From the NCBI RefSeq assembly GCF_002197845.1, contig NZ_NIDE01000004.1:930001-994000 (forward strand): DNA of 64,000 nucleotides, given 5' to 3'. Positions within the stretch are counted from its first letter, which is position 1; every line of letters begins with the position of its first letter. A program made the translations under genes and the position numbers. This DNA comes from Fimbriiglobus ruber (GTDB lineage: Bacteria > Planctomycetota > Planctomycetia > Gemmatales > Gemmataceae). A model generated the notes under the pieces. It was not told the DNA's origin and made no database searches. It saw only the letters and a list, made by a program, of their open reading frames with translations. Shown one piece after another: positions 1-64,000 of the stretch.

Positions 1-1422
1 CTTCAGGAAAGTGTCGAAGGCTGCGGGGGTGTCGACTAGCTGATAACTCGCAATCCAGTCGGCGGCCGGGAGGTTCGCGCCGAACTCGAAGTCCGCGCCG
101 GCGACAGGTTCAGCCGGAATGTTTGACCCCGTCGAGATCGGCGAAGCATCACCGCCCGACTCCGCACCGTCGCCCGAATTGATGAGATCGAAGAGTGTCG
201 GCTGGCCGGGCCGCGGCACCTTGGGCGCGCGACCACCCTTCGGGCCTTTTCCCGCCTTCGGACCCGGCGTTGACAGGTCGGATGTGCTGACGGCAGTCGG
301 CACCGTCGCATCCGTGGGTGCCGGGGGCACGGGACCGTTCAAGCCGGCGATCGCGAGTATCGCCTCGTTCTGTTTCTTGCCGCTGGCGGCGAGTGTCGAG
401 CGAACTTTGTTCGCGAACCCGCGGAACCCGAACTCCTGGAACAGCTCGAGTAGTCGCGGGCCGTCCCAGTCGCGGCGCTTCCAGCCGTTCCAGTCGAACA
501 CGAGTGGTACGCGGGGGTCCAGTTGCACCAGTTTTCGGCTGAGTGCCAGCGACCCGTCGGCGATCGCCGTTTTCAGCGCCTCCCGTAATTTCGGCCCGCC
601 GACCTCGTCGGCGTGCGCGATCAAGTTCTCGAGCGTTCCGTATTTCTCCAGCCACTTGGCCGCCGTCTTGGGCCCCCACCCCGACACACCCGGGACGTTG
701 TCGACCGAATCTCCCACGAGCGCCTGAAAGTCGACAACTTGCGCGGGTGCGACACCCCAATCCGCTTTCAAACCCGCGGCGTCGAGTTCCGCGCCTTTGC
801 GGAGATTCAGGATTTTCACGCGATCGGACAAGAGCTGGCGACAGTCCTTATCGCTCGTGCAAAGGTTCACCGTATACCCGCGCGCGGCGCCCTCGGACGC
901 GAGTGTGGCCATGACGTCGTCCGCTTCGAACCCCGCCACGCTCAGGAACGGGATGCGCATCGCCTCCATGACCTGATGAATCAGCGGTTCCTGCACGAGC
1001 AGGTCGGGCGGCGGGGGCGGGCGGTGGGCCTTGTATTCCTTGTAAAGATCTTCCCGGAAGGTCGGCTCCTTGCGGTCGAGCGCGGCGATCAGGTACTCGG
1101 CCCCGTGGTCGTACAGGTTCATCAGGGCGCGGGTGACGCCGAACACCGCGTTCGTCGGCCGCCCGTCCGCGGCGGACATGGCGGGGATGCCGTGGAACAT
1201 CTGGAAAATCAGCCCGTGGGCGTCGAGTACGTACAACGTACTCGCGCCCGTGGCGGGACCGATCGGGGGCAGCGGGTCGGAATCCACGCGGTCGAACCGT
1301 GAGGGGTGGGGTAAATCAACGAAGGTGTTTCCGCCGGTCGGGCGACAGCAAACGGTGACCGCGGTCGAACCCCGTCGGGTGATTATCTGTGCGGTGCCTC
1401 GCCGCTTACGAACCAAATACAC
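1..1422 (-). CDS. polA: DNA polymerase I, N-terminal part (runs off the left edge)
   Basis: Replication and repair polymerase that removes primers and fills gaps. Reading the minus strand gives a 5'-3' exonuclease (FEN-like) domain: LYVLDAHGLIFQMFHG, the RPTNAVFG and FEADDVMATLA segments, and a helix-hairpin-helix at PGVSGWGPKTAAKWL. A Pro/Lys/Gly-rich linker follows, and the window ends just inside the 3'-5' exonuclease domain (YQLVDTPAAFDTFLK). The start is uncertain. GTG at 1422 gives about 45 extra residues before the usual start of the domain. GTG at 1287 would give a normal-length N-terminus, but neither has a clear ribosome-binding site. The linker carries QPTLFD (187-204), which resembles a sliding-clamp binding motif. 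The polymerase domain lies outside the window. Confidence 0.93.
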   Translation of the reverse strand, partial: MYLVRKRRGTAQIITRRGSTAVTVCCRPTGGNTFVDLPHPSRFDRVDSDPLPPIGPATGASTLYVLDAHGLIFQMFHGIPAMSAADGRPTNAVFGVTRALMNLYDHGAEYLIAALDRKEPTFREDLYKEYKAHRPPPPPDLLVQEPLIHQVMEAMRIPFLSVAGFEADDVMATLASEGAARGYTVNLCTSDKDCRQLLSDRVKILNLRKGAELDAAGLKADWGVAPAQVVDFQALVGDSVDNVPGVSGWGPKTAAKWLEKYGTLENLIAHADEVGGPKLREALKTAIADGSLALSRKLVQLDPRVPLVFDWNGWKRRDWDGPRLLELFQEFGFRGFANKVRSTLAASGKKQNEAILAIAGLNGPVPPAPTDATVPTAVSTSDLSTPGPKAGKGPKGGRAPKVPRPGQPTLFDLINSGDGAESGGDASPISTGSNIPAEPVAGADFEFGANLPAADWIASYQLVDTPAAFDTFLK

Positions 1423-2197
1423 TGCCGACGGCTGACCGGAGGGTGGGTTACACGACCAGTGGTCGCACGTCCGAAACCGACTTCAGGGTGAGGTTATCAG
1501 TCGGATCGGACGGGTCGGGTCAGGCAGCAGCTAGATAATGGATGTTTTAAAGTCTATGCGCCCCGTCGGCTGTGGTCAAGTGGCGTAGGGATCAAACTCC
1601 GATACCGGCCCGCTCGTGGTTTCCCGCTTCGTGCGCATGTCGAGCGAGGGCCACAACTTTCGCCCGACGTGAGCGAAGGGCCCTAGCCCGAACACCAGCA
1701 GCTTTTCCCAACGATTCGAGGCGGATTCTCTCGAACGATACCGCAATCCTCCAGAAACGTTGGTCGCGGGCAACCGAACCCCACTTTCACTTCGTTTCCC
1801 AAGCAGCCGAATTTGAAATCGCGCCTTTCACCTCATTTGCCATAACGAGTAGACGCTTCTCGCCGGGAAATCTGCCAGATTCCGTGAACATGAGACCGAC
1901 TTTTGGGCACGCAAGAACTCCATCGTATCGAGCGAACCGTTCGCGGGTGCGCTCGATGCCATCCTTTCGTCGTTCCTCGATCCTCATCAATTCGCCCGTG
2001 TGACACTAAATCAACAAACGGACAGAACTTGCGGATAGTTTTATGATTTGACGTCTGTTTACGTGGAAAGTTTTCATAACTCGCACTGTCCGGTTTATTG
2101 CGTTTTCCACGATGTAACGATATGCGTGCCTTCTCGTCGAGGCGCCGATTCCCACCGTCCCGGCCCGGGGACTCATACACTTCGACGGACAGAACCG
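1423..2197. other. gene-poor stretch between polA and the sulfotransferase
   Basis: About 775 bases, visibly less GC-rich than the neighbouring genes. On the minus strand two short open frames (1787-1990 and 1576-1773, about 67 and 65 codons) lie end to end in different frames. Their residue composition is less Arg/Pro-biased than that of antisense shadows. They might be the remains of one frameshifted gene, but I recognise no family and do not call them genes. The promoters of the two divergent flanking genes must lie here. Confidence 0.4.
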
Positions 2198-3274
2198 ATG
2201 ACTCAAACTCCAAGCGTCTGCCCCGGTATACCGCTCCGTCTCGCAATCGTGAGTACCCCGCGTTCCGGCAACACCTGGCTTCGGCACCTGATTTCCGCCG
2301 CTTACGGTTTGTCCGAAACCTGCACCCACGAACTGAACGAGAGCGATTGGCAGGAACTCCCGGACCGGCACGCCGTCCAGATCCACCACGGCCCGGAGCC
2401 ATCATTCCTGGCTCACCTGCGCGCCCACCATGCCCGCCCGTTGACGATCGCCCGGCACCCGCTCGACGTACTCGTTTCTATTCTCCAATTCGCGATCAAC
2501 GAGCCCGAAACCAGCCGGTGGCTCGCGGGTCGCGGTGGCGACGAATCGATTCTGTACGGGGCAATGCCGCGGAGCCGGGCGTTCGTCGAATACGCGACCG
2601 GGCCGCGGGCGAAAGCGTTGCTCGCGGTGACGCGGGATTGGTGGATCCGCCCGGACGTGATCCGTGTACGTTACGAGGAGGTCGTTGCCGGCCCGGTCAC
2701 AGGGTTGGCTCCTCTCGTGGCCGCGGTCGGTCCGCCCGCGGAACCGTTCGGTGCAGCCAGCAACTTCACGCTCGATCGGCTCCGATCGACTTCCGTTAAC
2801 AATCATTTCTGGCAGGGCCGCCCCGGCCTCTGGCGCGAACTCATCCCGGCGGCCGAGGCCCGCGAAATCGCGGCCGCGCACGCCGAGACGTTCGCCACAC
2901 TGGGTTACACCTGCGCTCCCGACCCGGACCTCGACCCCGCGGCAGCCGACCGAAATTGGGTGCGGCTGGGCGGAGCCAGTCTCGCGGCAGGACTCCGCCG
3001 CGCGTCGGTCGGGCACGCCGCGCAAGTCGCGACGTACCAGACGGCGATCATGAATTACAAAACCGAAGTAGCCGACCTTCGCGAAGCCGTCGCGGTGCGG
3101 GAAGCCGAGTTGGCCCGACTGCGGCTGCAGGTCGCCGAGGCGGCGCGCTTCCTTCAATTCGATAACGTAGCCCGCCGTGCCGCCCGCGTCGCCCGTCTCC
3201 TCCGCCGCGTTCGGGACTTTTTCCCCAAAAACAGGACGGAGAAGGCATTCGATCGACTGATCGAAGTGTCGTAA
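2198..3274 (+). CDS. sulfotransferase domain protein
   Basis: Predicted PAPS-dependent sulfotransferase of 358 residues that moves sulfate onto an unknown acceptor, perhaps a cell-surface glycan or lipid. The 5'-phosphosulfate loop is near the N-terminus (IVSTPRSGNTWLRHLI, residues 13-28). The 3'-phosphate-binding RHPLDVLVSILQFAI segment follows around residue 80. A C-terminal coiled coil of about 60 residues (YKTEVADLREAVAVREAELA onward) and a basic tail are additions to the core fold. ATG at 2198 is chosen because it stands directly before the conserved core; the frame is open further upstream but the extension has no family character. It is transcribed alone. The catalytic call is by motif; the acceptor is unknown. 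Confidence 0.85.
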   Translation: MTQTPSVCPGIPLRLAIVSTPRSGNTWLRHLISAAYGLSETCTHELNESDWQELPDRHAVQIHHGPEPSFLAHLRAHHARPLTIARHPLDVLVSILQFAINEPETSRWLAGRGGDESILYGAMPRSRAFVEYATGPRAKALLAVTRDWWIRPDVIRVRYEEVVAGPVTGLAPLVAAVGPPAEPFGAASNFTLDRLRSTSVNNHFWQGRPGLWRELIPAAEAREIAAAHAETFATLGYTCAPDPDLDPAAADRNWVRLGGASLAAGLRRASVGHAAQVATYQTAIMNYKTEVADLREAVAVREAELARLRLQVAEAARFLQFDNVARRAARVARLLRRVRDFFPKNRTEKAFDRLIEVS

Positions 3275-3319
3275 AAAGGTCTGCACTGCCGAGTTAGAGC
3301 CTCATCTTGGAGCCTCATC

Positions 3320-3377
3320 GTTGGAGTCCCGGCTTGAGCCGGTTCACGGCGGAACCGGCTCAAGCCGGGACTCCAAC
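3320..3377. repeat. perfect 26-bp inverted repeat, loop of 6
   Basis: Arms at 3320-3345 and 3352-3377 are exact reverse complements (GTTGGAGTCCCGGCTTGAGC and so on), with the loop ACGGCG between them. It lies 45 bases after the sulfotransferase stop and has no T-run on either side, so it is more like a REP-type intergenic palindrome than a standard terminator. It could still act as an mRNA 3' end. The rest of 3275-3705 holds no gene that I can support. Confidence 0.9.
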
Positions 3378-3705
3378 TCGGGAGCCGTCAGCCCAACAAG
3401 TCTGGTAACACGTTTGCGGTGCGGGACGGTTGTATCGGCTCTGTTTCTTCCGTCCCCGCGCCGCGGCGACTTTTCTTCACCAACAATTCGGCCCGGTGCG
3501 AGTTGTATTTGAAGGGCGCGACGCCACTTACACGGCACGACCCGCAGATCCGCCCGCCCGGCGGCTCCTTCTCGCCCCTTTCGCGTTGACACCATAGGAC
3601 CGTCTTTTAGACTCAAATACGTGTCCGGTTCGGCACCTTGCCGGTGTACCACTTCTTGACTACCCGGCCCGGACGACCGCAACCGCCGACGAGGACTCTC
3701 GACTC

Positions 3706-5358
3706 ATGGCCAAACAAGCGTCCGGCGACAAAACGGCCCCCCTTGTGATTGCCCTCGCCTTCTTCGTGATCACGACGCTGGCGCTGGGCATCATGTACTA
3801 CATGTCGTTCGAGCAGATCGCGGCCGAGAAGAACGCCGCCAAGGAAGCCACGGCGTCGAAAACGGCGTCCTCGGCCCTGCTCGGCGTCGAACAAGACAAG
3901 GTTCTCCTTTACAAAATCGCGCTCGGCACCGCGACCCAGGAAGAACTCGAAAAGCTCAAGTCGTCGGCCAAGGAAGGGGAAGTCCGGAAGGAATACCAGG
4001 CCCTGATGGCGGAAATCACCGGTCGCCTCCTCGGCACCCCCCAGACGCCCGGCGGGTTGGTGGCGAAAGAAGGCAAGGCAATGGTCGGGAGTAGCAAGCA
4101 GTTCGCGCTGCAGCCGAACGACGTGGTCCGGTGGAACTGGCCGGAGGGGGCCAAGCTGGAAAACGGACCCGAGCGGTCGATCCTGGAGGCGGTCGTGGCG
4201 AGCTACGCCCGGCAACAACTCGCGGCGAATCAACTCGAAACCGAACACAACGAGTTGGAGCAGTCGAAGCGAACTTTTCAGGACCTGGCCAAGCGGACAC
4301 AAGACGCGGAAGCGAAACTGAAGGAGACGGCCGCCAAGTTCCCCGTCGAGGTCCAGGCCGTCAAGGCGGCGGCCACGACGGAAGTCGACGCGACCCGGAA
4401 GCAGTTCACGGCCGCCACGAACAACTACATCAACGACACGAAAGCGATGAAGACGAAGGAGGGGATTCTCGAAGTCGAGCGGGATGAAATCCGCGGCAAG
4501 ATCGACGCCCTGCAGAAGCAACTCGTGAAATTGGACGCCCTGATCGAAGCGCGGGAAGACCCGTTCGCCTACGACCGCCCGCACGGCAAAATCCTTTTCC
4601 GCAAGGGTAACGTCATCACCATCAACCTCGGCTCGCGGGACAACGTCCGCCCCGGCCTGACGTTCAGCGTTCAACCCCAGGACGTCCCCGAGCGCGGGCT
4701 GCAGACCCGCATGCGGCCGCGAATCGTTAACGGCAGGCCCGTGTTCGAAGGCGACAAGCCGTCCATGGAAGTCGTTCCCAAGGGGACGATCGAGGTGACA
4801 GAAGTCCTGGGGCCGGAAGTGTCGCAAGCCCGGATCACCTCGCAGACGGACGCGGTCCGCGAGGGGATTATGATCGGGGACGTTCTTTACAACGCGGTCT
4901 GGCACCGCGGCACGTCCGACCACGTCGCGCTGTTCGGCCTGTTCGACATCGACTCCGACGGTATTGACGACATTAAAGTTGTTATCAAGGATCTGTCCAA
5001 GATGGGCGTCATTGTCGATGCGTACTACGACCTGTCGACGAAGAAGTGGGTCGGCAAGCTGACCGAGCACACGGACTTCGCGATCGAAGGGGCGTACCCC
5101 GTGTACCGGGGCGGGTCGGACTCGTTGCAGGCGGCCAAGAACGCGATCGACGACGCGCTCCACGACGCCAAGAAGGTCGCCCGTGAGCGCGGCGCCCGCG
5201 TCGTCAAGACCCGCGACTTCTTCCCCCGCGTCGGGTACAGCGTCCGCCTGACCACCGACCCCGACCTGATTAACCGCGGCTACGCCCGATACCTGCAGAC
5301 CCCGCAAGCCGCGGGCGAAGGCGCGACCGCCGACCCCGCGGACAAGAAGAACAACTGA
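3706..5358 (+). CDS. membrane-anchored coiled-coil protein, planctomycete-type
   Basis: A 550-residue protein of unknown function. After a short polar start there is one membrane helix (residues 12-34, LVIALAFFVITTLALGIMYY). A long helical region follows, with heptad-like stretches around residues 165-285 (EQSKRTFQDLAKRTQDAEAK). The C-terminal half is globular, with GNVITINLGSRDNVRPGLTF (about residue 305) and a later acidic segment FDIDSDGIDDIKVVIKDL. These resemble conserved planctomycete hypothetical proteins, where they recur as a pair. The topology suggests a single anchor with most of the chain on one side of the inner membrane. It has its own terminator at 5375-5420. No enzyme motif is visible. 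Confidence 0.82.
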   Translation: MAKQASGDKTAPLVIALAFFVITTLALGIMYYMSFEQIAAEKNAAKEATASKTASSALLGVEQDKVLLYKIALGTATQEELEKLKSSAKEGEVRKEYQALMAEITGRLLGTPQTPGGLVAKEGKAMVGSSKQFALQPNDVVRWNWPEGAKLENGPERSILEAVVASYARQQLAANQLETEHNELEQSKRTFQDLAKRTQDAEAKLKETAAKFPVEVQAVKAAATTEVDATRKQFTAATNNYINDTKAMKTKEGILEVERDEIRGKIDALQKQLVKLDALIEAREDPFAYDRPHGKILFRKGNVITINLGSRDNVRPGLTFSVQPQDVPERGLQTRMRPRIVNGRPVFEGDKPSMEVVPKGTIEVTEVLGPEVSQARITSQTDAVREGIMIGDVLYNAVWHRGTSDHVALFGLFDIDSDGIDDIKVVIKDLSKMGVIVDAYYDLSTKKWVGKLTEHTDFAIEGAYPVYRGGSDSLQAAKNAIDDALHDAKKVARERGARVVKTRDFFPRVGYSVRLTTDPDLINRGYARYLQTPQAAGEGATADPADKKNN

Positions 5359-5374
5359 TCGAACGGATCTCGTG

Positions 5375-5420
5375 CGGCGGAGCGGGTGGCGAGGAGCATT
5401 TCTCGCCACCCGCTCCGCCG
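5375..5420 (+). terminator. 19-bp hairpin after the coiled-coil gene
   Basis: Arms 5375-5393 and 5402-5420 pair perfectly (CGGCGGAGCGGGTGGCGAG and its complement) around an 8-base loop, followed by CTCTATTTGT. It begins 17 bases after the stop codon. The weak T-tract makes termination likely rather than certain. Confidence 0.75.
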
Positions 5421-5529
5421 CTCTATTTGTAGCTTTCCATTTTCTGCACCGAGGTATCGGTCGGATGATCGGACGCGGTTCGTTTTTCGATCGGCCATCG
5501 CTTTGGCCGATGGCGTCAAGGTTGATAGG

Positions 5530-5874
5530 GGTAGGGAAGACCGATTGGTTTCGATCTCCCCTCCCTCCGAACCGTACGGGCGGGTCTCCCGCATACGGCT
5601 CTCCAGTCGGTGGTCTGACCCACAAGGAGATTGACAGGCCAAACGATGGGCCACTTCCAGGCGGAAGCGCCCCTAGCTCCGCAAAGTACGCGTTCGGATA
5701 CCAAACGCCTCCCCTGACACCCTCGTCGAGGGCCGTCAACATCCGCTCGGTCCACTCCGCCAGTTCCACCCGCAACCAACGGTTGCGGGCCTCTCCGCCT
5801 TGCTTAGCCGTTACCGGCACTAACGACGGGTTGCGTTCCGGCTGTCTGGGCATTGCGTCTCCACCTTCCTGCAT
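5530..5874 (-). pseudogene. group II intron reverse transcriptase/maturase, large internal deletion
   Basis: The frame from ATG 5874 opens with a typical maturase N-terminus: MPRQPERNPSLVPVTAKQGG, then EWTERMLTALDEGVRGGVW. It jumps after about 60 residues straight to a C-terminal segment (YPNAYFAELG, then PTGEPYAGDPPVRFGGRGDR). The whole palm/fingers region with the YADD active site, the maturase domain X and the endonuclease are missing. The join is in frame, so a short fused peptide could still be made, but it cannot be a functional enzyme. The assignment rests on recalled resemblance to intron-encoded proteins of Gemmata-like genomes. Confidence 0.78.
5569..5601 (-). ncRNA. group II intron domain V
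   Basis: On the minus strand this 33-base segment reads GAGCCGTATGCGGGAGACCC followed by GCCCGTACGGTTC. It is a hairpin with the AGC catalytic triad in the lower stem, a two-base bulge region and a GNRA-like cap, as in bacterial introns. It is the most conserved part of the ribozyme and the main reason for calling the element a group II intron. Confidence 0.88.
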
Positions 5875-6488
5875 CCCTACGCTCCCCCGGAATTACCCGG
5901 CTTCGACGCTACTATGGATGCTCTGACTCCGGACGAGGATCCGGCCCGAGTTCGCGGCGATGACTTCGCTCCCGTACGCGCGGCGCCGCGCAGGGCCAGG
6001 GCATTTTGGGATCGGGATCGGTCGCACCTGCCCCCCTCGGAGGACCGTGTTTGGGATTTGGCTCCCCAGCGTTACCGCATGATCCGACGGGCCGTTTCCC
6101 GTTGCCATCCCTCTTGCGAGGTCCTCGGCGGATGTGGACTTCGCCTTTCGCGGGCAGGCTCGCCAAGGTCACAGGCCGAATCGAGTTCACTCCCGTTGCG
6201 GACGAATCGTTCGCCTCCGGTTGCTCCCCACCCCGCTTCCCGGCGACGCAGTTACCTTCGGCTACGAGAAGCCAAACCTCTTCTCGACGGGGACGTGCAC
6301 CCCGCTGGTTCGAGAACTATCACAGGCGCACTGGCGGCACGTTAGAAACGTCCCAACACAAATCGCGTGCCCTACCAAGCTGCCCATCTCGCCCACTTTT
6401 CACACGCGAATCCCCTACAGTCCGCACGACCGGAATACCGATCATTCTTGATGAGGATCGCTCCGCACCGAGAATCGGGAGAAAGGCG

Positions 6489-7868
6489 ATGAGTGGTCGC
6501 GTTCGTATTACCGCGCTCGGACTGCTCCTTGCGCCTGCCTCTCTCTTCGCCCAACAACCCGTGCCCCCGTCGTCGCCGATCATCATCCCGGCGAGCGTGG
6601 GCACGCCTTCGCCGGCGGCCCCGATTCAGATCGTGCCCGCGCAGCCGATGTACCCGCTGCCCCCAAATGCTTTCCCGCGCCCGGGCGAACCCCGCACGCT
6701 GCCGCCGAACGTGTTTCCCGGTCAGCCGATGGGTCCGGGACCGCTCTCGCTTCCGAATCAGTTTCCGCCGCAGGTCGCCCCGAACGACGGCGGGGTGACC
6801 GAAATTGTGCCGCTCCCGGTGCCCGAGAAGTTCCGAAAGGTGGATTCGCAGAACCTGTCCGCGGAGCGACGCAACGACAGCTGGCAAGTCTGGACCGCGG
6901 GCAAACTGCTCCACGATTTCGGCCAGTCGCGGGCCGACGCCAAGGAAGCGTTACAGACGTTCCACGACCTGCGCCCGACCGAGTGGGCGTTCATCGGGAC
7001 GCAGCGGGTCGTTGCCGAATACGGCTTAACGAACGGGAAGCCCGTTCTCGCGACCGTCGTGCCGAAGGTGGTTTACCCGGTCGACCTGAAATCTCTCCGC
7101 GCCGAACAGGTCCGCGGGGCATGGTGCCTCAAGGACGACGACAATATCCTGCTCAATTGCGGCTCGTCCCGGATCGACGCCGAGCAGGCCGTCGGGGTCT
7201 GCCGCAAATACGGGTTTAACCGGGTCGGGCTCATCGGCTTCCCGAACCCGACGATGACCTACCTTTACGCCGGCGTGGTTACCCCCGAGGCTCCGGCTCC
7301 GAAGCGCGAATCGGACAAGACGCTGACCCTCGCGCGGCTCGCCCAGGAACAAAGTTTGACGCGGACCGGCATCTCGGTCCCGGGCGTCGGTTTCCTGGGC
7401 GAACGGGTTGTCATCGACCCGCGGCGTGTGGATGTTCGGAAAGAACGCGGGGAATTCGTGCTGGCCCACGGCACCGACGTCATCGCGAAATTCGGGTACA
7501 GCGAGTGGGCCGCCCGGGACGCGCTTAAGGTCGTCCGGGACTGCCGGTTCACCGAGTTCTGCACGGTCGGCGGGGGCGGCGGCACCGGGTTGACGTTCTT
7601 CCTGGTCGACGGCCACGCGCCCACCCGCGTCCCGTTTTCGGTCCAGGGGATTCGCTTCGACCCGGCCTCTCTCAAGGTGCGCGCGGTCGAAGGGCACTGG
7701 GGCGTGTATGAAACCGGCGGGCACATGTTGTTCGCCGCTGCCACCCAGGACGAAGGCGACCAGCTCGTTCGCCTCGTGCAAGCGTACCAGTTCAATCAAC
7801 TCTGCCAGGCCGGCACTTCCCCTCGGGCATCCATGAAATTCCTGGCCAAGAACGGCGGCACGCGGTAA
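6489..7868 (+). CDS. secreted protein with four internal repeats, unknown function
   Basis: A 459-residue protein of no recognised family. It has a signal peptide (ITALGLLLAPASLFAQQ) and a Pro-rich spacer to about residue 110. Four repeats of roughly 85-100 residues follow. Each opens with F/ID...L followed by G-x-W/F (NDSWQVW, RGAWCLK, RGEFVLA, EGHWGVY). Each continues with a central D/N-x-G or FG segment and an Ala-rich helix (RADAKEALQTF, RIDAEQAVGV, WAARDALKVV), and closes at a hydrophobic-Gly step. ATG 6489 has GGAGAAAGG just upstream. It probably acts in the periplasm or outside the cell. Repeats two and three are the most divergent. It stands alone, downstream of an antisense intron. 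Confidence 0.8.
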   Translation: MSGRVRITALGLLLAPASLFAQQPVPPSSPIIIPASVGTPSPAAPIQIVPAQPMYPLPPNAFPRPGEPRTLPPNVFPGQPMGPGPLSLPNQFPPQVAPNDGGVTEIVPLPVPEKFRKVDSQNLSAERRNDSWQVWTAGKLLHDFGQSRADAKEALQTFHDLRPTEWAFIGTQRVVAEYGLTNGKPVLATVVPKVVYPVDLKSLRAEQVRGAWCLKDDDNILLNCGSSRIDAEQAVGVCRKYGFNRVGLIGFPNPTMTYLYAGVVTPEAPAPKRESDKTLTLARLAQEQSLTRTGISVPGVGFLGERVVIDPRRVDVRKERGEFVLAHGTDVIAKFGYSEWAARDALKVVRDCRFTEFCTVGGGGGTGLTFFLVDGHAPTRVPFSVQGIRFDPASLKVRAVEGHWGVYETGGHMLFAAATQDEGDQLVRLVQAYQFNQLCQAGTSPRASMKFLAKNGGTR

Positions 7869-8048
7869 CGGGGCAGACGAGATATCGATAGCGCGTGTGC
7901 GCCAATGGCAACGATTCTGGGGGGATCGGTCCGCTTCGCGAAAAATCCTGTTGCCCTGCCCGGCTTAACGGGGTAGCCTCTTATTTAAGCCCGAACATCC
8001 CGCCGTCGGTTCCGCCGACCCGCACGTTGATCCCGTTGGAGACTCCCA

Positions 8049-9530
8049 ATGCTGGTTATCCCCGGTCAGGCCGGTCAAGACACCTGCGACGGCGTGAGTC
8101 GCCGCGAACTGCTCCGGTTCGGCGGCCTCTCCCTCGGCGGGCTCACGCTCGCCAGCGTCCTCGCGGCCGAAGCCCGTGCCAAGAACAACAACGCCCCGGT
8201 TCCCAAAGGGGCGGAATCGGGTGGCCGCGGGTTTGGGAAGGCCAAGAGCGTCATCCTGCTCTACCTCCAGGGCGGCCCGAGCCACCTCGACCTGTGGGAC
8301 CCCAAGGAAAACGTCCCGGACAGTGTCCGGTCGATCTTCAAGCCGATCCCGACCAAGGTGACCGGCGAACACGTCACCGAACTGCTCCCGAAGATCGCGC
8401 AGGTTCTCGACAAGAGTACCCTCATCCGCTCGATGAGCTACACGCCGAACGGCCTCTTCAACCACACCGCCGCGATTTACCAGATGCACACCGGGTACAC
8501 CACCGATAAGGTGTCCCCGTCCGGCCAGCTGGAGCCGCCGAACGCGAAAGACTTCCCGACCGTCGGCTCGAACGTCATCAAGTTCAAGCCGCCGGAAGTG
8601 CCCATGCTGCCGTTCGTGATGATGCCGCGGCCGCTGCAAGAGTCGAACGTGGTCGGCAAGGGCGGGGCGGCCGGGTTCCTGGGCAAGGCTTACGACCCAT
8701 ACCTGCTCTACCCGGCCGGCGACGACATGGACATGAGCAAGATGGACCGGATCAAGGTGGACGACCTCCAGATCCGGGAAGACCTCACGCCCGCCCGGAT
8801 GGAACGGCGGGCGTCGCTGCGGGAATTGGTCGCCAAGGGGATGCCCGAACTCGAACGGGCGGTCGGCAAATACGACCTCGATTCGTATTACGGCAAGGCC
8901 CTCGGCCTGGTCCTGTCCGGCCGGGCTCGTGAGGCGTTCGACCTGACCAAGGAAAAGACCGAACTCCGCGACCGGTACGGCCGGAATACCTTCGGCCAGT
9001 GTTGCCTCCTCGCCCGGCGGTTGGTCGAGGCCGGGACGCGGTTCGTGGAAGTGAACTGGCCCAAGGTGGCGAACAGCGACAACCATTCGTGGGACGTCCA
9101 CACCGGGCTGTCCACGCGGATGAAGAACCAGTCGGCCCCGATGCTGGACGCCGGGGTGTCCGCGCTGATCGAGGATCTCGACCAGCGCGGCTTGTTGCAA
9201 GACACGCTGGTCGTGGCGGTCGGCGAGTTCGGCCGGAGCCCGCGCCGCGGTGTGAGTACGTCCGGGAACAGCAACAGCGACGACGGCCGCGATCACTGGC
9301 CCTACTGCTACACGGCCATCACCGCCGGGGCCGGAATCAAGCGCGGGCTCGTCTACGGCAAGAGCGACAAGACCGGGTCCGCCCCGATCGAGAACCCGGT
9401 CCACCCGACCGAGCTGCTGGCGACGATCTACCACAGCGTGGGGATCAAGCCGGACACGATCGTCTACAACCACCTGAACCAGCCGCGCGAACTGGTCAAG
9501 GGCGAGCCGGTGACGGGGATTTTGAGCTAA
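8049..9530 (+). CDS. DUF1501 family protein, Tat-exported
   Basis: A 493-residue member of DUF1501, related in fold to sulfatases/alkaline phosphatases and very common in planctomycetes. It has a twin-arginine signal ([18 protein letters not shown], residues 17-34) and then the family opening [19 protein letters not shown]. Later come [19 protein letters not shown] and the metal-site-like segment [11 protein letters not shown] with DGRDHWPYC. Length and motif order are normal for the family. Such genes usually stand next to PSD1/PSCyt cytochrome genes; none is adjacent here. Its substrate is unknown. A strong intrinsic terminator follows at once. Confidence 0.9.
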
Positions 9531-9560
9531 CGGGCTGACGATATCGAGACGAATCGCACG

Positions 9561-9590
9561 ACGCCGGGGAGCAATCCCCGGCGTTTTTTT
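9561..9590 (+). terminator. intrinsic terminator of the DUF1501 gene
   Basis: ACGCCGGGG (9561-9569) pairs with CCCCGGCGT (9576-9584) around a 6-base loop and is followed by a run of T to 9590. It is placed 30 bases after the stop. Confidence 0.92.
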
Positions 9591-9751
9591 GTTACCGTGA
9601 ACGGGCATTAACGCTGGGATCGGGTCGTAATAGGCGGACGATGGCACATTAGCCTTCGGCCAATCACTTCCCGCGTAGCGCAAGATCTTCCGACCGGGAG
9701 GGGCATCCCATATGGCATCGATCAGTCCCGACGAACCGCCAGCTATGGGCA

Positions 9752-10009
9752 GTGTTTACCCTGTGCCTGTTCGTGATGGCCGGGAGCATTAACTGGTTAC
9801 CCGAGTCGAAAGCACTGGCGTACTGGCCGATGTGGTGGAGTTTCCTGTCGGGGAACTACGGCTGTACGGTCACTGACTTCCTGTTCGTTCTGGCCGCCTG
9901 GGGTTTGCTTTTGGCGGTTCCATCGATAGTCTTCGCGTGGGCCTGTCAGGCGATCGTGCAGGTTTTTCGCTATGCGGGGCAGTCTGGGATGCCACGCCTC
10001 CAAGGTTGA
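9752..10009 (+). CDS. small two-helix membrane protein, start possibly frameshifted
   Basis: An 85-residue hydrophobic protein with two membrane segments: about residues 2-30 and 40-65, the latter DFLFVLAAWGLLLAVPSIVF. Function unknown. The frame opens with GTG 9752, which has no ribosome-binding site. The good site in the area (GGGAGGGG at 9697-9704) serves ATG 9712, which is in a different frame and stops after 27 codons. A -1 shift around 9739-9742 would fuse the two into MASISPDEPPQLWAVF, a natural-looking start. Either the gene is frameshifted or translation starts at GTG. It is followed 25 bases later by another small gene, so they are probably co-transcribed. Confidence 0.6.
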   Translation: MFTLCLFVMAGSINWLPESKALAYWPMWWSFLSGNYGCTVTDFLFVLAAWGLLLAVPSIVFAWACQAIVQVFRYAGQSGMPRLQG

Positions 10010-10034
10010 GTTTGTGAACGGAGCCGCGCCGGAC

Positions 10035-10358
10035 ATGAGTATCAATCTGGTGGTGTGGTCATGGGGTGCCGCTTATGACACCCCTACGAAACGCCGCAAG
10101 TATAAGCTTTCGTTCGGTGCCATCGGCGACATCTGGGCTGAGAAAGGCGACCACCCGTGCATGGGCGACTTCGAAACGGCCGAGTTTGAAGCGGCTGTGG
10201 TCGCCGCACTCGGACCGGAACGGGACGATGGACCGTACATTCTGGAGCGATACCCTCGGTCCCTCTGTTACAACCTGCCGCAAGGCCGGCGGGAAGAGTT
10301 GATTTCGGTCATCGGAGGGCTGGCTCGCAAGTTTAAATTGAACGCAGCCGAATTCTGA
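10035..10358 (+). CDS. hypothetical protein, 107 aa
   Basis: Small soluble protein with no signal peptide or membrane helix and no recognised family. It begins MSINLVVWSWGAAYDTPTKR and has a mixed alpha/beta look, with acidic patches (GDFETAEFEAAVVAALG, ERDDGPYILERYPRS). The frame is open further upstream into the preceding gene, but ATG 10035 after the previous stop is the better start. It probably shares a transcript with the small membrane protein upstream. The product could be a partner of that protein; this is inference from position only. Confidence 0.6.
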   Translation: MSINLVVWSWGAAYDTPTKRRKYKLSFGAIGDIWAEKGDHPCMGDFETAEFEAAVVAALGPERDDGPYILERYPRSLCYNLPQGRREELISVIGGLARKFKLNAAEF

Positions 10359-10726
10359 TATTAAACTCAAAAATATGACTGGCTATTCGTTATCACGTTA
10401 TCTCTGTACGCCCTGCAACCCACCCAGGCCAGACGGTAGTACAGTTGGCCGCGCTTGCGTCGGCCGCCGTAAACGTCCTGGCATCCTCCGCGTCCTCGGT
10501 CATTGCGGATAGATCGGTGGCCCGTCTCGGGTTGCCGCGTATCAGTCGATGAACTTGAGACCGAAGAGGGGCCAGCGTGAACAAAGAACCACGCGGCCGA
10601 TGAGACGAGTGAAGCCGGCGCGGCCTGGCCCGCGAGGGTCCGGAGTTACCGCCTGCCCTGTTGTGACCGCCCGCCGCGGGTGGTATGTTGTGAGAAGTGG
10701 GCCTCCCGCGACCAGAGGTGTGAAGG
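10359..10726. other. intergenic stretch with no gene seen
   Basis: About 370 bases between a small hypothetical gene and a response regulator on the same strand. Open frames here are antisense-like, Arg-rich and without family character. It should hold the promoter of the response regulator. I see no clear hairpin or RNA gene. Confidence 0.5.
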
Positions 10727-11140
10727 ATGGCGGACCAGAAGACGATCCTGATCGTGGACGACGACCGCGAACTCGTGGACGGCCTGCGGGCCGTGCTGGA
10801 GCGGCAAGGGTTCCGGGTGATCCAGGCCCACGACGGGCACCAGGCCAAACAGACGGTTTATAACCAACGGCCCGACCTCATGATCCTCGACATGATGATG
10901 CCGCGGATGGGCGGGTACCCGGTCCTTGAACACTTCAAGGGAAAGACCGACGTTCCCCCCATCATCATGATCACGGCCAACGAGGGGAGCCGGCACAAAG
11001 CCTACGCCGAATACCTCGGCGTGATCGATTACATCCGCAAACCGTTCGCGGCGGAGCGCTTGCTCGACGCCGTCCAGAAAGCCTTGCGTCCGCCCACCCC
11101 CAAGCCCGCCCCAGAAGACGAAATCGACGGCGGAGCCTAA
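10727..11140 (+). CDS. single-domain response regulator (CheY-like receiver)
   Basis: A 137-residue receiver domain with no output domain. The acidic pocket is D11-D12, the phosphate acceptor D55 (MILDMMMPRMGG), the switch threonine T83 (MITANEG) and the conserved lysine K105 (YIRKPF). A Pro/Glu-rich tail of about 20 residues follows. It would relay phosphate from a histidine kinase to a partner protein. No kinase gene is nearby, so it is an orphan. A second receiver-only gene lies 1.2 kb downstream on the other strand with rnc between them. GTGAAGG precedes ATG 10727. Confidence 0.92.
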   Translation: MADQKTILIVDDDRELVDGLRAVLERQGFRVIQAHDGHQAKQTVYNQRPDLMILDMMMPRMGGYPVLEHFKGKTDVPPIIMITANEGSRHKAYAEYLGVIDYIRKPFAAERLLDAVQKALRPPTPKPAPEDEIDGGA

Positions 11141-11193
11141 ACACCGCGGCTTCGCGCCCGATACCGGGCCGGACACCACGGGCACCCCGCGTC

Positions 11194-11523
11194 TTACGCC
11201 TTTTGCGAATTCTCAATGCCGTCGAGATCGGCCCGGCGGGCCAGCACCCGGTCACGCGCACCGGGTGTGAGTTCGTAGACCACCGGGAGGTCGAGCGTCT
11301 CGCCGGGAGCGAGCCGGCAGGCCGCCTGTTTAATGCGGGCGGCAGCCAGGAGTTGAGCCAGGCAATCGGGGCAGGCGAGCGAATAGGTCTTCAGTTCGCA
11401 CGTCACCCCGTCGCTCCATTTGGCGGCGATTTTGAACCGTGCGGGTTGGCCGCACGGTCGGGTGTAGCAGAGAACAGGGTAGGGCGGCATGCGCATGGCG
11501 ACGGCCGACACTCCGGGCGACAT
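11194..11523 (-). CDS. small four-cysteine (zinc-ribbon-like) protein coupled to rnc
   Basis: A 109-residue protein of unknown function. Cys19 and Cys24 (LCYTRPCG) and Cys51 and Cys54 (ACPDC) could bind one zinc ion. The rest is a short helical segment and a beta-rich tail (GETLDLPVVYELTPGARDRV). Its ATG overlaps the rnc stop as TGATG, so its translation is very likely coupled to that of RNase III. ATG 11496 is a possible shorter start. Coupling suggests a role near RNA processing or ribosomes; that is inference only. Confidence 0.7.
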   Translation of the reverse strand: MSPGVSAVAMRMPPYPVLCYTRPCGQPARFKIAAKWSDGVTCELKTYSLACPDCLAQLLAAARIKQAACRLAPGETLDLPVVYELTPGARDRVLARRADLDGIENSQKA

Positions 11524-12257
11524 CAGTTCGACGGGTGCGGGATGGCGACGCCCTGAACGGCGGCGATCGCGTTGAGCGCCGCCTTCAGCTCGGCTTCCTT
11601 CTTATTTTTGCCCCACGCCGGCGGGTACCGGTGCCCCGCAATCTCGGCGGCGATTTTGAAGCACTTGTTGTGATCCGGCCCCTGCTCGTCCAGGATGACG
11701 TACCGCGGGGTGTCCCCGAACTCGCGCTGGGCGATCTGTTGCAGGACCGATTTGGAGTTGCCGTTAACCGATTCGCTGGCGACCCGCTCGATCTCCGGCT
11801 CGATGAAGTGCAGCACGAACTCCTTGGCCGCGTCCCAACCGCCGTCCAGAAAGATCGCCGCGACCAGGGCTTCAAACACGTCCGCCAGGATGTTCGGCGG
11901 GATGTCCCCGTAGCCGTTGTTCATTCCTTTGCCGAGGAACAGGAAATCCCCCAACCCGAGTTCCTCGCTGAACTTCGCACACGTCTTCCGGCTGACCACG
12001 ACCGATTTGACCTTGGTCATGTCGCCTTCCTGGTACTCCGGGAAGCGCAGGTAGAGTTGCTCGCAAGTTACGAGGCCGAGGACGCTGTCGCCGAGGAATT
12101 CCATCCGCTCGTTCGAGCCGCCGCGGGTGTTGGCGCCGGACGTGTGCGTGAGGGCCGCGCGGAGTAGTTCCGGTTTACGGAACTTGTACCCGATCGATTC
12201 CTGGCATTCTTCGAGGACGGTGCGGTCTCGGGATGTCGTGGTTTCCGTAGGAAGCAT
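11523..12257 (-). CDS. rnc: ribonuclease III
   Basis: Double-strand-specific endoribonuclease that processes rRNA precursors and structured mRNAs. It has 244 residues. The catalytic signature NERMEFLGDSVLGL lies at about residues 49-62, and DVFEALVAAIFLDGG carries the second acidic pair. The dsRNA-binding domain is at about 165-235 (SKSVLQQIAQREFGDTPRY, GKNKKEAELKAALNAI). Length and domain order are normal. The downstream zinc-ribbon-like gene overlaps its stop codon. Usual planctomycete neighbours such as acpP are absent. Confidence 0.96.
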   Translation of the reverse strand: MLPTETTTSRDRTVLEECQESIGYKFRKPELLRAALTHTSGANTRGGSNERMEFLGDSVLGLVTCEQLYLRFPEYQEGDMTKVKSVVVSRKTCAKFSEELGLGDFLFLGKGMNNGYGDIPPNILADVFEALVAAIFLDGGWDAAKEFVLHFIEPEIERVASESVNGNSKSVLQQIAQREFGDTPRYVILDEQGPDHNKCFKIAAEIAGHRYPPAWGKNKKEAELKAALNAIAAVQGVAIPHPSN

Positions 12258-12350
12258 AAGCTCGCATCAGGGAAAAAAGTGTCGGCGAAAGCGATAATTT
12301 GGTGGACAGTAACATTATCGACTGACAGTGTCAACGCCCCCGGTCCCGAT

Positions 12351-12785
12351 TCAGGTGTCGGAGAAGGGGGCGGCGAGCGACTGGGGCGAGAGCACGGCGG
12401 GCCGGGCGTCGGCCACCGGCGGGCACAATTTCGCGGTTTCCCGGACCAGGTCCGCGGGCGAGAAGGGCTTGGCGAGGAACGCGGTCACCCCGAGGACGGA
12501 CGCGTACTCGCGGTGGGGCGGGGACAGGTTCGCGGACGCCATCAGGATCGGGGTCCGGTCGCCCGGGCGGGCGCGGACGGCCTCGACGACCTGAAACCCG
12601 TTCACCCCGGGAATCATCATATCCACTACCACGGCGTCGATCGACGTCGTTTCGATCTGCCGCAGGGCTTCGAGCCCGTCCTCGGCCGGGATCACTTGAT
12701 ACCCGGCCTTGCGCAACACGATGACGAACGCCTCGAGCAGCTCGTGTTCGTCCTCCACGACCAATATGGTAGGCGCGGGGGGCAT
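12351..12785 (-). CDS. single-domain response regulator (receiver)
   Basis: A 144-residue receiver-only protein. Acidic residues E11-D12, acceptor D55 (VVVDMMIPGVNG), switch residue S84 in place of the usual Thr, and K106 (FLAKPF). A tail of about 25 Pro/Ala/Ser-rich residues follows. No output domain and no adjacent kinase. It resembles the receiver at 10727 in length and tail, so the two may be paralogs that flank rnc in opposite directions. Partner unknown. Confidence 0.9.
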   Translation of the reverse strand: MPPAPTILVVEDEHELLEAFVIVLRKAGYQVIPAEDGLEALRQIETTSIDAVVVDMMIPGVNGFQVVEAVRARPGDRTPILMASANLSPPHREYASVLGVTAFLAKPFSPADLVRETAKLCPPVADARPAVLSPQSLAAPFSDT

Positions 12786-12982
12786 GGGGCGGGCAAACCT
12801 CGGAAAGACGGGGCGACATCACTATAGTGCGCTCGCCCGAACCTGCGCACCAGTGTACGCAATCCGAAATATTTTCCCCACACTCAAACCGGACGAATTC
12901 GCGTCGGTTAACTAGTATTCTCATCACTCGAAAACTCGGAACGCGCAATAGACTTCCCCGTTAATCAGAGCAGCGGTAGCCC

Positions 12983-14050
12983 ATGTCCCGGTCCGATGAT
13001 ATGACGCTCCCGGTCGGCCGCGGGTTCCGAATGCCGGCAGAATGGGAGCCGCACCGGGGAACCTGGCTCGCGTGGCCGCACCGCCGGTCGGACTGGCCGG
13101 GTAAATTCGCCCCGATCCCCTGGGTGTACGGCGAGATCGCCCGCACCCTCGCCCGGCACGAAAACGTGAACGTCCTGGTCCGGGACGCCGAACAGCGGGC
13201 GGCCGCGCGGAAGGTTCTGGTCGCCGTGGGCGCGGACCGCGAGCGCGTCCGCTTTTACAAATGCCCGAACGACAGGTCCTGGGTGCGTGACTCCGGCCCC
13301 ATCTTCGTGACCGCGGCCGGGGGGGAACGGGCCGTCCTGGACTGGCACTTCAACGCCTGGGCCAAATACCCGGACTGGACGCGGGACGACAAAATCCCCG
13401 CCGTCGTCGCCGCGGACCGCGGGCTCCCGTCGTGGCAGCCCCGCTTTCGGAACTGGCGGGTCGTGCTGGAAGGGGGCAGCATCGACGTGAACGGGCAAGG
13501 GTTGATGCTGACGACCGAGGAATGCCTGCTCAGCACCGTCCAGCAGCGCAACCCGCCGTTCGATCGCGCGGATTACGAACAGGTCTTTGCCGACTATCTG
13601 GGTGTGAAAAAAGTCCTCTGGCTCGACCGCGGGGTCGTCGGCGACGACACCCACGGGCACGTCGATGACCTCGCGCGGTTCGTGAACGCCCGCACGGTGG
13701 TCGCCGTGGCCGAGGCGAACGAGGCGGACGAGAATTACCAACCCCTCCGCGACAACCTCGACCGACTCGCGGCCATGACGGACCTGGACGGTCGGCGGCT
13801 GGACGTGGTCACGCTGCCGATGCCCGCGCCGATCGTGTTCCGCGGCACCCGGCTCCCGGCGAGCTACGCGAACTTCTACATCGCGAACGGGGTCGTAATC
13901 GTGCCCACGTTCAACGACCCGGCCGACCGCGTCGCCCTCGGCACGCTCGCCGACCTGTTCCCGGACCGGGAAGTCGTGGGCATCCACTGTGTCGATCTAG
14001 TCTGGGGGCTCGGCACGCTTCACTGCATGACGCAACAAGAGCCGGTGTAG
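12983..14050 (+). CDS. aguA: agmatine deiminase family protein
   Basis: A 355-residue guanidino-group-modifying enzyme that converts agmatine to N-carbamoylputrescine plus ammonia on the route from arginine to putrescine. The family landmarks appear in order: MPAEWEPHRGTWLAWPH, NDRSWVRDSGPIFV, LEGGSIDVNGQG, GDDTHGHVDDLARFV and the C-terminal nucleophile Cys in GTLHCMTQQEP. The usual GGGNIHC is changed to LGTLHC, but the Cys is kept. No other polyamine gene is adjacent. Its stop codon touches the left arm of the 14050-14475 repeat element, so that element's first hairpins form the 3' end of its mRNA. Confidence 0.92.
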   Translation: MSRSDDMTLPVGRGFRMPAEWEPHRGTWLAWPHRRSDWPGKFAPIPWVYGEIARTLARHENVNVLVRDAEQRAAARKVLVAVGADRERVRFYKCPNDRSWVRDSGPIFVTAAGGERAVLDWHFNAWAKYPDWTRDDKIPAVVAADRGLPSWQPRFRNWRVVLEGGSIDVNGQGLMLTTEECLLSTVQQRNPPFDRADYEQVFADYLGVKKVLWLDRGVVGDDTHGHVDDLARFVNARTVVAVAEANEADENYQPLRDNLDRLAAMTDLDGRRLDVVTLPMPAPIVFRGTRLPASYANFYIANGVVIVPTFNDPADRVALGTLADLFPDREVVGIHCVDLVWGLGTLHCMTQQEPV

Positions 14051-14475
14051 TGGAGTCTTGGGGCTCTGCCCCAAACCCCGCTGGAGGGCCGTGAGCCCTC
14101 CAGACCTCCCGCTTGCTCCCGATCAGAGGGTCGATCCCAAAGCGGATCGACCCTCTGATCGGGAGCAGTAGCCTTTGTTGCCCACGGCAGGCGGAATCTG
14201 CCTCGCCCCGGCGCCTGACAGAGAGGCCATGTAAGAGGGTAGGCTATCAGTGTCGAAAATCGGTCATGTCCCCACCGTCTACTGCAGCACCTGAAGCGGC
14301 ATGCTTTGCGAACGCCCGGAGCGAGGTAAAGCGCTCGCGCCGAGGGCAGCAAGGACCACCGCGAGCGGCCCGGAGGTGATCCGCTTTGGGATCACCTCCG
14401 GGCCGGGAGCAGAGGGGAGGTCTGGAGGGCTCACGGCCCTCCAGCGGGGTTTGGGGCAGAGCCCCAAGACTCCAC
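14050..14475. repeat. 426-bp element with perfect 61-bp inverted termini and nested hairpins
   Basis: The arms 14050-14110 and 14415-14475 are exact reverse complements. Each holds two smaller palindromes of its own (GGGGCTCTGCCCC and CTGGAGGGCCGTGAGCCCTC plus CAG). Just inside each arm is a further hairpin (about 14118-14162 and 14370-14405) with the shared core GATCCCAAAGCGGATC, but with different stems that still pair (ATCAGAGGGTC with GACCCTCTGAT; GCCCGGAGGT with ACCTCCGGGC). The middle 200 bases code for nothing recognisable. The structure suggests a non-autonomous mobile element or a large REP/BIME-like unit. No target duplication was identified with confidence. Confidence 0.88.
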
Positions 14476-14574
14476 CCCAATCCCCGAATTCACGCTGGGA
14501 AATCGCGCCGCGCCTCGGGTATGATTCACCCCGGACTCGTGGCCCACCTCATAGCCGACTCACGGTGCGACTCG

Positions 14575-17500
14575 ATGACACGATTACTCTCTCGCCCGGC
14601 CGGGGCCGCGCTGGCGGCCGGGGCCGCCGTTGTGTTCGTCGCCTTCGTCGCGGTCCGCCCCGCCGCAAGTCGGCCGGAATCTGCGAAGCCATCGGCCCGC
14701 CAGCCGTGGACGACGTCGAAACTCGTCGGGTCGCCGGAACTGCCGCCGCCGTACAAGACGGTGAACGCGTTCCCGAACATCAAACTGGAACACCCGCTCC
14801 TGCTCGTCTCGGCCCCGGGCTCGGACCGACTGTTCGTCGCCGAGCAGGCGGGCAAGATCTTCTCGTTCAAGAACGACCCGGGCGCGAAAGCCGAACTGTT
14901 CTTCGACACCGCGAAGGAAATCCGCACCCTGAACAAGACGCCCGGGGCGAACGCCCTCGAATTCGTTTACGGGTTGGTGTTTCACCCGCAGTTCGAAAAG
15001 AACCGCTACTGCTTCGTCTGCTACACCGTCCAGACGAGCGGGAAGCCGAACCTCGCCGAGGGCACCCGCGTCTCCCGGTTCACGGTGACGAACACCGACC
15101 CGCCGCGGCTCGACCCGGCCAGCGAGGAAATCGTCTTCACCTTCCTCCAGGGCGGCCACAACGGCGGCGACCTGCACTTCGGCAACGACGGCTACCTGTA
15201 CATCTCCACCGGCGACGGGGCCGGCCCCAACCCGCCCGACCCGCTGCACACGGGCCAGGACATCACCGACCTGCTCTCCTCGATCCTGCGGATCGACGTG
15301 GACCACAAGGACGCCGGCAAGAGCTACGGTGTGCCGAAGGACAACCCGTTCATCGGGCTGAAAATTGGCGACAAGGAGGCGCGGCCCGAGATCTGGGCCT
15401 TCGGGCTCCGTAACCCCTGGCGGATGAGCTTCGACCGCCCGACCGGCGACCTGTGGGTCGGCGACGTCGGGTGGGAACTGTGGGAGATGATCCACAAGAT
15501 CGAGAAGGGCGGCAACTACGGTTGGAGCATCCTCGAAGCCCGGCAGCCGGTCCACGTGAACGATAAGCCGGGGCCGGGGCCGTTCCGCCCGCCGGTCGTC
15601 GAACTTCCGCACACGGCCGCCGCGAGCATCACCGGCGGGTACGTCTACCACGGGAAAAAGTTCCCCGACCTCGTGGGGGCGTACATCTTCGGCGACTGGG
15701 AGACCCGCCGCATCTGGGCCGCCCGGTTCGACGGCACCCGCGTCACGTCCATGCCGGAAATCACCGTCCCGAAGTTGCGCGTCGTCGCGTTCGGCCAGGA
15801 CCGCGCGGGCGAGCTGTACGTGGTCGACTACGACAGCGGGACGATTCACACCTTCGCCAAAAACGACGACCCGGGCTACGACCCGACCAAATTCCCGAAG
15901 ACTCTGGGGGCGACGGGTCTGTTCGCCTCCGTGAAGGACCACGCGCCGGCCGTGGGCGTCTACCCGTTCGAGGTGACCGCCCACCAGTGGCAGGACTACG
16001 CGACCACCGAACACTTCATCGCGCTACCCGGCGATTCGGTCGTCAAAGATTTCGAGGAAAAGCAATCACTTCCGGGGAGCGTGGACTGGCACAAATTCAA
16101 GTTCGCTTTCCCCCAGAACGCCGCCCTCGTCAAAACGATTTCCCTCGAAACCGAACGCGGGAATCCGGCGTCCCGGCGGCGGGTGGAGACGCAAGTCTTG
16201 CACTTCGACGGCGAGGACTGGCACGGCTACAGCTACCAGTGGCGGGACGACCAATCCGAGGCGGACCTCGTTCCAGCGGAGGGCGCGGAGAAAGAACTGA
16301 CCGTGGCCGATCCCGCCTTCGGAGCCGGGAAGCGCGAGCAGGTCTGGACGTTCCACAGCCGGGCCCAGTGCCTCCAGTGCCACAGCGCCTGGTCCGAATA
16401 CGCCCTCGGGTTCAGCGTCGAACAGCTCAATCGGGATGTCGTCATGCCGAGCGGGTCGAAGAACCAGCTCACCTGGCTGGGCGAGTTCGGCCTGACCCAA
16501 CGGATCGGGAAGAACAACAAGCCAGAGGCGCCCTACACCCCGAACGAGGCGACCAAACAGCCGCACGTGGTCGATCCGACCGACATGAAGGCGCCACTGG
16601 TCGACCGGGCGCGAGCCTACCTCCACACCAACTGCGGCCACTGCCACCAGAACGGCGGCGGGGGTGGCGCGGTCACGTTCGAACTCCACCGCAATTCCGA
16701 CCTCAAGCAAAAGAGCCTGTGGGCGACACCAACCCGAGGCAACTTCGACCTGCCGGACTTGAAGGTGGTCGCGCCGGGCGACCCGGCTCACAGCGCACTC
16801 TACTTCCGCATGGCCAAGTTCGGCCGGGGTCGGATGCCGCAACTCGGGACAGACCTGGTCGACCCGGTCGGCGTCGCGCTCATCGCCGCCTGGATCGAGT
16901 CACTGAAGCCGGGTGACAAGTCCGCGCCGGTCGATCTGGCCAAGACAACGCCCGACGCCATCGCGAAGCACCTCGCGGCCGTCGCGTCCGCCGAGGGCGT
17001 TGCCCGCGCGGTCGCCCACCCGGACTGTCCGCCGGACGCGCGCAAGCAGGTGTGGGCCGCGGCCGCGAAGTTGCCCGAAGGGAACGTCCGCGATTTGTTC
17101 GACGGCTACCTGCCCCGCGACGGCCAGGAGCGCAAGCTCGGCCAGAACCCGCGCCCGCGGGCGATCCTCTCCCGGACCGGCGACGCGGGCCGGGGCAAGG
17201 AGCTGTTCCAGGCCCAAAAGACGCAGTGCATCACCTGCCACAAGATCGACGGGCAGGGCAACGAGGTCGGCCCTGATTTGTCCGCGATCGCCAAGACGCG
17301 GTCCCGCGAGGATCTGCTCGAAAGCATCCTCGACCCGTCCCGCCGGGTCGAACCGCAGTGGACGGCCTACGTGCTGAAAACCCACGACGGTCGCGCGGTG
17401 ACGGGCTTACTCGTTCGCAAGGACGGCAAAGAGGTGGTGCTGAGGGACGCCCAGAACAAGGAGACGCACGTTGCGGCCGACAACGTGGAATCGCTGCGAC

Positions 17501-17598
17501 CGGCCCGTGACTCGCTGATGCCCGCGGGTCTGTTCGCCGACCTCACTGCGCAACAAGCCGCGGACCTGCTGGCATTCCTCGCGAACCGGAAGAATTGA
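14575..17598 (+). CDS. secreted glucose/sorbosone-dehydrogenase-like propeller fused to c-type cytochrome domains
   Basis: A 1007-residue exported protein, probably a periplasmic oxidoreductase. After a signal/anchor (LAAGAAVVFVAFVAV) comes a GSDH-type six-bladed propeller, about residues 60-450 (LFVAEQAGKIFSF, GGHNGGDLHFGNDGYLYIST, WAFGLRNPWRMSFDRPTGDL). A middle region with haem sites CLQCH and CGHCH follows. The C-terminal cytochrome domain has CITCHK and the associated ILDPSRRVEPQW segment typical of planctomycete haem-binding families. Three CxxCH motifs imply three haems. The propeller would oxidise a sugar or polyol and pass electrons to the haems; the cofactor and substrate are inferred. 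ATG 14575 is chosen because the signal peptide starts there; ATG 14521 is possible. Confidence 0.88.
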   Translation: MTRLLSRPAGAALAAGAAVVFVAFVAVRPAASRPESAKPSARQPWTTSKLVGSPELPPPYKTVNAFPNIKLEHPLLLVSAPGSDRLFVAEQAGKIFSFKNDPGAKAELFFDTAKEIRTLNKTPGANALEFVYGLVFHPQFEKNRYCFVCYTVQTSGKPNLAEGTRVSRFTVTNTDPPRLDPASEEIVFTFLQGGHNGGDLHFGNDGYLYISTGDGAGPNPPDPLHTGQDITDLLSSILRIDVDHKDAGKSYGVPKDNPFIGLKIGDKEARPEIWAFGLRNPWRMSFDRPTGDLWVGDVGWELWEMIHKIEKGGNYGWSILEARQPVHVNDKPGPGPFRPPVVELPHTAAASITGGYVYHGKKFPDLVGAYIFGDWETRRIWAARFDGTRVTSMPEITVPKLRVVAFGQDRAGELYVVDYDSGTIHTFAKNDDPGYDPTKFPKTLGATGLFASVKDHAPAVGVYPFEVTAHQWQDYATTEHFIALPGDSVVKDFEEKQSLPGSVDWHKFKFAFPQNAALVKTISLETERGNPASRRRVETQVLHFDGEDWHGYSYQWRDDQSEADLVPAEGAEKELTVADPAFGAGKREQVWTFHSRAQCLQCHSAWSEYALGFSVEQLNRDVVMPSGSKNQLTWLGEFGLTQRIGKNNKPEAPYTPNEATKQPHVVDPTDMKAPLVDRARAYLHTNCGHCHQNGGGGGAVTFELHRNSDLKQKSLWATPTRGNFDLPDLKVVAPGDPAHSALYFRMAKFGRGRMPQLGTDLVDPVGVALIAAWIESLKPGDKSAPVDLAKTTPDAIAKHLAAVASAEGVARAVAHPDCPPDARKQVWAAAAKLPEGNVRDLFDGYLPRDGQERKLGQNPRPRAILSRTGDAGRGKELFQAQKTQCITCHKIDGQGNEVGPDLSAIAKTRSREDLLESILDPSRRVEPQWTAYVLKTHDGRAVTGLLVRKDGKEVVLRDAQNKETHVAADNVESLRPARDSLMPAGLFADLTAQQAADLLAFLANRKN

Positions 17599-17668
17599 CC
17601 AAGCGTACCCAACGTCGGTTGCCGAAGTCTTTCGCGGAGTATGGACGGTCGTTGGCTTTCCAAAACCC

Positions 17669-17696
17669 GGTGGCCGGGAAGAAATTCCCGGCCACC
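17669..17696. terminator. 12-bp hairpin with GAAA loop between convergent genes
   Basis: GGTGGCCGGGAA (17669-17680) pairs with TTCCCGGCCACC (17685-17696) around a GAAA tetraloop. It lies in the 348-base gap between two convergent genes and has no T-run on either strand, so it may stabilise 3' ends from both sides. Nothing else in the gap looks functional. Confidence 0.6.
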
Positions 17697-17946
17697 TCAC
17701 ACTGATGGAACATACCTGACTGGGAAGCGGGGTTTGTACCACCCATTCGCCCGGGAGGTTCGCGTTCGCTGAGAAGTCTCAACAATTCGAACCGAACTCA
17801 CTTCGCGAGATACGAAAGGCTTCAACCTGCTGTGTGGGCAGATTTTGTGCGAATCCCGCCACAGACTCTCATGCCTTCAATGGACGCGGCATGACCGGTC
17901 GGTTCGGGTTATGTGTCTGGGTGGCTACTCGGACGGCGACAGGAAT

Positions 17947-23328
<5,382 letters not shown>

Positions 23329-23384
23329 GGACGTCTCCGGGCGCGGTCGCTACCCCTCAATGCGTCAAATCCGCCGGGTGAGTC

Positions 23385-23969
23385 TCACGAATTTTTTGAG
23401 GAGTCTGCCGTCCGGTCGGCGAGTGCCGCGCTCAGCCAGGCCCGAGCGTAGACCCAGACCCGAAAGGCGGACGCCCGGGACAGCCCCAGGACGTCCGCCG
23501 CTTCCTCCACCGACAGGCCGGCGAACACCCGGAGGCGTACCAACCCGGCCGCGGCCGGGTCGACCCCCTCGAATGTGGTCAGGGCTTCGTCCAGGTCGAT
23601 CCACCGATCGGGATCGGCCGCCGCGGCTTCGAGGTGGTCCGGGTCGACGGCGGCCCGGCGCGGGCGCTCGCCCCGCTTGCGCGTTTGCTTGCGCCGGGCG
23701 GACTCAACCAAAATCCGCCGCATGGCCTCGGCGGCGGCCGCGAAAAAGTGCCCGCGGTTGCTCCATTGGGCGGGATCGGTCGGCCCGATCAACCGGATGT
23801 AAGCCTCGTGGACGAGGGCGGTCGGTTGGAGGGTGTGGTCGGGCGACTCGTCGGCCATCCGGGTGGCGGCGAGTTTCCGCAATTCGTCGTAGACGAGCGG
23901 GAGTAGACTGGCCGCCGCTTGCAAGTCACCGGCCGCGGCAGCCGACAGGAGTTTAGTCGCGTCAGTCAT
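23385..23969 (-). CDS. ECF-type RNA polymerase sigma factor (planctomycete kinase-linked class)
   Basis: A 194-residue sigma factor with region 2 (PLVYDELRKLAATRMADE, ALVHEAYIRLIGP, NRGHFFAAAAEAMRRILVES) and region 4 (AGLVRLRVFAGLSVEEAADVLGLSRAS). It belongs to the group common in planctomycetes, often annotated as TIGR02999/ECF sigma. No anti-sigma gene is present; the downstream WD40 kinase is probably the regulator, as for the published kinase-associated ECF groups. The two genes are 56 bases apart and very likely one operon. Target promoters are unknown. Confidence 0.93.
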   Translation of the reverse strand: MTDATKLLSAAAAGDLQAAASLLPLVYDELRKLAATRMADESPDHTLQPTALVHEAYIRLIGPTDPAQWSNRGHFFAAAAEAMRRILVESARRKQTRKRGERPRRAAVDPDHLEAAAADPDRWIDLDEALTTFEGVDPAAAGLVRLRVFAGLSVEEAADVLGLSRASAFRVWVYARAWLSAALADRTADSSKNS

Positions 23970-24040
23970 GGGACAAGAATACGTCGCGCGGAAAGCGGGG
24001 ACAATCGAAAACCGACCGCTCCGCGTCCCGGGAGGGAAGA

Positions 24041-26959
24041 TCAGGGATATGGGTTGCCGACGACGGAACTGACACTCATCCCGGCCGGGGGCATCACATC
24101 CTCGAAGTCGAACACGTAGGGCGCGAGTTGGTCCCAGGTCACTTGCACGACGCGGGGACCGTCGCCACCGCCGTCGTCCAGCGGATTGACGAATGTAAAC
24201 AGCCCGGTGGTCGGGTCGTACCCCTCCAGGGTGTACGCGTGGTTCGCGATGAACGGGCTCTGGTCGTCGGGCAACGTCGCCAGCGTCAGGATACTGATCA
24301 GGTTGCCCTGGGTGATGTCGTTGACGACGACGGATTCGGCGTCGGACGTCGCGTACGAACCGGCGAGGATTACGGACGAATACGCGAACGCTCCGGTGAG
24401 TTGGCTCTGCACGGTCGTCGGCCAGCCGTAATTAATGGAGTCGTAAGAGTTGTCATACGCCCCGTGATCCGCCCGGCTCCAGCCTTCCTCCGCGAGTTGG
24501 GCGTACGCCTTTTCCGCCAGGGCCACCCACAGGACGTTGCTGCCGCTCGAAACGGTCGTCGGCTGGCCGTACTGGTAGTAGCCGGCGTAAGCGAAGGTGC
24601 CACTACTGGTGACCGGCAGGTCCGAATTGACGGTCACGTAATCGGGAACCCCGTTTTCGTAGAACCGGACAGTGTAGGTACCGTCGCCGTTGTTGGTGAA
24701 CATACTTTCGACTTCCTGGGGCGACTGAAGAGCGAGTTGGCCGAGGGACGCCAGGAAGTAGCAGTCTGCGGCGTATCCCTGAGCCACGTCGTTGTAACTG
24801 GGTACGCCCGAGGCGCCGAACAGAGTACCGCCGGCCGGCGCGTACGCGAAGTTCGCCCCCGTCGTGGGATTGATGTCGGTGGCCGGGAGGTCGGCTCCGT
24901 AGAACCACTTCTGCACCAAGTCGTTAAGCTGGTCGGACGAGGAGCCGGGTCCGAGGTCGCCGAGCGGTTGGCCCTGGAAGGTGTTGTCGGCCAGGTTGCC
25001 GTTAACCACCTTGCCGGCCAGGTTGCGGACGTCGTCCGGCATCGTCACCGCGACGGAATCGACCAGAACCTCGAGCGACGCGTATTCCGCGGTCGTAACG
25101 GTGCCGTCGGCTTCCGCTTCGCCGAACAGGCCGATCATGTCCGCCCGCGTCAGTGCGTCGTCCCGCGTGAAATCGGACTGGGCGAGCGAGGCGAGCCCAC
25201 TGTCGGGCACCTCCGTCGTGAACAGGTTGAGCCACGATTTGCCCGAGTTGAGAGAAACTTCCGGGGTCGTGCCCGTCAGATCCTCGATCACTCCATTGGG
25301 AGTAACGTCAAAGGCCTGTGTCGATTCATTGAGAACTGTCCACAGTCCGTTAGTATTGGCCGCCGCTTCGAGGAACCCCTGGTCGAGGTTGTAGATCGTT
25401 CCATTCCCGTTGATCGTGTACGATTGCGTGTTATTGTTCAACACTTCCCACGAGCCGTCGTACGGCAGAGCCCACAAATACCCGCCGGTGTCGAGGTCAA
25501 CGAGCGTGCCGTTAGGGGTCAGGCTGAATGACTGCGTGCCGCCGTCGAGCCATTGCCAGGACCCGCCAAGGGGTAGGTCCCACAGTTGCGATCCGGGGTC
25601 CAGATCGTAGAGGGTGCCGTTGGGGCTGACGGCGAACGACATGGTCGCGTAGTCCAGCGCGTTCCAGGCGCCGTTGGGGCCGGCCGCGGACTGGAGCAGT
25701 CCGCCTTGTTGGAGGGTGTAAAGCATGCCGCCGGTGGTGACGGAAAACGACTGGACGTTGTTTTCGAGCCATTGCCAGTACCCGGCCGGGTCCAGATCCC
25801 AGAGGACGCCGCCCGGGTCCATCACGTAGAGCGTGCCGTTGGGCGTGACGGCGATCGCTTGCGCGACGGTGTCGTACTCCGGCCACGCGCCGCTGAGGAG
25901 GGGCAGATCCTGTATCACGCCGTCGGTGTCGAGGTCGAAAACGATGCCGTCCGACGTGAGGCTGAAGCTCTGTGTCGCCGTGTCCAGGGTCTGCCACGTA
26001 CCGCCTGATGTGGACTGCAACCGCAACGTTCCGCCGGTGTCCAGAACGTAGAGGGCGCTGTTGGAGGAGACGCCGAAGGTTTGCGTGTTGCTGTCAAGGG
26101 TGGTCCAGGAGCTACCGGAGTTGGTCGACGACTTCAGAGTCCCGCCGGTGTAGAGGTTGTAGAGGGTGCCGCCGGGCGTCACGGCGAAGGCTTGCGTCGT
26201 GCTGTCCAACACCTTTCGGGAGCCGCCCACCGGCAGCACCCACAACTGACCGGTGCCGTCCAGACCGTAAAGAGTCCCCGCGGTGGTGACGGCGAACGAT
26301 TCGGTCTGGCTGTCCAGGGTATTCCAGGTGTTACCGGAATCGATCGAACTCTCCAGCACGCCCGCGCCGGCCAAGTTGTAAAGCGTGTCGTTGGAGGTCA
26401 CGAAGAACGACTGCGTGTCCTGGTCGATCGCGGTCCATGTGCTGCCGCGGTTCGCCGAGAACTGGAGGCTCCCGCCGTCGTCCAATTCGAACAGCCCGCC
26501 GTTGGAGGCGACGCCGAAGGACTCGGTGGCCGTGTCGATTGCCGTCCACGACTTGCCGGAGTTGGTCGAGACCTGGAGTTGGCCGCCGGTGAGCAGAGCG
26601 TAAACCGTACCGTCGGAGGCAACGCCGATCGACTGGGCGTTGGGGACGAGTACCGCATGGACGTGGGTTGGGGACGAGCTGGTAAAGCTGTCGAGCGTGC
26701 CGCCCTGTTGGAGTGCGTACCCCATGTTCGTGGCGGACGACCAGATATATTGCTCGACGTTTGACAGGACGAGGGTCGAGCCGTCGTACAAGTTGTGGTT
26801 GCTGGACCAGGTCAGTGGGCTGCTACTCGGCAGGCAGCGATCATCCAGGGCGTCCAGACTCAGCCGGGTCGTTTTCGCGGGTAAGGTCTTCCGGACCGAG
26901 CCGACCCCCGACCCGGCGCGCCGGAACGGAGATGTCAAGAGGCTGAAGAGCCTATTCAT
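24041..26959 (-). CDS. secreted calpain-like cysteine protease with 13 tandem repeats
   Basis: A 972-residue protein. The N-terminus carries the planctomycete export-type motif LSLDALDDRCLPSS (residues 33-46) in place of a standard signal peptide. Thirteen repeats of about 36-38 residues follow, with pattern TQSF-x-V-T-x-NGTLY-x-LD-x-GG-x-L...W..LD, probably a beta-propeller or solenoid. After a linker with DALTRADMIGLFGEAEADG comes the protease domain: Cys733 in AADCYFLASLGQLA, His907 in IANHAYTLEGYD and Asn925 in FVNPLDDGG. The triad is complete. It probably works outside the cell or at its surface. A second calpain-like gene lies 1.8 kb away, with two small repeat proteins between. Confidence 0.88.
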   Translation of the reverse strand: MNRLFSLLTSPFRRAGSGVGSVRKTLPAKTTRLSLDALDDRCLPSSSPLTWSSNHNLYDGSTLVLSNVEQYIWSSATNMGYALQQGGTLDSFTSSSPTHVHAVLVPNAQSIGVASDGTVYALLTGGQLQVSTNSGKSWTAIDTATESFGVASNGGLFELDDGGSLQFSANRGSTWTAIDQDTQSFFVTSNDTLYNLAGAGVLESSIDSGNTWNTLDSQTESFAVTTAGTLYGLDGTGQLWVLPVGGSRKVLDSTTQAFAVTPGGTLYNLYTGGTLKSSTNSGSSWTTLDSNTQTFGVSSNSALYVLDTGGTLRLQSTSGGTWQTLDTATQSFSLTSDGIVFDLDTDGVIQDLPLLSGAWPEYDTVAQAIAVTPNGTLYVMDPGGVLWDLDPAGYWQWLENNVQSFSVTTGGMLYTLQQGGLLQSAAGPNGAWNALDYATMSFAVSPNGTLYDLDPGSQLWDLPLGGSWQWLDGGTQSFSLTPNGTLVDLDTGGYLWALPYDGSWEVLNNNTQSYTINGNGTIYNLDQGFLEAAANTNGLWTVLNESTQAFDVTPNGVIEDLTGTTPEVSLNSGKSWLNLFTTEVPDSGLASLAQSDFTRDDALTRADMIGLFGEAEADGTVTTAEYASLEVLVDSVAVTMPDDVRNLAGKVVNGNLADNTFQGQPLGDLGPGSSSDQLNDLVQKWFYGADLPATDINPTTGANFAYAPAGGTLFGASGVPSYNDVAQGYAADCYFLASLGQLALQSPQEVESMFTNNGDGTYTVRFYENGVPDYVTVNSDLPVTSSGTFAYAGYYQYGQPTTVSSGSNVLWVALAEKAYAQLAEEGWSRADHGAYDNSYDSINYGWPTTVQSQLTGAFAYSSVILAGSYATSDAESVVVNDITQGNLISILTLATLPDDQSPFIANHAYTLEGYDPTTGLFTFVNPLDDGGGDGPRVVQVTWDQLAPYVFDFEDVMPPAGMSVSSVVGNPYP

Positions 26960-27309
26960 CGTAGTGACTCCGTTTCGAATATCGGGATTTGAATCTGTCG
27001 GATCGTTCCGTTTCGCCGAGACGGGAAGGTCATTGACGACTTTCGACCCGCACCCGCGCGGTCGCCCCCCGAGCCGGGCTCGCTTTGGTATCCCATCCGC
27101 AGCCGGCCAGGGTGCCGGTCGAAGTTTCCTCTAACCCACAAGGCGTCTTTTTTGCGAAAGGAGTCTCAACAAAAGCCGATTTGTCGGTGCGATTCGGGCG
27201 ACGGGGGAACGCGTGGCCGGAGATGTCTGCCGAAGAACGCGGATGAGTAAGGGACCGATTCCCCACCAACGCACCCGCCCTCGCGAGTATGCGGGGGCGG
27301 GGAGGTGAG
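26960..27309. other. 350-base leader of the large calpain gene
   Basis: The stretch between the start of the large calpain-like gene and the end of the next minus-strand gene holds no supported gene. Near 27268-27300 there is an imperfect GC-rich hairpin (CCCGCCC...GGGCGGGG), which could end the upstream transcript. The promoter of the calpain-like gene is probably in 26960-27200, where AT-richer runs occur, but I could not pick boxes with confidence. Confidence 0.4.
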
Positions 27310-27876
27310 TCATTTCGCTTCAACAGTTGGGTCGAGGCTGTCGGGTACCGGGCGGTACTTGCCGTCGGCCTTGTCGTACCGATACCACGCTTTGTCTTTC
27401 GGGCTCCAGTAGAGGTTGCAGCCGAGCGTCTGGCTGAAGGCCTTTTTCGTCCAGAACGAGGGGCCACGGCCCGAGTGTTCCGGCGGCTGCGGGCGGTCCG
27501 GCGGGAGGTTGACGACCGGGCCGGCCGGCGTCACGGTCACCGAGTTGCCGACCCCGTTGCGGACATCCTTGAGGATCGTGACCCCCGGCGTCCCGTCGTT
27601 ATCGACCACGATCTTGTTGCCGACGCCGTTGGCGGAGCCGGTAATCACGGTCTTGCTACCCGGCGTCCCGGTCTGGCGGACGATCGTGTCCGGGCCGTTC
27701 AGGTACATCCAGCCACCGGGCCAGCGGATGATCTGCGGGGCGGCCTGCTCCGCGGGGCGGGCGGGAGCTGCGGGGGCCGAAGCCGGCGGAGCGGCGGGTG
27801 GGTCGGCGGGGGCCGGGGCGGCGGCCCCGAAGAGCCCCAGGGCGGCGACCCCGGGGCGGAGGAATTTGGCAGACAT
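27310..27876 (-). CDS. secreted protein with GN-type repeats, unknown function
   Basis: 188 residues. Signal peptide (LRPGVAALGLFGAAAPAPA), a Pro/Ala spacer, then a repeat section. Here NGVGNKIVVDNDGTPGVTIL is followed by a second NGVGNSVTVTP, and both resemble the GNGTGNSINVNN units of the neighbouring gene. The C-terminal 50 residues (SFWTKKAFSQTLGCNLYWSP, AWYRYDKADGKYRPV) form a separate aromatic domain. It shares strand and close spacing (37 bases) with the next gene, so they are likely co-expressed. It could be a matrix or surface protein; no catalytic motif is seen. Confidence 0.75.
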   Translation of the reverse strand: MSAKFLRPGVAALGLFGAAAPAPADPPAAPPASAPAAPARPAEQAAPQIIRWPGGWMYLNGPDTIVRQTGTPGSKTVITGSANGVGNKIVVDNDGTPGVTILKDVRNGVGNSVTVTPAGPVVNLPPDRPQPPEHSGRGPSFWTKKAFSQTLGCNLYWSPKDKAWYRYDKADGKYRPVPDSLDPTVEAK

Positions 27877-27913
27877 CGTCGTCTCCTGACTGTATCGAGC
27901 GGTCGAGCGGTGG

Positions 27914-28312
27914 TTAGTTGTTGACGGTGATCGTGTTCCCGGTCCCGTTCCCGCTGCCCGAAACGGTGGTCGAGTTCGACCCCTTGTGTGAGCCGCCGCC
28001 GCTGTTGTTGTTGACGTTGATGCTGTTGCCGGTGCCGTTGCCGCTGTTCTGAATCGTGGTGGTGTTCGAGCCGTGGTGTCCGCCGGCCTTGTTGTTGACG
28101 TTGATGCTGTTGCCGGTACCGTTGCCGCTGTTCTTGATCGTGGTGGTATTCGAGCCGTGGTGTCCGGCCTTGTTGTTGACGTTGATGCTGTTGCCGGTAC
28201 CGTTGCCGCTGTTCTTGATCGTGGTGGTATTCGAGCCGTGGTGAGCCAGGGCCGCGCCGCTGATGAAGAGGGAAGCCGCTACCGCCGCCATGCAGGTCAA
28301 GGATCGTTTCAT
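27914..28312 (-). CDS. small secreted protein made of four GNGTGN repeats, amyloid-like
   Basis: 132 residues: signal peptide (TCMAAVAASLFISGAALA) and then four near-identical units of 27-28 residues, HHGSNTTTIKNSGNGTGNSI plus NVNNKAG. The units are rich in Asn, Gly, Ser and Thr with alternating hydrophobics, which suits a beta-solenoid or functional amyloid of curli type, although the curlin Gln/Asn ladder is not the same. ATG 28312 is chosen because it opens the signal peptide; the frame extends upstream without character. The DNA repeats (81 and 84 bp) are close to identical. Function is inferred only from composition and setting. Confidence 0.8.
   Translation of the reverse strand: MKRSLTCMAAVAASLFISGAALAHHGSNTTTIKNSGNGTGNSINVNNKAGHHGSNTTTIKNSGNGTGNSINVNNKAGGHHGSNTTTIQNSGNGTGNSINVNNNSGGGSHKGSNSTTVSGSGNGTGNTITVNN
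28009..28246 (-). repeat. tandem 81-84 bp coding repeats
   Basis: The coding units of the GNGTGN protein are almost identical at DNA level; for example GGCCTTGTTGTTGACG recurs at 28085 and 28166, 81 bases apart. This argues for recent duplication or gene conversion, and the copy number may vary. Confidence 0.85.
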
Positions 28313-28488
28313 TGGAATCTCCGGTTTGGGTTTTCGCGAGGCCGGCTTGATTACCAACCCCACACTTTGCGGAGCGGAGAATCCGAGTCGAGTGTTACGA
28401 GCTTTTTGACTTATTTGCGAGACGTGATCGCTCTTCAAGATTTCGATCGACCGGGAAGCCCAGGGGGCGGTGTCCCACGCCACCTGGC

Positions 28489-28518
28489 GAACCGGCGACG
28501 TCATCACGTCGCCGGTTC
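28489..28518. promoter_or_regulatory. perfect 13-bp palindrome between divergent secreted-protein genes
   Basis: GAACCGGCGACGT (28489-28501), loop CATC, then ACGTCGCCGGTTC (28506-28518). It lies 177 bases upstream of the GN-repeat gene (minus) and 205 bases upstream of the calpain-like gene (plus). It is well placed to be a shared operator. It lacks a T-run and follows no stop codon, so a terminator role is less likely. Confidence 0.55.
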
Positions 28519-28722
28519 AGTTATTGGAATGGCGCGCAAGATTGGGTCACACCGGCGATATAAAATAGATAAGGTAGCGAATCTTCGGAAAAGACAGTCG
28601 TCCTACCCGAACAAAGCGTAACATTCGTCGGAACTTTCCGCTCGGCATGGTGTAAAGAATAATATTTGGGGGCGCGGCCGAGGTTCTGCGGCCGCCGTCC
28701 GTCGATCTCGGAGGGGTCGCAA

Positions 28723-29874
28723 GTGTATACTCGCCGCCTGTTTGCAATCGCGTTCTCTTTGGTCTTGGCTTGCCAGGCGGTGACTCCTGCCGCCGAGCCG
28801 AAGGTGACGTTCGAATCCGTCGCCAAGACTCACTTCGCCAAATGGGTGAAAGGGAGCGCGGACGGAACGTTGACCCCGGAACGGATCGACGCCCTAGTCA
28901 ACAACCCGCACATCACCGGCGACGAGGCCGCGGCCGTGGCGGCCGTCCACGTGTACTTCCGGGGTCGCAAGACGCCGGCGCCGGTCGGCGAAGACACCTT
29001 GCTTGCCGCCGCCAACCCGGTGGGACAGGAAGAGCGACGAGACCAGGTCACCAAGCCCGTCAACCTTCAAAAGGTCTTCACCTCGTTCCGAAACCACCTC
29101 AAGGCGGTTCCCCGGGACTTGTTCACCGAAGGCGGTCCGCACCGAACCGGCATGAGCCAGGGCCGACTCGGCGATTGCTACGTGGTGTCGGCGGTGGGGG
29201 CGTTCGCCACACAACACCCTGAGAAATTGAAAAACCTGTTCCACCCGCAGGCGGACGGGTCGTACGAAGTGTCGTTCCCGGGACGGCCGCGGGTCCATGT
29301 GCCCCACCTGACCGACGCCCAGATCGCCCTCGGCTCCACGACCGGCCAGCAAGGTCTGTGGTTGAACGTGATGGAAGAAGCGGTCGCGATCGCGAGCCGC
29401 CCGAACGGTGGCGCCGAGGTCGCGATGGACGCGATCAGCCGGGGCGGCAGCGCTGGGCAGACGATCGAACTGTTGACCAATCACAAGTCAGGCCGGGTTG
29501 CCTTCCGCACTTCCGCGACCGCGAGCCATCCGCCGCACGCTGACAAAGTGGCGGCTCTCGCCAACGAAACCCGCGCCCACCTGATCGCCGTCCGCGACCA
29601 CAACCGGCTCGCCTGTGCCGGCAGCCCCCACGAGGGCTGGGTGCCCCCCGGCATCGTGTCCAAGCACGCCTACGGTGTCCTCGGATACGACGGGAAGACC
29701 GACCACGTCACCCTATGGAACCCGTGGGGCAACACGTTCGAGCCGAAGGGCCCCGCCGGCCTCAAGAACGGCTACCCGACCAAAGGCGGCGTCTTCACCA
29801 TGCCGCTCACGGAATTCGTCCAGGTCTACCGCACGCTCTTCTACGAGACGGATGCCCCGGCGAAGAAGAAGTGA
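28723..29874 (+). CDS. secreted calpain-like cysteine protease
   Basis: 383 residues, starting at GTG 28723 behind GGAGGGG. Signal peptide (LFAIAFSLVLACQAVTPA), a helical N-terminal region, then a calpain C2-type core: Cys152 in MSQGRLGDCYVVSAVGAF, His315 in VSKHAYGVLGYD and Asn333 in LWNPWGNTF. The triad and spacing are complete. No calcium-binding C2 or EF-hand domain is attached. It is divergent from the GN-repeat genes and close to the larger calpain-like gene. Natural substrates are unknown; the adjacent repeat proteins are candidates, by position only. Confidence 0.88.
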   Translation: MYTRRLFAIAFSLVLACQAVTPAAEPKVTFESVAKTHFAKWVKGSADGTLTPERIDALVNNPHITGDEAAAVAAVHVYFRGRKTPAPVGEDTLLAAANPVGQEERRDQVTKPVNLQKVFTSFRNHLKAVPRDLFTEGGPHRTGMSQGRLGDCYVVSAVGAFATQHPEKLKNLFHPQADGSYEVSFPGRPRVHVPHLTDAQIALGSTTGQQGLWLNVMEEAVAIASRPNGGAEVAMDAISRGGSAGQTIELLTNHKSGRVAFRTSATASHPPHADKVAALANETRAHLIAVRDHNRLACAGSPHEGWVPPGIVSKHAYGVLGYDGKTDHVTLWNPWGNTFEPKGPAGLKNGYPTKGGVFTMPLTEFVQVYRTLFYETDAPAKKK

Positions 29875-30334
29875 TCACGGTGGCTGCCCCGGACATTAAA
29901 GAACAATTGTCGGCCAAAATCTATCGATTAAATGTCTTATTGCTTCTCAGGACCGATTTCCACCTAGAATGAGTCGCCTCGGAAGGTCTCGGGAAGCCAC
30001 TAAGGCAATTGCTCCTTCGTACCCAATCCTATTTTCGCGCAGACTTAAACGGGTCAGTCGGGCCAAATTTGGCGACTTTGCCAAGGACGAAGCGCCCGCG
30101 GCACCGAGGTCGCTTTTCCAAAAATCGAGGTCAACAGGTCAGGTCGGTGGTAACCCGTTCGCATGATCCCTCCGGGAAATCGGCCACTGGTCGACAGGCC
30201 GATCCCCCAAAAACGGGATCTTCTCCAGACCGACACCACCCAAACCCCGCAGATTCCTAAACAGGCTCTCAGCTACCGACCGTTCCACTACCATTCCAAG
30301 AGGTGAACCGGGTTTTTTGGTTCGGAGACGAGTC
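29875..30334. other. 460-base gap, no gene supported
   Basis: Lies between two plus-strand genes. A 65-codon plus-strand frame (29969-30166) is present but has neither a ribosome-binding site nor recognisable features. Local AT content is higher (29895-29960), which could hold the amidohydrolase promoter. A small ACCGGGTTTTTTGGTTCGG motif directly precedes its start. Confidence 0.4.
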
Positions 30335-31600
30335 ATGTCCGATACCCGCGCGGAGTCGCGCACGTACACCGCCCGTTGGGTCTTTCCGGCCTCCAATCCG
30401 CCCCTGCATCGTGGGACGGTAACCGTCAGCGGGAGTGTCATTGAGGCGGTCGATCCCCACGGCGTCCGCCAACCGGACGAGGATCTGGGCAACGTCGCGA
30501 TCATTCCCGGGCTGGTCAACGCGCACACGCACCTCGACCTCTCCGGCGCCCGCGGGCTCACCCCGCCGACGACGGCCGACCGGTTCACCGACTGGCTCCT
30601 CTCCGTCATTACCTACCGCCGCTCCCGGTCCCCCGAACAAACGCGAGCCGACATCCACGCGGGCTTGGCTGAGAGCCTTCGGTGCGGCACGACGCTGATC
30701 GGCGACATCGCGGCCGAAGGGCAGACGTGGGACGTACTCGCCGCGGCGCCGACGCGGGCGGTGGTGTTCCGAGAGTTGATCGGTCTGTCACCCGAGCGGA
30801 GTCAAACCGCTCACGACACCGCGGAGACCTGGCTCGCCGGTCATCACCCCACGACTTCTACCCGCCCCGGGCTCAGCCCGCATGCGCCGTACAGCGTGCG
30901 GAAAGGGCTGTTCGCCGACGCCGGCCGGTTGTGCCGAAGCGGGAAGATCTCGTATGCCGTCCACCTGGCCGAGTCGGCGGCCGAGGTCGAGTTGTTGACC
31001 CACCGGCGCGGGCCGTTCGCGGACTTCCTGAAAGATCTGGGCTTGTGGCTCCCGGACGGGTTGACCGAGGATTTCGGGGCCGTGATCGAGGCGTGTGATT
31101 TCGGGCAGCCGAAACTGTTCGTACACGGCAATCACCTGGCGCCTACAACCCGGATGACGCCGGGAAGCACGATCGTCTATTGTCCGCGGACGCACGCCGC
31201 CTTCGGCCACCCGCCGCACCCGTTCCGGGAATTCCTGGCCCGCGGCGTCCGCGTCTGCCTGGGCACCGACAGCCTGGCGTCCAACCCCGACCTGGACGTT
31301 CTCGCCGAGGCCCGCTTCATCCACTCCCGATACCCGGATTTTCCTGGTGACACGCTGTTGAAGATGGTGACTCTTTTCGGCGCCGAAGCGATGGACTGGT
31401 CTAACAAGACTGGCAGCCTGGAACCCGGCAAGTCGGCCGATCTGGTAGCGGTCCCGCTGCCGGAACGGGACGCAGAGGATGCCCACACGCTCTTGTTTGC
31501 CCAGGACGCCCCACGGGCCGACCGGCGGTCCATGTTCTGTGGTCTATGGCGGTCGTGGATGACCGTTGGGGGAAATGCCTGTTTTGCAAATGAGATGTGA
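30335..31600 (+). CDS. amidohydrolase / chlorohydrolase-type deaminase
   Basis: A 421-residue metal-dependent hydrolase of the cytosine deaminase/TRZ-ATZ branch. Metal ligands are in NAHTHLDLSG (residues 60-69), the His of VHLAES (about 210), VHGNHLAP (about 265) and GTDSLASNPD (about 309). The domain order, with a small beta-sandwich split over both ends, is standard. Such enzymes deaminate guanine, S-adenosylhomocysteine-type nucleosides or similar heterocycles; the substrate cannot be told from sequence. ATG 30335 opens the conserved part. It is transcribed alone and convergent with mgtC. Confidence 0.88.
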   Translation: MSDTRAESRTYTARWVFPASNPPLHRGTVTVSGSVIEAVDPHGVRQPDEDLGNVAIIPGLVNAHTHLDLSGARGLTPPTTADRFTDWLLSVITYRRSRSPEQTRADIHAGLAESLRCGTTLIGDIAAEGQTWDVLAAAPTRAVVFRELIGLSPERSQTAHDTAETWLAGHHPTTSTRPGLSPHAPYSVRKGLFADAGRLCRSGKISYAVHLAESAAEVELLTHRRGPFADFLKDLGLWLPDGLTEDFGAVIEACDFGQPKLFVHGNHLAPTTRMTPGSTIVYCPRTHAAFGHPPHPFREFLARGVRVCLGTDSLASNPDLDVLAEARFIHSRYPDFPGDTLLKMVTLFGAEAMDWSNKTGSLEPGKSADLVAVPLPERDAEDAHTLLFAQDAPRADRRSMFCGLWRSWMTVGGNACFANEM

Positions 31601-31636
31601 CCCGAACCTCCACCGCCGGCCACAACCACTCCACAC

Positions 31637-32329
31637 CTACCCCACGGCCCCCTGGCCGTCTCGCTGCCAGCTGATCGCCGTCACGTCCGGCTCGATCGAC
31701 AGGCGGGCCACCAGCTCTTCCATGAAACGGTCGTTCCGCTCGGTCGACAACAGGGAGACCGACACTTTCACCCGGTCCGGGCGGTCGGTGTCGCGGGTGT
31801 CGACGCCTTGAATGGTCGCGGTCGGGTGGGAGTTGACGTGCCGGAGGAAGATCGACCGGACCACGCCGGCCCGGCCGTCCGGGCAAATGACCTGGATGTG
31901 GTAGAGCGTCTCCACGTCGATCGACTTCGCGACCCGCTTGTCGATCCATTTAACCAGTGGCCGCAGCGCGTAGTTCGTGAAGATGACCACGACGGTGCCC
32001 GCGGCCGCGTCCTCCGGGCGGCCGCACCCGCACAACACCCCGACGGCCGCGCTGCACCAGAGCGTCGCCGCGGTGTTCAGGCCGCGGATGTTGATCCCCT
32101 CGCGGAGGATGACGCCCGCCCCGAGGAACCCGATCCCGGAGACCACGTTGGCGGCGATTTGCGTCGTCCCGAGCCCCGGGTTGACGTGCTCAGCGACAGA
32201 GATGAACAGGGCCGCGCCGACCGCGACCAGGGCGTTCGTTCGAATCCCGGCCGGGTGCCGGCGGAACTGCCGCTCGATCCCGATCAGCACTCCGAGCGCG
32301 AGTGCCTCCAGCATGTGTTCGACAGCCAC
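31637..32329 (-). CDS. MgtC/SapB family membrane protein
   Basis: 230 residues starting at GTG 32329, six bases after a clear GAGGAG. The membrane part has the family core LALGVLIGIERQFRRHPAGI, RTNALVAVGAALFISV, VSGIGFLGAGVILREG and LNTAATLWCSAAVGVLCG, giving four to five helices. An ACT-like C-terminal domain (YHIQVICPDGRAGVVRSIFL to the end) follows. MgtC relatives are linked to Mg2+ limitation and acid tolerance. It is third in a minus-strand run behind a BBP7-type barrel and a TolC-like lipoprotein, so an envelope ion-homeostasis role is possible. Confidence 0.9.
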   Translation of the reverse strand: MAVEHMLEALALGVLIGIERQFRRHPAGIRTNALVAVGAALFISVAEHVNPGLGTTQIAANVVSGIGFLGAGVILREGINIRGLNTAATLWCSAAVGVLCGCGRPEDAAAGTVVVIFTNYALRPLVKWIDKRVAKSIDVETLYHIQVICPDGRAGVVRSIFLRHVNSHPTATIQGVDTRDTDRPDRVKVSVSLLSTERNDRFMEELVARLSIEPDVTAISWQRDGQGAVG

Positions 32330-32403
32330 CGCGAACTCCTCGGGCGGCGCGGCGGGCGCCGCGGTAGGTCGTTGCGTCGCGACGTGGGACGGCTCGTTCG
32401 CGG

Positions 32404-34017
32404 TTACGGCTTCGGCACGTCGACCGGACCCTTCTCCGGTTCCGGCCCCTTCACCGGTGCCGGGGCGGGCGGGGCGTCCGGTTTGGCCGCGCCCTTGGGA
32501 GCGGGTGCGGGTGCGGGTTCCGGTCCGGGCTTCGGGGCCGCGGGCTGCGCGGGCGCCGCAGGGGTGTTCCCGGGCGGGTTGGCCTGCGGACCCGTGGAAG
32601 CTCCGGCGGAACCCTGCAGGAACTTCTCCTGCTGCAACAGGCCGGCCACCTGCGTGGCGTTGCTCCAGAGGTTTTGCAAGGCGTCCACGTACGCGCTGTT
32701 GTTCTGAATGACCGTCGTCTGGGCCTGGAGGAGGGTGGCCCGGTCGAGAATGCCCTTCGAGTACCCGTCTTGCACGAGCCGCAGCGCCTCGGTCGATTTC
32801 GGCAGGATGTTGCGCTCGAACTCGTCGACCTGCGCTCGCGCCGCCCGGTATTGTCCGAGTACGCTCGACGCCTGATTGACTAGGTCGTTGCGGACCGTTT
32901 CGACCTGGGCGATGGACATCGCGAGGTTCGCCTTCGCGGCCATGATGTTGCCCTGGTTGCGGTCCCACGTGGGCAGGTTGAAGGTCAGGTTCAGCCAGTA
33001 CTGGTCGTTACCGGGCACCAGGCCGAACTGGTAGGCCGGGCCGATCGTCGGGTTCGGGTACGGCTCGACCTCGGCCCGGCGGACGAGCAACTGGTTCTGG
33101 GCCACGACGGCCCGGGCGTTTTTGATCGAGCTGTGGTCGTTCGCCACGTACCGCAGCAACCGATCCTCGTCGAACGCGGGGTAGGCGGTCGTGAGCTTGC
33201 CGTCGACCGGCCACTCCGCCACCCCCGGCACCCCGACGATCGCCCCGAGGCGCTTGCGGTCGCCGTCCAGGAGAGCTTGCGCGCCGCGGAGGGTGGCGAG
33301 TACCTGCTGGTAGTTCACCTGCAGCAGCAGTACGTCGACTTCGGTCGCCTCGCCAGCCTTTCGCTTCTTCACCCCCGCGTCGTAGCTCTGGCGGGCGGTC
33401 TCGACCAACTCCGTCAGCACTTCGATGCGCCGCTGGTCGGCCAACACCTGGTAGAACTGCGTCCGCACGGCGGTCAGCAGGGCGAACCGGTCCTGGATGG
33501 CGGTCCACTGTTGCTGCTGGGTGTTCTGCTCGGCGGCGGCGCGTTCGAGTTTCTTCTTCCCCATGAGGGGAATTTCTTGCGTGAACCCGACGTTCATCAG
33601 GGACTGTCGCCCGTTGAACACGAGCGGATTGCCGGTGTTGTACATCGGGTTCGCCCAGAGCCCGGCCTGGATCGCCTGCCCGCGGGCGGCGGCGATCTGG
33701 GCGAGATCCCGGCGCAGGATCGGGTTGATCTGGAGGGCGAGGTCTTCCAGGTAGTCGAGGGTGAGCGGGGACTCCGGAACGGCCGGGGCCTGGCCGCGTT
33801 CGGCGTCGGCCGCTTTCGCGTCGCCGGCCGGCTTTTCGGCGTCGACCGCCGGGGGGGCCGCGGGCTTTAGGGCCGTGCGGGGCTCCCGGGGGGCGACGGG
33901 CGCCACGGCTTCCGGCGGGATCGCCGGGACGGCCGCGTCGGGGCGACCCGGCTGAGCGCACCCGCCCCCGACGACCGTACCGGCTACCGCCGAAACCCCG
34001 AGAAACCAGCGTCGCAT
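32404..34017 (-). CDS. TolC-like outer membrane efflux lipoprotein
   Basis: 537 residues. The lipobox TVVGGGC places lipidated Cys at position 20. After a Pro/Ala-rich spacer, two OEP repeats of long helices follow (LALQINPILRRDLAQIAAAR, MAAKANLAMSIAQVETVRND, RLVQDGYSKGILDRATLLQA). The C-terminal 75 residues are an unusual Pro/Ala/Lys-rich tail (KPGPEPAPAPAPKGAAKP). The protein would be the outer-membrane channel of a tripartite pump, but no membrane-fusion or inner-membrane pump gene is adjacent. The BBP7 gene upstream is 42 bases away, and mgtC lies downstream. Confidence 0.9.
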   Translation of the reverse strand: MRRWFLGVSAVAGTVVGGGCAQPGRPDAAVPAIPPEAVAPVAPREPRTALKPAAPPAVDAEKPAGDAKAADAERGQAPAVPESPLTLDYLEDLALQINPILRRDLAQIAAARGQAIQAGLWANPMYNTGNPLVFNGRQSLMNVGFTQEIPLMGKKKLERAAAEQNTQQQQWTAIQDRFALLTAVRTQFYQVLADQRRIEVLTELVETARQSYDAGVKKRKAGEATEVDVLLLQVNYQQVLATLRGAQALLDGDRKRLGAIVGVPGVAEWPVDGKLTTAYPAFDEDRLLRYVANDHSSIKNARAVVAQNQLLVRRAEVEPYPNPTIGPAYQFGLVPGNDQYWLNLTFNLPTWDRNQGNIMAAKANLAMSIAQVETVRNDLVNQASSVLGQYRAARAQVDEFERNILPKSTEALRLVQDGYSKGILDRATLLQAQTTVIQNNSAYVDALQNLWSNATQVAGLLQQEKFLQGSAGASTGPQANPPGNTPAAPAQPAAPKPGPEPAPAPAPKGAAKPDAPPAPAPVKGPEPEKGPVDVPKP

Positions 34018-34059
34018 ACCCGTGTCTCCTGGCCGCGGTGGGCCGAATCCTGGTGGCGG

Positions 34060-35115
34060 TCAGAACCCGAGTTCGGCCCGCAGAACGAACCCCTGGAGGG
34101 TGAGTTCGGCGTTCGACTGGTTCGTGTTGCCGAAGTCCCACCACCGTTCCCAGGTGTACGCCGCCGTGAGCCGGAAGTTGCGGCCGCCGATCGTGTCGGC
34201 CCAGCTCAGGCCCGCTTCCACACCGAATTGGCCCATGCCGTTCGACAGGTAGCCGGTGTCGTACCCACCGACCATCCCTGTACCGTTGGTAAGCGTGGTC
34301 TGGGCGAACTGCTGGCGGATTTTGCCGAGCAGGCCGGCCGTGTTCATGCGAGTGTAGAGCCAGAGCGGGCGGTCCGCGATTTGTTGGCGGTATTCGAACA
34401 GCGCGTGAATCCCGGCGCCCCCGAACGAGCTACTCGCCTTCGATTCCAACGTCTCGGCCCCGTTCCCGACCGTGTCGAAGAACGCGCTCGTGGCCCGGAG
34501 CCCGAAGCCGGCCCGCAGTTCCCGGCGGAACCACGGGCTGGCGGCCGCCGCGTCTTGGCCGAGGAATTCGGGCAGGATGTAGTCGATGTCGACCGTGTTC
34601 AGGTTGAGCCGACTTTTGAGGAGCCCGGCTCCGGCGGCATCGAACCCGGCCACGGTCTCCGTCCCGGACGACGCGACGAGGCGGTAATTCACGAACAATT
34701 CCCCGGCGCCGCGGTCGAAGCGGTAGCCGAGGCCGAGGTTCGGCACGCCGGTCCAGTCGAGCGGGGCAGCGCCGAGGAAGAGCGGGTTCGGGCTCGCGGA
34801 GGTCAGCGGGCCGGGGGTGGTCAGGCGGGCCGACAGGTGGGGCTTGAGCAACCCGGCTTCCGCGACGGCGTACCACCCGAGTTCCTGGCCGGGCGGGTCG
34901 AGGGCGGCCGAGTCGATCCAGAACGGCCCGTCGCTCCCCGGCGGGACGTAGGCCGGGTGGGCCGGGTTGACCGGCGGAACGAGGGGGGCCGTGGGTAAGA
35001 ATGGAGCCGGGCTTTGAGGCGGGGACGGGCTTTGAGCCGCGACCGCTCCCGCGGCCACGCCCAGCAGCACGCAGGCCCAGACCCAGCGGTACGGCAATGA
35101 CGCCCCCATACGCAC
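34060..35115 (-). CDS. BBP7-type outer membrane beta-barrel protein
   Basis: 351 residues. Signal peptide (WVWACVLLGVAAGAVAAQ), a Pro-rich linker, then a barrel of alternating beta strands (GWYAVAEAGLLKPHLSARLT, LGLGYRFDRGAGELFVNYRL, AGFGLRATSAFFDTVGNGAE) ending in the outer-membrane terminal signature AELGF. This matches planctomycete BBP7/Lpg1974-like barrel families. It is first in the run with the TolC-like lipoprotein and mgtC. Probably a porin; transported solutes are unknown. Confidence 0.82.
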   Translation of the reverse strand: MRMGASLPYRWVWACVLLGVAAGAVAAQSPSPPQSPAPFLPTAPLVPPVNPAHPAYVPPGSDGPFWIDSAALDPPGQELGWYAVAEAGLLKPHLSARLTTPGPLTSASPNPLFLGAAPLDWTGVPNLGLGYRFDRGAGELFVNYRLVASSGTETVAGFDAAGAGLLKSRLNLNTVDIDYILPEFLGQDAAAASPWFRRELRAGFGLRATSAFFDTVGNGAETLESKASSSFGGAGIHALFEYRQQIADRPLWLYTRMNTAGLLGKIRQQFAQTTLTNGTGMVGGYDTGYLSNGMGQFGVEAGLSWADTIGGRNFRLTAAYTWERWWDFGNTNQSNAELTLQGFVLRAELGF

Positions 35116-35279
35116 CCTCTAAAAGTTTCCTCCAGGTTTTTCGGCAGGACACGGCAAAAGCATGAGGGGAATCGGCACAACCGCCAAGGATTCGCCAGCT
35201 TAACTTTTGAACGTGATTTGTTTGAAGGGCTCGGCGGGAATGGATCGGAACACGAAAAAGGCAATCACACGAATAAAGC

Positions 35280-35322
35280 GAAGTCGGCGTGGAGGGATAG
35301 GAATTCCCTCCACGCCGACTTC
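35280..35322 (-). terminator. 18-bp hairpin after the Gly/Tyr/Pro-rich gene
   Basis: Arms 35280-35297 and 35305-35322 pair perfectly (GAAGTCGGCGTGGAGGGA and complement, 7-base loop). On the minus strand it follows the stop at 35347 by 25 bases and is followed by CGCTTTATTCG, a weak T-tract. Confidence 0.75.
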
Positions 35323-35346
35323 GTTTGTTCAAATTAAGGTCGTCGC

Positions 35347-35862
35347 CTACCGGCTCACAGACGGGTACTGCGACGGCTGGGCCGGCGCGGGTTGGGCCGG
35401 CACCGTCTGCGGCGGAAGCGTCTGGTACGACGGGACGCCCGACGGGGGAGCATAGGCACCCGGCGGTGGCCCTTGGGGCTGGCTGGGGTACGGGCTGCCC
35501 GGCGGCACGGGAGGGGGAGGAGGGTACGCTCCGCCCGGCGGATATGCTCCACCCGTCGGGTACCCGCCACCCGGCGGCTGATACGCTCCCGGCGGATACG
35601 CGCCACCCGGCGGCGGGGCGACGTAGATCGGCGGTTGCTGGGGCACCCCGTACGCCGGCGGAGCCACGTAAACCGGCGGCGGGGCCACGTACACGCCGAC
35701 CCCGTACGGCCGGTAGTACGGGTAGTAGCCACCGTAATATCCGCCGTAATACCCGCCGCCGACGCCGACACCGACGACGATTCTGGGCCCGGCCTGTGCG
35801 GTTCCCGATATCAACCCGACCGCGGCCAATACGGCCGCCGCCATCACGCGATTCGTACTCAT
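35347..35862 (-). CDS. secreted Gly/Tyr/Pro-rich low-complexity protein
   Basis: 171 residues: signal peptide (VMAAAVLAAVGLISGTAQA), a Gly/Tyr stretch (VGVGGGYYGGYYGGYYPYY), then mostly Pro/Gly repeats (PPGGAYPPGAYQPPGGGYP). No enzymatic motif. Similar low-complexity secreted proteins are common in planctomycetes and may form surface or matrix material. It has its own terminator. It is separate from the porin gene by 230 bases. Confidence 0.75.
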   Translation of the reverse strand: MSTNRVMAAAVLAAVGLISGTAQAGPRIVVGVGVGGGYYGGYYGGYYPYYRPYGVGVYVAPPPVYVAPPAYGVPQQPPIYVAPPPGGAYPPGAYQPPGGGYPTGGAYPPGGAYPPPPPVPPGSPYPSQPQGPPPGAYAPPSGVPSYQTLPPQTVPAQPAPAQPSQYPSVSR

Positions 35863-36191
35863 GAGAAGACCTCGCGTCCTGCGTGGTTGCCACGTTCTGG
35901 AAAACCGCGCCTATCAGTAACAGTTTTGCCACGGGCCTGCAACCGGAGCGTGGCAGCCGGCAACAGAAACAGTGCGCGCGGTCCGACTCACTCCTTGCAC
36001 GACAAGGAGGGCTACCTGTACGTCGGCAAACGGCTTACGCGACCGCAACAACTCTCACGGATGTATCACGGGTGGCCGTAACAACTTTCGCGGACCGGCC
36101 CCTTTCTTTTACCCGATTTGCCGAAAGCCCCCGGTCGGCCGTCGTGTCGTGTTCTCGGCGCGTTTAGCGGCAGCCGTATCCGGGCCGCGGA
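35863..36191. other. 329-base gap, no gene supported
   Basis: Between two minus-strand genes. It should hold the promoter of the Gly/Tyr/Pro-rich gene. No hairpin with a T-run and no plausible open frame with a ribosome-binding site was seen. Confidence 0.4.
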
Positions 36192-37226
36192 CTACTGGCG
36201 TTCTTTTTCCTGGGCCTCCGCGGACGGGAGCTTGAGGTTCCAGGTGAGGCCGACTGCGGACAGGGAACGGATAACCCAGTAGCTCGCGTCGAGTTCCCAC
36301 CACCGCAGGCCGTGCCGGGCGGAGGTCGGGAAAACGTGGTGCGTGTTGTGCCACCCTTCGCCCATCGCCAGAACCCCGAAGATGAAGTTGTTTCGGCTCT
36401 CGTCGTTACTTCGGTAGGGTTGCCGCCCCCAGAGATGGCAGACCGAATTGATACTCCAGGTGAGGTGGTGGACGAGCAGAATGCGGACCAACCCGCCCCA
36501 CACGAGCCCGGTCGCCGCGCCCGCCCAACTGCCCGAAATCAGGCCACCCAGCAGTGCCGGAATCAACAGGCCGAGGACGGCCCAGAAGTGGAACAAGGCA
36601 CTCGCCGCGCGAAGGCTCGGGCTCTTGCGGAGGTCTTGCGTGTAGCGTTCCAGGCCGGGCGGGTCGGCGAGGAACGCCCAGCCGACGTGCGCGTGCCAGA
36701 AGCCGCCCAGGAACCCGAGGAGGCCGTCGCCCCCGTGGTGCGGCGAGTGAACGTCTTCTTCACAATCGCTGTGCTGGTGGTGCCACCGGTGCAAGCCCAC
36801 CCATTGCAGCATCGTGCCCTGAACGGCCATCGACCCGGCCGCTGTCAAGGCGACTTTGACCGGCACGGAGGTCTCGAACGAGCGGTGGACGAAGAGCCGG
36901 TGGAAGCCGACGGTGATGCCGAGCATGGTGACGACGTACATACCGAGCAAAAGGCCGAGGTCGACCCAGCTGAACCCCCATCCCCACAGCAGAACGATCG
37001 CCGCGACCAGGCCGCCGAGGGGAACGGTCACGCCCAGAAAGGTCCAGAGTTGTCCTGCGAAGGAGAGGCGCTGGCGAGGTATCCTGCGCCGGGGAGGCGA
37101 TGTCGCGGGGAGGTCGAAAGCCGGCACGTCGAGGATCTTGCTCAAAGCGTCACTCCGTGTTTTCGAGACAGACCGATCGCCGTCCGACGTCTCGGCCGAG
37201 CCGTCGGGAAATGAAAGCGGGGGCAC
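36192..37226 (-). CDS. acyl-CoA/acyl-lipid delta-9-type fatty acid desaturase
   Basis: 344 residues, membrane di-iron enzyme that introduces a cis double bond into saturated acyl chains. The three histidine boxes are present: HRLFVHRSF (HxxxxH, about 108), HRWHHQHSD (about 143) and HNTHHVFP (about 294). Four membrane helices flank them (LWTFLGVTVPLGGLVAAIVL, LGLLLGMYVVTMLGITVGFH). The first about 60 residues are a polar extension. It would adjust membrane fluidity. No redox partner gene is adjacent. Confidence 0.93.
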   Translation of the reverse strand: MPPLSFPDGSAETSDGDRSVSKTRSDALSKILDVPAFDLPATSPPRRRIPRQRLSFAGQLWTFLGVTVPLGGLVAAIVLLWGWGFSWVDLGLLLGMYVVTMLGITVGFHRLFVHRSFETSVPVKVALTAAGSMAVQGTMLQWVGLHRWHHQHSDCEEDVHSPHHGGDGLLGFLGGFWHAHVGWAFLADPPGLERYTQDLRKSPSLRAASALFHFWAVLGLLIPALLGGLISGSWAGAATGLVWGGLVRILLVHHLTWSINSVCHLWGRQPYRSNDESRNNFIFGVLAMGEGWHNTHHVFPTSARHGLRWWELDASYWVIRSLSAVGLTWNLKLPSAEAQEKERQ

Positions 37227-37709
37227 GGGTCAATCGTGAGCGTAATTATTGGGCAGGTTTTAGCGAGCGAGTCACAATCGAGATGACTTTTTATGGTTTA
37301 TTCACGATTTGATCAACACGGTTCTCGCGGCCGCGTGCCTCCGGCGTCTGATCCGGCCCGTTTGTCGATCGGTCGTGAAGGATCTCGATTTACGAGTAGC
37401 AAACGGCACGCCGCCGGACTAACTCTCTCGAAAACGTCACACTGTTTCGAGCCATCGGTCGGGGGCCTGACGGGGGGCATCCGACCGGGCGGCGCCCCAT
37501 GTGACACATCCGACGCTCCCGCGCTCTTCCTCCCACTTTCCGCGGTTAACCTGTCAGATATGGCGGGTTGCGTCGCGCGGGTGCCAAAATGACGGGGAAT
37601 CGACCCGCGAAGTGGACGCGGGGCGACGGGCGGTTTGATCGATCCCCTGGCACCTCCCACGGCTCATTCCGGCCCGTCAACGAACGTGAACCGAGCCACC
37701 GGGGGTAGT
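37227..37709. other. 480-base divergent intergenic region, no gene supported
   Basis: Separates the desaturase (minus) from the RepA-like ATPase (plus). The 37235-37320 part is AT-rich (TTTTTATGGTTTATTCACG) and could hold the desaturase promoter. The rest carries only short shadow-like frames. Confidence 0.45.
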
Positions 37710-38759
37710 GTGAACACCGAGTACGCCGAGAAACGGGCGGTGCCGACCTCAGTTCTGGACGACGGTATCCGGCCCGACGAGGACTTTGCCACGAACGCGG
37801 ACTTGCGGCGAATGGAACTGGGCACCCGCTGGGTCTGGAACCGGTGGCTCCAGGCCGGGACGGTGAACCTGCTCGCGGCCGAGGGCGGGCTCGGCAAGAC
37901 GCGGTTCGTGGCCGACCTCTGTCGGCGGGTCCACGCCGGCCTGCCCTGGCCCGACGGCGGCCCGACGGACCCGTGGTCGAGTCAGTACCTGGCCATGTGG
38001 GTGGCCGGGGACCGGAACCAGGGAGAACTCCTCACGTTGTCCGAGGGGTTCGGGTTCGGCGAGCGGATCTGCTACAGCGGGTCCAAGGCCGGGCCGCTGG
38101 GCGGGGTCACGCTGGACACGCCGGGCGAGTTCGTGGCCCTGCACCGGAAGCTCAAGGCGGCCCGCCCGTTGTTCCTGGTCGTGGACACGGCCGGCGGCGC
38201 GACCGGGTTCAACCTGGCGAAGCAGGAGGAAGCCCGGGCGTTCTTCGCCCCCTTGTCGGACATGGCGGCCCGCCTCGGGCTCTGCGTCGTCGTCATCACC
38301 CACCTGAACGCCAGCAAGACCGTCCTCGGGCGGCGGGCCGAGGAGCGGGTCCGGTGCGTGATCCGGATGAGCGCCGAGAACCGCGAGCCGGAGACGCTCC
38401 GTCGCGTCGAGGTGCTGAAGTCGAACGGTCTTTATCCCCAACCGATCGGCATGCTCCTCGGCGACACCGGCAACGAGTACACCGACGAGGCCCCGGCCGC
38501 CCCGGAAACGCAAGCTTCGGCCTCGAAAGGTAGTCAGAGTCGGACCGACGAATCCGACCGCGGGCCGCGGACCAAGACCCGCGAGTGCATGGACTGGCTA
38601 ACCCAGACGCTGGCGGAAACCCCGATGCGGGTCCACACGCTGAGAAAGCAGGCGGAAGAAAAGGGATTCTCCACCACCACCTTCTACAAGGCGAAAGAGA
38701 TGTTGAATCTCGTAGAGGCCGTGGCCGAAGGGTATAAACTGTGGGGACTTCGGAAGTAA
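37710..38759 (+). CDS. RepA/AAA_25-like RecA-fold ATPase with C-terminal helix-turn-helix
   Basis: 349 residues from GTG 37710, which follows GGGGG; a TTG at 37635 in the same frame is less likely. The Walker A is AAEGGLGKTRF, and a Walker B-like strand is LFLVVDTAGGATG. A later VVVITHLNASKTVLGRRAEE segment matches the RecA-like fold of plasmid RepA and phage helicase-like ATPases. The C-terminal about 60 residues (WLTQTLAETPMRVHTLRKQA onward) look like a winged helix. Such genes are often cargo of mobile elements, but no integrase or replication gene is adjacent, so this may be an isolated remnant. Confidence 0.8.
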   Translation: MNTEYAEKRAVPTSVLDDGIRPDEDFATNADLRRMELGTRWVWNRWLQAGTVNLLAAEGGLGKTRFVADLCRRVHAGLPWPDGGPTDPWSSQYLAMWVAGDRNQGELLTLSEGFGFGERICYSGSKAGPLGGVTLDTPGEFVALHRKLKAARPLFLVVDTAGGATGFNLAKQEEARAFFAPLSDMAARLGLCVVVITHLNASKTVLGRRAEERVRCVIRMSAENREPETLRRVEVLKSNGLYPQPIGMLLGDTGNEYTDEAPAAPETQASASKGSQSRTDESDRGPRTKTRECMDWLTQTLAETPMRVHTLRKQAEEKGFSTTTFYKAKEMLNLVEAVAEGYKLWGLRK

Positions 38760-38888
38760 GCTCAAAACTCGGACCGAGTTTTTGTCTCGTGTCCCGGGTG
38801 GCCGAAACTCCAGGGGAACCGCGACAGGGGACAAAAATACAGTCGGAGTGACGAGTGTAAGTGCGATAGTTCGCGGTCCGGTAAACCG

Positions 38889-39560
38889 TCACTTGGAATC
38901 GGGCACAGCACGGGGGCCGTCCAGCCATCCTCGGAAGTCCACGGCCGTCACTTGCAACCCGTAAGTCGCCACCACAATCGGAAAGTGTTCATCCACATAT
39001 CCTCTCGTGGCAGCTTCTTCCCAGCTCGTACCGGAAGGGATCGCGGACGATTTCAGAAGCACGAGCGGGCATTTCGCGGCTGCGGCCGCGTACGCGGCAA
39101 TGGAATCGGTGGTTAAATCCCAGCTGTGGGGGACGGGACCAACGGTTTCTTCGAGCCGCGACAAAAAAGTAGATGCCAACAATCCGAGAACCCGCGGACG
39201 ACTTCCCGATCCTTCCCACCATTCTGTTTCCGTGGCGACCGCGGCCATAAGATCGCCCGGCGCCAAGAGCGAGAGCAGGAAAAGTATGGGGACTTGGAGC
39301 CCGATCAGCGCGAGTTGATGGGCAACTTCGTCGCCGAGCGAGTGGACGCTGTCCCATTCCCGAACCGCGTCGCCCACGCCGCCGCCGCCGGCCACGATGA
39401 GGATGCGTCGGGCATCGAGTGCGCCCAGGTATTCGAGCAAGCCAGGGCCAAGCGCGGGGTGGTCGTAGAGGCTGCCGCCGACTTTTACGACGACGCATCC
39501 GGGCGGCGCGGGCGGAAACGGGAAGGATTTCACGCAGACAACCTGGGTGGTGATCGCCAT
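38889..39560 (-). CDS. amino acid kinase family protein, C1-cofactor (MfnE-like)
   Basis: 223 residues of the amino acid kinase fold: VVVKVGGSLYD near the N-terminus and LIVAGGGGVGDAVREWD. It is near another gene typical of tetrahydromethanopterin/methanofuran biosynthesis, and MfnE-type kinases of this length act in that pathway, so that role is the best guess. Its ATG (39558-39560) falls within the outer 6 bases of the 39555-39718 repeat, so the element supplies its leader. The conserved core starts about 20 residues later. The exact substrate is not proven. Confidence 0.75.
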   Translation of the reverse strand: MAITTQVVCVKSFPFPPAPPGCVVVKVGGSLYDHPALGPGLLEYLGALDARRILIVAGGGGVGDAVREWDSVHSLGDEVAHQLALIGLQVPILFLLSLLAPGDLMAAVATETEWWEGSGSRPRVLGLLASTFLSRLEETVGPVPHSWDLTTDSIAAYAAAAAKCPLVLLKSSAIPSGTSWEEAATRGYVDEHFPIVVATYGLQVTAVDFRGWLDGPRAVPDSK

Positions 39561-39718
39561 TTGGAGTGCGGCGCTTTACCGCCGCTTTTGTTTCTATGTT
39601 TTTTAATTATTGGCATGAGAATCAGATCAGAGGCGCGCGAACGGTATCCTGCCGCGACCCGGTTGATCGAATCACAAAAAAACAAAAGCGGCGATAAAGC
39701 GCCGCACTCCAAATGGCG
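39555..39718. repeat. dispersed hairpin element, copy A (164 bp)
   Basis: The 39-base left arm (CGCCATTTGGAGTGCGGCGC then TTTACCGCCGCTTTTGTTT) is matched by the right arm with one C/T mismatch. The spacer is about 86 bases. Same family as 44968-45056 and 56649-56799. The tip here is CGCCAT/ATGGCG instead of GCGCAAAT, but it still pairs. Frames inside it (for example peptides with ECGA and PHSK) are artefacts of the repeat. It lies between two minus-strand genes. Confidence 0.9.
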
Positions 39719-39740
39719 TGCGTTAGCGCGAAGTTTCATT

Positions 39741-40760
39741 TCACGGCCGGCGCTCCGTGGCGAGGACGGCCAGCGCGTAAGCCGGCGCGCAGGTGGCCAG
39801 AGCCGGGCCGAGGCGGTCGGTGAGCGAGATGAAGTCAGTAAACTCTCGGCTGTACTTGTCCAGCATCTGGCGGGCCAGGAACTCGCCTGAGCCGGACGTG
39901 ATCGCCACGCGGTCCGTGCCGAGCGATTCGTGCTGCAGTCGCTTGACCCGGTTCAGGAGTGCCTCGACCGGGGCGCGAAGGAGGTCGCGCTGGATGTCGT
40001 AGACCAACTCGGCGATCGACAGCGTCTGTTGCGCGGAAATTAATTCCGGGTCGCCGCAGAGTAGCCGGCTCATGCGGGCGTGGGCGTCGACCTTCGTCGC
40101 GGGGCGGCCGTCGGCCGTGTCGGTGTCGGCCGGGTCTTCGGGGATGTGGCCGAGCAACAGGTAGGCGTCGAGCGTGCCCGCGAAAAACTCAGCCGCCACC
40201 CGCCCGGCGGACAGCAGCGAGCAAACCGGCGTCCGCCGGACTCCCGTGTAAACGAGTTCGGACGACTTCATGCGGTCCACATCCGTCGTGCCGACGGCCC
40301 ACGGCTCGCCGTCCAGAATCGGGATCAGGTCGGCCGTCGTGCTGCCGATGTCGACCAGGAGCGCCGTGCCGCGGGGAACGTACGCGCCGGCGAAGGTCGC
40401 GAGAGCGTGCCAGTTCGCCGCCGCCACCCCGAGGTGGTCCTGCCGGGCTTCTTCCGTCGTTAGGAATTTCCCGGCGGTACTCCAGACGCGGACCGGGTAA
40501 CAGCGCGACGCCTTGAGGACCGAGGTCAGAATGTCGTTTACGCCATCGCGCTTCGTCCGGTAGCAGTCGCACAATTCGCCGGTCATGGTGACGGCGAACT
40601 CTTCGGCGTCCGGAAATTGCGCGAACAACGAAGCGAGAGCGGCGGGAAGTTTGTCCGGTTGTTTCCAGAGCGGGAACGGGACGGAAACGGCCCGCTTGTC
40701 GGCCGTGGCCGCCTTCAGGTTCGCCCCGCCGATGTCCAGTCCTAAAACAGTGGGTGGCAT
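39741..40760 (-). CDS. hydantoinase-like protein of the H4MPT-linked C1 pathway
   Basis: 339 residues from ATG 40760; the frame is open further upstream without family character. It has the ASKHA-like start VLGLDIGGANLKAAT, the middle segment LLVDIGSTTADLIPI with DGEPWAVGTTDVDRMKSSEL, and a C-terminal ITSGSGEFLARQML. This matches the family annotated as probable H4MPT-linked C1 transfer pathway protein (TIGR03123). Together with the amino acid kinase gene it points to methanopterin/methanofuran-dependent formaldehyde handling, known in planctomycetes. The two are separated only by the hairpin element. Confidence 0.85.
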   Translation of the reverse strand: MPPTVLGLDIGGANLKAATADKRAVSVPFPLWKQPDKLPAALASLFAQFPDAEEFAVTMTGELCDCYRTKRDGVNDILTSVLKASRCYPVRVWSTAGKFLTTEEARQDHLGVAAANWHALATFAGAYVPRGTALLVDIGSTTADLIPILDGEPWAVGTTDVDRMKSSELVYTGVRRTPVCSLLSAGRVAAEFFAGTLDAYLLLGHIPEDPADTDTADGRPATKVDAHARMSRLLCGDPELISAQQTLSIAELVYDIQRDLLRAPVEALLNRVKRLQHESLGTDRVAITSGSGEFLARQMLDKYSREFTDFISLTDRLGPALATCAPAYALAVLATERRP

Positions 40761-40849
40761 AGCAACAAGGGTAGTCGTCGGGCCGGGAAGTCCCAAGTCA
40801 AAAGTGACATGGGACGGCGGCCCGATTCGACGGCGCGAGACATTCCAAC

Positions 40850-43690
40850 ATGGCCCGGTTCCTCGTCGGCATCGACCTCGGTACCACCAACTCCGCCCTC
40901 GCGTTCGTGGACCTTCAGGCCAAGCCGAAGGCCGGCGGGGTGAAGCTGAACACGTTCCCAATCCCCCAGCTCGTCGTTGCCGGGGAAGTCCGCGAGCAAC
41001 AGCTGCTCCCTTCGTTTCTTTACCTGCCCGGGCCGCACGACCTGCCGCCCGGGGCGATCGCGCTGCCGTGGGAGCCCGGGGCGACGAGCGCCGTCGGCGC
41101 GTTCGCGCGGAACCACGGCGGGAAGGTGCCGGGCCGGCTGGTGTCGTCAGCCAAGTCCTGGCTCTGTCACCCGGGCGTCGACCGGACGTCGCCGCTGTTG
41201 CCGTGGGGGGCGCCGCCGGACGTGCCCCGGCTGTCCCCGCTCGAAGCGTCCGCCAGGTACCTCAAGCACCTGGTCGACGCCTGGAACCACACCGCCGGTC
41301 GCCGACCCGAAGACCGCCTCGAAGATCAGCCCGTCGTCCTGACCGTCCCCGCGTCGTTCGACGACGTCGCCCGGAACCTGACGGCTGACGCAGCGAAGCA
41401 GGCGGGTCTGAAAAACGTCTCGCTCCTCGAAGAACCCCAAGCAGCCTTCTACGCCTGGCTCGGGACGCACACGCCCGCGGAAGCTGGCAAGCTCAAGCCG
41501 GGCATGCGCTGCCTTGTGGTTGACGTCGGTGGCGGGACGAGCGACTTCAGCCTGATCCGCGCGGGCGAGGAACAGGGCGAGATGACGTTCGTCCGCGACG
41601 CGGTCGGCGACCACCTGCTGCTCGGCGGCGACAACATGGACCTCGCGCTGGCGAAGGCGATCGAGGCCAAGCTGCCGGCCGGGAAGCTCGACGCGGCCCA
41701 GTTCGGCGCGCTCGTGCAAGCGTGCCGTTCGGCGAAGGAAGCCCTCCTCGGCCCGAACCCGCCGGACCACTTCCCGGTCACGGTCGTGGGCAAAGGCCGG
41801 TCGGTGGTGAGCGGGACGATTTCGATTAACGTCACCCGGGCGGACGTGACGGCGGCTCTGTTCGACGGCTTCTTCCCGACCGTCCCGTACACCGATGAGC
41901 CGAACCGCGCGGCCCGCTCGGGCTTGCAGGAAATGGGCCTGCCCTACGTGGCCGACGCGGCGGTGACGAAGCACCTCGCCGCGTTCCTCCGGCAGCACCT
42001 GCCGCCGGGCGAGGTGCCGAACGCGATCCTCTTCAACGGTGGCGTCTTCACCCCGCAAGTATTACGCGAGCGTGTGATCGAGGTGATGCGGCCGTGGTTC
42101 GAGGTGCCCGGTAAACCGTGGCACCCGCTCGTCCTGACCACCCCGTCGCTCGACCTCGCGGTCGCGTGGGGCGCCGCGTACCTCGCGTGGCTCAAGCAGT
42201 CCGGCGGCCGGCGCATCGGCGGCGGCATCCCGCGTTCGTATTACCTGGGCGTCTCGCTCGCGGACGAGAAGCGAAGCGGTGCCCCGGCCGCGACCGATCA
42301 ACCCGCCACGCCCGCGAAAGCGGTCGTCTGCGTCGTTCCGCGGCAACTGGAAGAAGGCAACGAGGTGCTGATCCCGGCCCCCGAGTTCGAGCTGGAGATC
42401 GGCCGGCCGGTGCTGTTCCCGCTATTCACGTCGACCGTCCGCGGCGACGACAAGCCGGGCGACATCTTCGAACTCGGCCCGACGCAACTGCTGCAACTCC
42501 CGCCGCTGCACACGATCCTGCGCGGCGGCCGGCGCAGCGGCGTGAAGCGCGTGCCCGTGACGCTCGCGGCCAAGGCGACCGAAATCGGCACACTCGAACT
42601 CTACTGCGTGTCCCGCGAGGGGAACCGCTGGCGGCTCGAATTCAACGTCCGCGATGTGGTCCGCGACACGCCGGAGCGCCCCGGCGAGCCCGCGGGCGAC
42701 GACCGCGCCACACTGCTCGACGTCTTCCCCGAGGACAAGGTGCAAGCGGCCGGGGAACTGATCCGCACCTGTTACGCGACCGGTGCGCCGACGCCGCCGG
42801 AGCTGCCCAAGTCGCTGGAAGCAGCCCTCGACACCGGCCGTCAGGAATGGCCGACGGGCCTCTGTCGTCGGATCTGGGACTTCCTGGCCGAAGTGTCCGA
42901 CCAACGGACGAAATCGCCGCCGCACCTGTCGCGGTGGTACAACCTCGTCGGCTTCTGCCTCCGGCCCGGGTTCGGCGACCCGCTCGATCGCTACCGTATC
43001 GAGGCCCTGTGGAAGCTCATCACGACGACCACCGCGGCAACCGGCGCGACCGCGAAGCAGCCGACGGTGGTGGAAGGCGGCGCGGACTACTGGATCATGT
43101 GGCGGCGCGTCTCCGGCGGGCTGAACGCGGCGCTCCAGCAATCGCTGTACGCCCGGCTCCGGCCGACGCTGCTGCCGAGTCGCGGCAAGCCCGCTCCCAA
43201 ACCGCACGCCAACGAGTTGGCCGAAATGTGGCGGGCGGCCGCGTCGCTTGAGCGGCTCGACGCGCGGACGAAGCAGCACCTGGGCGACGAGCTACTCCGC
43301 CAGATCAAGCGGACGCCGGTCCCGCACTACGCCTTCTGGGCGCTCACCCGCCTCGGGGCCCGGCAGCAGTTTTACGGCCCGCTGAACACGTTGCTTCATC
43401 CGGACGTGGCCCAGAACTGGCTCGAACAGCTCCTCGACTTCGCCCCAACGAACGACGCCGAGCGCCTCGGCTGGGGCTTCTGCCTCGCGCAACTGGCCCG
43501 GCGAACGGGTCTCCGCGGCGCGGACGTGAGCGATGACCACCGCCACGGCGTCGCCCGCTTGCTGCGCACGATCCAGGTGCCGGCCGGGTGGCCCCGGATG
43601 GTGGAGGAAGTGGTCGAGCCCGAGGGCGACGACCAGAGCCGACTCTTCGGCGAAGCGCTGCCGATCGGCCTACGTTTGGCGGGAGGATAA
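40850..43690 (+). CDS. Hsp70 family protein with long C-terminal extension
   Basis: 946 residues. The ATPase half contains phosphate 1 (FLVGIDLGTTNSALAFVD), phosphate 2 (LVVDVGGGTSDFSLI) and adenosine (NAILFNGGVFTPQVLRERV) motifs. After about residue 520 the canonical substrate-binding domain is replaced by a long region without DnaK features (LYCVSREGNRWRLEFNVRDV, HYAFWALTRLGARQQFYGPL), like Hsp70-like proteins annotated with DUF3731. It is therefore not the housekeeping dnaK. It is divergent from the C1-cofactor gene by 89 bases. Client proteins unknown. Confidence 0.9.
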   Translation: MARFLVGIDLGTTNSALAFVDLQAKPKAGGVKLNTFPIPQLVVAGEVREQQLLPSFLYLPGPHDLPPGAIALPWEPGATSAVGAFARNHGGKVPGRLVSSAKSWLCHPGVDRTSPLLPWGAPPDVPRLSPLEASARYLKHLVDAWNHTAGRRPEDRLEDQPVVLTVPASFDDVARNLTADAAKQAGLKNVSLLEEPQAAFYAWLGTHTPAEAGKLKPGMRCLVVDVGGGTSDFSLIRAGEEQGEMTFVRDAVGDHLLLGGDNMDLALAKAIEAKLPAGKLDAAQFGALVQACRSAKEALLGPNPPDHFPVTVVGKGRSVVSGTISINVTRADVTAALFDGFFPTVPYTDEPNRAARSGLQEMGLPYVADAAVTKHLAAFLRQHLPPGEVPNAILFNGGVFTPQVLRERVIEVMRPWFEVPGKPWHPLVLTTPSLDLAVAWGAAYLAWLKQSGGRRIGGGIPRSYYLGVSLADEKRSGAPAATDQPATPAKAVVCVVPRQLEEGNEVLIPAPEFELEIGRPVLFPLFTSTVRGDDKPGDIFELGPTQLLQLPPLHTILRGGRRSGVKRVPVTLAAKATEIGTLELYCVSREGNRWRLEFNVRDVVRDTPERPGEPAGDDRATLLDVFPEDKVQAAGELIRTCYATGAPTPPELPKSLEAALDTGRQEWPTGLCRRIWDFLAEVSDQRTKSPPHLSRWYNLVGFCLRPGFGDPLDRYRIEALWKLITTTTAATGATAKQPTVVEGGADYWIMWRRVSGGLNAALQQSLYARLRPTLLPSRGKPAPKPHANELAEMWRAAASLERLDARTKQHLGDELLRQIKRTPVPHYAFWALTRLGARQQFYGPLNTLLHPDVAQNWLEQLLDFAPTNDAERLGWGFCLAQLARRTGLRGADVSDDHRHGVARLLRTIQVPAGWPRMVEEVVEPEGDDQSRLFGEALPIGLRLAGG

Positions 43691-43743
43691 GGCGAACCGG
43701 CGATGTCACCACATCGTCGGAGTGGCCGACCGTTTCCCGGTAT

Positions 43744-44055
43744 TTAAGATCCCTTGTCTGGGGTGACTTCTTCCACAGGAAAGGGATGACGTTTCCGAAA
43801 CTCCTCCATCGTCATCCCCCACGAACAGCAAATCTGAACACGCGAGCAGTGTGGGCATTTGATGCCCACAGCTTTTGGAATGAAGTTTTGGCCTTTCATG
43901 CCGAGCTGTGCCGCCTCTGGTCCGTACAGCCCGTGGCACCAAGGGCATCGAGTCGTGGCCAGATAACGTGTGTAATGACGCGCTCGTCGCCTATCTTCAA
44001 CGAATTTCCAGAGGGCGAGGAACGGAAGACCGATCCAGAAAAGTGTCTCGATCAT
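43744..44055 (-). CDS. small membrane-anchored zinc-ribbon protein
   Basis: 103 residues starting at ATG 44055, with GAGAGGGTG eight bases ahead. An N-terminal helix (LFWIGLPFLALWKF) is followed by a basic stretch and two CxxC pairs, CPWC (about 37) and CPHC (about 68), likely to bind one zinc. Function unknown. Convergent with the Hsp70-like gene and divergent from the methyltransferase. Confidence 0.72.
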   Translation of the reverse strand: MIETLFWIGLPFLALWKFVEDRRRARHYTRYLATTRCPWCHGLYGPEAAQLGMKGQNFIPKAVGIKCPHCSRVQICCSWGMTMEEFRKRHPFPVEEVTPDKGS

Positions 44056-44250
44056 GTCACCCTCTCGCCGTGTCGAGAAGCACAAGACAATGGACACGGT
44101 CAGCACAAAACACCAGCTTGTTTCATTCTAACCGCATCTGCGTGAATCAGCGCCTTCCCGGGCCAAGTAAGTATCCTCTCCCAACACGTGGCGCCCAGAA
44201 CTTTCGGGGGTAGAATCATCGCGACAACGACACCACCCCGAGGACGAGCC

Positions 44251-44916
44251 GTGTCCGACCCGAGCGCATCGCACCACGAGTCCAACCGCCACTTCTACGA
44301 TCGAATCGCCAACGCCTATGACCTGATCGCCGACGCCAACGAGCGCGCCGCACGACAGACCGGCGTGAAGGCTCTCGCCTTGAAGCCGGGGGAGAAGGTT
44401 CTGGAACTCGGCTTTGGAACCGGGAACGAGGTGCTGGACCTCGCCGGGCTGGTCGGTCCGACCGGACAAGTCGCGGGGATCGACATTTCCTCCGGAATGC
44501 TCGCGGTGGCACAACGGAAGCTCAGCGAGGCGGCCCTGACCGTCCCCGTCGATCTTCGGGTCGGAGATGCCCGGGCTCTCCCGTTCGCGGCCGGTGCATT
44601 CGACGCGGCCTACACGAGCTTCACGCTGGAACTCTTTCCCGCGGCCGACATCCCGGTGGTGCTGGCCGAGGCGAAGCGGGTGCTACAACCGGGCGGGCGG
44701 ATCGGCGTGGTCTCGATGGCGACCGTCCGCCCCGGTCATCCCACCAGCGCGCTGGAGCGTACCTACGTCTGGATGCACCGCCACTTCCCCCACCTCGTGG
44801 ATTGTCGCCCGATCGACACCGAGGCTGTGGTGGCGACGGCCGGGTTTCAGGTCGCGTCAGTTCAAGATTTGGAAATCTGGACGATGCCCGTCCGGGTCGT
44901 GGTCGGCATGCTGTAA
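44251..44916 (+). CDS. class I SAM-dependent methyltransferase
   Basis: 221 residues from GTG 44251 behind GAGGAC. Motif I is VLELGFGTGNEVLDLAG, motif II includes VAGIDISSGMLAVAQRK, then VGDARALPFAAGAFDAAYTS and LQPGGRIGVVSMA. This is the UbiE/MenG-like layout of small-molecule methyltransferases. The substrate cannot be told. It ends just before hairpin element copy B, which probably forms its transcript end. Confidence 0.88.
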   Translation: MSDPSASHHESNRHFYDRIANAYDLIADANERAARQTGVKALALKPGEKVLELGFGTGNEVLDLAGLVGPTGQVAGIDISSGMLAVAQRKLSEAALTVPVDLRVGDARALPFAAGAFDAAYTSFTLELFPAADIPVVLAEAKRVLQPGGRIGVVSMATVRPGHPTSALERTYVWMHRHFPHLVDCRPIDTEAVVATAGFQVASVQDLEIWTMPVRVVVGML

Positions 44917-44967
44917 CTGCCGCAGGTCCGCTTCTCGCAGCACGAGGAGACCGCCCCAAAAGAGAAA

Positions 44968-45056
44968 TGCGCAAATTTGGAGTGCGGCGCTGTACCGCCG
45001 CTTTTGCTTTTTAAAAACCAAAGCGGCGGTACAGCGCCGCACTCCAAATTTGCGCA
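44968..45056. repeat. dispersed hairpin element, copy B (89 bp)
   Basis: Arms 44968-45004 and 45020-45056 are perfectly complementary over 37 bases (TGCGCAAATTTGGAGTGCGG then CGCTGTACCGCCGCTTT), with a 15-base AT-rich loop. Compared with copies A and C, the left arm has TGTACC for TTTACC and the right arm has GGTACA for GATAAA, so both sides have changed and pairing is kept. Confidence 0.92.
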
Positions 45057-45196
45057 AGCTCGCCGTTGTAGGTTCCCGGGAGAAGCGAGGGCGATGAAGA
45101 GTCAGTGAGAGTCGCCCCGTTTTGTCGCGTCGGTTTGGCCCCTCGTATACAATCGCAGTCACGTTCTATTCTCAACTGCCACAAGGGGATTGCCCA

Positions 45197-45814
45197 ATGA
45201 TGTCGTTACTCTTCATGGCTCTGTCGATCGCGGCACCTGTTCCCAAGGACAAGCCCAAATTCGACGACAAGAAGCTCGAAGGCGTCTGGAAAGCGACGAC
45301 ACGCGATACCACCGGCCGGCCTCGTCCGCTCACCCCGACGTTGGCCCCCTCCTACACCCTCGTCATCATCGGCGGCGAGTACGCCTTCCGGAACCATTCT
45401 GGAACGATCGCCGTCGATCCCGAGAAGATGATCATTGATATGAAAGCCACGAACGAACAGTATAAGGACATGCCGTGTCCGGGCGCGTTTGAACGGACGG
45501 GCGACACGTTGAGGATTGCCATGCCGCACACCCCTCGGGTCGGGGCCGAACGTCCGAAGGAACTGAGGGCGAACCCGCAAACGGCGACGAACGTCATCAC
45601 CTTTGAATTGGACAAAACCGTAACGGCCGACCAAGCCGTCACCAAGTTGAAGGAGATGAAAGAAGCGGGACCGCGTGCCGCGAACCCGTTCGGTAACACC
45701 CCCGTCCGCGGCGGTCTGCCCGCCGATGTCACTACGCAGCAGATGCTCCAGAAGGTTCTCGACAAACTGGACAAGATCGAGAAGCGGCTGGATGATTTGG
45801 AAAAGAAGAACTAG
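45197..45814 (+). CDS. secreted lipocalin-like planctomycete protein (TIGR03067-like)
   Basis: 205 residues from ATG 45197; a second ATG follows at once. A short hydrophobic leader (LLFMALSIAAPVPKDKPK) precedes KLEGVWKATTRD and the strand pattern YTLVIIGGEYAFRNHSGTIA, then IDMKATNEQ. This resembles the TIGR03067 lipocalin-like domain that is abundant in planctomycetes. The C-terminal 40 residues form a coiled coil (QMLQKVLDKLDKIEKRLDDL). Role unknown; probably exported. The next gene starts 9 bases after the stop, so they may share a transcript. Confidence 0.75.
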   Translation: MMSLLFMALSIAAPVPKDKPKFDDKKLEGVWKATTRDTTGRPRPLTPTLAPSYTLVIIGGEYAFRNHSGTIAVDPEKMIIDMKATNEQYKDMPCPGAFERTGDTLRIAMPHTPRVGAERPKELRANPQTATNVITFELDKTVTADQAVTKLKEMKEAGPRAANPFGNTPVRGGLPADVTTQQMLQKVLDKLDKIEKRLDDLEKKN

Positions 45815-45823
45815 CGCCCAATC

Positions 45824-46594
45824 ATGACCACACTGATGACCGAGTCGGAATGGCTGGCGGCGACCGATCCGAAACGGATGTTGGAATTTAATCGAGTAAG
45901 GGCCAGTGCTCGGAAACTGCGCCTTTTGGCGTGCGCTTGCTGTCGCGAAGTCTGGCATCTTCTTGAAGACAAACAAAGTCGACGAGTCGTTGCCATCGTC
46001 GAGAAGTGTGCCGACGGGACGGCGTCAAAGAAAGAGGTGCGATCCGTCAAGGCTCGCTCAGCCGAGGTGTTCTATCAGCTAAAATTCAGCTCAAAGTGGT
46101 CCGACGGGGAGCGCAAATACGGGCAGTCGATTGTTCGTTTTCTCGGCAGAGATAGCAGTTCGCCGGTGCCGACTCGTACCGGCAGACGAGGGCGGGTATC
46201 GTCGCGATCTGCTTTCGAAGAACTTGCTGAACTCGATGAGGCATTCGGCGCGGCTTTGGACGCCGTTGAGGCCACATCGGACGCAGTCGATCGCCTGGTT
46301 ACGAACGATCCGAGGGCGAGTGACGACCTGGTCTCTCGCCAGTCCACCCTGGCACGGGACATCTTCGGCAATCCCTTCCGCCCCGCGCCTCTCGACCCCG
46401 CCTGGCAGACCTCGACCGTCCTCTCCCTGGCCGAGGGCATCTACGCCGACCGCGCCTTCGACCGCCTCCCGATTCTGGCTGACGCTCTCGAAGAATCGGG
46501 ATGTGACAACACCGACCTCTTGAACCACTGCCGCTCCGAAGGCCCGCACGCACGTGGTTGCTGGGCAGTAGACCTCCTCTTGGGCAAGGAGTAA
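45824..46594 (+). CDS. Gemmata-type paralogous family protein, intact copy
   Basis: 256 residues of a family with many copies in Gemmata-like genomes but no assigned function. Family marks: TESEWLAATDPKRMLEF at the start, ASARKLRLLACACCREVWHLL, LARDIFGNPFRPAPLDPAW and the closing PILADALEESGCDNTDLLNH with PHARGCWAVDLLLGK. A related but frameshifted copy follows 3 bases later, so this is a tandem duplication. No catalytic motif; the Cys-Cys pair at about 38 and the conserved His/Cys at the end might bind metal. Confidence 0.82.
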   Translation: MTTLMTESEWLAATDPKRMLEFNRVRASARKLRLLACACCREVWHLLEDKQSRRVVAIVEKCADGTASKKEVRSVKARSAEVFYQLKFSSKWSDGERKYGQSIVRFLGRDSSSPVPTRTGRRGRVSSRSAFEELAELDEAFGAALDAVEATSDAVDRLVTNDPRASDDLVSRQSTLARDIFGNPFRPAPLDPAWQTSTVLSLAEGIYADRAFDRLPILADALEESGCDNTDLLNHCRSEGPHARGCWAVDLLLGKE

Positions 46595-46597
46595 GCC

Positions 46598-47304
46598 GTG
46601 ACGGAGGAGGAGTGGCTGGCGTGCGAGGATCCGACACGGATGCTGCAGTATCTGCAGGGAAAAGCTAGTGATCGGAAACTGCGACTGTTCGGTGCAGCGT
46701 GCAGCCTGGGTGTTCTGATGCTGCTTCAGGACGTGAGCCTGCTGGCCGTGGTCGCTGTAGGTGAGCGGGCGGCGGACGGAGAAGACACTGCTGCCGAATT
46801 AGAAGCGATACTCGCACACCTTCAAGGGTACATGCAATCGGGTCGGTCGCATGCCGAGCACAACGGCGTGGCTGGAACCGCATTTGCTGCGGCACACCCC
46901 CGGGTAATAGACTCTTCCGGAACGCCTTCATATGGCTTGCGAGTGCTGCCGCCTGGGTAGCCGTACCCAACGCGTCTGTCGACCCAGATGACTGGGATAG
47001 CCCTCGCGACCCTTTATGGCAGGCGGGCTCGGAGAGAGAGTTTTCGCGACAGGCATCGTTGTTCCGCGACATCGTGGGCAACCCCTTCTGCCCCGTCTCC
47101 TTCGACCCCTCCTGGTTCACTTCTACCGTCACCACCCTCGCGCAGCAGATGTACGACACCCGCGATTTCTCCCTGATGCCGATCCTGGCCGACGCACTCC
47201 AAGACGCCGGCTGCGACGACGACCAAGTGCTGAGTCACTGCCGCGGACCAGAGCCTCACGTCAGGGGGTGCTTCGTCGTTGATGCCTGCTTGGGGAAGGT
47301 GTGA
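46598..47304 (+). pseudogene. Gemmata-type paralogous family protein, frameshifted copy
   Basis: The first part (EEEWLACEDPTRMLQYLQG, KASDRKLRLFGAACSLG) reads in one frame until about 46897 and then runs to a stop at 46960. From the CCCCC run at 46897-46901 the next frame continues the same family: RLFRNAFIWLASAAAWVAVP, LFRDIVGNPFCPVSFDP, PILADALQDAGCDDDQVLSH, PHVRGCFVVDACLGK, stop at 47304. One missing base, or a -1 slip in the C run, restores the whole protein. It may be a pseudogene, a sequencing error or a switchable frame. Confidence 0.85.
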
Positions 47305-47314
47305 AGTCCGGAGG

Positions 47315-47368
47315 AACGAAAACGCCCTCCGGTCCGACTGCACGAACCGAAGGGCGTCGCTTTTCGTT
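47315..47368. terminator. terminator-like hairpin between convergent genes
   Basis: AACGAAAACGCCCT (47315-47328) pairs, with a small bulge, with AGGGCGTCGCTTTTCGTT (47351-47368). It lies between the stop codons of the frameshifted family copy (plus) and rplQ (minus), with T/A tracts suited to ending transcripts from both sides. Confidence 0.65.
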
Positions 47369-47381
47369 ATCGATTCCGCAA

Positions 47382-47969
47382 TCACACGGTCGGCGTCGCG
47401 CCGGGCTCGGTCGACGGCGTGGGCTCGGTCGCCGGGGTCGGAGCGGGCGCGGGGATTGGCGCCGGGGCGGGGGCCGGAGCCCGCGCGGGGGCCGGAGCCT
47501 TCGCCCGGACCTTTTGCTCGCCGTCCTTCAGCAGCTCGATGATCGCCTGTTCGCCGGCGTCACCGAGGCGACGTTCGTGGAGCTTCAGAATCCGCGTGTA
47601 CCCGCCCGGGCGTTCCTTGTAGCGCGGCCCGATCTCGTTGAACAGCTTCTTGAGGACCGTGTCGTTCCCCTCGACCAGCTCGTTGTCCTTGCCGTAGACG
47701 CCGGTCCCGTGGGTCGGGCCGAGCTTCATGATGGCTTGGCGGCGGAAGTGGAGGGCCTGGCTCTTGCCGGCCGGCGTCCCGTCGTTGACGACGGCCGCCC
47801 GCTTGGCCAGCGTGATGATCTTCTCGATGAACGGCCGGAGTTCCTTGGCCTTCGGAACGGTGGTCGTGATCCGCTCGTGCGTAATCAGAGCCCGGGTCAG
47901 GTTCCGGAAAAGGGCGAGGCGGTGAGACGCGTTCCGACTTAGAGCCCGGCCTTTTAGACGGTGGCGCAT
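47382..47969 (-). CDS. rplQ: ribosomal protein L17 with Ala/Pro-rich tail
   Basis: 195 residues. The L17 core is residues 1-130: MRHRLKGRALSRNASHRLAL, FRNLTRALITHERITTTVPK, AKELRPFIEKIITLAK and the closing YTRILKLHERRLGDAGEQAI. About 60 further residues are low complexity, alternating Ala and Pro (ARAPAPAPAPIPAPAPTPAT), longer than in most bacteria. GAGGGG stands four bases before ATG 47969. It is last in the alpha operon but is cut off from rpoA by a strong terminator-like hairpin (48029-48062). Confidence 0.95.
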   Translation of the reverse strand: MRHRLKGRALSRNASHRLALFRNLTRALITHERITTTVPKAKELRPFIEKIITLAKRAAVVNDGTPAGKSQALHFRRQAIMKLGPTHGTGVYGKDNELVEGNDTVLKKLFNEIGPRYKERPGGYTRILKLHERRLGDAGEQAIIELLKDGEQKVRAKAPAPARAPAPAPAPIPAPAPTPATEPTPSTEPGATPTV

Positions 47970-48028
47970 GATCCCCTCAAGGGAAAAGAGTGTGTCACCA
48001 CCCCGTGCCAAGGTAGGTGGTGTGATTC

Positions 48029-48062
48029 AAAAAAACCGGCGCGGGCCACGTGACCCGCGCCG
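48029..48062 (-). terminator. intrinsic terminator between rpoA and rplQ
   Basis: On the minus strand CGGCGCGGG pairs with CCCGCGCCG (48054-48062 with 48037-48045), followed by GG and seven T (48029-48035). It lies 14 bases after the rpoA stop and only 60 bases before the rplQ start. Confidence 0.9.
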
Positions 48063-48075
48063 TATCGAAGGACGA

Positions 48076-49077
48076 CTACCGGCGGGTCGGGATCTTCATC
48101 CCGAGGTGCAGGCCGCGCTCGGAGAGCTTGCCCTTAACTTCTTTCAGCGTCGTGTCCCCGAAGTTGCGGACTTCGAGGAGCTCGTCGTCGGACCGCATGA
48201 GGAGGTCGCGGACCGTCGTGATGCCTTCGGATTCGAGGCAGTTCGTCGCCCGGACCGAGAGTTCGAGTTCGGCGAGGCTCATGTTGAGCTTGCGCTCGAG
48301 TTCGGTGTCGACCGCGCCGGACATCGAGTGGCCGATGATTTCGATCGGCTCGTCCAGCGGGACTTCCGGCCCCGGTTCGTTGTACTGGATGAACGGGTTC
48401 AGGTGCTTCCGCAGGATCTTCGCGGCCTCGACGAGCGCCATCTGTGGGGACACCGTGCCGTTCGTCCAGATTTCCATCACGAGGCGGTCGTAGTTGGTCC
48501 GCTGGCCGACCCGCGTTTCTTCGATGTCGTACTTCACGCGGACGACGGGCGAGAAACTGCTGTCGACCGGGATCACCCCGATCTCGCGTTCCTTACCGGC
48601 GTTGTCGTCGGCCGTCCGATACCCGCGGCCGTTCTCGACCGTCATCTCCAAAACGAACGGCACGTCGGCCGTCATCGTGCAGATGTGGTGCTCGGGGTTG
48701 ACGATCTGCACGCTCTCGTCGTGCTGGATGTCGGCCGCCCGGACTTCGCCGGCCCCGTGCTTGTCGATCCGGATCGTCTTCGGCTGGTCGGACATGTTCT
48801 TCACGACCAGCGACTTGATGTTCAGGACGATGTCCGTCACATCCTCGACCACCCCGGGGATGGTCGAGATTTCGTGCTGCACGCCCTGAATGCTCAGCCG
48901 CGTGACCGCGCTACCTTCGAGGCTGGACAGGAGAATCCGGCGGAGGCTGTTGCCCACCGTCATCCCGAACCCGCGCTCGAACGGCTCGGCGTGGAACTTC
49001 CCGTACATGTCGGTGAGGGAAGAGCGGTCGGACGCCACCCGGCTCGGCAGTTCGAGCCCGCGCCAACGAATACGCAT
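48076..49077 (-). CDS. rpoA: RNA polymerase alpha subunit
   Basis: 333 residues. The N-terminal dimerisation domain includes [20 protein letters not shown] and [20 protein letters not shown]; the C-terminal domain has [20 protein letters not shown] and [20 protein letters not shown], which binds UP elements and activators. Length and order are normal. GGAGG stands 10 bases before ATG 49077. It is preceded by a terminator-like hairpin after rpsD and followed by another before rplQ, so it may have its own promoter in 49078-49271. Confidence 0.97.
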
Positions 49078-49271
49078 CGCAAAAACCTCCGTGGCCCCGG
49101 GCCGTCAGCTTTCCGCCACCGGCCCGCCCCGCGAAACGGGCGGGTGATCGGCGGCACAGCAAGCCGGCTGGGACGAATTCGGAACCGACGGAACGACCAA
49201 TCCGAGTGACGAAACGACCACCACACGGGCGTCGCTCCGGCACTCGGACTTTGGCGGACCGTCCACTCCGG

Positions 49272-49303
49272 AAAAACCGCCGCCCGATCGCCGCGGGCGG
49301 CGG
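49272..49303 (-). terminator. intrinsic terminator between rpsD and rpoA
   Basis: On the minus strand CCGCCGCCCG (49294-49303) pairs with CGGGCGGCGG (49277-49286), followed by five T (49272-49276). A second hairpin (GGTCTGGC with GCCAGACC, about 49322-49342) stands directly before it, nearer the rpsD stop. Confidence 0.88.
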
Positions 49304-49357
49304 GAAAGTCATACCGTCTCGGGTCTGGCACCGCCAGACCGAGCGACGGACTCGCGA

Positions 49358-49993
49358 CTAGCGCGTCACAATTTCGATGATGAGCTGTTCGCGGATATCC
49401 GCGATGCGGGGGTCGACGTCCTGGCGGGTGGGGAGCCGGGTCATCTGACCTTCCGGCTCCTCGTTGTTGGTGATCGTCAGGAAGTCCGGCACCTGCGTCG
49501 GCGTCTGCTGGAGAGAGGTCTTCGCGAGCGTCTGACTCCGCGGGCGGACCTTCATCTTCACCTTGTCGCCCGGCTTGAGCAGCATGCTCGGGATGTCACA
49601 CTTGCGGCCGTTCACCTCGACGTGCCCGTGGGCGACGATCTGGCGGGCGCCGGCCCGGGACGGGGAAAACCCGAGCCGGTGAATGACGTTGTCGAGCCGC
49701 CGCTCCAGGATCGCGAGGAGAACTTCGCCGGTGTCGGCCGGGGACCGGGTGGCGAGTTCGAAGTACCGGCGGAACTGCCGCTCAAACACGCCGTAAAACC
49801 ATTTGAGGCGTTGCTTTTCGCGGAGACGGATGCCGTACTCGGACGTCTTGCTGCGGCGGGTGCCGTGCATCCCCGGGGGCGGGGCCTCGCGGTCGATCGG
49901 GCACTTCGGGCTGAAGCACCGCGAGCCCTTGAGGAACAACTTCATCTGCTCGCGGCGGCACCGCTTGCAAACCGAATCGAGGAAACGTGCCAT
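49358..49993 (-). CDS. rpsD: ribosomal protein S4, zinc-binding form
   Basis: 211 residues. The N-terminal Cys9-Cys12-Cys26-Cys31 set (VCKRCRR, RCFSPKC) would bind zinc. The core RLKWFYGVFERQFRRYFELA and the S4 RNA-binding domain (RLDNVIHRLGFSPSRAGARQ, IVAHGHVEVNGRKCDIPSML) follow. S4 starts 30S assembly and, in many bacteria, represses its own operon. No purine-rich ribosome-binding site; the start is preceded by CACACACATG. Upstream are two hairpins (50041-50064 and 50109-50166) that could be part of such control. Confidence 0.96.
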   Translation of the reverse strand: MARFLDSVCKRCRREQMKLFLKGSRCFSPKCPIDREAPPPGMHGTRRSKTSEYGIRLREKQRLKWFYGVFERQFRRYFELATRSPADTGEVLLAILERRLDNVIHRLGFSPSRAGARQIVAHGHVEVNGRKCDIPSMLLKPGDKVKMKVRPRSQTLAKTSLQQTPTQVPDFLTITNNEEPEGQMTRLPTRQDVDPRIADIREQLIIEIVTR

Positions 49994-50040
49994 GTGTGTG
50001 TGGGAGCGCCGTAGTCCGTGTCAGTGACAACAGGGGTCAT

Positions 50041-50064
50041 GTTCGGGCCACAATCGGCCCGAAC
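50041..50064 (-). promoter_or_regulatory. hairpin in the rpsD leader
   Basis: GTTCGGGCC and GGCCCGAAC pair over 9 bases with a 6-base loop. It lies about 50 bases ahead of the rpsD start and after the terminator-like hairpin. In other bacteria S4 binds a structured leader of this operon; whether this one is used is unknown. Confidence 0.5.
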
Positions 50065-50101
50065 GACCCGCCCCGGTGAACCCCTGAGTCGGTCCGGTGG
50101 C

Positions 50102-50166
50102 GGGAAAAAGAAAAGTGTCGGTGTCGCGTGTCTCACTGACAGCGACACCGACACCGACACTTTTCT
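50102..50166 (-). terminator. intrinsic-terminator-like hairpin between rpsK and rpsD
   Basis: On the minus strand AGAAAAGTGTCGGTGTCG (50149-50166) pairs perfectly over 18 bases with CGACACCGACACTTTTCT (50109-50126), followed by TTTTCCCG. The stem begins four bases after the rpsK stop. The arm contains tandem GTGTCG units that allow slipped pairing. Confidence 0.85.
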
Positions 50167-50170
50167 CGGA

Positions 50171-50551
50171 TCAAACGCGCCGTTTCTTCGGCGGGCGGCA
50201 GCCGTTGTGCGGCAGCGGCGTCACGTCTTCGATGGCCTTGACGTTCAGGCCGGCGGCTTGCAGGGCGGTGACGGCCGACTCGCGGCCAGCCCCCGGCCCC
50301 TTCACCCGGACTTCGATTTCCTTCACGCCGAACTTGGACGCCTTGCCGGCGGCCTCTTCGGCGGCCCGCTGGGCGGCGAACGGGGTGCTCTTCCGGCTGC
50401 CCTTGAACCCGACCGCCCCACCGGACGAGTGACACAGGGTGTCGCCGTTCGTGTCGGTGATGGTCACGATCGTGTTGTTGAACGTCGACTGCACGTGGGC
50501 GATGCCCCGGCTGACGTTGCGGCGGGCCTTTTTCTTCTTGCTCTTTGCCAT
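50171..50551 (-). CDS. rpsK: ribosomal protein S11
   Basis: 126 residues with the family marks [51 protein letters not shown] and the basic C-terminus [20 protein letters not shown]. Platform protein of the 30S subunit. The start lacks a clear ribosome-binding site (ACACACTCATG), as in rpsD and rpsM. Normal order in the alpha operon. Confidence 0.97.
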
Positions 50552-50558
50552 GAGTGTG

Positions 50559-50663
50559 TGTCGGTGTCAGTGTCGGTAAAAGAATACCAACGGTGCGGTG
50601 CCCGCGGGTCGGCCGGCGAGCGGAGCGAAACCGCTTGCCACTGGCGCCGACACCGACACTGGC
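50559..50663 (-). repeat. imperfect inverted GTGTCGGTGTCG repeats between rpsM and rpsK
   Basis: The gap holds GTCGGTGTCAGTGTCGG (from 50559) and its imperfect complement CCGACACCGACACTGGC (to 50663). They use the same GTGTCG-type units as the hairpin in the next gap downstream. They may form a long weak hairpin around a GC-rich loop. There is no T-run. Confidence 0.6.
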
Positions 50664-50674
50664 ACCGCGACCGG

Positions 50675-51055
50675 TTACTTGTCCTTAACGCCCTTCTTCC
50701 CGGCGACTGTCTTCCGCGGCCCCTTCCGGGAGCGGGCATTCGTCTTGGTCCGCTGGCCGCGGCACGGCAGGCTCTTGCGGTGCCGTTCGCCGCGGTAGCT
50801 CTTGATTTCCTTGAGGCGCTGAATGTTGCCGCCATCGAACCGGCGGAGCGCCCCTTCAACCGTGTAGTCGCGGTCGATGATGACCGCCAGCCGGGCGACT
50901 TCGTCGTCGCTCAGTTCGCTCGCGCGGCGTTGCGGGTCGAGGCCGACCTTCTCGCACAACTCGAGCGACGTCGTCGGCCCGATCCCCTTGAGATATCGCA
51001 AGGAGATGTGGGTCGGTTTGTTCGGCGGAATGTCGACGCCTTGAATACGAGGCAT
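50675..51055 (-). CDS. rpsM: ribosomal protein S13
   Basis: 126 residues. It opens MPRIQGVDIPPNKPTHISLR and contains YLKGIGPTTSLELCEKVGLD and SYRGERHRKSLPCRGQRTKT, with a basic tail GPRKTVAGKKGVKDK. It contacts the A-site tRNA and the 50S subunit. Upstream is rpmJ, 74 bases away. No purine-rich site before its ATG. Confidence 0.97.
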   Translation of the reverse strand: MPRIQGVDIPPNKPTHISLRYLKGIGPTTSLELCEKVGLDPQRRASELSDDEVARLAVIIDRDYTVEGALRRFDGGNIQRLKEIKSYRGERHRKSLPCRGQRTKTNARSRKGPRKTVAGKKGVKDK

Positions 51056-51129
51056 GTCTGTCGAGTCCCGGAATCGCGGATGCGGGGGAGCGGTCGGCGC
51101 CCCACCCGATTGAGATACTGGTTTAAGGC

Positions 51130-51243
51130 CTAGCCTTGACGTTGCTTGTGGCGGGGGTCTTCACAAATGACGCGCACGACCCCTTTACGGCGGATCAGCT
51201 TACACTTCTCGCAAATGCGTTTGATCGAAGCCCGGACCTTCAT
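51130..51243 (-). CDS. rpmJ: ribosomal protein L36
   Basis: 37 residues read directly on the minus strand: [20 protein letters not shown], then [17 protein letters not shown]. The zinc ligands Cys11, Cys14, Cys27 and His32 are all present, so it is the C+ form. GGAG stands four bases before ATG 51243. It is first in the alpha operon, and a clear -10 box lies about 140 bases upstream. Confidence 0.96.
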
Positions 51244-51385
51244 GACTCCAACCTCACAACCACTTCTGCTGCCAAGTCTGGTAAACCTGTAGAGTATCGG
51301 GGGTCAGAATTTCGGCAAGAGCGCGCCGTGAAAAAGCGCGACTGACAGCGAATGCCGGCCTCGAAACTCGTCGGGTACGTGACGC

Positions 51386-51412
51386 ATTATACGCGGAGCT
51401 GAAATAGACCAA
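51386..51412 (-). promoter_or_regulatory. predicted promoter of the alpha operon
   Basis: On the minus strand a perfect TATAAT (51386-51391) is preceded at 15 bases by TTGGTC (51407-51412), a half match to the -35 box. It would start a leader of about 135 bases ahead of rpmJ. infA and secY, which often precede rpmJ, are not here. The -35 choice is uncertain. Confidence 0.6.
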
Positions 51413-51523
51413 TACGTCCGGATAAGACTCACCGGAGCGGGGATTCACCGGCGGCGGGAGCTATTAGGCGATTTGAGCTGATCATTTTGGAACTGCCCCA
51501 TTCCGCCGACCGCGGTGCTTCTT

Positions 51524-52123
51524 TTAAACACCTCCGAAGAGCCGCACGACCGGTGTGGCGAAGCCCGGTAGCAGATCGGAGCAAGTCAGGTTGTCGCCCG
51601 AACGGAAAATCTGTGCGGGTTGATCAAGCCGGTGGGCAGTTACAGTCTGCTCGTCCGGGTCAAGAATCCAAACGACCAACGTGCCGGCATCGAGATATTC
51701 GGTCACTTTGCTCGCGATTTCCGGTTGCGTATCGTTCTTGCTCCTGATTTCGACAACGATTTCAGGGATCGTTTCGAGATAACCTTCTTTGGATTCGCGA
51801 ATCGGAAATGAACGTGCCAAGATAAATGCGGCATCGGCCCCCACGACGCGATCGGGATTCCGACGCAACACGATCCCGACTTCTCCACGCGCCGCTCCGA
51901 GCCCCTGATCTTCTGCTCCCGTCAATAAAACACTCGCGATTCGTGCCTGATACTTACCGTGCGTGTTACCCGGCGGGGCCATGACCACGAGCCTCCCGTT
52001 GTCCAATTCGTAGCGCACGTCCCCGGTCGGTAAGCAGGTCGGCAGGGCGGCCATATCAGCCGCGGTCAGATAACGCCGCACGCGCGGGGATATTCGGTCG
52101 GTTATCAGGGTCGCGGTACTCAT
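51524..52123 (-). CDS. Uma2 family (DUF820) putative endonuclease
   Basis: 199 residues. PD-(D/E)xK-like fold with VRYELDNGRLVVMAPPG near residue 37, the VVGADAAFILA strand with the catalytic Asp (about 97) and PEIVVEIRSKND with Glu-x-Lys-like residues (about 122), then EYLDAGTLVVWILDPDEQTV. These genes are numerous in planctomycetes and cyanobacteria; their function is not established. No partner gene. Confidence 0.9.
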   Translation of the reverse strand: MSTATLITDRISPRVRRYLTAADMAALPTCLPTGDVRYELDNGRLVVMAPPGNTHGKYQARIASVLLTGAEDQGLGAARGEVGIVLRRNPDRVVGADAAFILARSFPIRESKEGYLETIPEIVVEIRSKNDTQPEIASKVTEYLDAGTLVVWILDPDEQTVTAHRLDQPAQIFRSGDNLTCSDLLPGFATPVVRLFGGV

Positions 52124-52365
52124 GCCGGCATTTTACCTCACCTGCAGCCCGATATGCCAGTCGGCTGCGAAAACGGCCGGCGAGCGGCGAGTTCACACAA
52201 TGCGGCCGTTTCAATGAAACTCAAGACACCTCACCCCACACTTCCTCAGTAATCGGTCGGCAAACTCCCCGCGGGTCGTACACTTTCCCTCGCCGGGGCA
52301 CCCGCGCTGAGTTGGATGGTGCGGCCCGCGTTCCGGCTCGTTGACCCCGCGGATACGATTGAGGC

Positions 52366-53544
52366 ATGAACGACTGGCACCTGGCCCGCGGCTACAAGTA
52401 TGCGGGCATCGTGAGCGGACTTCGCACCGAACCGAACCGCCGCGATCTGGCGGTCGTCGTCTCCGACACCCCGGCGACCGCGGCCGGGGTGTTCACCCAG
52501 AACCGGGTGTGTGCCGCCCCCGTCCACATTAGCCGCGCGCGACTCCCGCGAACGGACGCCCGGGCCATCGTCATCTGCTCCGGCAACGCCAACGCTTGCA
52601 CCGGCGACCAGGGGATGCGGGACGCCGAGCGGATGGCCGAGCTGGTGGCCCGGGAAATCGACTGCCAGCCGAATCAGGTACTCGTCGCCTCCACGGGCGT
52701 GATCGGTCGACCGCTGCCGATGCCCGTCCTCGAAGCCGGCATCCCCAAGGCCGTGGCAGCGGTCCGCGACGGCCGGGACGCGCTGGACCACGCGGCCCAT
52801 GCGATCCTGACGACCGACACGAAAATCAAGGTCTCGACGCGGAAACTGGGTGACTATTCGGTGACGGGTTTTGCCAAGGGCGCGGCGATGATCGGGCCGA
52901 ACATGGCCACCATGCTCGGCTTCGTCCTGACCGACGCCCCGCTGCCGGCCGACTTCCTCCACACCACCCTCAAACGGGCCGCCGACCAGACGTTTAACTG
53001 CATCAGCGTCGAGGGCCACACCAGCACGAACGACACGGTCTTCATGCTGGCGAACGGGACTGGCAGCCCGCTGGCCGGGGCGGAGCTGGAAGCGTTCGAG
53101 CCGGCGATTCACGCCGTCTGCGCCGACCTCGCCCGGCAGATCGCGGCGGACGCGGAAGGCGCAAACCACCTCATCACCCTCGACGTGGACGGCTGCCGGT
53201 CCGATCACGACGCCAGGACCATCGCGAAGGCGGTCGCCGAAAGCGCGCTCGTGAAGACGGCCGTGTTCGGTGCGGACCCGAACTGGGGCCGCGTCGTCTC
53301 CGCGGCCGGGTACGCGGGCGTGCCGTTTGAGGAAAAGGACCTCTCGCTCTGGATGGGCGATCTGCTACTCTACCGCGACGGCCAGCCCCTCCCCTTCGAC
53401 GCCACCGCCGCCTCCGGTTACCTGAAACACAACCGGGACGTCCACTTCCGGCTCAAGTTCAAACTCGGCACCGGACGGTGTACCTTCTACACCTGCGACC
53501 TGACGCACGAATACGTGACGTTGAACGCCGATTACACGACGTAG
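52366..53544 (+). CDS. argJ: bifunctional ornithine acetyltransferase / N-acetylglutamate synthase
   Basis: 392 residues. It transfers acetyl from N-acetylornithine to glutamate in arginine biosynthesis. The autocleavage site is in KGAAMIGPNMATMLGF (about 178-193), where Thr of ATML becomes the nucleophile of the beta chain. Also GVFTQNRVCAAPVHISRARL, ICSGNANACTGDQGMRDAE and FGADPNWGRVVSAAGYAG. Normal length; both chains intact. Whether it can use acetyl-CoA cannot be told. It precedes an ABC transporter set by 41 bases, which is unrelated in function. Confidence 0.96.
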   Translation: MNDWHLARGYKYAGIVSGLRTEPNRRDLAVVVSDTPATAAGVFTQNRVCAAPVHISRARLPRTDARAIVICSGNANACTGDQGMRDAERMAELVAREIDCQPNQVLVASTGVIGRPLPMPVLEAGIPKAVAAVRDGRDALDHAAHAILTTDTKIKVSTRKLGDYSVTGFAKGAAMIGPNMATMLGFVLTDAPLPADFLHTTLKRAADQTFNCISVEGHTSTNDTVFMLANGTGSPLAGAELEAFEPAIHAVCADLARQIAADAEGANHLITLDVDGCRSDHDARTIAKAVAESALVKTAVFGADPNWGRVVSAAGYAGVPFEEKDLSLWMGDLLLYRDGQPLPFDATAASGYLKHNRDVHFRLKFKLGTGRCTFYTCDLTHEYVTLNADYTT

Positions 53545-53585
53545 AATCGTTCGGGAAGACGGACCGACCTGACGCCGCGAGCCCT

Positions 53586-54542
53586 ATGAGCCTGCTCCTC
53601 GAACTCGACTCGATCACCCGCGAGTTCGGCGCGTTCACCGCGCTGCACGGGATCACGCTGCGCCTGCCACCGGGCCGCGTCGGGCTGCTCGGGCCGAACG
53701 GGGCCGGGAAGTCGACGCTGCTCAAGATCCTGATGGGCCTGATCCCGCCCAGCTCGGGCGTGGGCCGCGTCCTCGACCAACCCCTCGGCGGCGACAGCGA
53801 CAGTGCCGCCAACTGGAAGCTACGGCGGCTCATCGGGTTCATGCCGGAGGCGGACGCGCTGGTGCCGGGGTTGACCGGGATCGAGTACGTCAGCCTGGCC
53901 GGGCAGCTGTACGGGATGTCCCGCCGGCAATCGCAGCGGCGGGCCCACGAGGTGCTGTCGTACCTCGGCCTGGAAGAAGCACGCTACCGGAACGTGGAGG
54001 AGTATTCCGCCGGCATGAAGCAGCGGGCGAAACTGGCCCAGGCGCTCGTACACGACCCGCCCGTGCTATTGCTAGATGAGCCGACCAGCGGGCTCGACCC
54101 GGCCGGGCGAGATACGATGCTGAACCTGATCCGCGAACTCGGCACGGATCACGGTAAGTCCGTGATCCTGTCGACCCATCTCTTGGCGGACGTTCAGGCC
54201 GTGTGTCAGCAGGTGGTCATCATCGCGGGCGGGTCGGTCCGCGGTCAGGGAACGGTCGAAGAACTGTGTGCCCGGCGGGCAGACCGGTTCAAGCTCCGGG
54301 TCCAGGGCGACACGACCCGGTTCCGCGACGACCTGCTGAACGAAGGGGTGGCGGTTCTCGCCGAGAACGGTCAGGGCGAGTTGCGCGTGACCGTCCCGGC
54401 CGGGTGGTCGAACCTCGCGTTCTTTAAACTGGCCGACGTCAACGACGTCATCATCCGCGCCCTGTTGCGGGACGACGAGACGCTGGAGGAACTGTTTCTG
54501 CGGACCGTCAACGACGGCCCCATCAAACAGATGGTGGGCTAG
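53586..54542 (+). CDS. ABC transporter ATP-binding protein (ABC-2 type)
   Basis: 318 residues from ATG 53586. Walker A GPNGAGKSTLLKIL, Q-loop region IGFMPEADALVPGLTG, signature EYSAGMKQRAKLAQAL, Walker B PPVLLLDEPTSGLDPAG, H-loop SVILSTHLL. A C-terminal domain of about 90 residues follows. It feeds the permease gene 32 bases downstream. Substrate unknown; such sets often serve export or surface assembly. Confidence 0.93.
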   Translation: MSLLLELDSITREFGAFTALHGITLRLPPGRVGLLGPNGAGKSTLLKILMGLIPPSSGVGRVLDQPLGGDSDSAANWKLRRLIGFMPEADALVPGLTGIEYVSLAGQLYGMSRRQSQRRAHEVLSYLGLEEARYRNVEEYSAGMKQRAKLAQALVHDPPVLLLDEPTSGLDPAGRDTMLNLIRELGTDHGKSVILSTHLLADVQAVCQQVVIIAGGSVRGQGTVEELCARRADRFKLRVQGDTTRFRDDLLNEGVAVLAENGQGELRVTVPAGWSNLAFFKLADVNDVIIRALLRDDETLEELFLRTVNDGPIKQMVG

Positions 54543-54574
54543 CCCGATCAACCCGACCGCGGACTACACGTACC

Positions 54575-55513
54575 ATGCCTACACCCACCGACGCCCTCCT
54601 TCGCTACCGCCCCTGGCGGGGCAACCTGCGCGGGCCGTGGTTCGCGTCGGTGGCGATGGCCCGGGTGTCGCTCCGGCTGATGTTCCGCCGCAAGCTCTTC
54701 TGGGCGCTGTACGCCCTCGCCGCGCTGATCTTCTTCTTCTTCTTTTACGGCCAGTACCTCGTCGTCTGGATTCAGCTCCAGACCGCGAACCAGACGGTGA
54801 TGTTCGCCGGCATCCCGATCAAGGCCGCCGACCTGACCCGTTTCCTCGACCGCCTCGCGCTCAACGGCACCGCCCACACGTACGGGAGCTTCATCTGGTT
54901 CCAGGGCTACGTGGTGATGATTATCCTGGCGCTCGCCGGGGCGATCCTCGTCGGGAACGACTTCCACCACGGCAGCCTGCCGTTTTACCTGAGTAAGCCG
55001 ATCGGGCGATGGCATTACGTCATGGGCAAGTGCCTCGGCGCGGCCGCGTTCGTCAACCTGCTGACCACCCTCCCGGCCCTGGTACTCTACATTCAAGCCG
55101 GCTTGCTGTACGACTGGCAGGAATACTACGTCGACCACTGGCGCGAACTCGTCGGCATACTCGGGTACGGTGCGATCCTGACTATCACCCTCAGCCTGCT
55201 CCTCGTAGCCACCGCCGTCTGGCTGAGGCGGACGGTGCCGCTCGTGATGGTTTGGGCCGGGGTCTTCGTCCTCTGCCGCACGTTGTCGGCGTTCCTCGTG
55301 GACGGCCAGCATTTGCCCGAGCGGTGGCGGCTGATCGACCTCTGGAACGACATGTACCTCCTCGGCTTGTGGATGCTCGGGGCCGAGCGGGAGTCGATCC
55401 GCCCGATCAACCAGCCCGAGTTCTGGGAGGCCGCCGTGGCGGTGAGCGGGGTCTGTATTGCGTGCCTGCTTTTCCTCCGGCGGCGGATTCAGGCGGTCGA
55501 GATCGTGTCGTGA
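54575..55513 (+). CDS. ABC-2 type transporter permease
   Basis: 312 residues with about six membrane helices: LFWALYALAALIFFFFFYGQ, YVVMIILALAGAILVGNDF, VNLLTTLPALVLYIQAGLL, YGAILTITLSLLLVATAVWL, PLVMVWAGVFVLCRTLSAFL and a last one near AVSGVCIACLLFL. It is flanked by two ATP-binding genes on the same strand. One permease with two different ATPases suggests either a heterodimer or a lost second permease gene after the third gene. Confidence 0.9.
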   Translation: MPTPTDALLRYRPWRGNLRGPWFASVAMARVSLRLMFRRKLFWALYALAALIFFFFFYGQYLVVWIQLQTANQTVMFAGIPIKAADLTRFLDRLALNGTAHTYGSFIWFQGYVVMIILALAGAILVGNDFHHGSLPFYLSKPIGRWHYVMGKCLGAAAFVNLLTTLPALVLYIQAGLLYDWQEYYVDHWRELVGILGYGAILTITLSLLLVATAVWLRRTVPLVMVWAGVFVLCRTLSAFLVDGQHLPERWRLIDLWNDMYLLGLWMLGAERESIRPINQPEFWEAAVAVSGVCIACLLFLRRRIQAVEIVS

Positions 55514-55559
55514 CGTCCGACAATTGCTAACACTACCGACGACGGCGACGGGAAACCGA

Positions 55560-56618
55560 ATGAAAACCGAATTCCGCGATACGGGTGTACTCGTGAATAC
55601 TCCGCCGCCGCGAAACGGGAACCCGACCAGCTCGCCTTCCCCCGATCCCGTCGCGAAATCTCCGGTGGCGGACGCCCTTCCCCCGCTCCTGCTTTTCGAA
55701 CACGCGTCCAAGTGGTACGGCCCGGTCCTGGCGTTGAACCAGGTGACGCTGGAGTTGACGAGCGGGATTACGGGCCTGGTCGGGGCGAACGGGGCCGGGA
55801 AATCGACCCTCATCCGGCTCGCCACCGGGCAAACCCAGCCGACTATCGGCCGCGTGACCGTCCGCGGCGTGGACGCGTGGGACTGGCGGGCACGGGAGTT
55901 GGTCGGGTACTGCCCCGACCACGACGCCTTTTACGAGGACATGTCGGGTCGCACGTTCGTGTACTCGATGGCCCGCCTCTGCGGATTCGACCGGGCCGAA
56001 TCGCGGCGCCGGACCGAAGGCGTACTCGACCGCGTCGGCATGACCGACCGGGCGGACCGTAAACTCCGCGGGTACTCGAAGGGGATGCGGCAGCGGATCA
56101 AGCTCGCGCAAGCGTTGCTGCCCGACCCCGAACTACTCGTCCTGGACGAACCGCTCTCGGGCGTCGACCCGGTGGGGCGACAGGATCTGCTGGAGTTGTT
56201 CCGGTCGCTCGCCGGCCAGGGGAAGTGCCTGCTCATCTCCAGCCACGAACTGGAAGAATTGGAGAAGCTGACGAATCACGTCGCGATCATGGCCCGGGGA
56301 CGGATCGCCGCCGTGGGAACGCTCCAACAGATCCGCGACTTGATGGAAGATTTTCCGTTGTCCGTCCGCGTCGACTCGGACCGCCCGCGCGACCTGGCCC
56401 GTCGGCTCCTCGAAGTGCCGGACGTGATCGGCTGCGACATCAGCGGCGACGACGCGGGCGGCTCGGTGGTGGTACGAGCCAGGCACCCGAAGCGGTTCTT
56501 CCAGACGTTCGGCCGACTGGTGGTCGATGAAATGATCGAAGTGCGCGGGCTGGAACCGCTCGACGATTCTGCCCACGCGATTCTTGGCTATTTATTGGGC
56601 GGCAGTGGGAAGACCTGA
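55560..56618 (+). CDS. ABC transporter ATP-binding protein, second subunit
   Basis: 352 residues from ATG 55560. After a Pro-rich start of about 40 residues come Walker A GANGAGKSTLIRLA, signature GYSKGMRQRIKLAQAL, Walker B LLVLDEPLSGVDPVG and LLISSHELEELEKL. It lies 46 bases after the permease gene. Hairpin element copy C starts 30 bases past its stop, where a further permease gene might be expected. Substrate unknown. Confidence 0.93.
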   Translation: MKTEFRDTGVLVNTPPPRNGNPTSSPSPDPVAKSPVADALPPLLLFEHASKWYGPVLALNQVTLELTSGITGLVGANGAGKSTLIRLATGQTQPTIGRVTVRGVDAWDWRARELVGYCPDHDAFYEDMSGRTFVYSMARLCGFDRAESRRRTEGVLDRVGMTDRADRKLRGYSKGMRQRIKLAQALLPDPELLVLDEPLSGVDPVGRQDLLELFRSLAGQGKCLLISSHELEELEKLTNHVAIMARGRIAAVGTLQQIRDLMEDFPLSVRVDSDRPRDLARRLLEVPDVIGCDISGDDAGGSVVVRARHPKRFFQTFGRLVVDEMIEVRGLEPLDDSAHAILGYLLGGSGKT

Positions 56619-56648
56619 GCGGCCGTCGAAAATGCCAGTACAAGTCGT

Positions 56649-56799
56649 TTGCGCAAATTTGGAGTGCGGCGCTTTACCGCCGCTTTTGCTTTTAAAAATT
56701 TAAAGTCAAAAGCCCTTCACCAAGTCGAAAACGACTTCGCCCTGGTCTGCTTTTAAAAACAAAAGCGGCGATAAAGCGCCGCACTCCAAATTTGCGCAA
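56649..56799. repeat. dispersed hairpin element, copy C (151 bp)
   Basis: Arms of about 48 bases start TTGCGCAAATTTGGAGTGCG and end with its complement at 56799. They have two mismatches, one at the same C/T place as copy A. The spacer is about 55 bases and includes a small AAGTCG/CGACTT hairpin. It lies between two convergent genes. Confidence 0.9.
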
Positions 56800-56859
56800 T
56801 TTGTGACACATGTGTGACGCACTGGGCATACGACGGAAACGGTCTGACCCACTCACTGT

Positions 56860-57312
56860 TCAAACCGCCTCGGCGGGTTCCCGCACGGTTTTTTCACTGA
56901 GCGGCCGTTTGCCACGTGGCAGCTTGACGACCAGCACGGAACACGGGGCGTCGCGCATCACCTTCTCGGCCACGCTGCCCATGTTCGGCTTGTCGACGAC
57001 GTTGTGCCCGTGCGTGCCGATGGCGATCACGTCGACGCCCGCCTCGGCCGCGTGCCGAACGATTTCGGTCGCCGGGTCGCCATCAAGGAGTACGTGCGTG
57101 ACCGATATCTTCGGATTCGACGGTCGGATCTGTTCGAGCTGCGAGCGCCACCGGGCCCGGGCGGCCGCCGGCTCGCCAGGACTCGGGCTGTACACGTAGA
57201 CGATGATCAGGCTCGCGCCGTACGTTTCGGCTAACCCGAGGGCGTGGAAATACGCCTGGTTTGAATAGGACGAGAAATCCGTCGGGTACAAAATCTTTTT
57301 GATACGGATCAT
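56860..57312 (-). CDS. universal stress protein (UspA family)
   Basis: 150 residues of the Usp fold: KKILYPTDFSSYSNQAYFHA at the start and the nucleotide-binding GTHGHN with GSVAEKVMRDAPCSVLVVK near the end (G-2x-G-9x-G-S/T pattern, kept). ATP-binding type. It may respond to starvation or redox stress. The C-terminal 15 residues are an extra polar tail. Transcribed alone, convergent with the ABC set. Confidence 0.93.
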   Translation of the reverse strand: MIRIKKILYPTDFSSYSNQAYFHALGLAETYGASLIIVYVYSPSPGEPAAARARWRSQLEQIRPSNPKISVTHVLLDGDPATEIVRHAAEAGVDVIAIGTHGHNVVDKPNMGSVAEKVMRDAPCSVLVVKLPRGKRPLSEKTVREPAEAV

Positions 57313-57520
57313 GTGAGACTCCCGCTGGGGCGGGGTGCATCCGAGCGCCCGAGACCCATGTTCTTTTATTTATACCAACGCACCACGTGGTTTGCCACAG
57401 CGCATCACCGGCTCACCACACGACCGGACGGTCCCACTTGCCGTTTGTGCCCCGCGTTCGGTATGGTCAAGTCACTTAGGCAAACCGCGTACCACTGACC
57501 CCGACCTCCCGGACGACGCG

Positions 57521-58765
57521 ATGAAGCTCGGTCCAATCCACGTCATCCGTGATACGACGTTTCAAACGCTCCAGTCATTTCAAGACCTGTCGCAACAATT
57601 CCACGCCGCGCTCGGCACCGCGTCTCAGAACGGAAGTCTCTTAGCGCACCAGGTTTGGGAACACACCCACGATCTGCTCCATTCCCCGCTCTGTGCCCGC
57701 GTCGCCAGCCCGGTTCTCCCTTCGCCTCCGTCGACCGGCGACGCCGACGACCGCGAGGCGGTCGAGCGGGTGGTGGCCGCTTACCAGAAGACGACCGCCG
57801 ACCGGCCCGAGCCGCCGTCGCCGAGCATGTGGGACCGCATCACCCGAGAAAAGGGCGAGTTTCTGACCGCCCTCGCGGCGGGTGACGTTCCGACCGCCGG
57901 CCGCGGGCTGGCGAATCTGTTCGGCTCCGAACTGATCTGGGGTCTCGGCCACTTCCACGCCGACCACATCGCTTTGCTCAAGTCGCCCGAACCGACGCAC
58001 CTCCACTACCGATTCTCCGACTCGGTAGTCAATCTGGCCGAGGCGGTCGGGGCGGCGCGACCGACGAGCGCCCAGCAGGACATGCTGACGCACTTCCAAC
58101 CACTGAACCGCGACCTCGACGCGCTATACGCCGCGACAGCCACCAAACTCGGATTCGACCTGTCGTTCCCTGACGTCGGCGGGCGGTACGGTTTCTCCGT
58201 CGGCGGCCAGGTCTCGGCGATCGACAGCTTGACGCACGCGTACACGGCCCACCGGCTCCGGCAACTCGGGGCCGGCCCGGCGTCGACGGTTTACGAAATC
58301 GGCGGCGGGTACGGGTGCCTCGCGCTCATGGCCCGCCGCGCCGGTGTCGGGAAGTACACCATCTTCGATCTCCCCTGGGTCAACGCCCTCCAGGGTTACT
58401 TCCTCATCCGCACGCTCCCCACGGGCACCGTCCGCCTCTACGGCGAAACGACCGGCGACCTGCGGGTGCTGCCGTACTGGACCTTGGCGGCGGAGCCGGA
58501 CAAGTCGTGCGACGGCCTCGTGAACACCGACTCCCTGCCCGAAATGGGCCGGGCGACGGCGGCCGGATACCTGCCGCAAATCCGCCGGGTCGCGAAGCGC
58601 TTCTTCCTGTCAATCAACCAGGAAGCGAAAGCCGTCGTGTCGGGTGCGGGCGAGCAAAACTGCGTGGCCGAGTTGGTCGACGAAGCCGGCGGGTTTGCCA
58701 CGCGGTCCCGGCAGCGGCACTGGATGCGCCAGGGGTACGTCGAGGAAGTGTTCGAGCCCGTCTAA
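57521..58765 (+). CDS. putative sugar O-methyltransferase
   Basis: 414 residues from ATG 57521; upstream frame lacks character. The SAM-binding region is at about 245-290: STVYEIGGGYGCLALMARRA, KYTIFDLPWVNALQGYFLI. LVNTDSLPEMGRATAAGYL and FLSINQEAK follow. This matches the family annotated as putative sugar O-methyltransferase. The N-terminal 150 residues are helical. It may decorate a cell-surface sugar. No glycosyltransferase is adjacent. Confidence 0.8.
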   Translation: MKLGPIHVIRDTTFQTLQSFQDLSQQFHAALGTASQNGSLLAHQVWEHTHDLLHSPLCARVASPVLPSPPSTGDADDREAVERVVAAYQKTTADRPEPPSPSMWDRITREKGEFLTALAAGDVPTAGRGLANLFGSELIWGLGHFHADHIALLKSPEPTHLHYRFSDSVVNLAEAVGAARPTSAQQDMLTHFQPLNRDLDALYAATATKLGFDLSFPDVGGRYGFSVGGQVSAIDSLTHAYTAHRLRQLGAGPASTVYEIGGGYGCLALMARRAGVGKYTIFDLPWVNALQGYFLIRTLPTGTVRLYGETTGDLRVLPYWTLAAEPDKSCDGLVNTDSLPEMGRATAAGYLPQIRRVAKRFFLSINQEAKAVVSGAGEQNCVAELVDEAGGFATRSRQRHWMRQGYVEEVFEPV

Positions 58766-58779
58766 ACACCGTTCAAGGA

Positions 58780-59772
58780 TCAAGGAGCGGATGTTCCACG
58801 CTCGCCCGTCCACTGCCGTTCCACGTCCATTCCCACCAACTCCGACCACGCGGCTTGAAGCCCGCGTAAAACCGGGCCGGGCCATTCGTAGTCCCTGACC
58901 GCGGCACCGAATACCGCACGCCGAACGCCTGCTACCCCGAACCCGGAACCGGCGAGCAGTATTTCCGACACGTCCGCGGTGGACGGCCATTCTTCTCCGG
59001 TGTCGTGCGGGCGGCACAACCGCGCGAAATCGTATCCCGTTTCGCGGAACGTCAACCCGAGTGGCCCACAGAGTTCGCGCACGACGTTGACGCTCACGCT
59101 TTCCAGTGCGGTGCCCGGGATCGGGCGAATCACGGCGTCTCCCGCCACGACGAGTACGCTGCCGATCGGCGTATCGGCCGCGCCTCCGGGGCTCACGAGG
59201 GCGGGGACCGCACCGGGGCAATGAAACCGACTGGTCGGGTCGGCGACCGCGCGGTCGGCCAGCCACCAGTGAATCCGGCTCCGGTGCTTGACCCCGGCCG
59301 GCACCCCGTCACCGACGGTCGGGGCGTGCCCGGCGACCGCGAGCGTCGCGCCCTCGGTGAAGAACCGGCGGTACCGCTCCCGCGGCAGCGGGAACGTGTG
59401 CATGCCGATCGTGGGCGGCCCGTTCTCCGCCGCACCTGTCATGTAGGCGAGCGGACCCGGGGTCGCGAACGTGACCAGCGCGAGGTCGTCGCCGGGGGCG
59501 AGGGACCGGGCGTTGTGGGCGGCCACCTGAGTGGCGGCGGCCGTCAGCTCGGTATCCGAATAGGGGAGCGGGACGCGGACGGCCGCGCAGTCGGCCCGCA
59601 GCCGGGCGAGGTGGTCCGGCCACCGGAACAGCTCGTGCCGGTACGTCCGGCAGAAGTCCGTCACGGCGGCCCCCGAGACGAAGCCCGCGTCCGCGAAGCC
59701 CAGTGCTAATTCGTGCGGTGGTACGAAGCGGCCGTTGTGGAAAGCGATCGCTCCGGAAGTCGAGCCTGGCAT
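58780..59772 (-). CDS. class IV aminotransferase (PabC/BCAT-like)
   Basis: 330 residues from ATG 59772. PLP lysine in GVKHRSRIHWWLADR (about residue 155). The N-terminal FHNGRFVPPHELALGFADAG and the later EILLAGSGFGVAGVRRAV match the fold. The family covers branched-chain and D-amino-acid aminotransferases and aminodeoxychorismate lyase. Which one this is cannot be told from sequence. The stop is 15 bases from the convergent methyltransferase's stop; the secretin gene lies 92 bases downstream on the other side. Confidence 0.88.
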   Translation of the reverse strand: MPGSTSGAIAFHNGRFVPPHELALGFADAGFVSGAAVTDFCRTYRHELFRWPDHLARLRADCAAVRVPLPYSDTELTAAATQVAAHNARSLAPGDDLALVTFATPGPLAYMTGAAENGPPTIGMHTFPLPRERYRRFFTEGATLAVAGHAPTVGDGVPAGVKHRSRIHWWLADRAVADPTSRFHCPGAVPALVSPGGAADTPIGSVLVVAGDAVIRPIPGTALESVSVNVVRELCGPLGLTFRETGYDFARLCRPHDTGEEWPSTADVSEILLAGSGFGVAGVRRAVFGAAVRDYEWPGPVLRGLQAAWSELVGMDVERQWTGERGTSAP

Positions 59773-59864
59773 GAGGTCAATATAGCCGGCGGGAATGAAC
59801 GCGGCGGGCCCGGGGGATCGCTCCGCCCGGGCCCGCCTCAGAATTTCCTGGCGCACCCCACGGG

Positions 59865-62800
59865 TCAGGGCGTCTGGGTGCCGAACTGCGCGCCGTTGCC
59901 CGTCTGGTTCAACTCTTCCTCGGACTGGATAATGATCCGCGGCGTCACCATGATCATGATGTGCCGGGTTTCCCGCCCGATCGCCTGGTTCCGGAACAGG
60001 CGGTTCAGGTACGGGATTTCACTGAGGACCGGCGGCCCGAACTCGTTCCGCCCTTCGGACAGCGTCTTCAGGCCGCCGAGTACGACCGTCCCGCCGTCCG
60101 GGACGGCGACCGTCGTCTGGACGTTGATTTCCGTGATCGACGGCTGTTGGAAGAACTGGGTGAACGGGATCGGAACCCCCTGCGACCCGCCTTCGAACAC
60201 CGGGGTGATGAACGCGGTCACCGGGAACAGCGGGACGGTGGCCGACGTCAGGCTGGACAGCGACGGCGTGAGGTTCAACCGGACGAACCGGCGGTCGGCC
60301 GACACGATCGCCTGAACGGTCACGCTCACCCCCTGGCCGAGGCCGGTGCCCGTCTGGGCTCCGGTCGGGGCCGGGGACGACCCGATCGGAATCCCGGTCT
60401 GCTGCGGCAGGTAGACGAACTGCCCGCCGACGTTGAACACCTGGAGGCCCATCGTGAAGAACGCCACGTCACTCACGAACACCGTCGACGTTTGCCCGTT
60501 GAAGAGGGTGATCTTCGGGGCCTGCATGGTGTTCACCCGGCGGTCCCCCTGGGACGCCTCCATGAACATGTACACCTGGATGTCGTTCAGGAACGCGAGG
60601 CCCACGCCCAGGCCGCCGCTGTTCGACGCCGTGCCGTTGTACCCGCCGAACGGCGGGGTCGCGAGGCCGTACGAACTCGACCCGATCGGGATGCCGAGGT
60701 CGGGGGTGAAGCCGCCCGAGGTCGGGTTGTAGCCGACGGTCACGCCGCGGCTGTTGATGCTGTTCAGGTACGGTTCCGGGGCGAACTGCCCGGTCGTCAG
60801 CGACGACTCGAAGTTCAGCAGGGACGAACTCTGCTTCGGCGTGATGTTCATCTGGAAGTCGACGCCGACCCGCTCGTAGAACTCCTCCGAGAGGGCGATC
60901 ACCCGGACTTCGACCGAGACCGACGTCTCCTGGAGGCGGCGGAGGGATTCGAGCAGGTCCTGGACTTCCCGAATCACGTCGGCCGTCTGGTTCACGACCA
61001 GGGCACCGCCGATGTCGTAGTAGTCGATCTTCCCGGCCCCGCCGAGGTCCGACCACGAGTACGGGTGGACCATCCCGGTGATCAGCCGCATGAGCTGCTG
61101 GCTGGTGTTCTGGCGGGTCGTCCCGGCCAGGTTCGCCGAGTCCTTGAGCGGGGTCTGCTGGTTCTGCAGGGTGCCGCCGGACCCGATCGTGGTGGTCCCG
61201 CCCGCGCCGGATTGCGAGCGGAGTTCCCCGCCGCCGAGGCCCTTGTTCGGGCTGTACCCGTTCGCACTGGCGGCCGCCTGCATCCACCCGGGCGGGGCGT
61301 TCATCTTGGCCAGCCCCTTGGACAGCGACTGGTGGTCCGCCAGTGCGAAGTCCGGGACCGGGGTGACCAGTTCCATCACCGAGAAGACCTTGGTGATGAG
61401 CCGGCCCTTGGCCTTCTTCTCCGTCGTCACCCGGATCGTGTCGTTCGCGATCACGAACTTCAGCCGCGCCTTGTCGAGGAGCAGTTCGAGCACATTCCGG
61501 AGGGTCGAGTTGTTGAGCGTCTCGGTCACGAGTACCTGGTCGAGGGAAATGCCCTCGTCGGCCAGCGAGGCGTCGTCGACCGTGATGTTCAGCTTGGTCT
61601 CGGCCCGGAGCTTGTGCAAGACTTCCCGCATCGGCGTCGGTTGGGCGAACTCGATCGACAGCGGCCGCTCGAGCCGCAGCTCGATCTCCCGTTCGGCCTG
61701 GGACCGGGTCCGCTGGTACAGGTCGGCCCCGCTCCCCCGGCCCATCGCGATCAGCGACCGGTTGACGTCGACGTACAGCGGGTTGTCGATGTCGACGTAC
61801 GGGCCCTCTCGCTCGGACGCGTTGAGGCCGTTCAGGAACATCTTTTCCTTATCGTCCTTGATCTGCTTGTAGTCTTGAACCGCCCGCTGCCGCTTCGAGA
61901 GTTCGTACAGGGCGGTCAACGTCGGGTCTTCCGGGTCCAGGCTCTTGATCTGGAGCGCGAGCATTTCGGCCTCGCGGTACTTGTGGGCCTTCGTCAGCTC
62001 GTTGATCTCGCGAACCTTCTTCCCGATCTCTTCTTTCTTCTGCTGCTCGGCGAGTTGCTTGCCGGCCACCAGTTCCCGGGAGTCCCGCTTGGTCTTCGCT
62101 TCGTTCGTGTAGAAGTCCATCTGCCGCTTCATGATCCGGAAGTTGTCCAGCCGCCGGTCGACCGACCCGAGCAACAGGGCTTGCCGGTTGGCGGCGAGGG
62201 ACGACTTCTTCACCGCCGCCGAGAACTCGGTCAGCATGGTGATCGCGACGTCCGTCTCCCCGCGGTTGAACGCGGCCTGGGCCTTCGCTTCCGCTTCCAG
62301 CCCTTCCGACCGCAGTTTCTGGAATTCCACCTCGGACAGGGCTTTCACCTGATCGGTCAACCCGCCGGCCGCGGGCTTCGGCGCGCCCGGAGGCGCTTCC
62401 TTCGCGGCGACGAGCGTGCCCGGGGTCTTGAGCTTCGCCAGGCCCGTCTTGCACGCCTCGGTCAGCTCGTCGTACTTCGCCCGTTGGTCCGCGGGCACTT
62501 CCGGTCCGATCTCCCGCAGGATGCCGAGTGCGGTGTCGTACTCCTTGTTGGCGACCGCTTCGGTCACGGCCTTGATCGTGTTCCGAATGTCGGCCTGGGC
62601 TCGGGCTTTTTCCTCGCCGTCGATCGTCCGCAGGAGTTGTAGGGCTTCCTCCTTGACCGCCGGGTCGGCACCGAACGCCCGCTGAGCCAACGTGTGCGCG
62701 GTACTCGTGTCGCCATGTTTTAGGGCAGTCGCGGCACGATCGAGCAATTCACGACCGGTCGGTCCCTTGGGTCCGGCCGGCGCGGGGACTTCGACCGCGG

Positions 62801-64000
62801 CGATCGACGGGACGGTCGGCGCCGTCGGATCTCCGAGTGCGGGCGGGAGCATGGTCGGGACGACCGCGACCGGGGCCGGGGCCGTCGGGACGGGAGGCGT
62901 CACGACGACCGGCACGGGGGCAGCGGGGCCCGCGGGAACAACAGGGTCGGCCAGAACGACGGCCGGAATTCCGGGCACCAGCACGGCCGCCCCCGCTTGC
63001 GGAGCCGGCTTGGTCCCCACGGCTCCCGTTGCGGGCGACGCGGACGCGACGACCGCCGGGGCGGGGACTACGACCGGCCCGGGGACGTCGATCGGCTTGG
63101 GTGCGGGAGCCGGAGCCGGAACGGGTATCACCGCGACCGCGGCCGGCGAGAAGTCCGGCGGCGGAATCGTCGGGGCCGGAAGAACCGGGGTCGGGACGGG
63201 CGTGGCTTTGGCGGTTTGAGCCGCGGGGGTGGCCGAGGCCATCGGCGCCGTCAGCCCCAGCGACGGCAACGTCGGAACGGCCATATTCGACCCCGTCGTC
63301 GCGACGGCGGGTGTCACCGTGACGGGCTTCACCACGTCGATCGCTCCGGCGGCCGGCGCGAGTACGATCGGGCGCGTCGGCGCGGCCGGCCCGGCGGGTT
63401 GGGTGACCGAGTTCGCGGACGGCAGCGGGATGCTCGGCGCGGGCACGACACTCGCGACCGTGATACCCGAGCCGCTGCTCTTGCGGACGGCGGCGCGCTG
63501 GTCTTCAATCGATTTCGTGTAGAATCCGAGGGCCGAAGAGATGACGAGGGCGTTCGTCAGGGCTTCGTCGGCTTTGACGAATTCCTTCTTCGCGGTCCGC
63601 TCGTCCGCCTCGCGGATGAGCCTGTCGACCCGCTTTTTGCCCTCGGCCGCTACGGCCATCGCGAGGGCGGCCGGGGAATCCTCGGTCGGCCCGAACGTGG
63701 CGTTCAGCTTCTGGGCTTCGGTCGCCTTGGCCTTGGCCTCGACGAGCATGTTTTGTTTGAGCAGGGCGCGGCCGTCGGCCACGAGTTTGCTGGCTTGCGC
63801 CCGGGCCGCGGGGCCGGACAGGGCCGTCGCGGGGGTGGTCGCACCGGCGACCGCGACCTTCGAGGCGTCGTTGACGGCACCGGCCTGTTGGACCGGGCTG
63901 CCGCCTGCAGGGGTCTTCGCCCCTGGTGCCACGGCCGGCTTAGCGGCGACGAGCCCCGGGTGCGTCTTGCGGAGTTGGATCCGGGCGAGATCGATGTCCT
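59865..64000 (-). CDS. very large secretin (GspD-like), runs off the right edge
   Basis: More than 1378 residues, with the 5' end outside the window; the frame is open to base 64000 (ARIQLRKTHPGLVA). The N-terminal half is helical repeat/TPR-like (ATEAQKLNATFGPTEDSPAA, ALKHGDTSTAHTLAQRAFG) with a long Pro/Ala/Val-rich stretch (about 62.8-63.5 kb). An STN-like short domain (ELRLERPLSIEFAQPTPMRE) follows, then the N2/N3 ring element ALVVNQTADVIREVQDLLES, and the secretin barrel, ending TVAVPDGGTVVLGGLKTLSE, EIPYLNRLFRNQAIG and IMIMVTPRIII. It would form the outer-membrane pore of a type II secretion or type IV pilus system. No other secretion gene is in the window. Confidence 0.92.
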   Translation of the reverse strand, partial: DIDLARIQLRKTHPGLVAAKPAVAPGAKTPAGGSPVQQAGAVNDASKVAVAGATTPATALSGPAARAQASKLVADGRALLKQNMLVEAKAKATEAQKLNATFGPTEDSPAALAMAVAAEGKKRVDRLIREADERTAKKEFVKADEALTNALVISSALGFYTKSIEDQRAAVRKSSGSGITVASVVPAPSIPLPSANSVTQPAGPAAPTRPIVLAPAAGAIDVVKPVTVTPAVATTGSNMAVPTLPSLGLTAPMASATPAAQTAKATPVPTPVLPAPTIPPPDFSPAAVAVIPVPAPAPAPKPIDVPGPVVVPAPAVVASASPATGAVGTKPAPQAGAAVLVPGIPAVVLADPVVPAGPAAPVPVVVTPPVPTAPAPVAVVPTMLPPALGDPTAPTVPSIAAVEVPAPAGPKGPTGRELLDRAATALKHGDTSTAHTLAQRAFGADPAVKEEALQLLRTIDGEEKARAQADIRNTIKAVTEAVANKEYDTALGILREIGPEVPADQRAKYDELTEACKTGLAKLKTPGTLVAAKEAPPGAPKPAAGGLTDQVKALSEVEFQKLRSEGLEAEAKAQAAFNRGETDVAITMLTEFSAAVKKSSLAANRQALLLGSVDRRLDNFRIMKRQMDFYTNEAKTKRDSRELVAGKQLAEQQKKEEIGKKVREINELTKAHKYREAEMLALQIKSLDPEDPTLTALYELSKRQRAVQDYKQIKDDKEKMFLNGLNASEREGPYVDIDNPLYVDVNRSLIAMGRGSGADLYQRTRSQAEREIELRLERPLSIEFAQPTPMREVLHKLRAETKLNITVDDASLADEGISLDQVLVTETLNNSTLRNVLELLLDKARLKFVIANDTIRVTTEKKAKGRLITKVFSVMELVTPVPDFALADHQSLSKGLAKMNAPPGWMQAAASANGYSPNKGLGGGELRSQSGAGGTTTIGSGGTLQNQQTPLKDSANLAGTTRQNTSQQLMRLITGMVHPYSWSDLGGAGKIDYYDIGGALVVNQTADVIREVQDLLESLRRLQETSVSVEVRVIALSEEFYERVGVDFQMNITPKQSSSLLNFESSLTTGQFAPEPYLNSINSRGVTVGYNPTSGGFTPDLGIPIGSSSYGLATPPFGGYNGTASNSGGLGVGLAFLNDIQVYMFMEASQGDRRVNTMQAPKITLFNGQTSTVFVSDVAFFTMGLQVFNVGGQFVYLPQQTGIPIGSSPAPTGAQTGTGLGQGVSVTVQAIVSADRRFVRLNLTPSLSSLTSATVPLFPVTAFITPVFEGGSQGVPIPFTQFFQQPSITEINVQTTVAVPDGGTVVLGGLKTLSEGRNEFGPPVLSEIPYLNRLFRNQAIGRETRHIMIMVTPRIIIQSEEELNQTGNGAQFGTQTP

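Follow-up and report, generated by a model that had tools for sequence, protein, structure and literature searches.

What kind of sequence occupies the gap between the stop codon of aguA and the next gene in the planctomycete Fimbriiglobus ruber? The question arises from a window of 64,000 nucleotides (contig NZ_NIDE01000004.1, positions 930,001 to 994,000), in which a first-pass annotation had described a 426-bp element with perfect 61-bp inverted ends, two palindromes in each arm followed by a hairpin, and inner stems that differ between the two ends and nevertheless pair. This anatomy was borne out: the inverted repeat is exact over 61 bp, running inward from 14050 and 14475 (position 1 is the first letter of the window) with no outward extension, and amounts to 72 nt at 96% when mismatches are permitted. 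In each arm, the palindromes P1 (TTGGGGC-TCT-GCCCCAA) and P2 (CTGGAGGG-..-CCCTCCAG) and an inner hairpin were found, and the 16-mer GATCCCAAAGCGGATC is present at both ends. The element also starts on the aguA stop, as had been noted, since position 14050 is both the first base of the repeat and the last base of the TAG codon of an agmatine-deiminase-type ORF (Pfam PF04371 PAD_porph, E = 1.7e-119); it thus lies between that stop and a TATGAT hexamer upstream of the next gene (Table 1). In single-strand DNA folding, the copy outdid all of 100 dinucleotide shuffles (z = -19), so its structure is not due to chance. At the gathering score, no curated RNA family in an Rfam scan of the window matches the element, and the earlier impression that it is unlike standard IS or MITE sequences agrees with the absence of a match to any family that could be tested. 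The one Rfam match in the window at that score is a group II intron RNA at 5525-5603 on the minus strand.

Table 1. Features of the element and its neighbours in the window.
Feature	Position	Strand	Basis or remark
Left arm, inverted repeat (61 bp perfect)	14050..14110	+	
Palindrome P1, left	14058..14074	+	Sequence; conserved in family alignment
Palindrome P2, left	14081..14103	+	Stem variable among copies; loop region usually equal in both arms of a copy
Left inner hairpin, 24-bp stem, 6-nt loop CAAAGC	14114..14167	+	Over-extended past the usual 18-bp stem
Interior	14168..14365	.	Without called gene; varies among copies
Right inner hairpin, 17-bp stem, 6-nt loop GCTTTG (CAAAGC, tip inward)	14366..14405	+	
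Right arm, inverted repeat (61 bp perfect)	14415..14475	-	
Palindrome P2, right	14422..14444	-	
Palindrome P1, right	14451..14467	-	
-10-like hexamer TATGAT	14520..14525	+	Predicted; 44 bp past right tip, upstream of next gene; no good -35 by reading
Upstream gene aguA, agmatine deiminase type	12983..14050	+	Stop codon touches element
Downstream gene	14575..17598	+	ATG at 14575 is a reading by eye; start of codon-model caller is 14521

Whether this palindrome stands alone was answered by searches of the F. ruber assembly (12.36 Mb, 20 contigs). A DNA (blast) search, in which the best 40 of 78 candidate regions were scored, returned many copies, and 38 stretches were taken with flanks of about 400 bp and again with flanks of about 2-3 kb. 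A covariance model (R1) built from 69 ends gave at least 71 full ends at 83.7 bits or more, followed by three matches at 49.7 bits or less, among the best 150 of 12,651 first-look candidates, a selection in which diverged copies may be missed. By hand count, the 71 ends belong to 33 distinct copies with both ends, one duplicate, and three ends that stand alone (L037, L040, and L062), and the family is dispersed at about 36 places in this one planctomycete genome. The duplicate (L061) lies near a contig end and its flanks repeat those of L060; two fragments (L065 and L066) and a local duplication with a partial copy (L057/L142) were also found. Consequently, a unique palindrome or a chance structure is ruled out by the shuffles together with the further copies: the search for more copies that had been proposed at the outset yielded a family, and stem pairing is kept throughout it, the two points on which the first-pass annotation had staked its description.

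The core common to the copies is a nested palindrome, ordered as arm (P1 and P2), inner hairpin, interior, inner hairpin, and arm, with a length of about 280-440 bp in most copies and about 920 bp in two. Those two copies (L030, 623-1111; L031, interior) show an apparent passenger reading frame of about 150-160 aa between the inner hairpins, for which neither a Pfam family nor a relative was found in the case of L030. In the interior of another copy (L047, 603-680), a second, different long palindrome is present. It is by its core sequence and hairpins that the window copy belongs to the family.

Beyond this genome, the covariance model found no copy in 94 other genomes of Gemmataceae among 38 candidates scored per genome under a stricter filter, and a DNA search of 58 other relatives gave weak, apparently unrelated matches in two, namely a short hairpin after a gene and a match within a coding stretch. 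The exact arm pattern was not found in a wider collection of genome contigs. Among the genomes searched, the family is thus found by these sequence comparisons in F. ruber only; two further genomes from its genus are without it. The P1 motif occurs in 19 stretches of viral contigs, where the inner hairpin is absent from the letters read. The same arm plan (P1 TTGGGGCTCTGCCCCAA or close to it, ACCCCGC, a different P2 palindrome, and GACxCC) was seen in the viral contig loci L100, L106, L114, and L107, the first three of which lie on one 202-kb viral contig; this suggests that the plan may be a wider building block. In the literature, no non-coding palindromic element of this kind appeared among the top-ranked papers, and the arm strings led to no paper.

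The pairing of the stems raises the question of what keeps the palindromes intact. In the family alignment of 69 ends (duplicate left out), 98.9% of the cells in the three named helices pair, with 268 cells changed on both sides, and pairing drops to 32-56% when partners are slid by 1-3 columns; the further pair types are no higher than in shuffles, 495 of 500 of which reach the number. Within the inner 18-bp stem, 98.8% of cells pair, both-side changes occur at 12 of the 18 pairs, and one-sided G-T cells number zero. The inner-stem mismatches listed, when read tip inward, include seven A-C and no G-T, a strand asymmetry in small numbers. The 69 ends carry 46 distinct 5' stems, and in none of the 33 copies do the two arms have the same inner 5' stem.

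Other parts of the core behave differently from the inner stems. In 23 of 33 copies, versus 2.1 expected from between-copy pairing, the two arms carry identical loop regions of P2 (columns 36-43 of the alignment, counting the closing pair), most of whose bases have no partner within their hairpin; the spacer beside P2 is equal in 7 of 33 versus 2.5 expected. Moreover, an over-run palindrome is present in five of 69 ends (L067 left, L031 left, L053 left, the alpha end of L060, and L052 right), in which GGGAGC is found at the hairpin base where others read GCTCGC or close to it; in L060, the hairpin loop is reversed as well. The core is oriented one way relative to its flanks in 14 and the other way in 11 of 25 assignable copies, an orientation set by hand from the interior sequence for 15 of 34 copies. 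Homogenised arms and inverted spacers are expected from template switching between inverted repeats, according to the portions of two reports consulted (PMC8604942 and PMC8794818). Given that arms are homogenised and some palindromes over-run, repair by template switching together with conversion between arms fits the data as well as selection does, and makes perfect palindromes without it; in addition, the lack of any G-T cell in the 18-bp stem is a point against gradual compensation in an RNA of that strand. Of the initial claim of selection for structure rather than sequence, the covarying hairpins are therefore real and the selection is not established; selection for the stems remains compatible with the data.

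Several features became visible only across copies, namely flanks outside the core, putative target duplications, and a position upstream of predicted promoters. Fuller copies reach past the inverted repeat on both sides in the order B flank, core, A flank, in which the B flank reads GTCACCCCACAAAAACCGTCCACATGACCAGGCACCGG outward and the A flank ends ...CAGAGGGCAAGCCCCTC; 18 copies score for both flanks, and genome searches with either flank gave matches at known family loci only. Beside one copy (L044, also L129), a 45-bp unit consisting of part of the B flank and P1 stands in tandem. By reading, the A terminus is kept at twelve loci (duplicate L061 left out), and ten of these have, at the A end, a direct repeat that is found again past the B end. 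Of the ten repeats, seven are exact over 8-12 bp, three have one mismatch, and five are at least 10 bp long, as compared with a longest anchored match of 7 in 90 cross-copy pairings of the same ten copies; in L144, the repeat starts 2 bp past the usual terminus, and at the remaining two loci (L136 and L145) the A end is kept and no duplication was accepted. The B end is ragged, falling 48-74 nt from the tip in eight of nine rows (L136 rejected). The constancy of the A end is limited to the ten copies with duplications, and in copies without an A terminus that end varies too.

These direct repeats are probably target duplications. A terminal inverted repeat formed by A and B is ruled out for the ten copies, because 125 to 500 of 500 shuffles reach the score of their ends. 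Some direct repeat of at least 8 bp was found in 10 of the 22 other two-sided copies; in four loci (L119, L120, L121, and L124) a -10-like hexamer lies 33-35 bp past such a repeat on at least one side, an observation found by looking and given less weight. At the window copy, neither the A flank nor the B flank was detected, and there is no convincing duplication, the sole direct repeat of at least 8 bp lying more than 120 bp out on both sides; its presumed mobility is that of the family.

The surroundings of the copies were assessed with gene calls from a simple codon model written for this analysis. Nearly all copies are intergenic, with called genes overlapping the tip at L130, L145, and the fragment L151. 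With the duplicate left out, 22 of the 23 B sides point toward a called gene start, L128 (719 bp away), L142 (650 bp), L145 (overlapping the tip), and L144 (low-scoring) being weak calls among them; the B side of L117 has no called gene start within 708 bp. The A side faces a gene end in 14 cases and a gene start in eight (duplicate likewise left out). In the two-sided assessments, 31 of 33 have at least one side facing a gene start, the exceptions being L117 and the duplicate L146.

A more exact position emerges in the ten copies with accepted repeats. Eight of them (all except L133 and L135) have a -10-like hexamer 31-34 bp past the outer edge of the repeat when the B side is read, as compared with one of ten when the A side is read; with a null rate of 0.041, the binomial P is about 3e-10, at a threshold of 3.5 (the weakest of the eight scores 3.6) that was set, like the window of distances, after the pattern had been seen. 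The promoters are predicted with an E. coli -10 matrix, and the controls were drawn from the same loci for a pattern noticed before testing; in the random-window control, the observed mean was reached in 0 of 20,000. Likewise, the -35 matrix peaks at offset 9, corresponding to a 17-bp spacer, and TTG stands at offset 9 in four of ten copies versus a rate of 0.013 elsewhere. In most of the best-preserved copies, a predicted promoter thus follows the element, with its -35-like hexamer about 9 bp away and its -10-like hexamer about 32 bp away.

The reading that we prefer, with a probability of roughly 0.55, is a non-autonomous mobile element moved in trans by a promoter-steered transposase, likeliest of the Mutator-superfamily DDE class, with palindromes kept by template switching. 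The transposase, steered by the promoter, would insert the element just upstream of the -35; template switching and arm-to-arm conversion would be the main processes that keep the palindromes perfect, and would also invert the core relative to its flanks. The enzyme would be of the TnGBS/ISLre2/ISKra4 kind, an identity that we infer from the promoter-upstream insertion of some such transposases and from the abundance of ISKra4-like genes in this genome.

Among known systems, the way in which the family is placed recalls TnGBS/ISLre2 and some ISKra4 transposases, whose insertion is targeted to promoters. In the sections consulted of Guerillot et al. (2014, PMC3942029), TnGBS and ISLre2 elements (p-MULT 3) are reported to insert 15-17 bp upstream of the -35 in one orientation, a habit that is called unusual among prokaryotic transposases; 13 elements of the ISKra4 group (p-MULT 4), which is recorded in Planctomycetes, lie at promoters that flank them on both sides, an arrangement attributed by the authors to nearly identical end repeats; and p-MULT duplications are of 8 or 9 bp, with terminal repeats of 18-39 bp. 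The word "mite" gave no match in the available text of that paper. The present family shares with p-MULT 3 the oriented, fixed distance upstream of a housekeeping-type -35 (about 17-21 bp here when measured from the B end) and direct repeats at its ends; it differs in that it encodes no transposase, has no terminal repeat, and carries putative duplications of 8-12 bp. With ISKra4 it has in common promoter-upstream members and, in two resident families, a near-constant -10 distance, whereas those elements have promoters on both sides and near-perfect end repeats, and the present family has a single orientation. Similarly, it resembles a MITE in being short, mostly non-coding, inverted-repeat, intergenic, bordered by direct repeats, and devoid of its own transposase, but its inverted repeat is internal to the A and B flanks, its nested palindromes have independently diverging stems, and no parent IS was found. 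Eukaryotic Foldback elements have long inverted repeats built of smaller repeats and a link to Mutator; the present family, in contrast, is bacterial and tiny, with flanks outside the inverted repeat.

A mobilising enzyme was sought in the same genome. The ISKra4 model gave 105 matches, 15 of them over the curated cut-off; several families with near-identical copies are present among them (L184-L233 and others), and at two fetched loci a second, related copy adjoins the first. As a positive control, five of six copies of one resident ISKra4 family have a -10-like hexamer at 49-52 bp, always counted from the same IS end, and five of nine copies of a second have it 50-52 bp from one end, the distance pattern being unclear in three smaller families. 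The resident duplications are mostly about 9 bp after trimming of bases common with the IS end (2 of 24 copies lack a duplication), and the -10 lies about 41 bp past the duplication, as compared with 32 in the element family. The five resident families read begin GGGTG, GGGGGTG, GGTTGAAG, or similar, unlike A or B. An ISKra4 parent was rejected after 50 loci of the 105 matches gave nothing beyond 12-16-nt matches at E 0.14 or worse, in a comparison that could miss short imperfect common ends, and an IS with a PF00872-like transposase (L176-L179) was rejected as its ends do not match A or B. PF06782, which we take to be linked to ISLre2, gave 12 weak matches, all within the ISKra4 matches. Hence, the flank searches, the 50 of 105 ISKra4 loci, and the PF00872-like IS gave no transposase or IS sharing the A or B ends; lacking a transposase, a terminal repeat, and a counterpart among the IS looked at, the family is not filed as a member of p-MULT 3 or ISKra4. 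Against movement by a Mutator-type transposase stand L133 and L135, which break the promoter rule, the duplications of 10-12 bp, which exceed 8-9 bp, and the spacing difference of about 9 bp from the resident ISKra4 family, as well as the ragged B end and the lack of the terminal inverted repeat that p-MULT elements possess; nor did an empty site come to light.

Alternatively, the family may be a promoter-homing element moved by something other than a Mutator-type DDE transposase. In this case, the nested palindromic arms themselves, in the form of single-stranded or cruciform DNA or of RNA, would be what the transposition machinery recognises; it would carry along ragged flanking DNA, and RNA polymerase bound at a promoter would guide it to a point some 9 bp upstream of the -35. 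We regard this as a tentative option and a rather unlikely one.

Movement through RNA, in a SINE-like manner, is in our view unlikely. An element transcript would be reverse transcribed at a nicked target by a reverse transcriptase of group II intron type, or another, acting in trans; the ten copies with a near-constant A end, a ragged B end, 8-12-bp duplications, and no terminal inverted repeat would suit it, as would the 16 RVT_1 matches in the genome and the group II intron RNA in the window. We know of no bacterial retroelement with fixed promoter spacing and orientation. Such spacing is documented for DDE transposases (PMC3942029, in the sections consulted), and two further observations speak against an RNA route: the A end varies in copies without an A terminus, and no copy was found in which the A flank is present and the B side of the core is missing, the A-flank search having returned known loci only.

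Another explanation is that the family is a host-functional structure (a terminator, insulator, or RNA element) under selection upstream of promoters, the covariation then reflecting selection on stems. The near-complete pairing over diverged copies, the strong structure, and the almost exclusively intergenic location, often between a gene end and a gene start, accord with this. However, the direct repeats at the ends and the oriented, fixed-distance positions look like insertion marks, the 94 relatives gave nothing among their 38 candidates scored each, the arm-to-arm loop matching and over-run palindromes are not needed for a function, and the inner stem has no G-T intermediates. This explanation is accordingly considered improbable.

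More doubtful still, and very unlikely in our estimation, is a REP/REPIN-like element moved by a Y1 (RAYT) transposase. Target duplications are not known from Y1 transposition. The genome has three Y1_Tnp genes, and palindromic intergenic repeats in opposite pairs are what such elements present; moreover, in 28 of 69 ends P1 is directly preceded by CGTC, the tag of CGTC-tagged REPs (PMC3733652), although the consulted passage of that paper lists CGTC repeats in five phyla, with Planctomycetes not among them. Also, the element is about ten times longer, with end direct repeats and promoter positioning. Matches to the family at the three Y1 loci are no more than short and weak, and none of these loci is flanked by it, so a RAYT was ruled out as driver on the ground that these loci lack family repeats. 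Two of the three genes (L154 and L155) are flanked by large inverted repeat arrays of their own, different from the element family. Finally, that the direct repeats and promoter spacing reflect chance or a bias in which insertions survive is scarcely credible: short intergenic gaps do put surviving insertions near promoters, and the pattern was found by looking, with thresholds set afterwards, but the cross-copy, A-side, and other-window controls do not reproduce it, and survival alone gives neither a 4-bp window nor a single orientation.

What occupies the gap behind aguA thus looks like a known kind of sequence, a non-autonomous transposable element, in a new form, a palindromic non-coding build placed at predicted promoters. 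If movement by a promoter-steered transposase is the right reading, the family would mark promoters in a little-studied phylum and would be a natural record of how a transposase finds them. Moreover, 69 naturally diverged hairpins in one genome offer a test of covariation by selection versus template switching, and the set bears on the practice of reading covariation as proof of a functional RNA.
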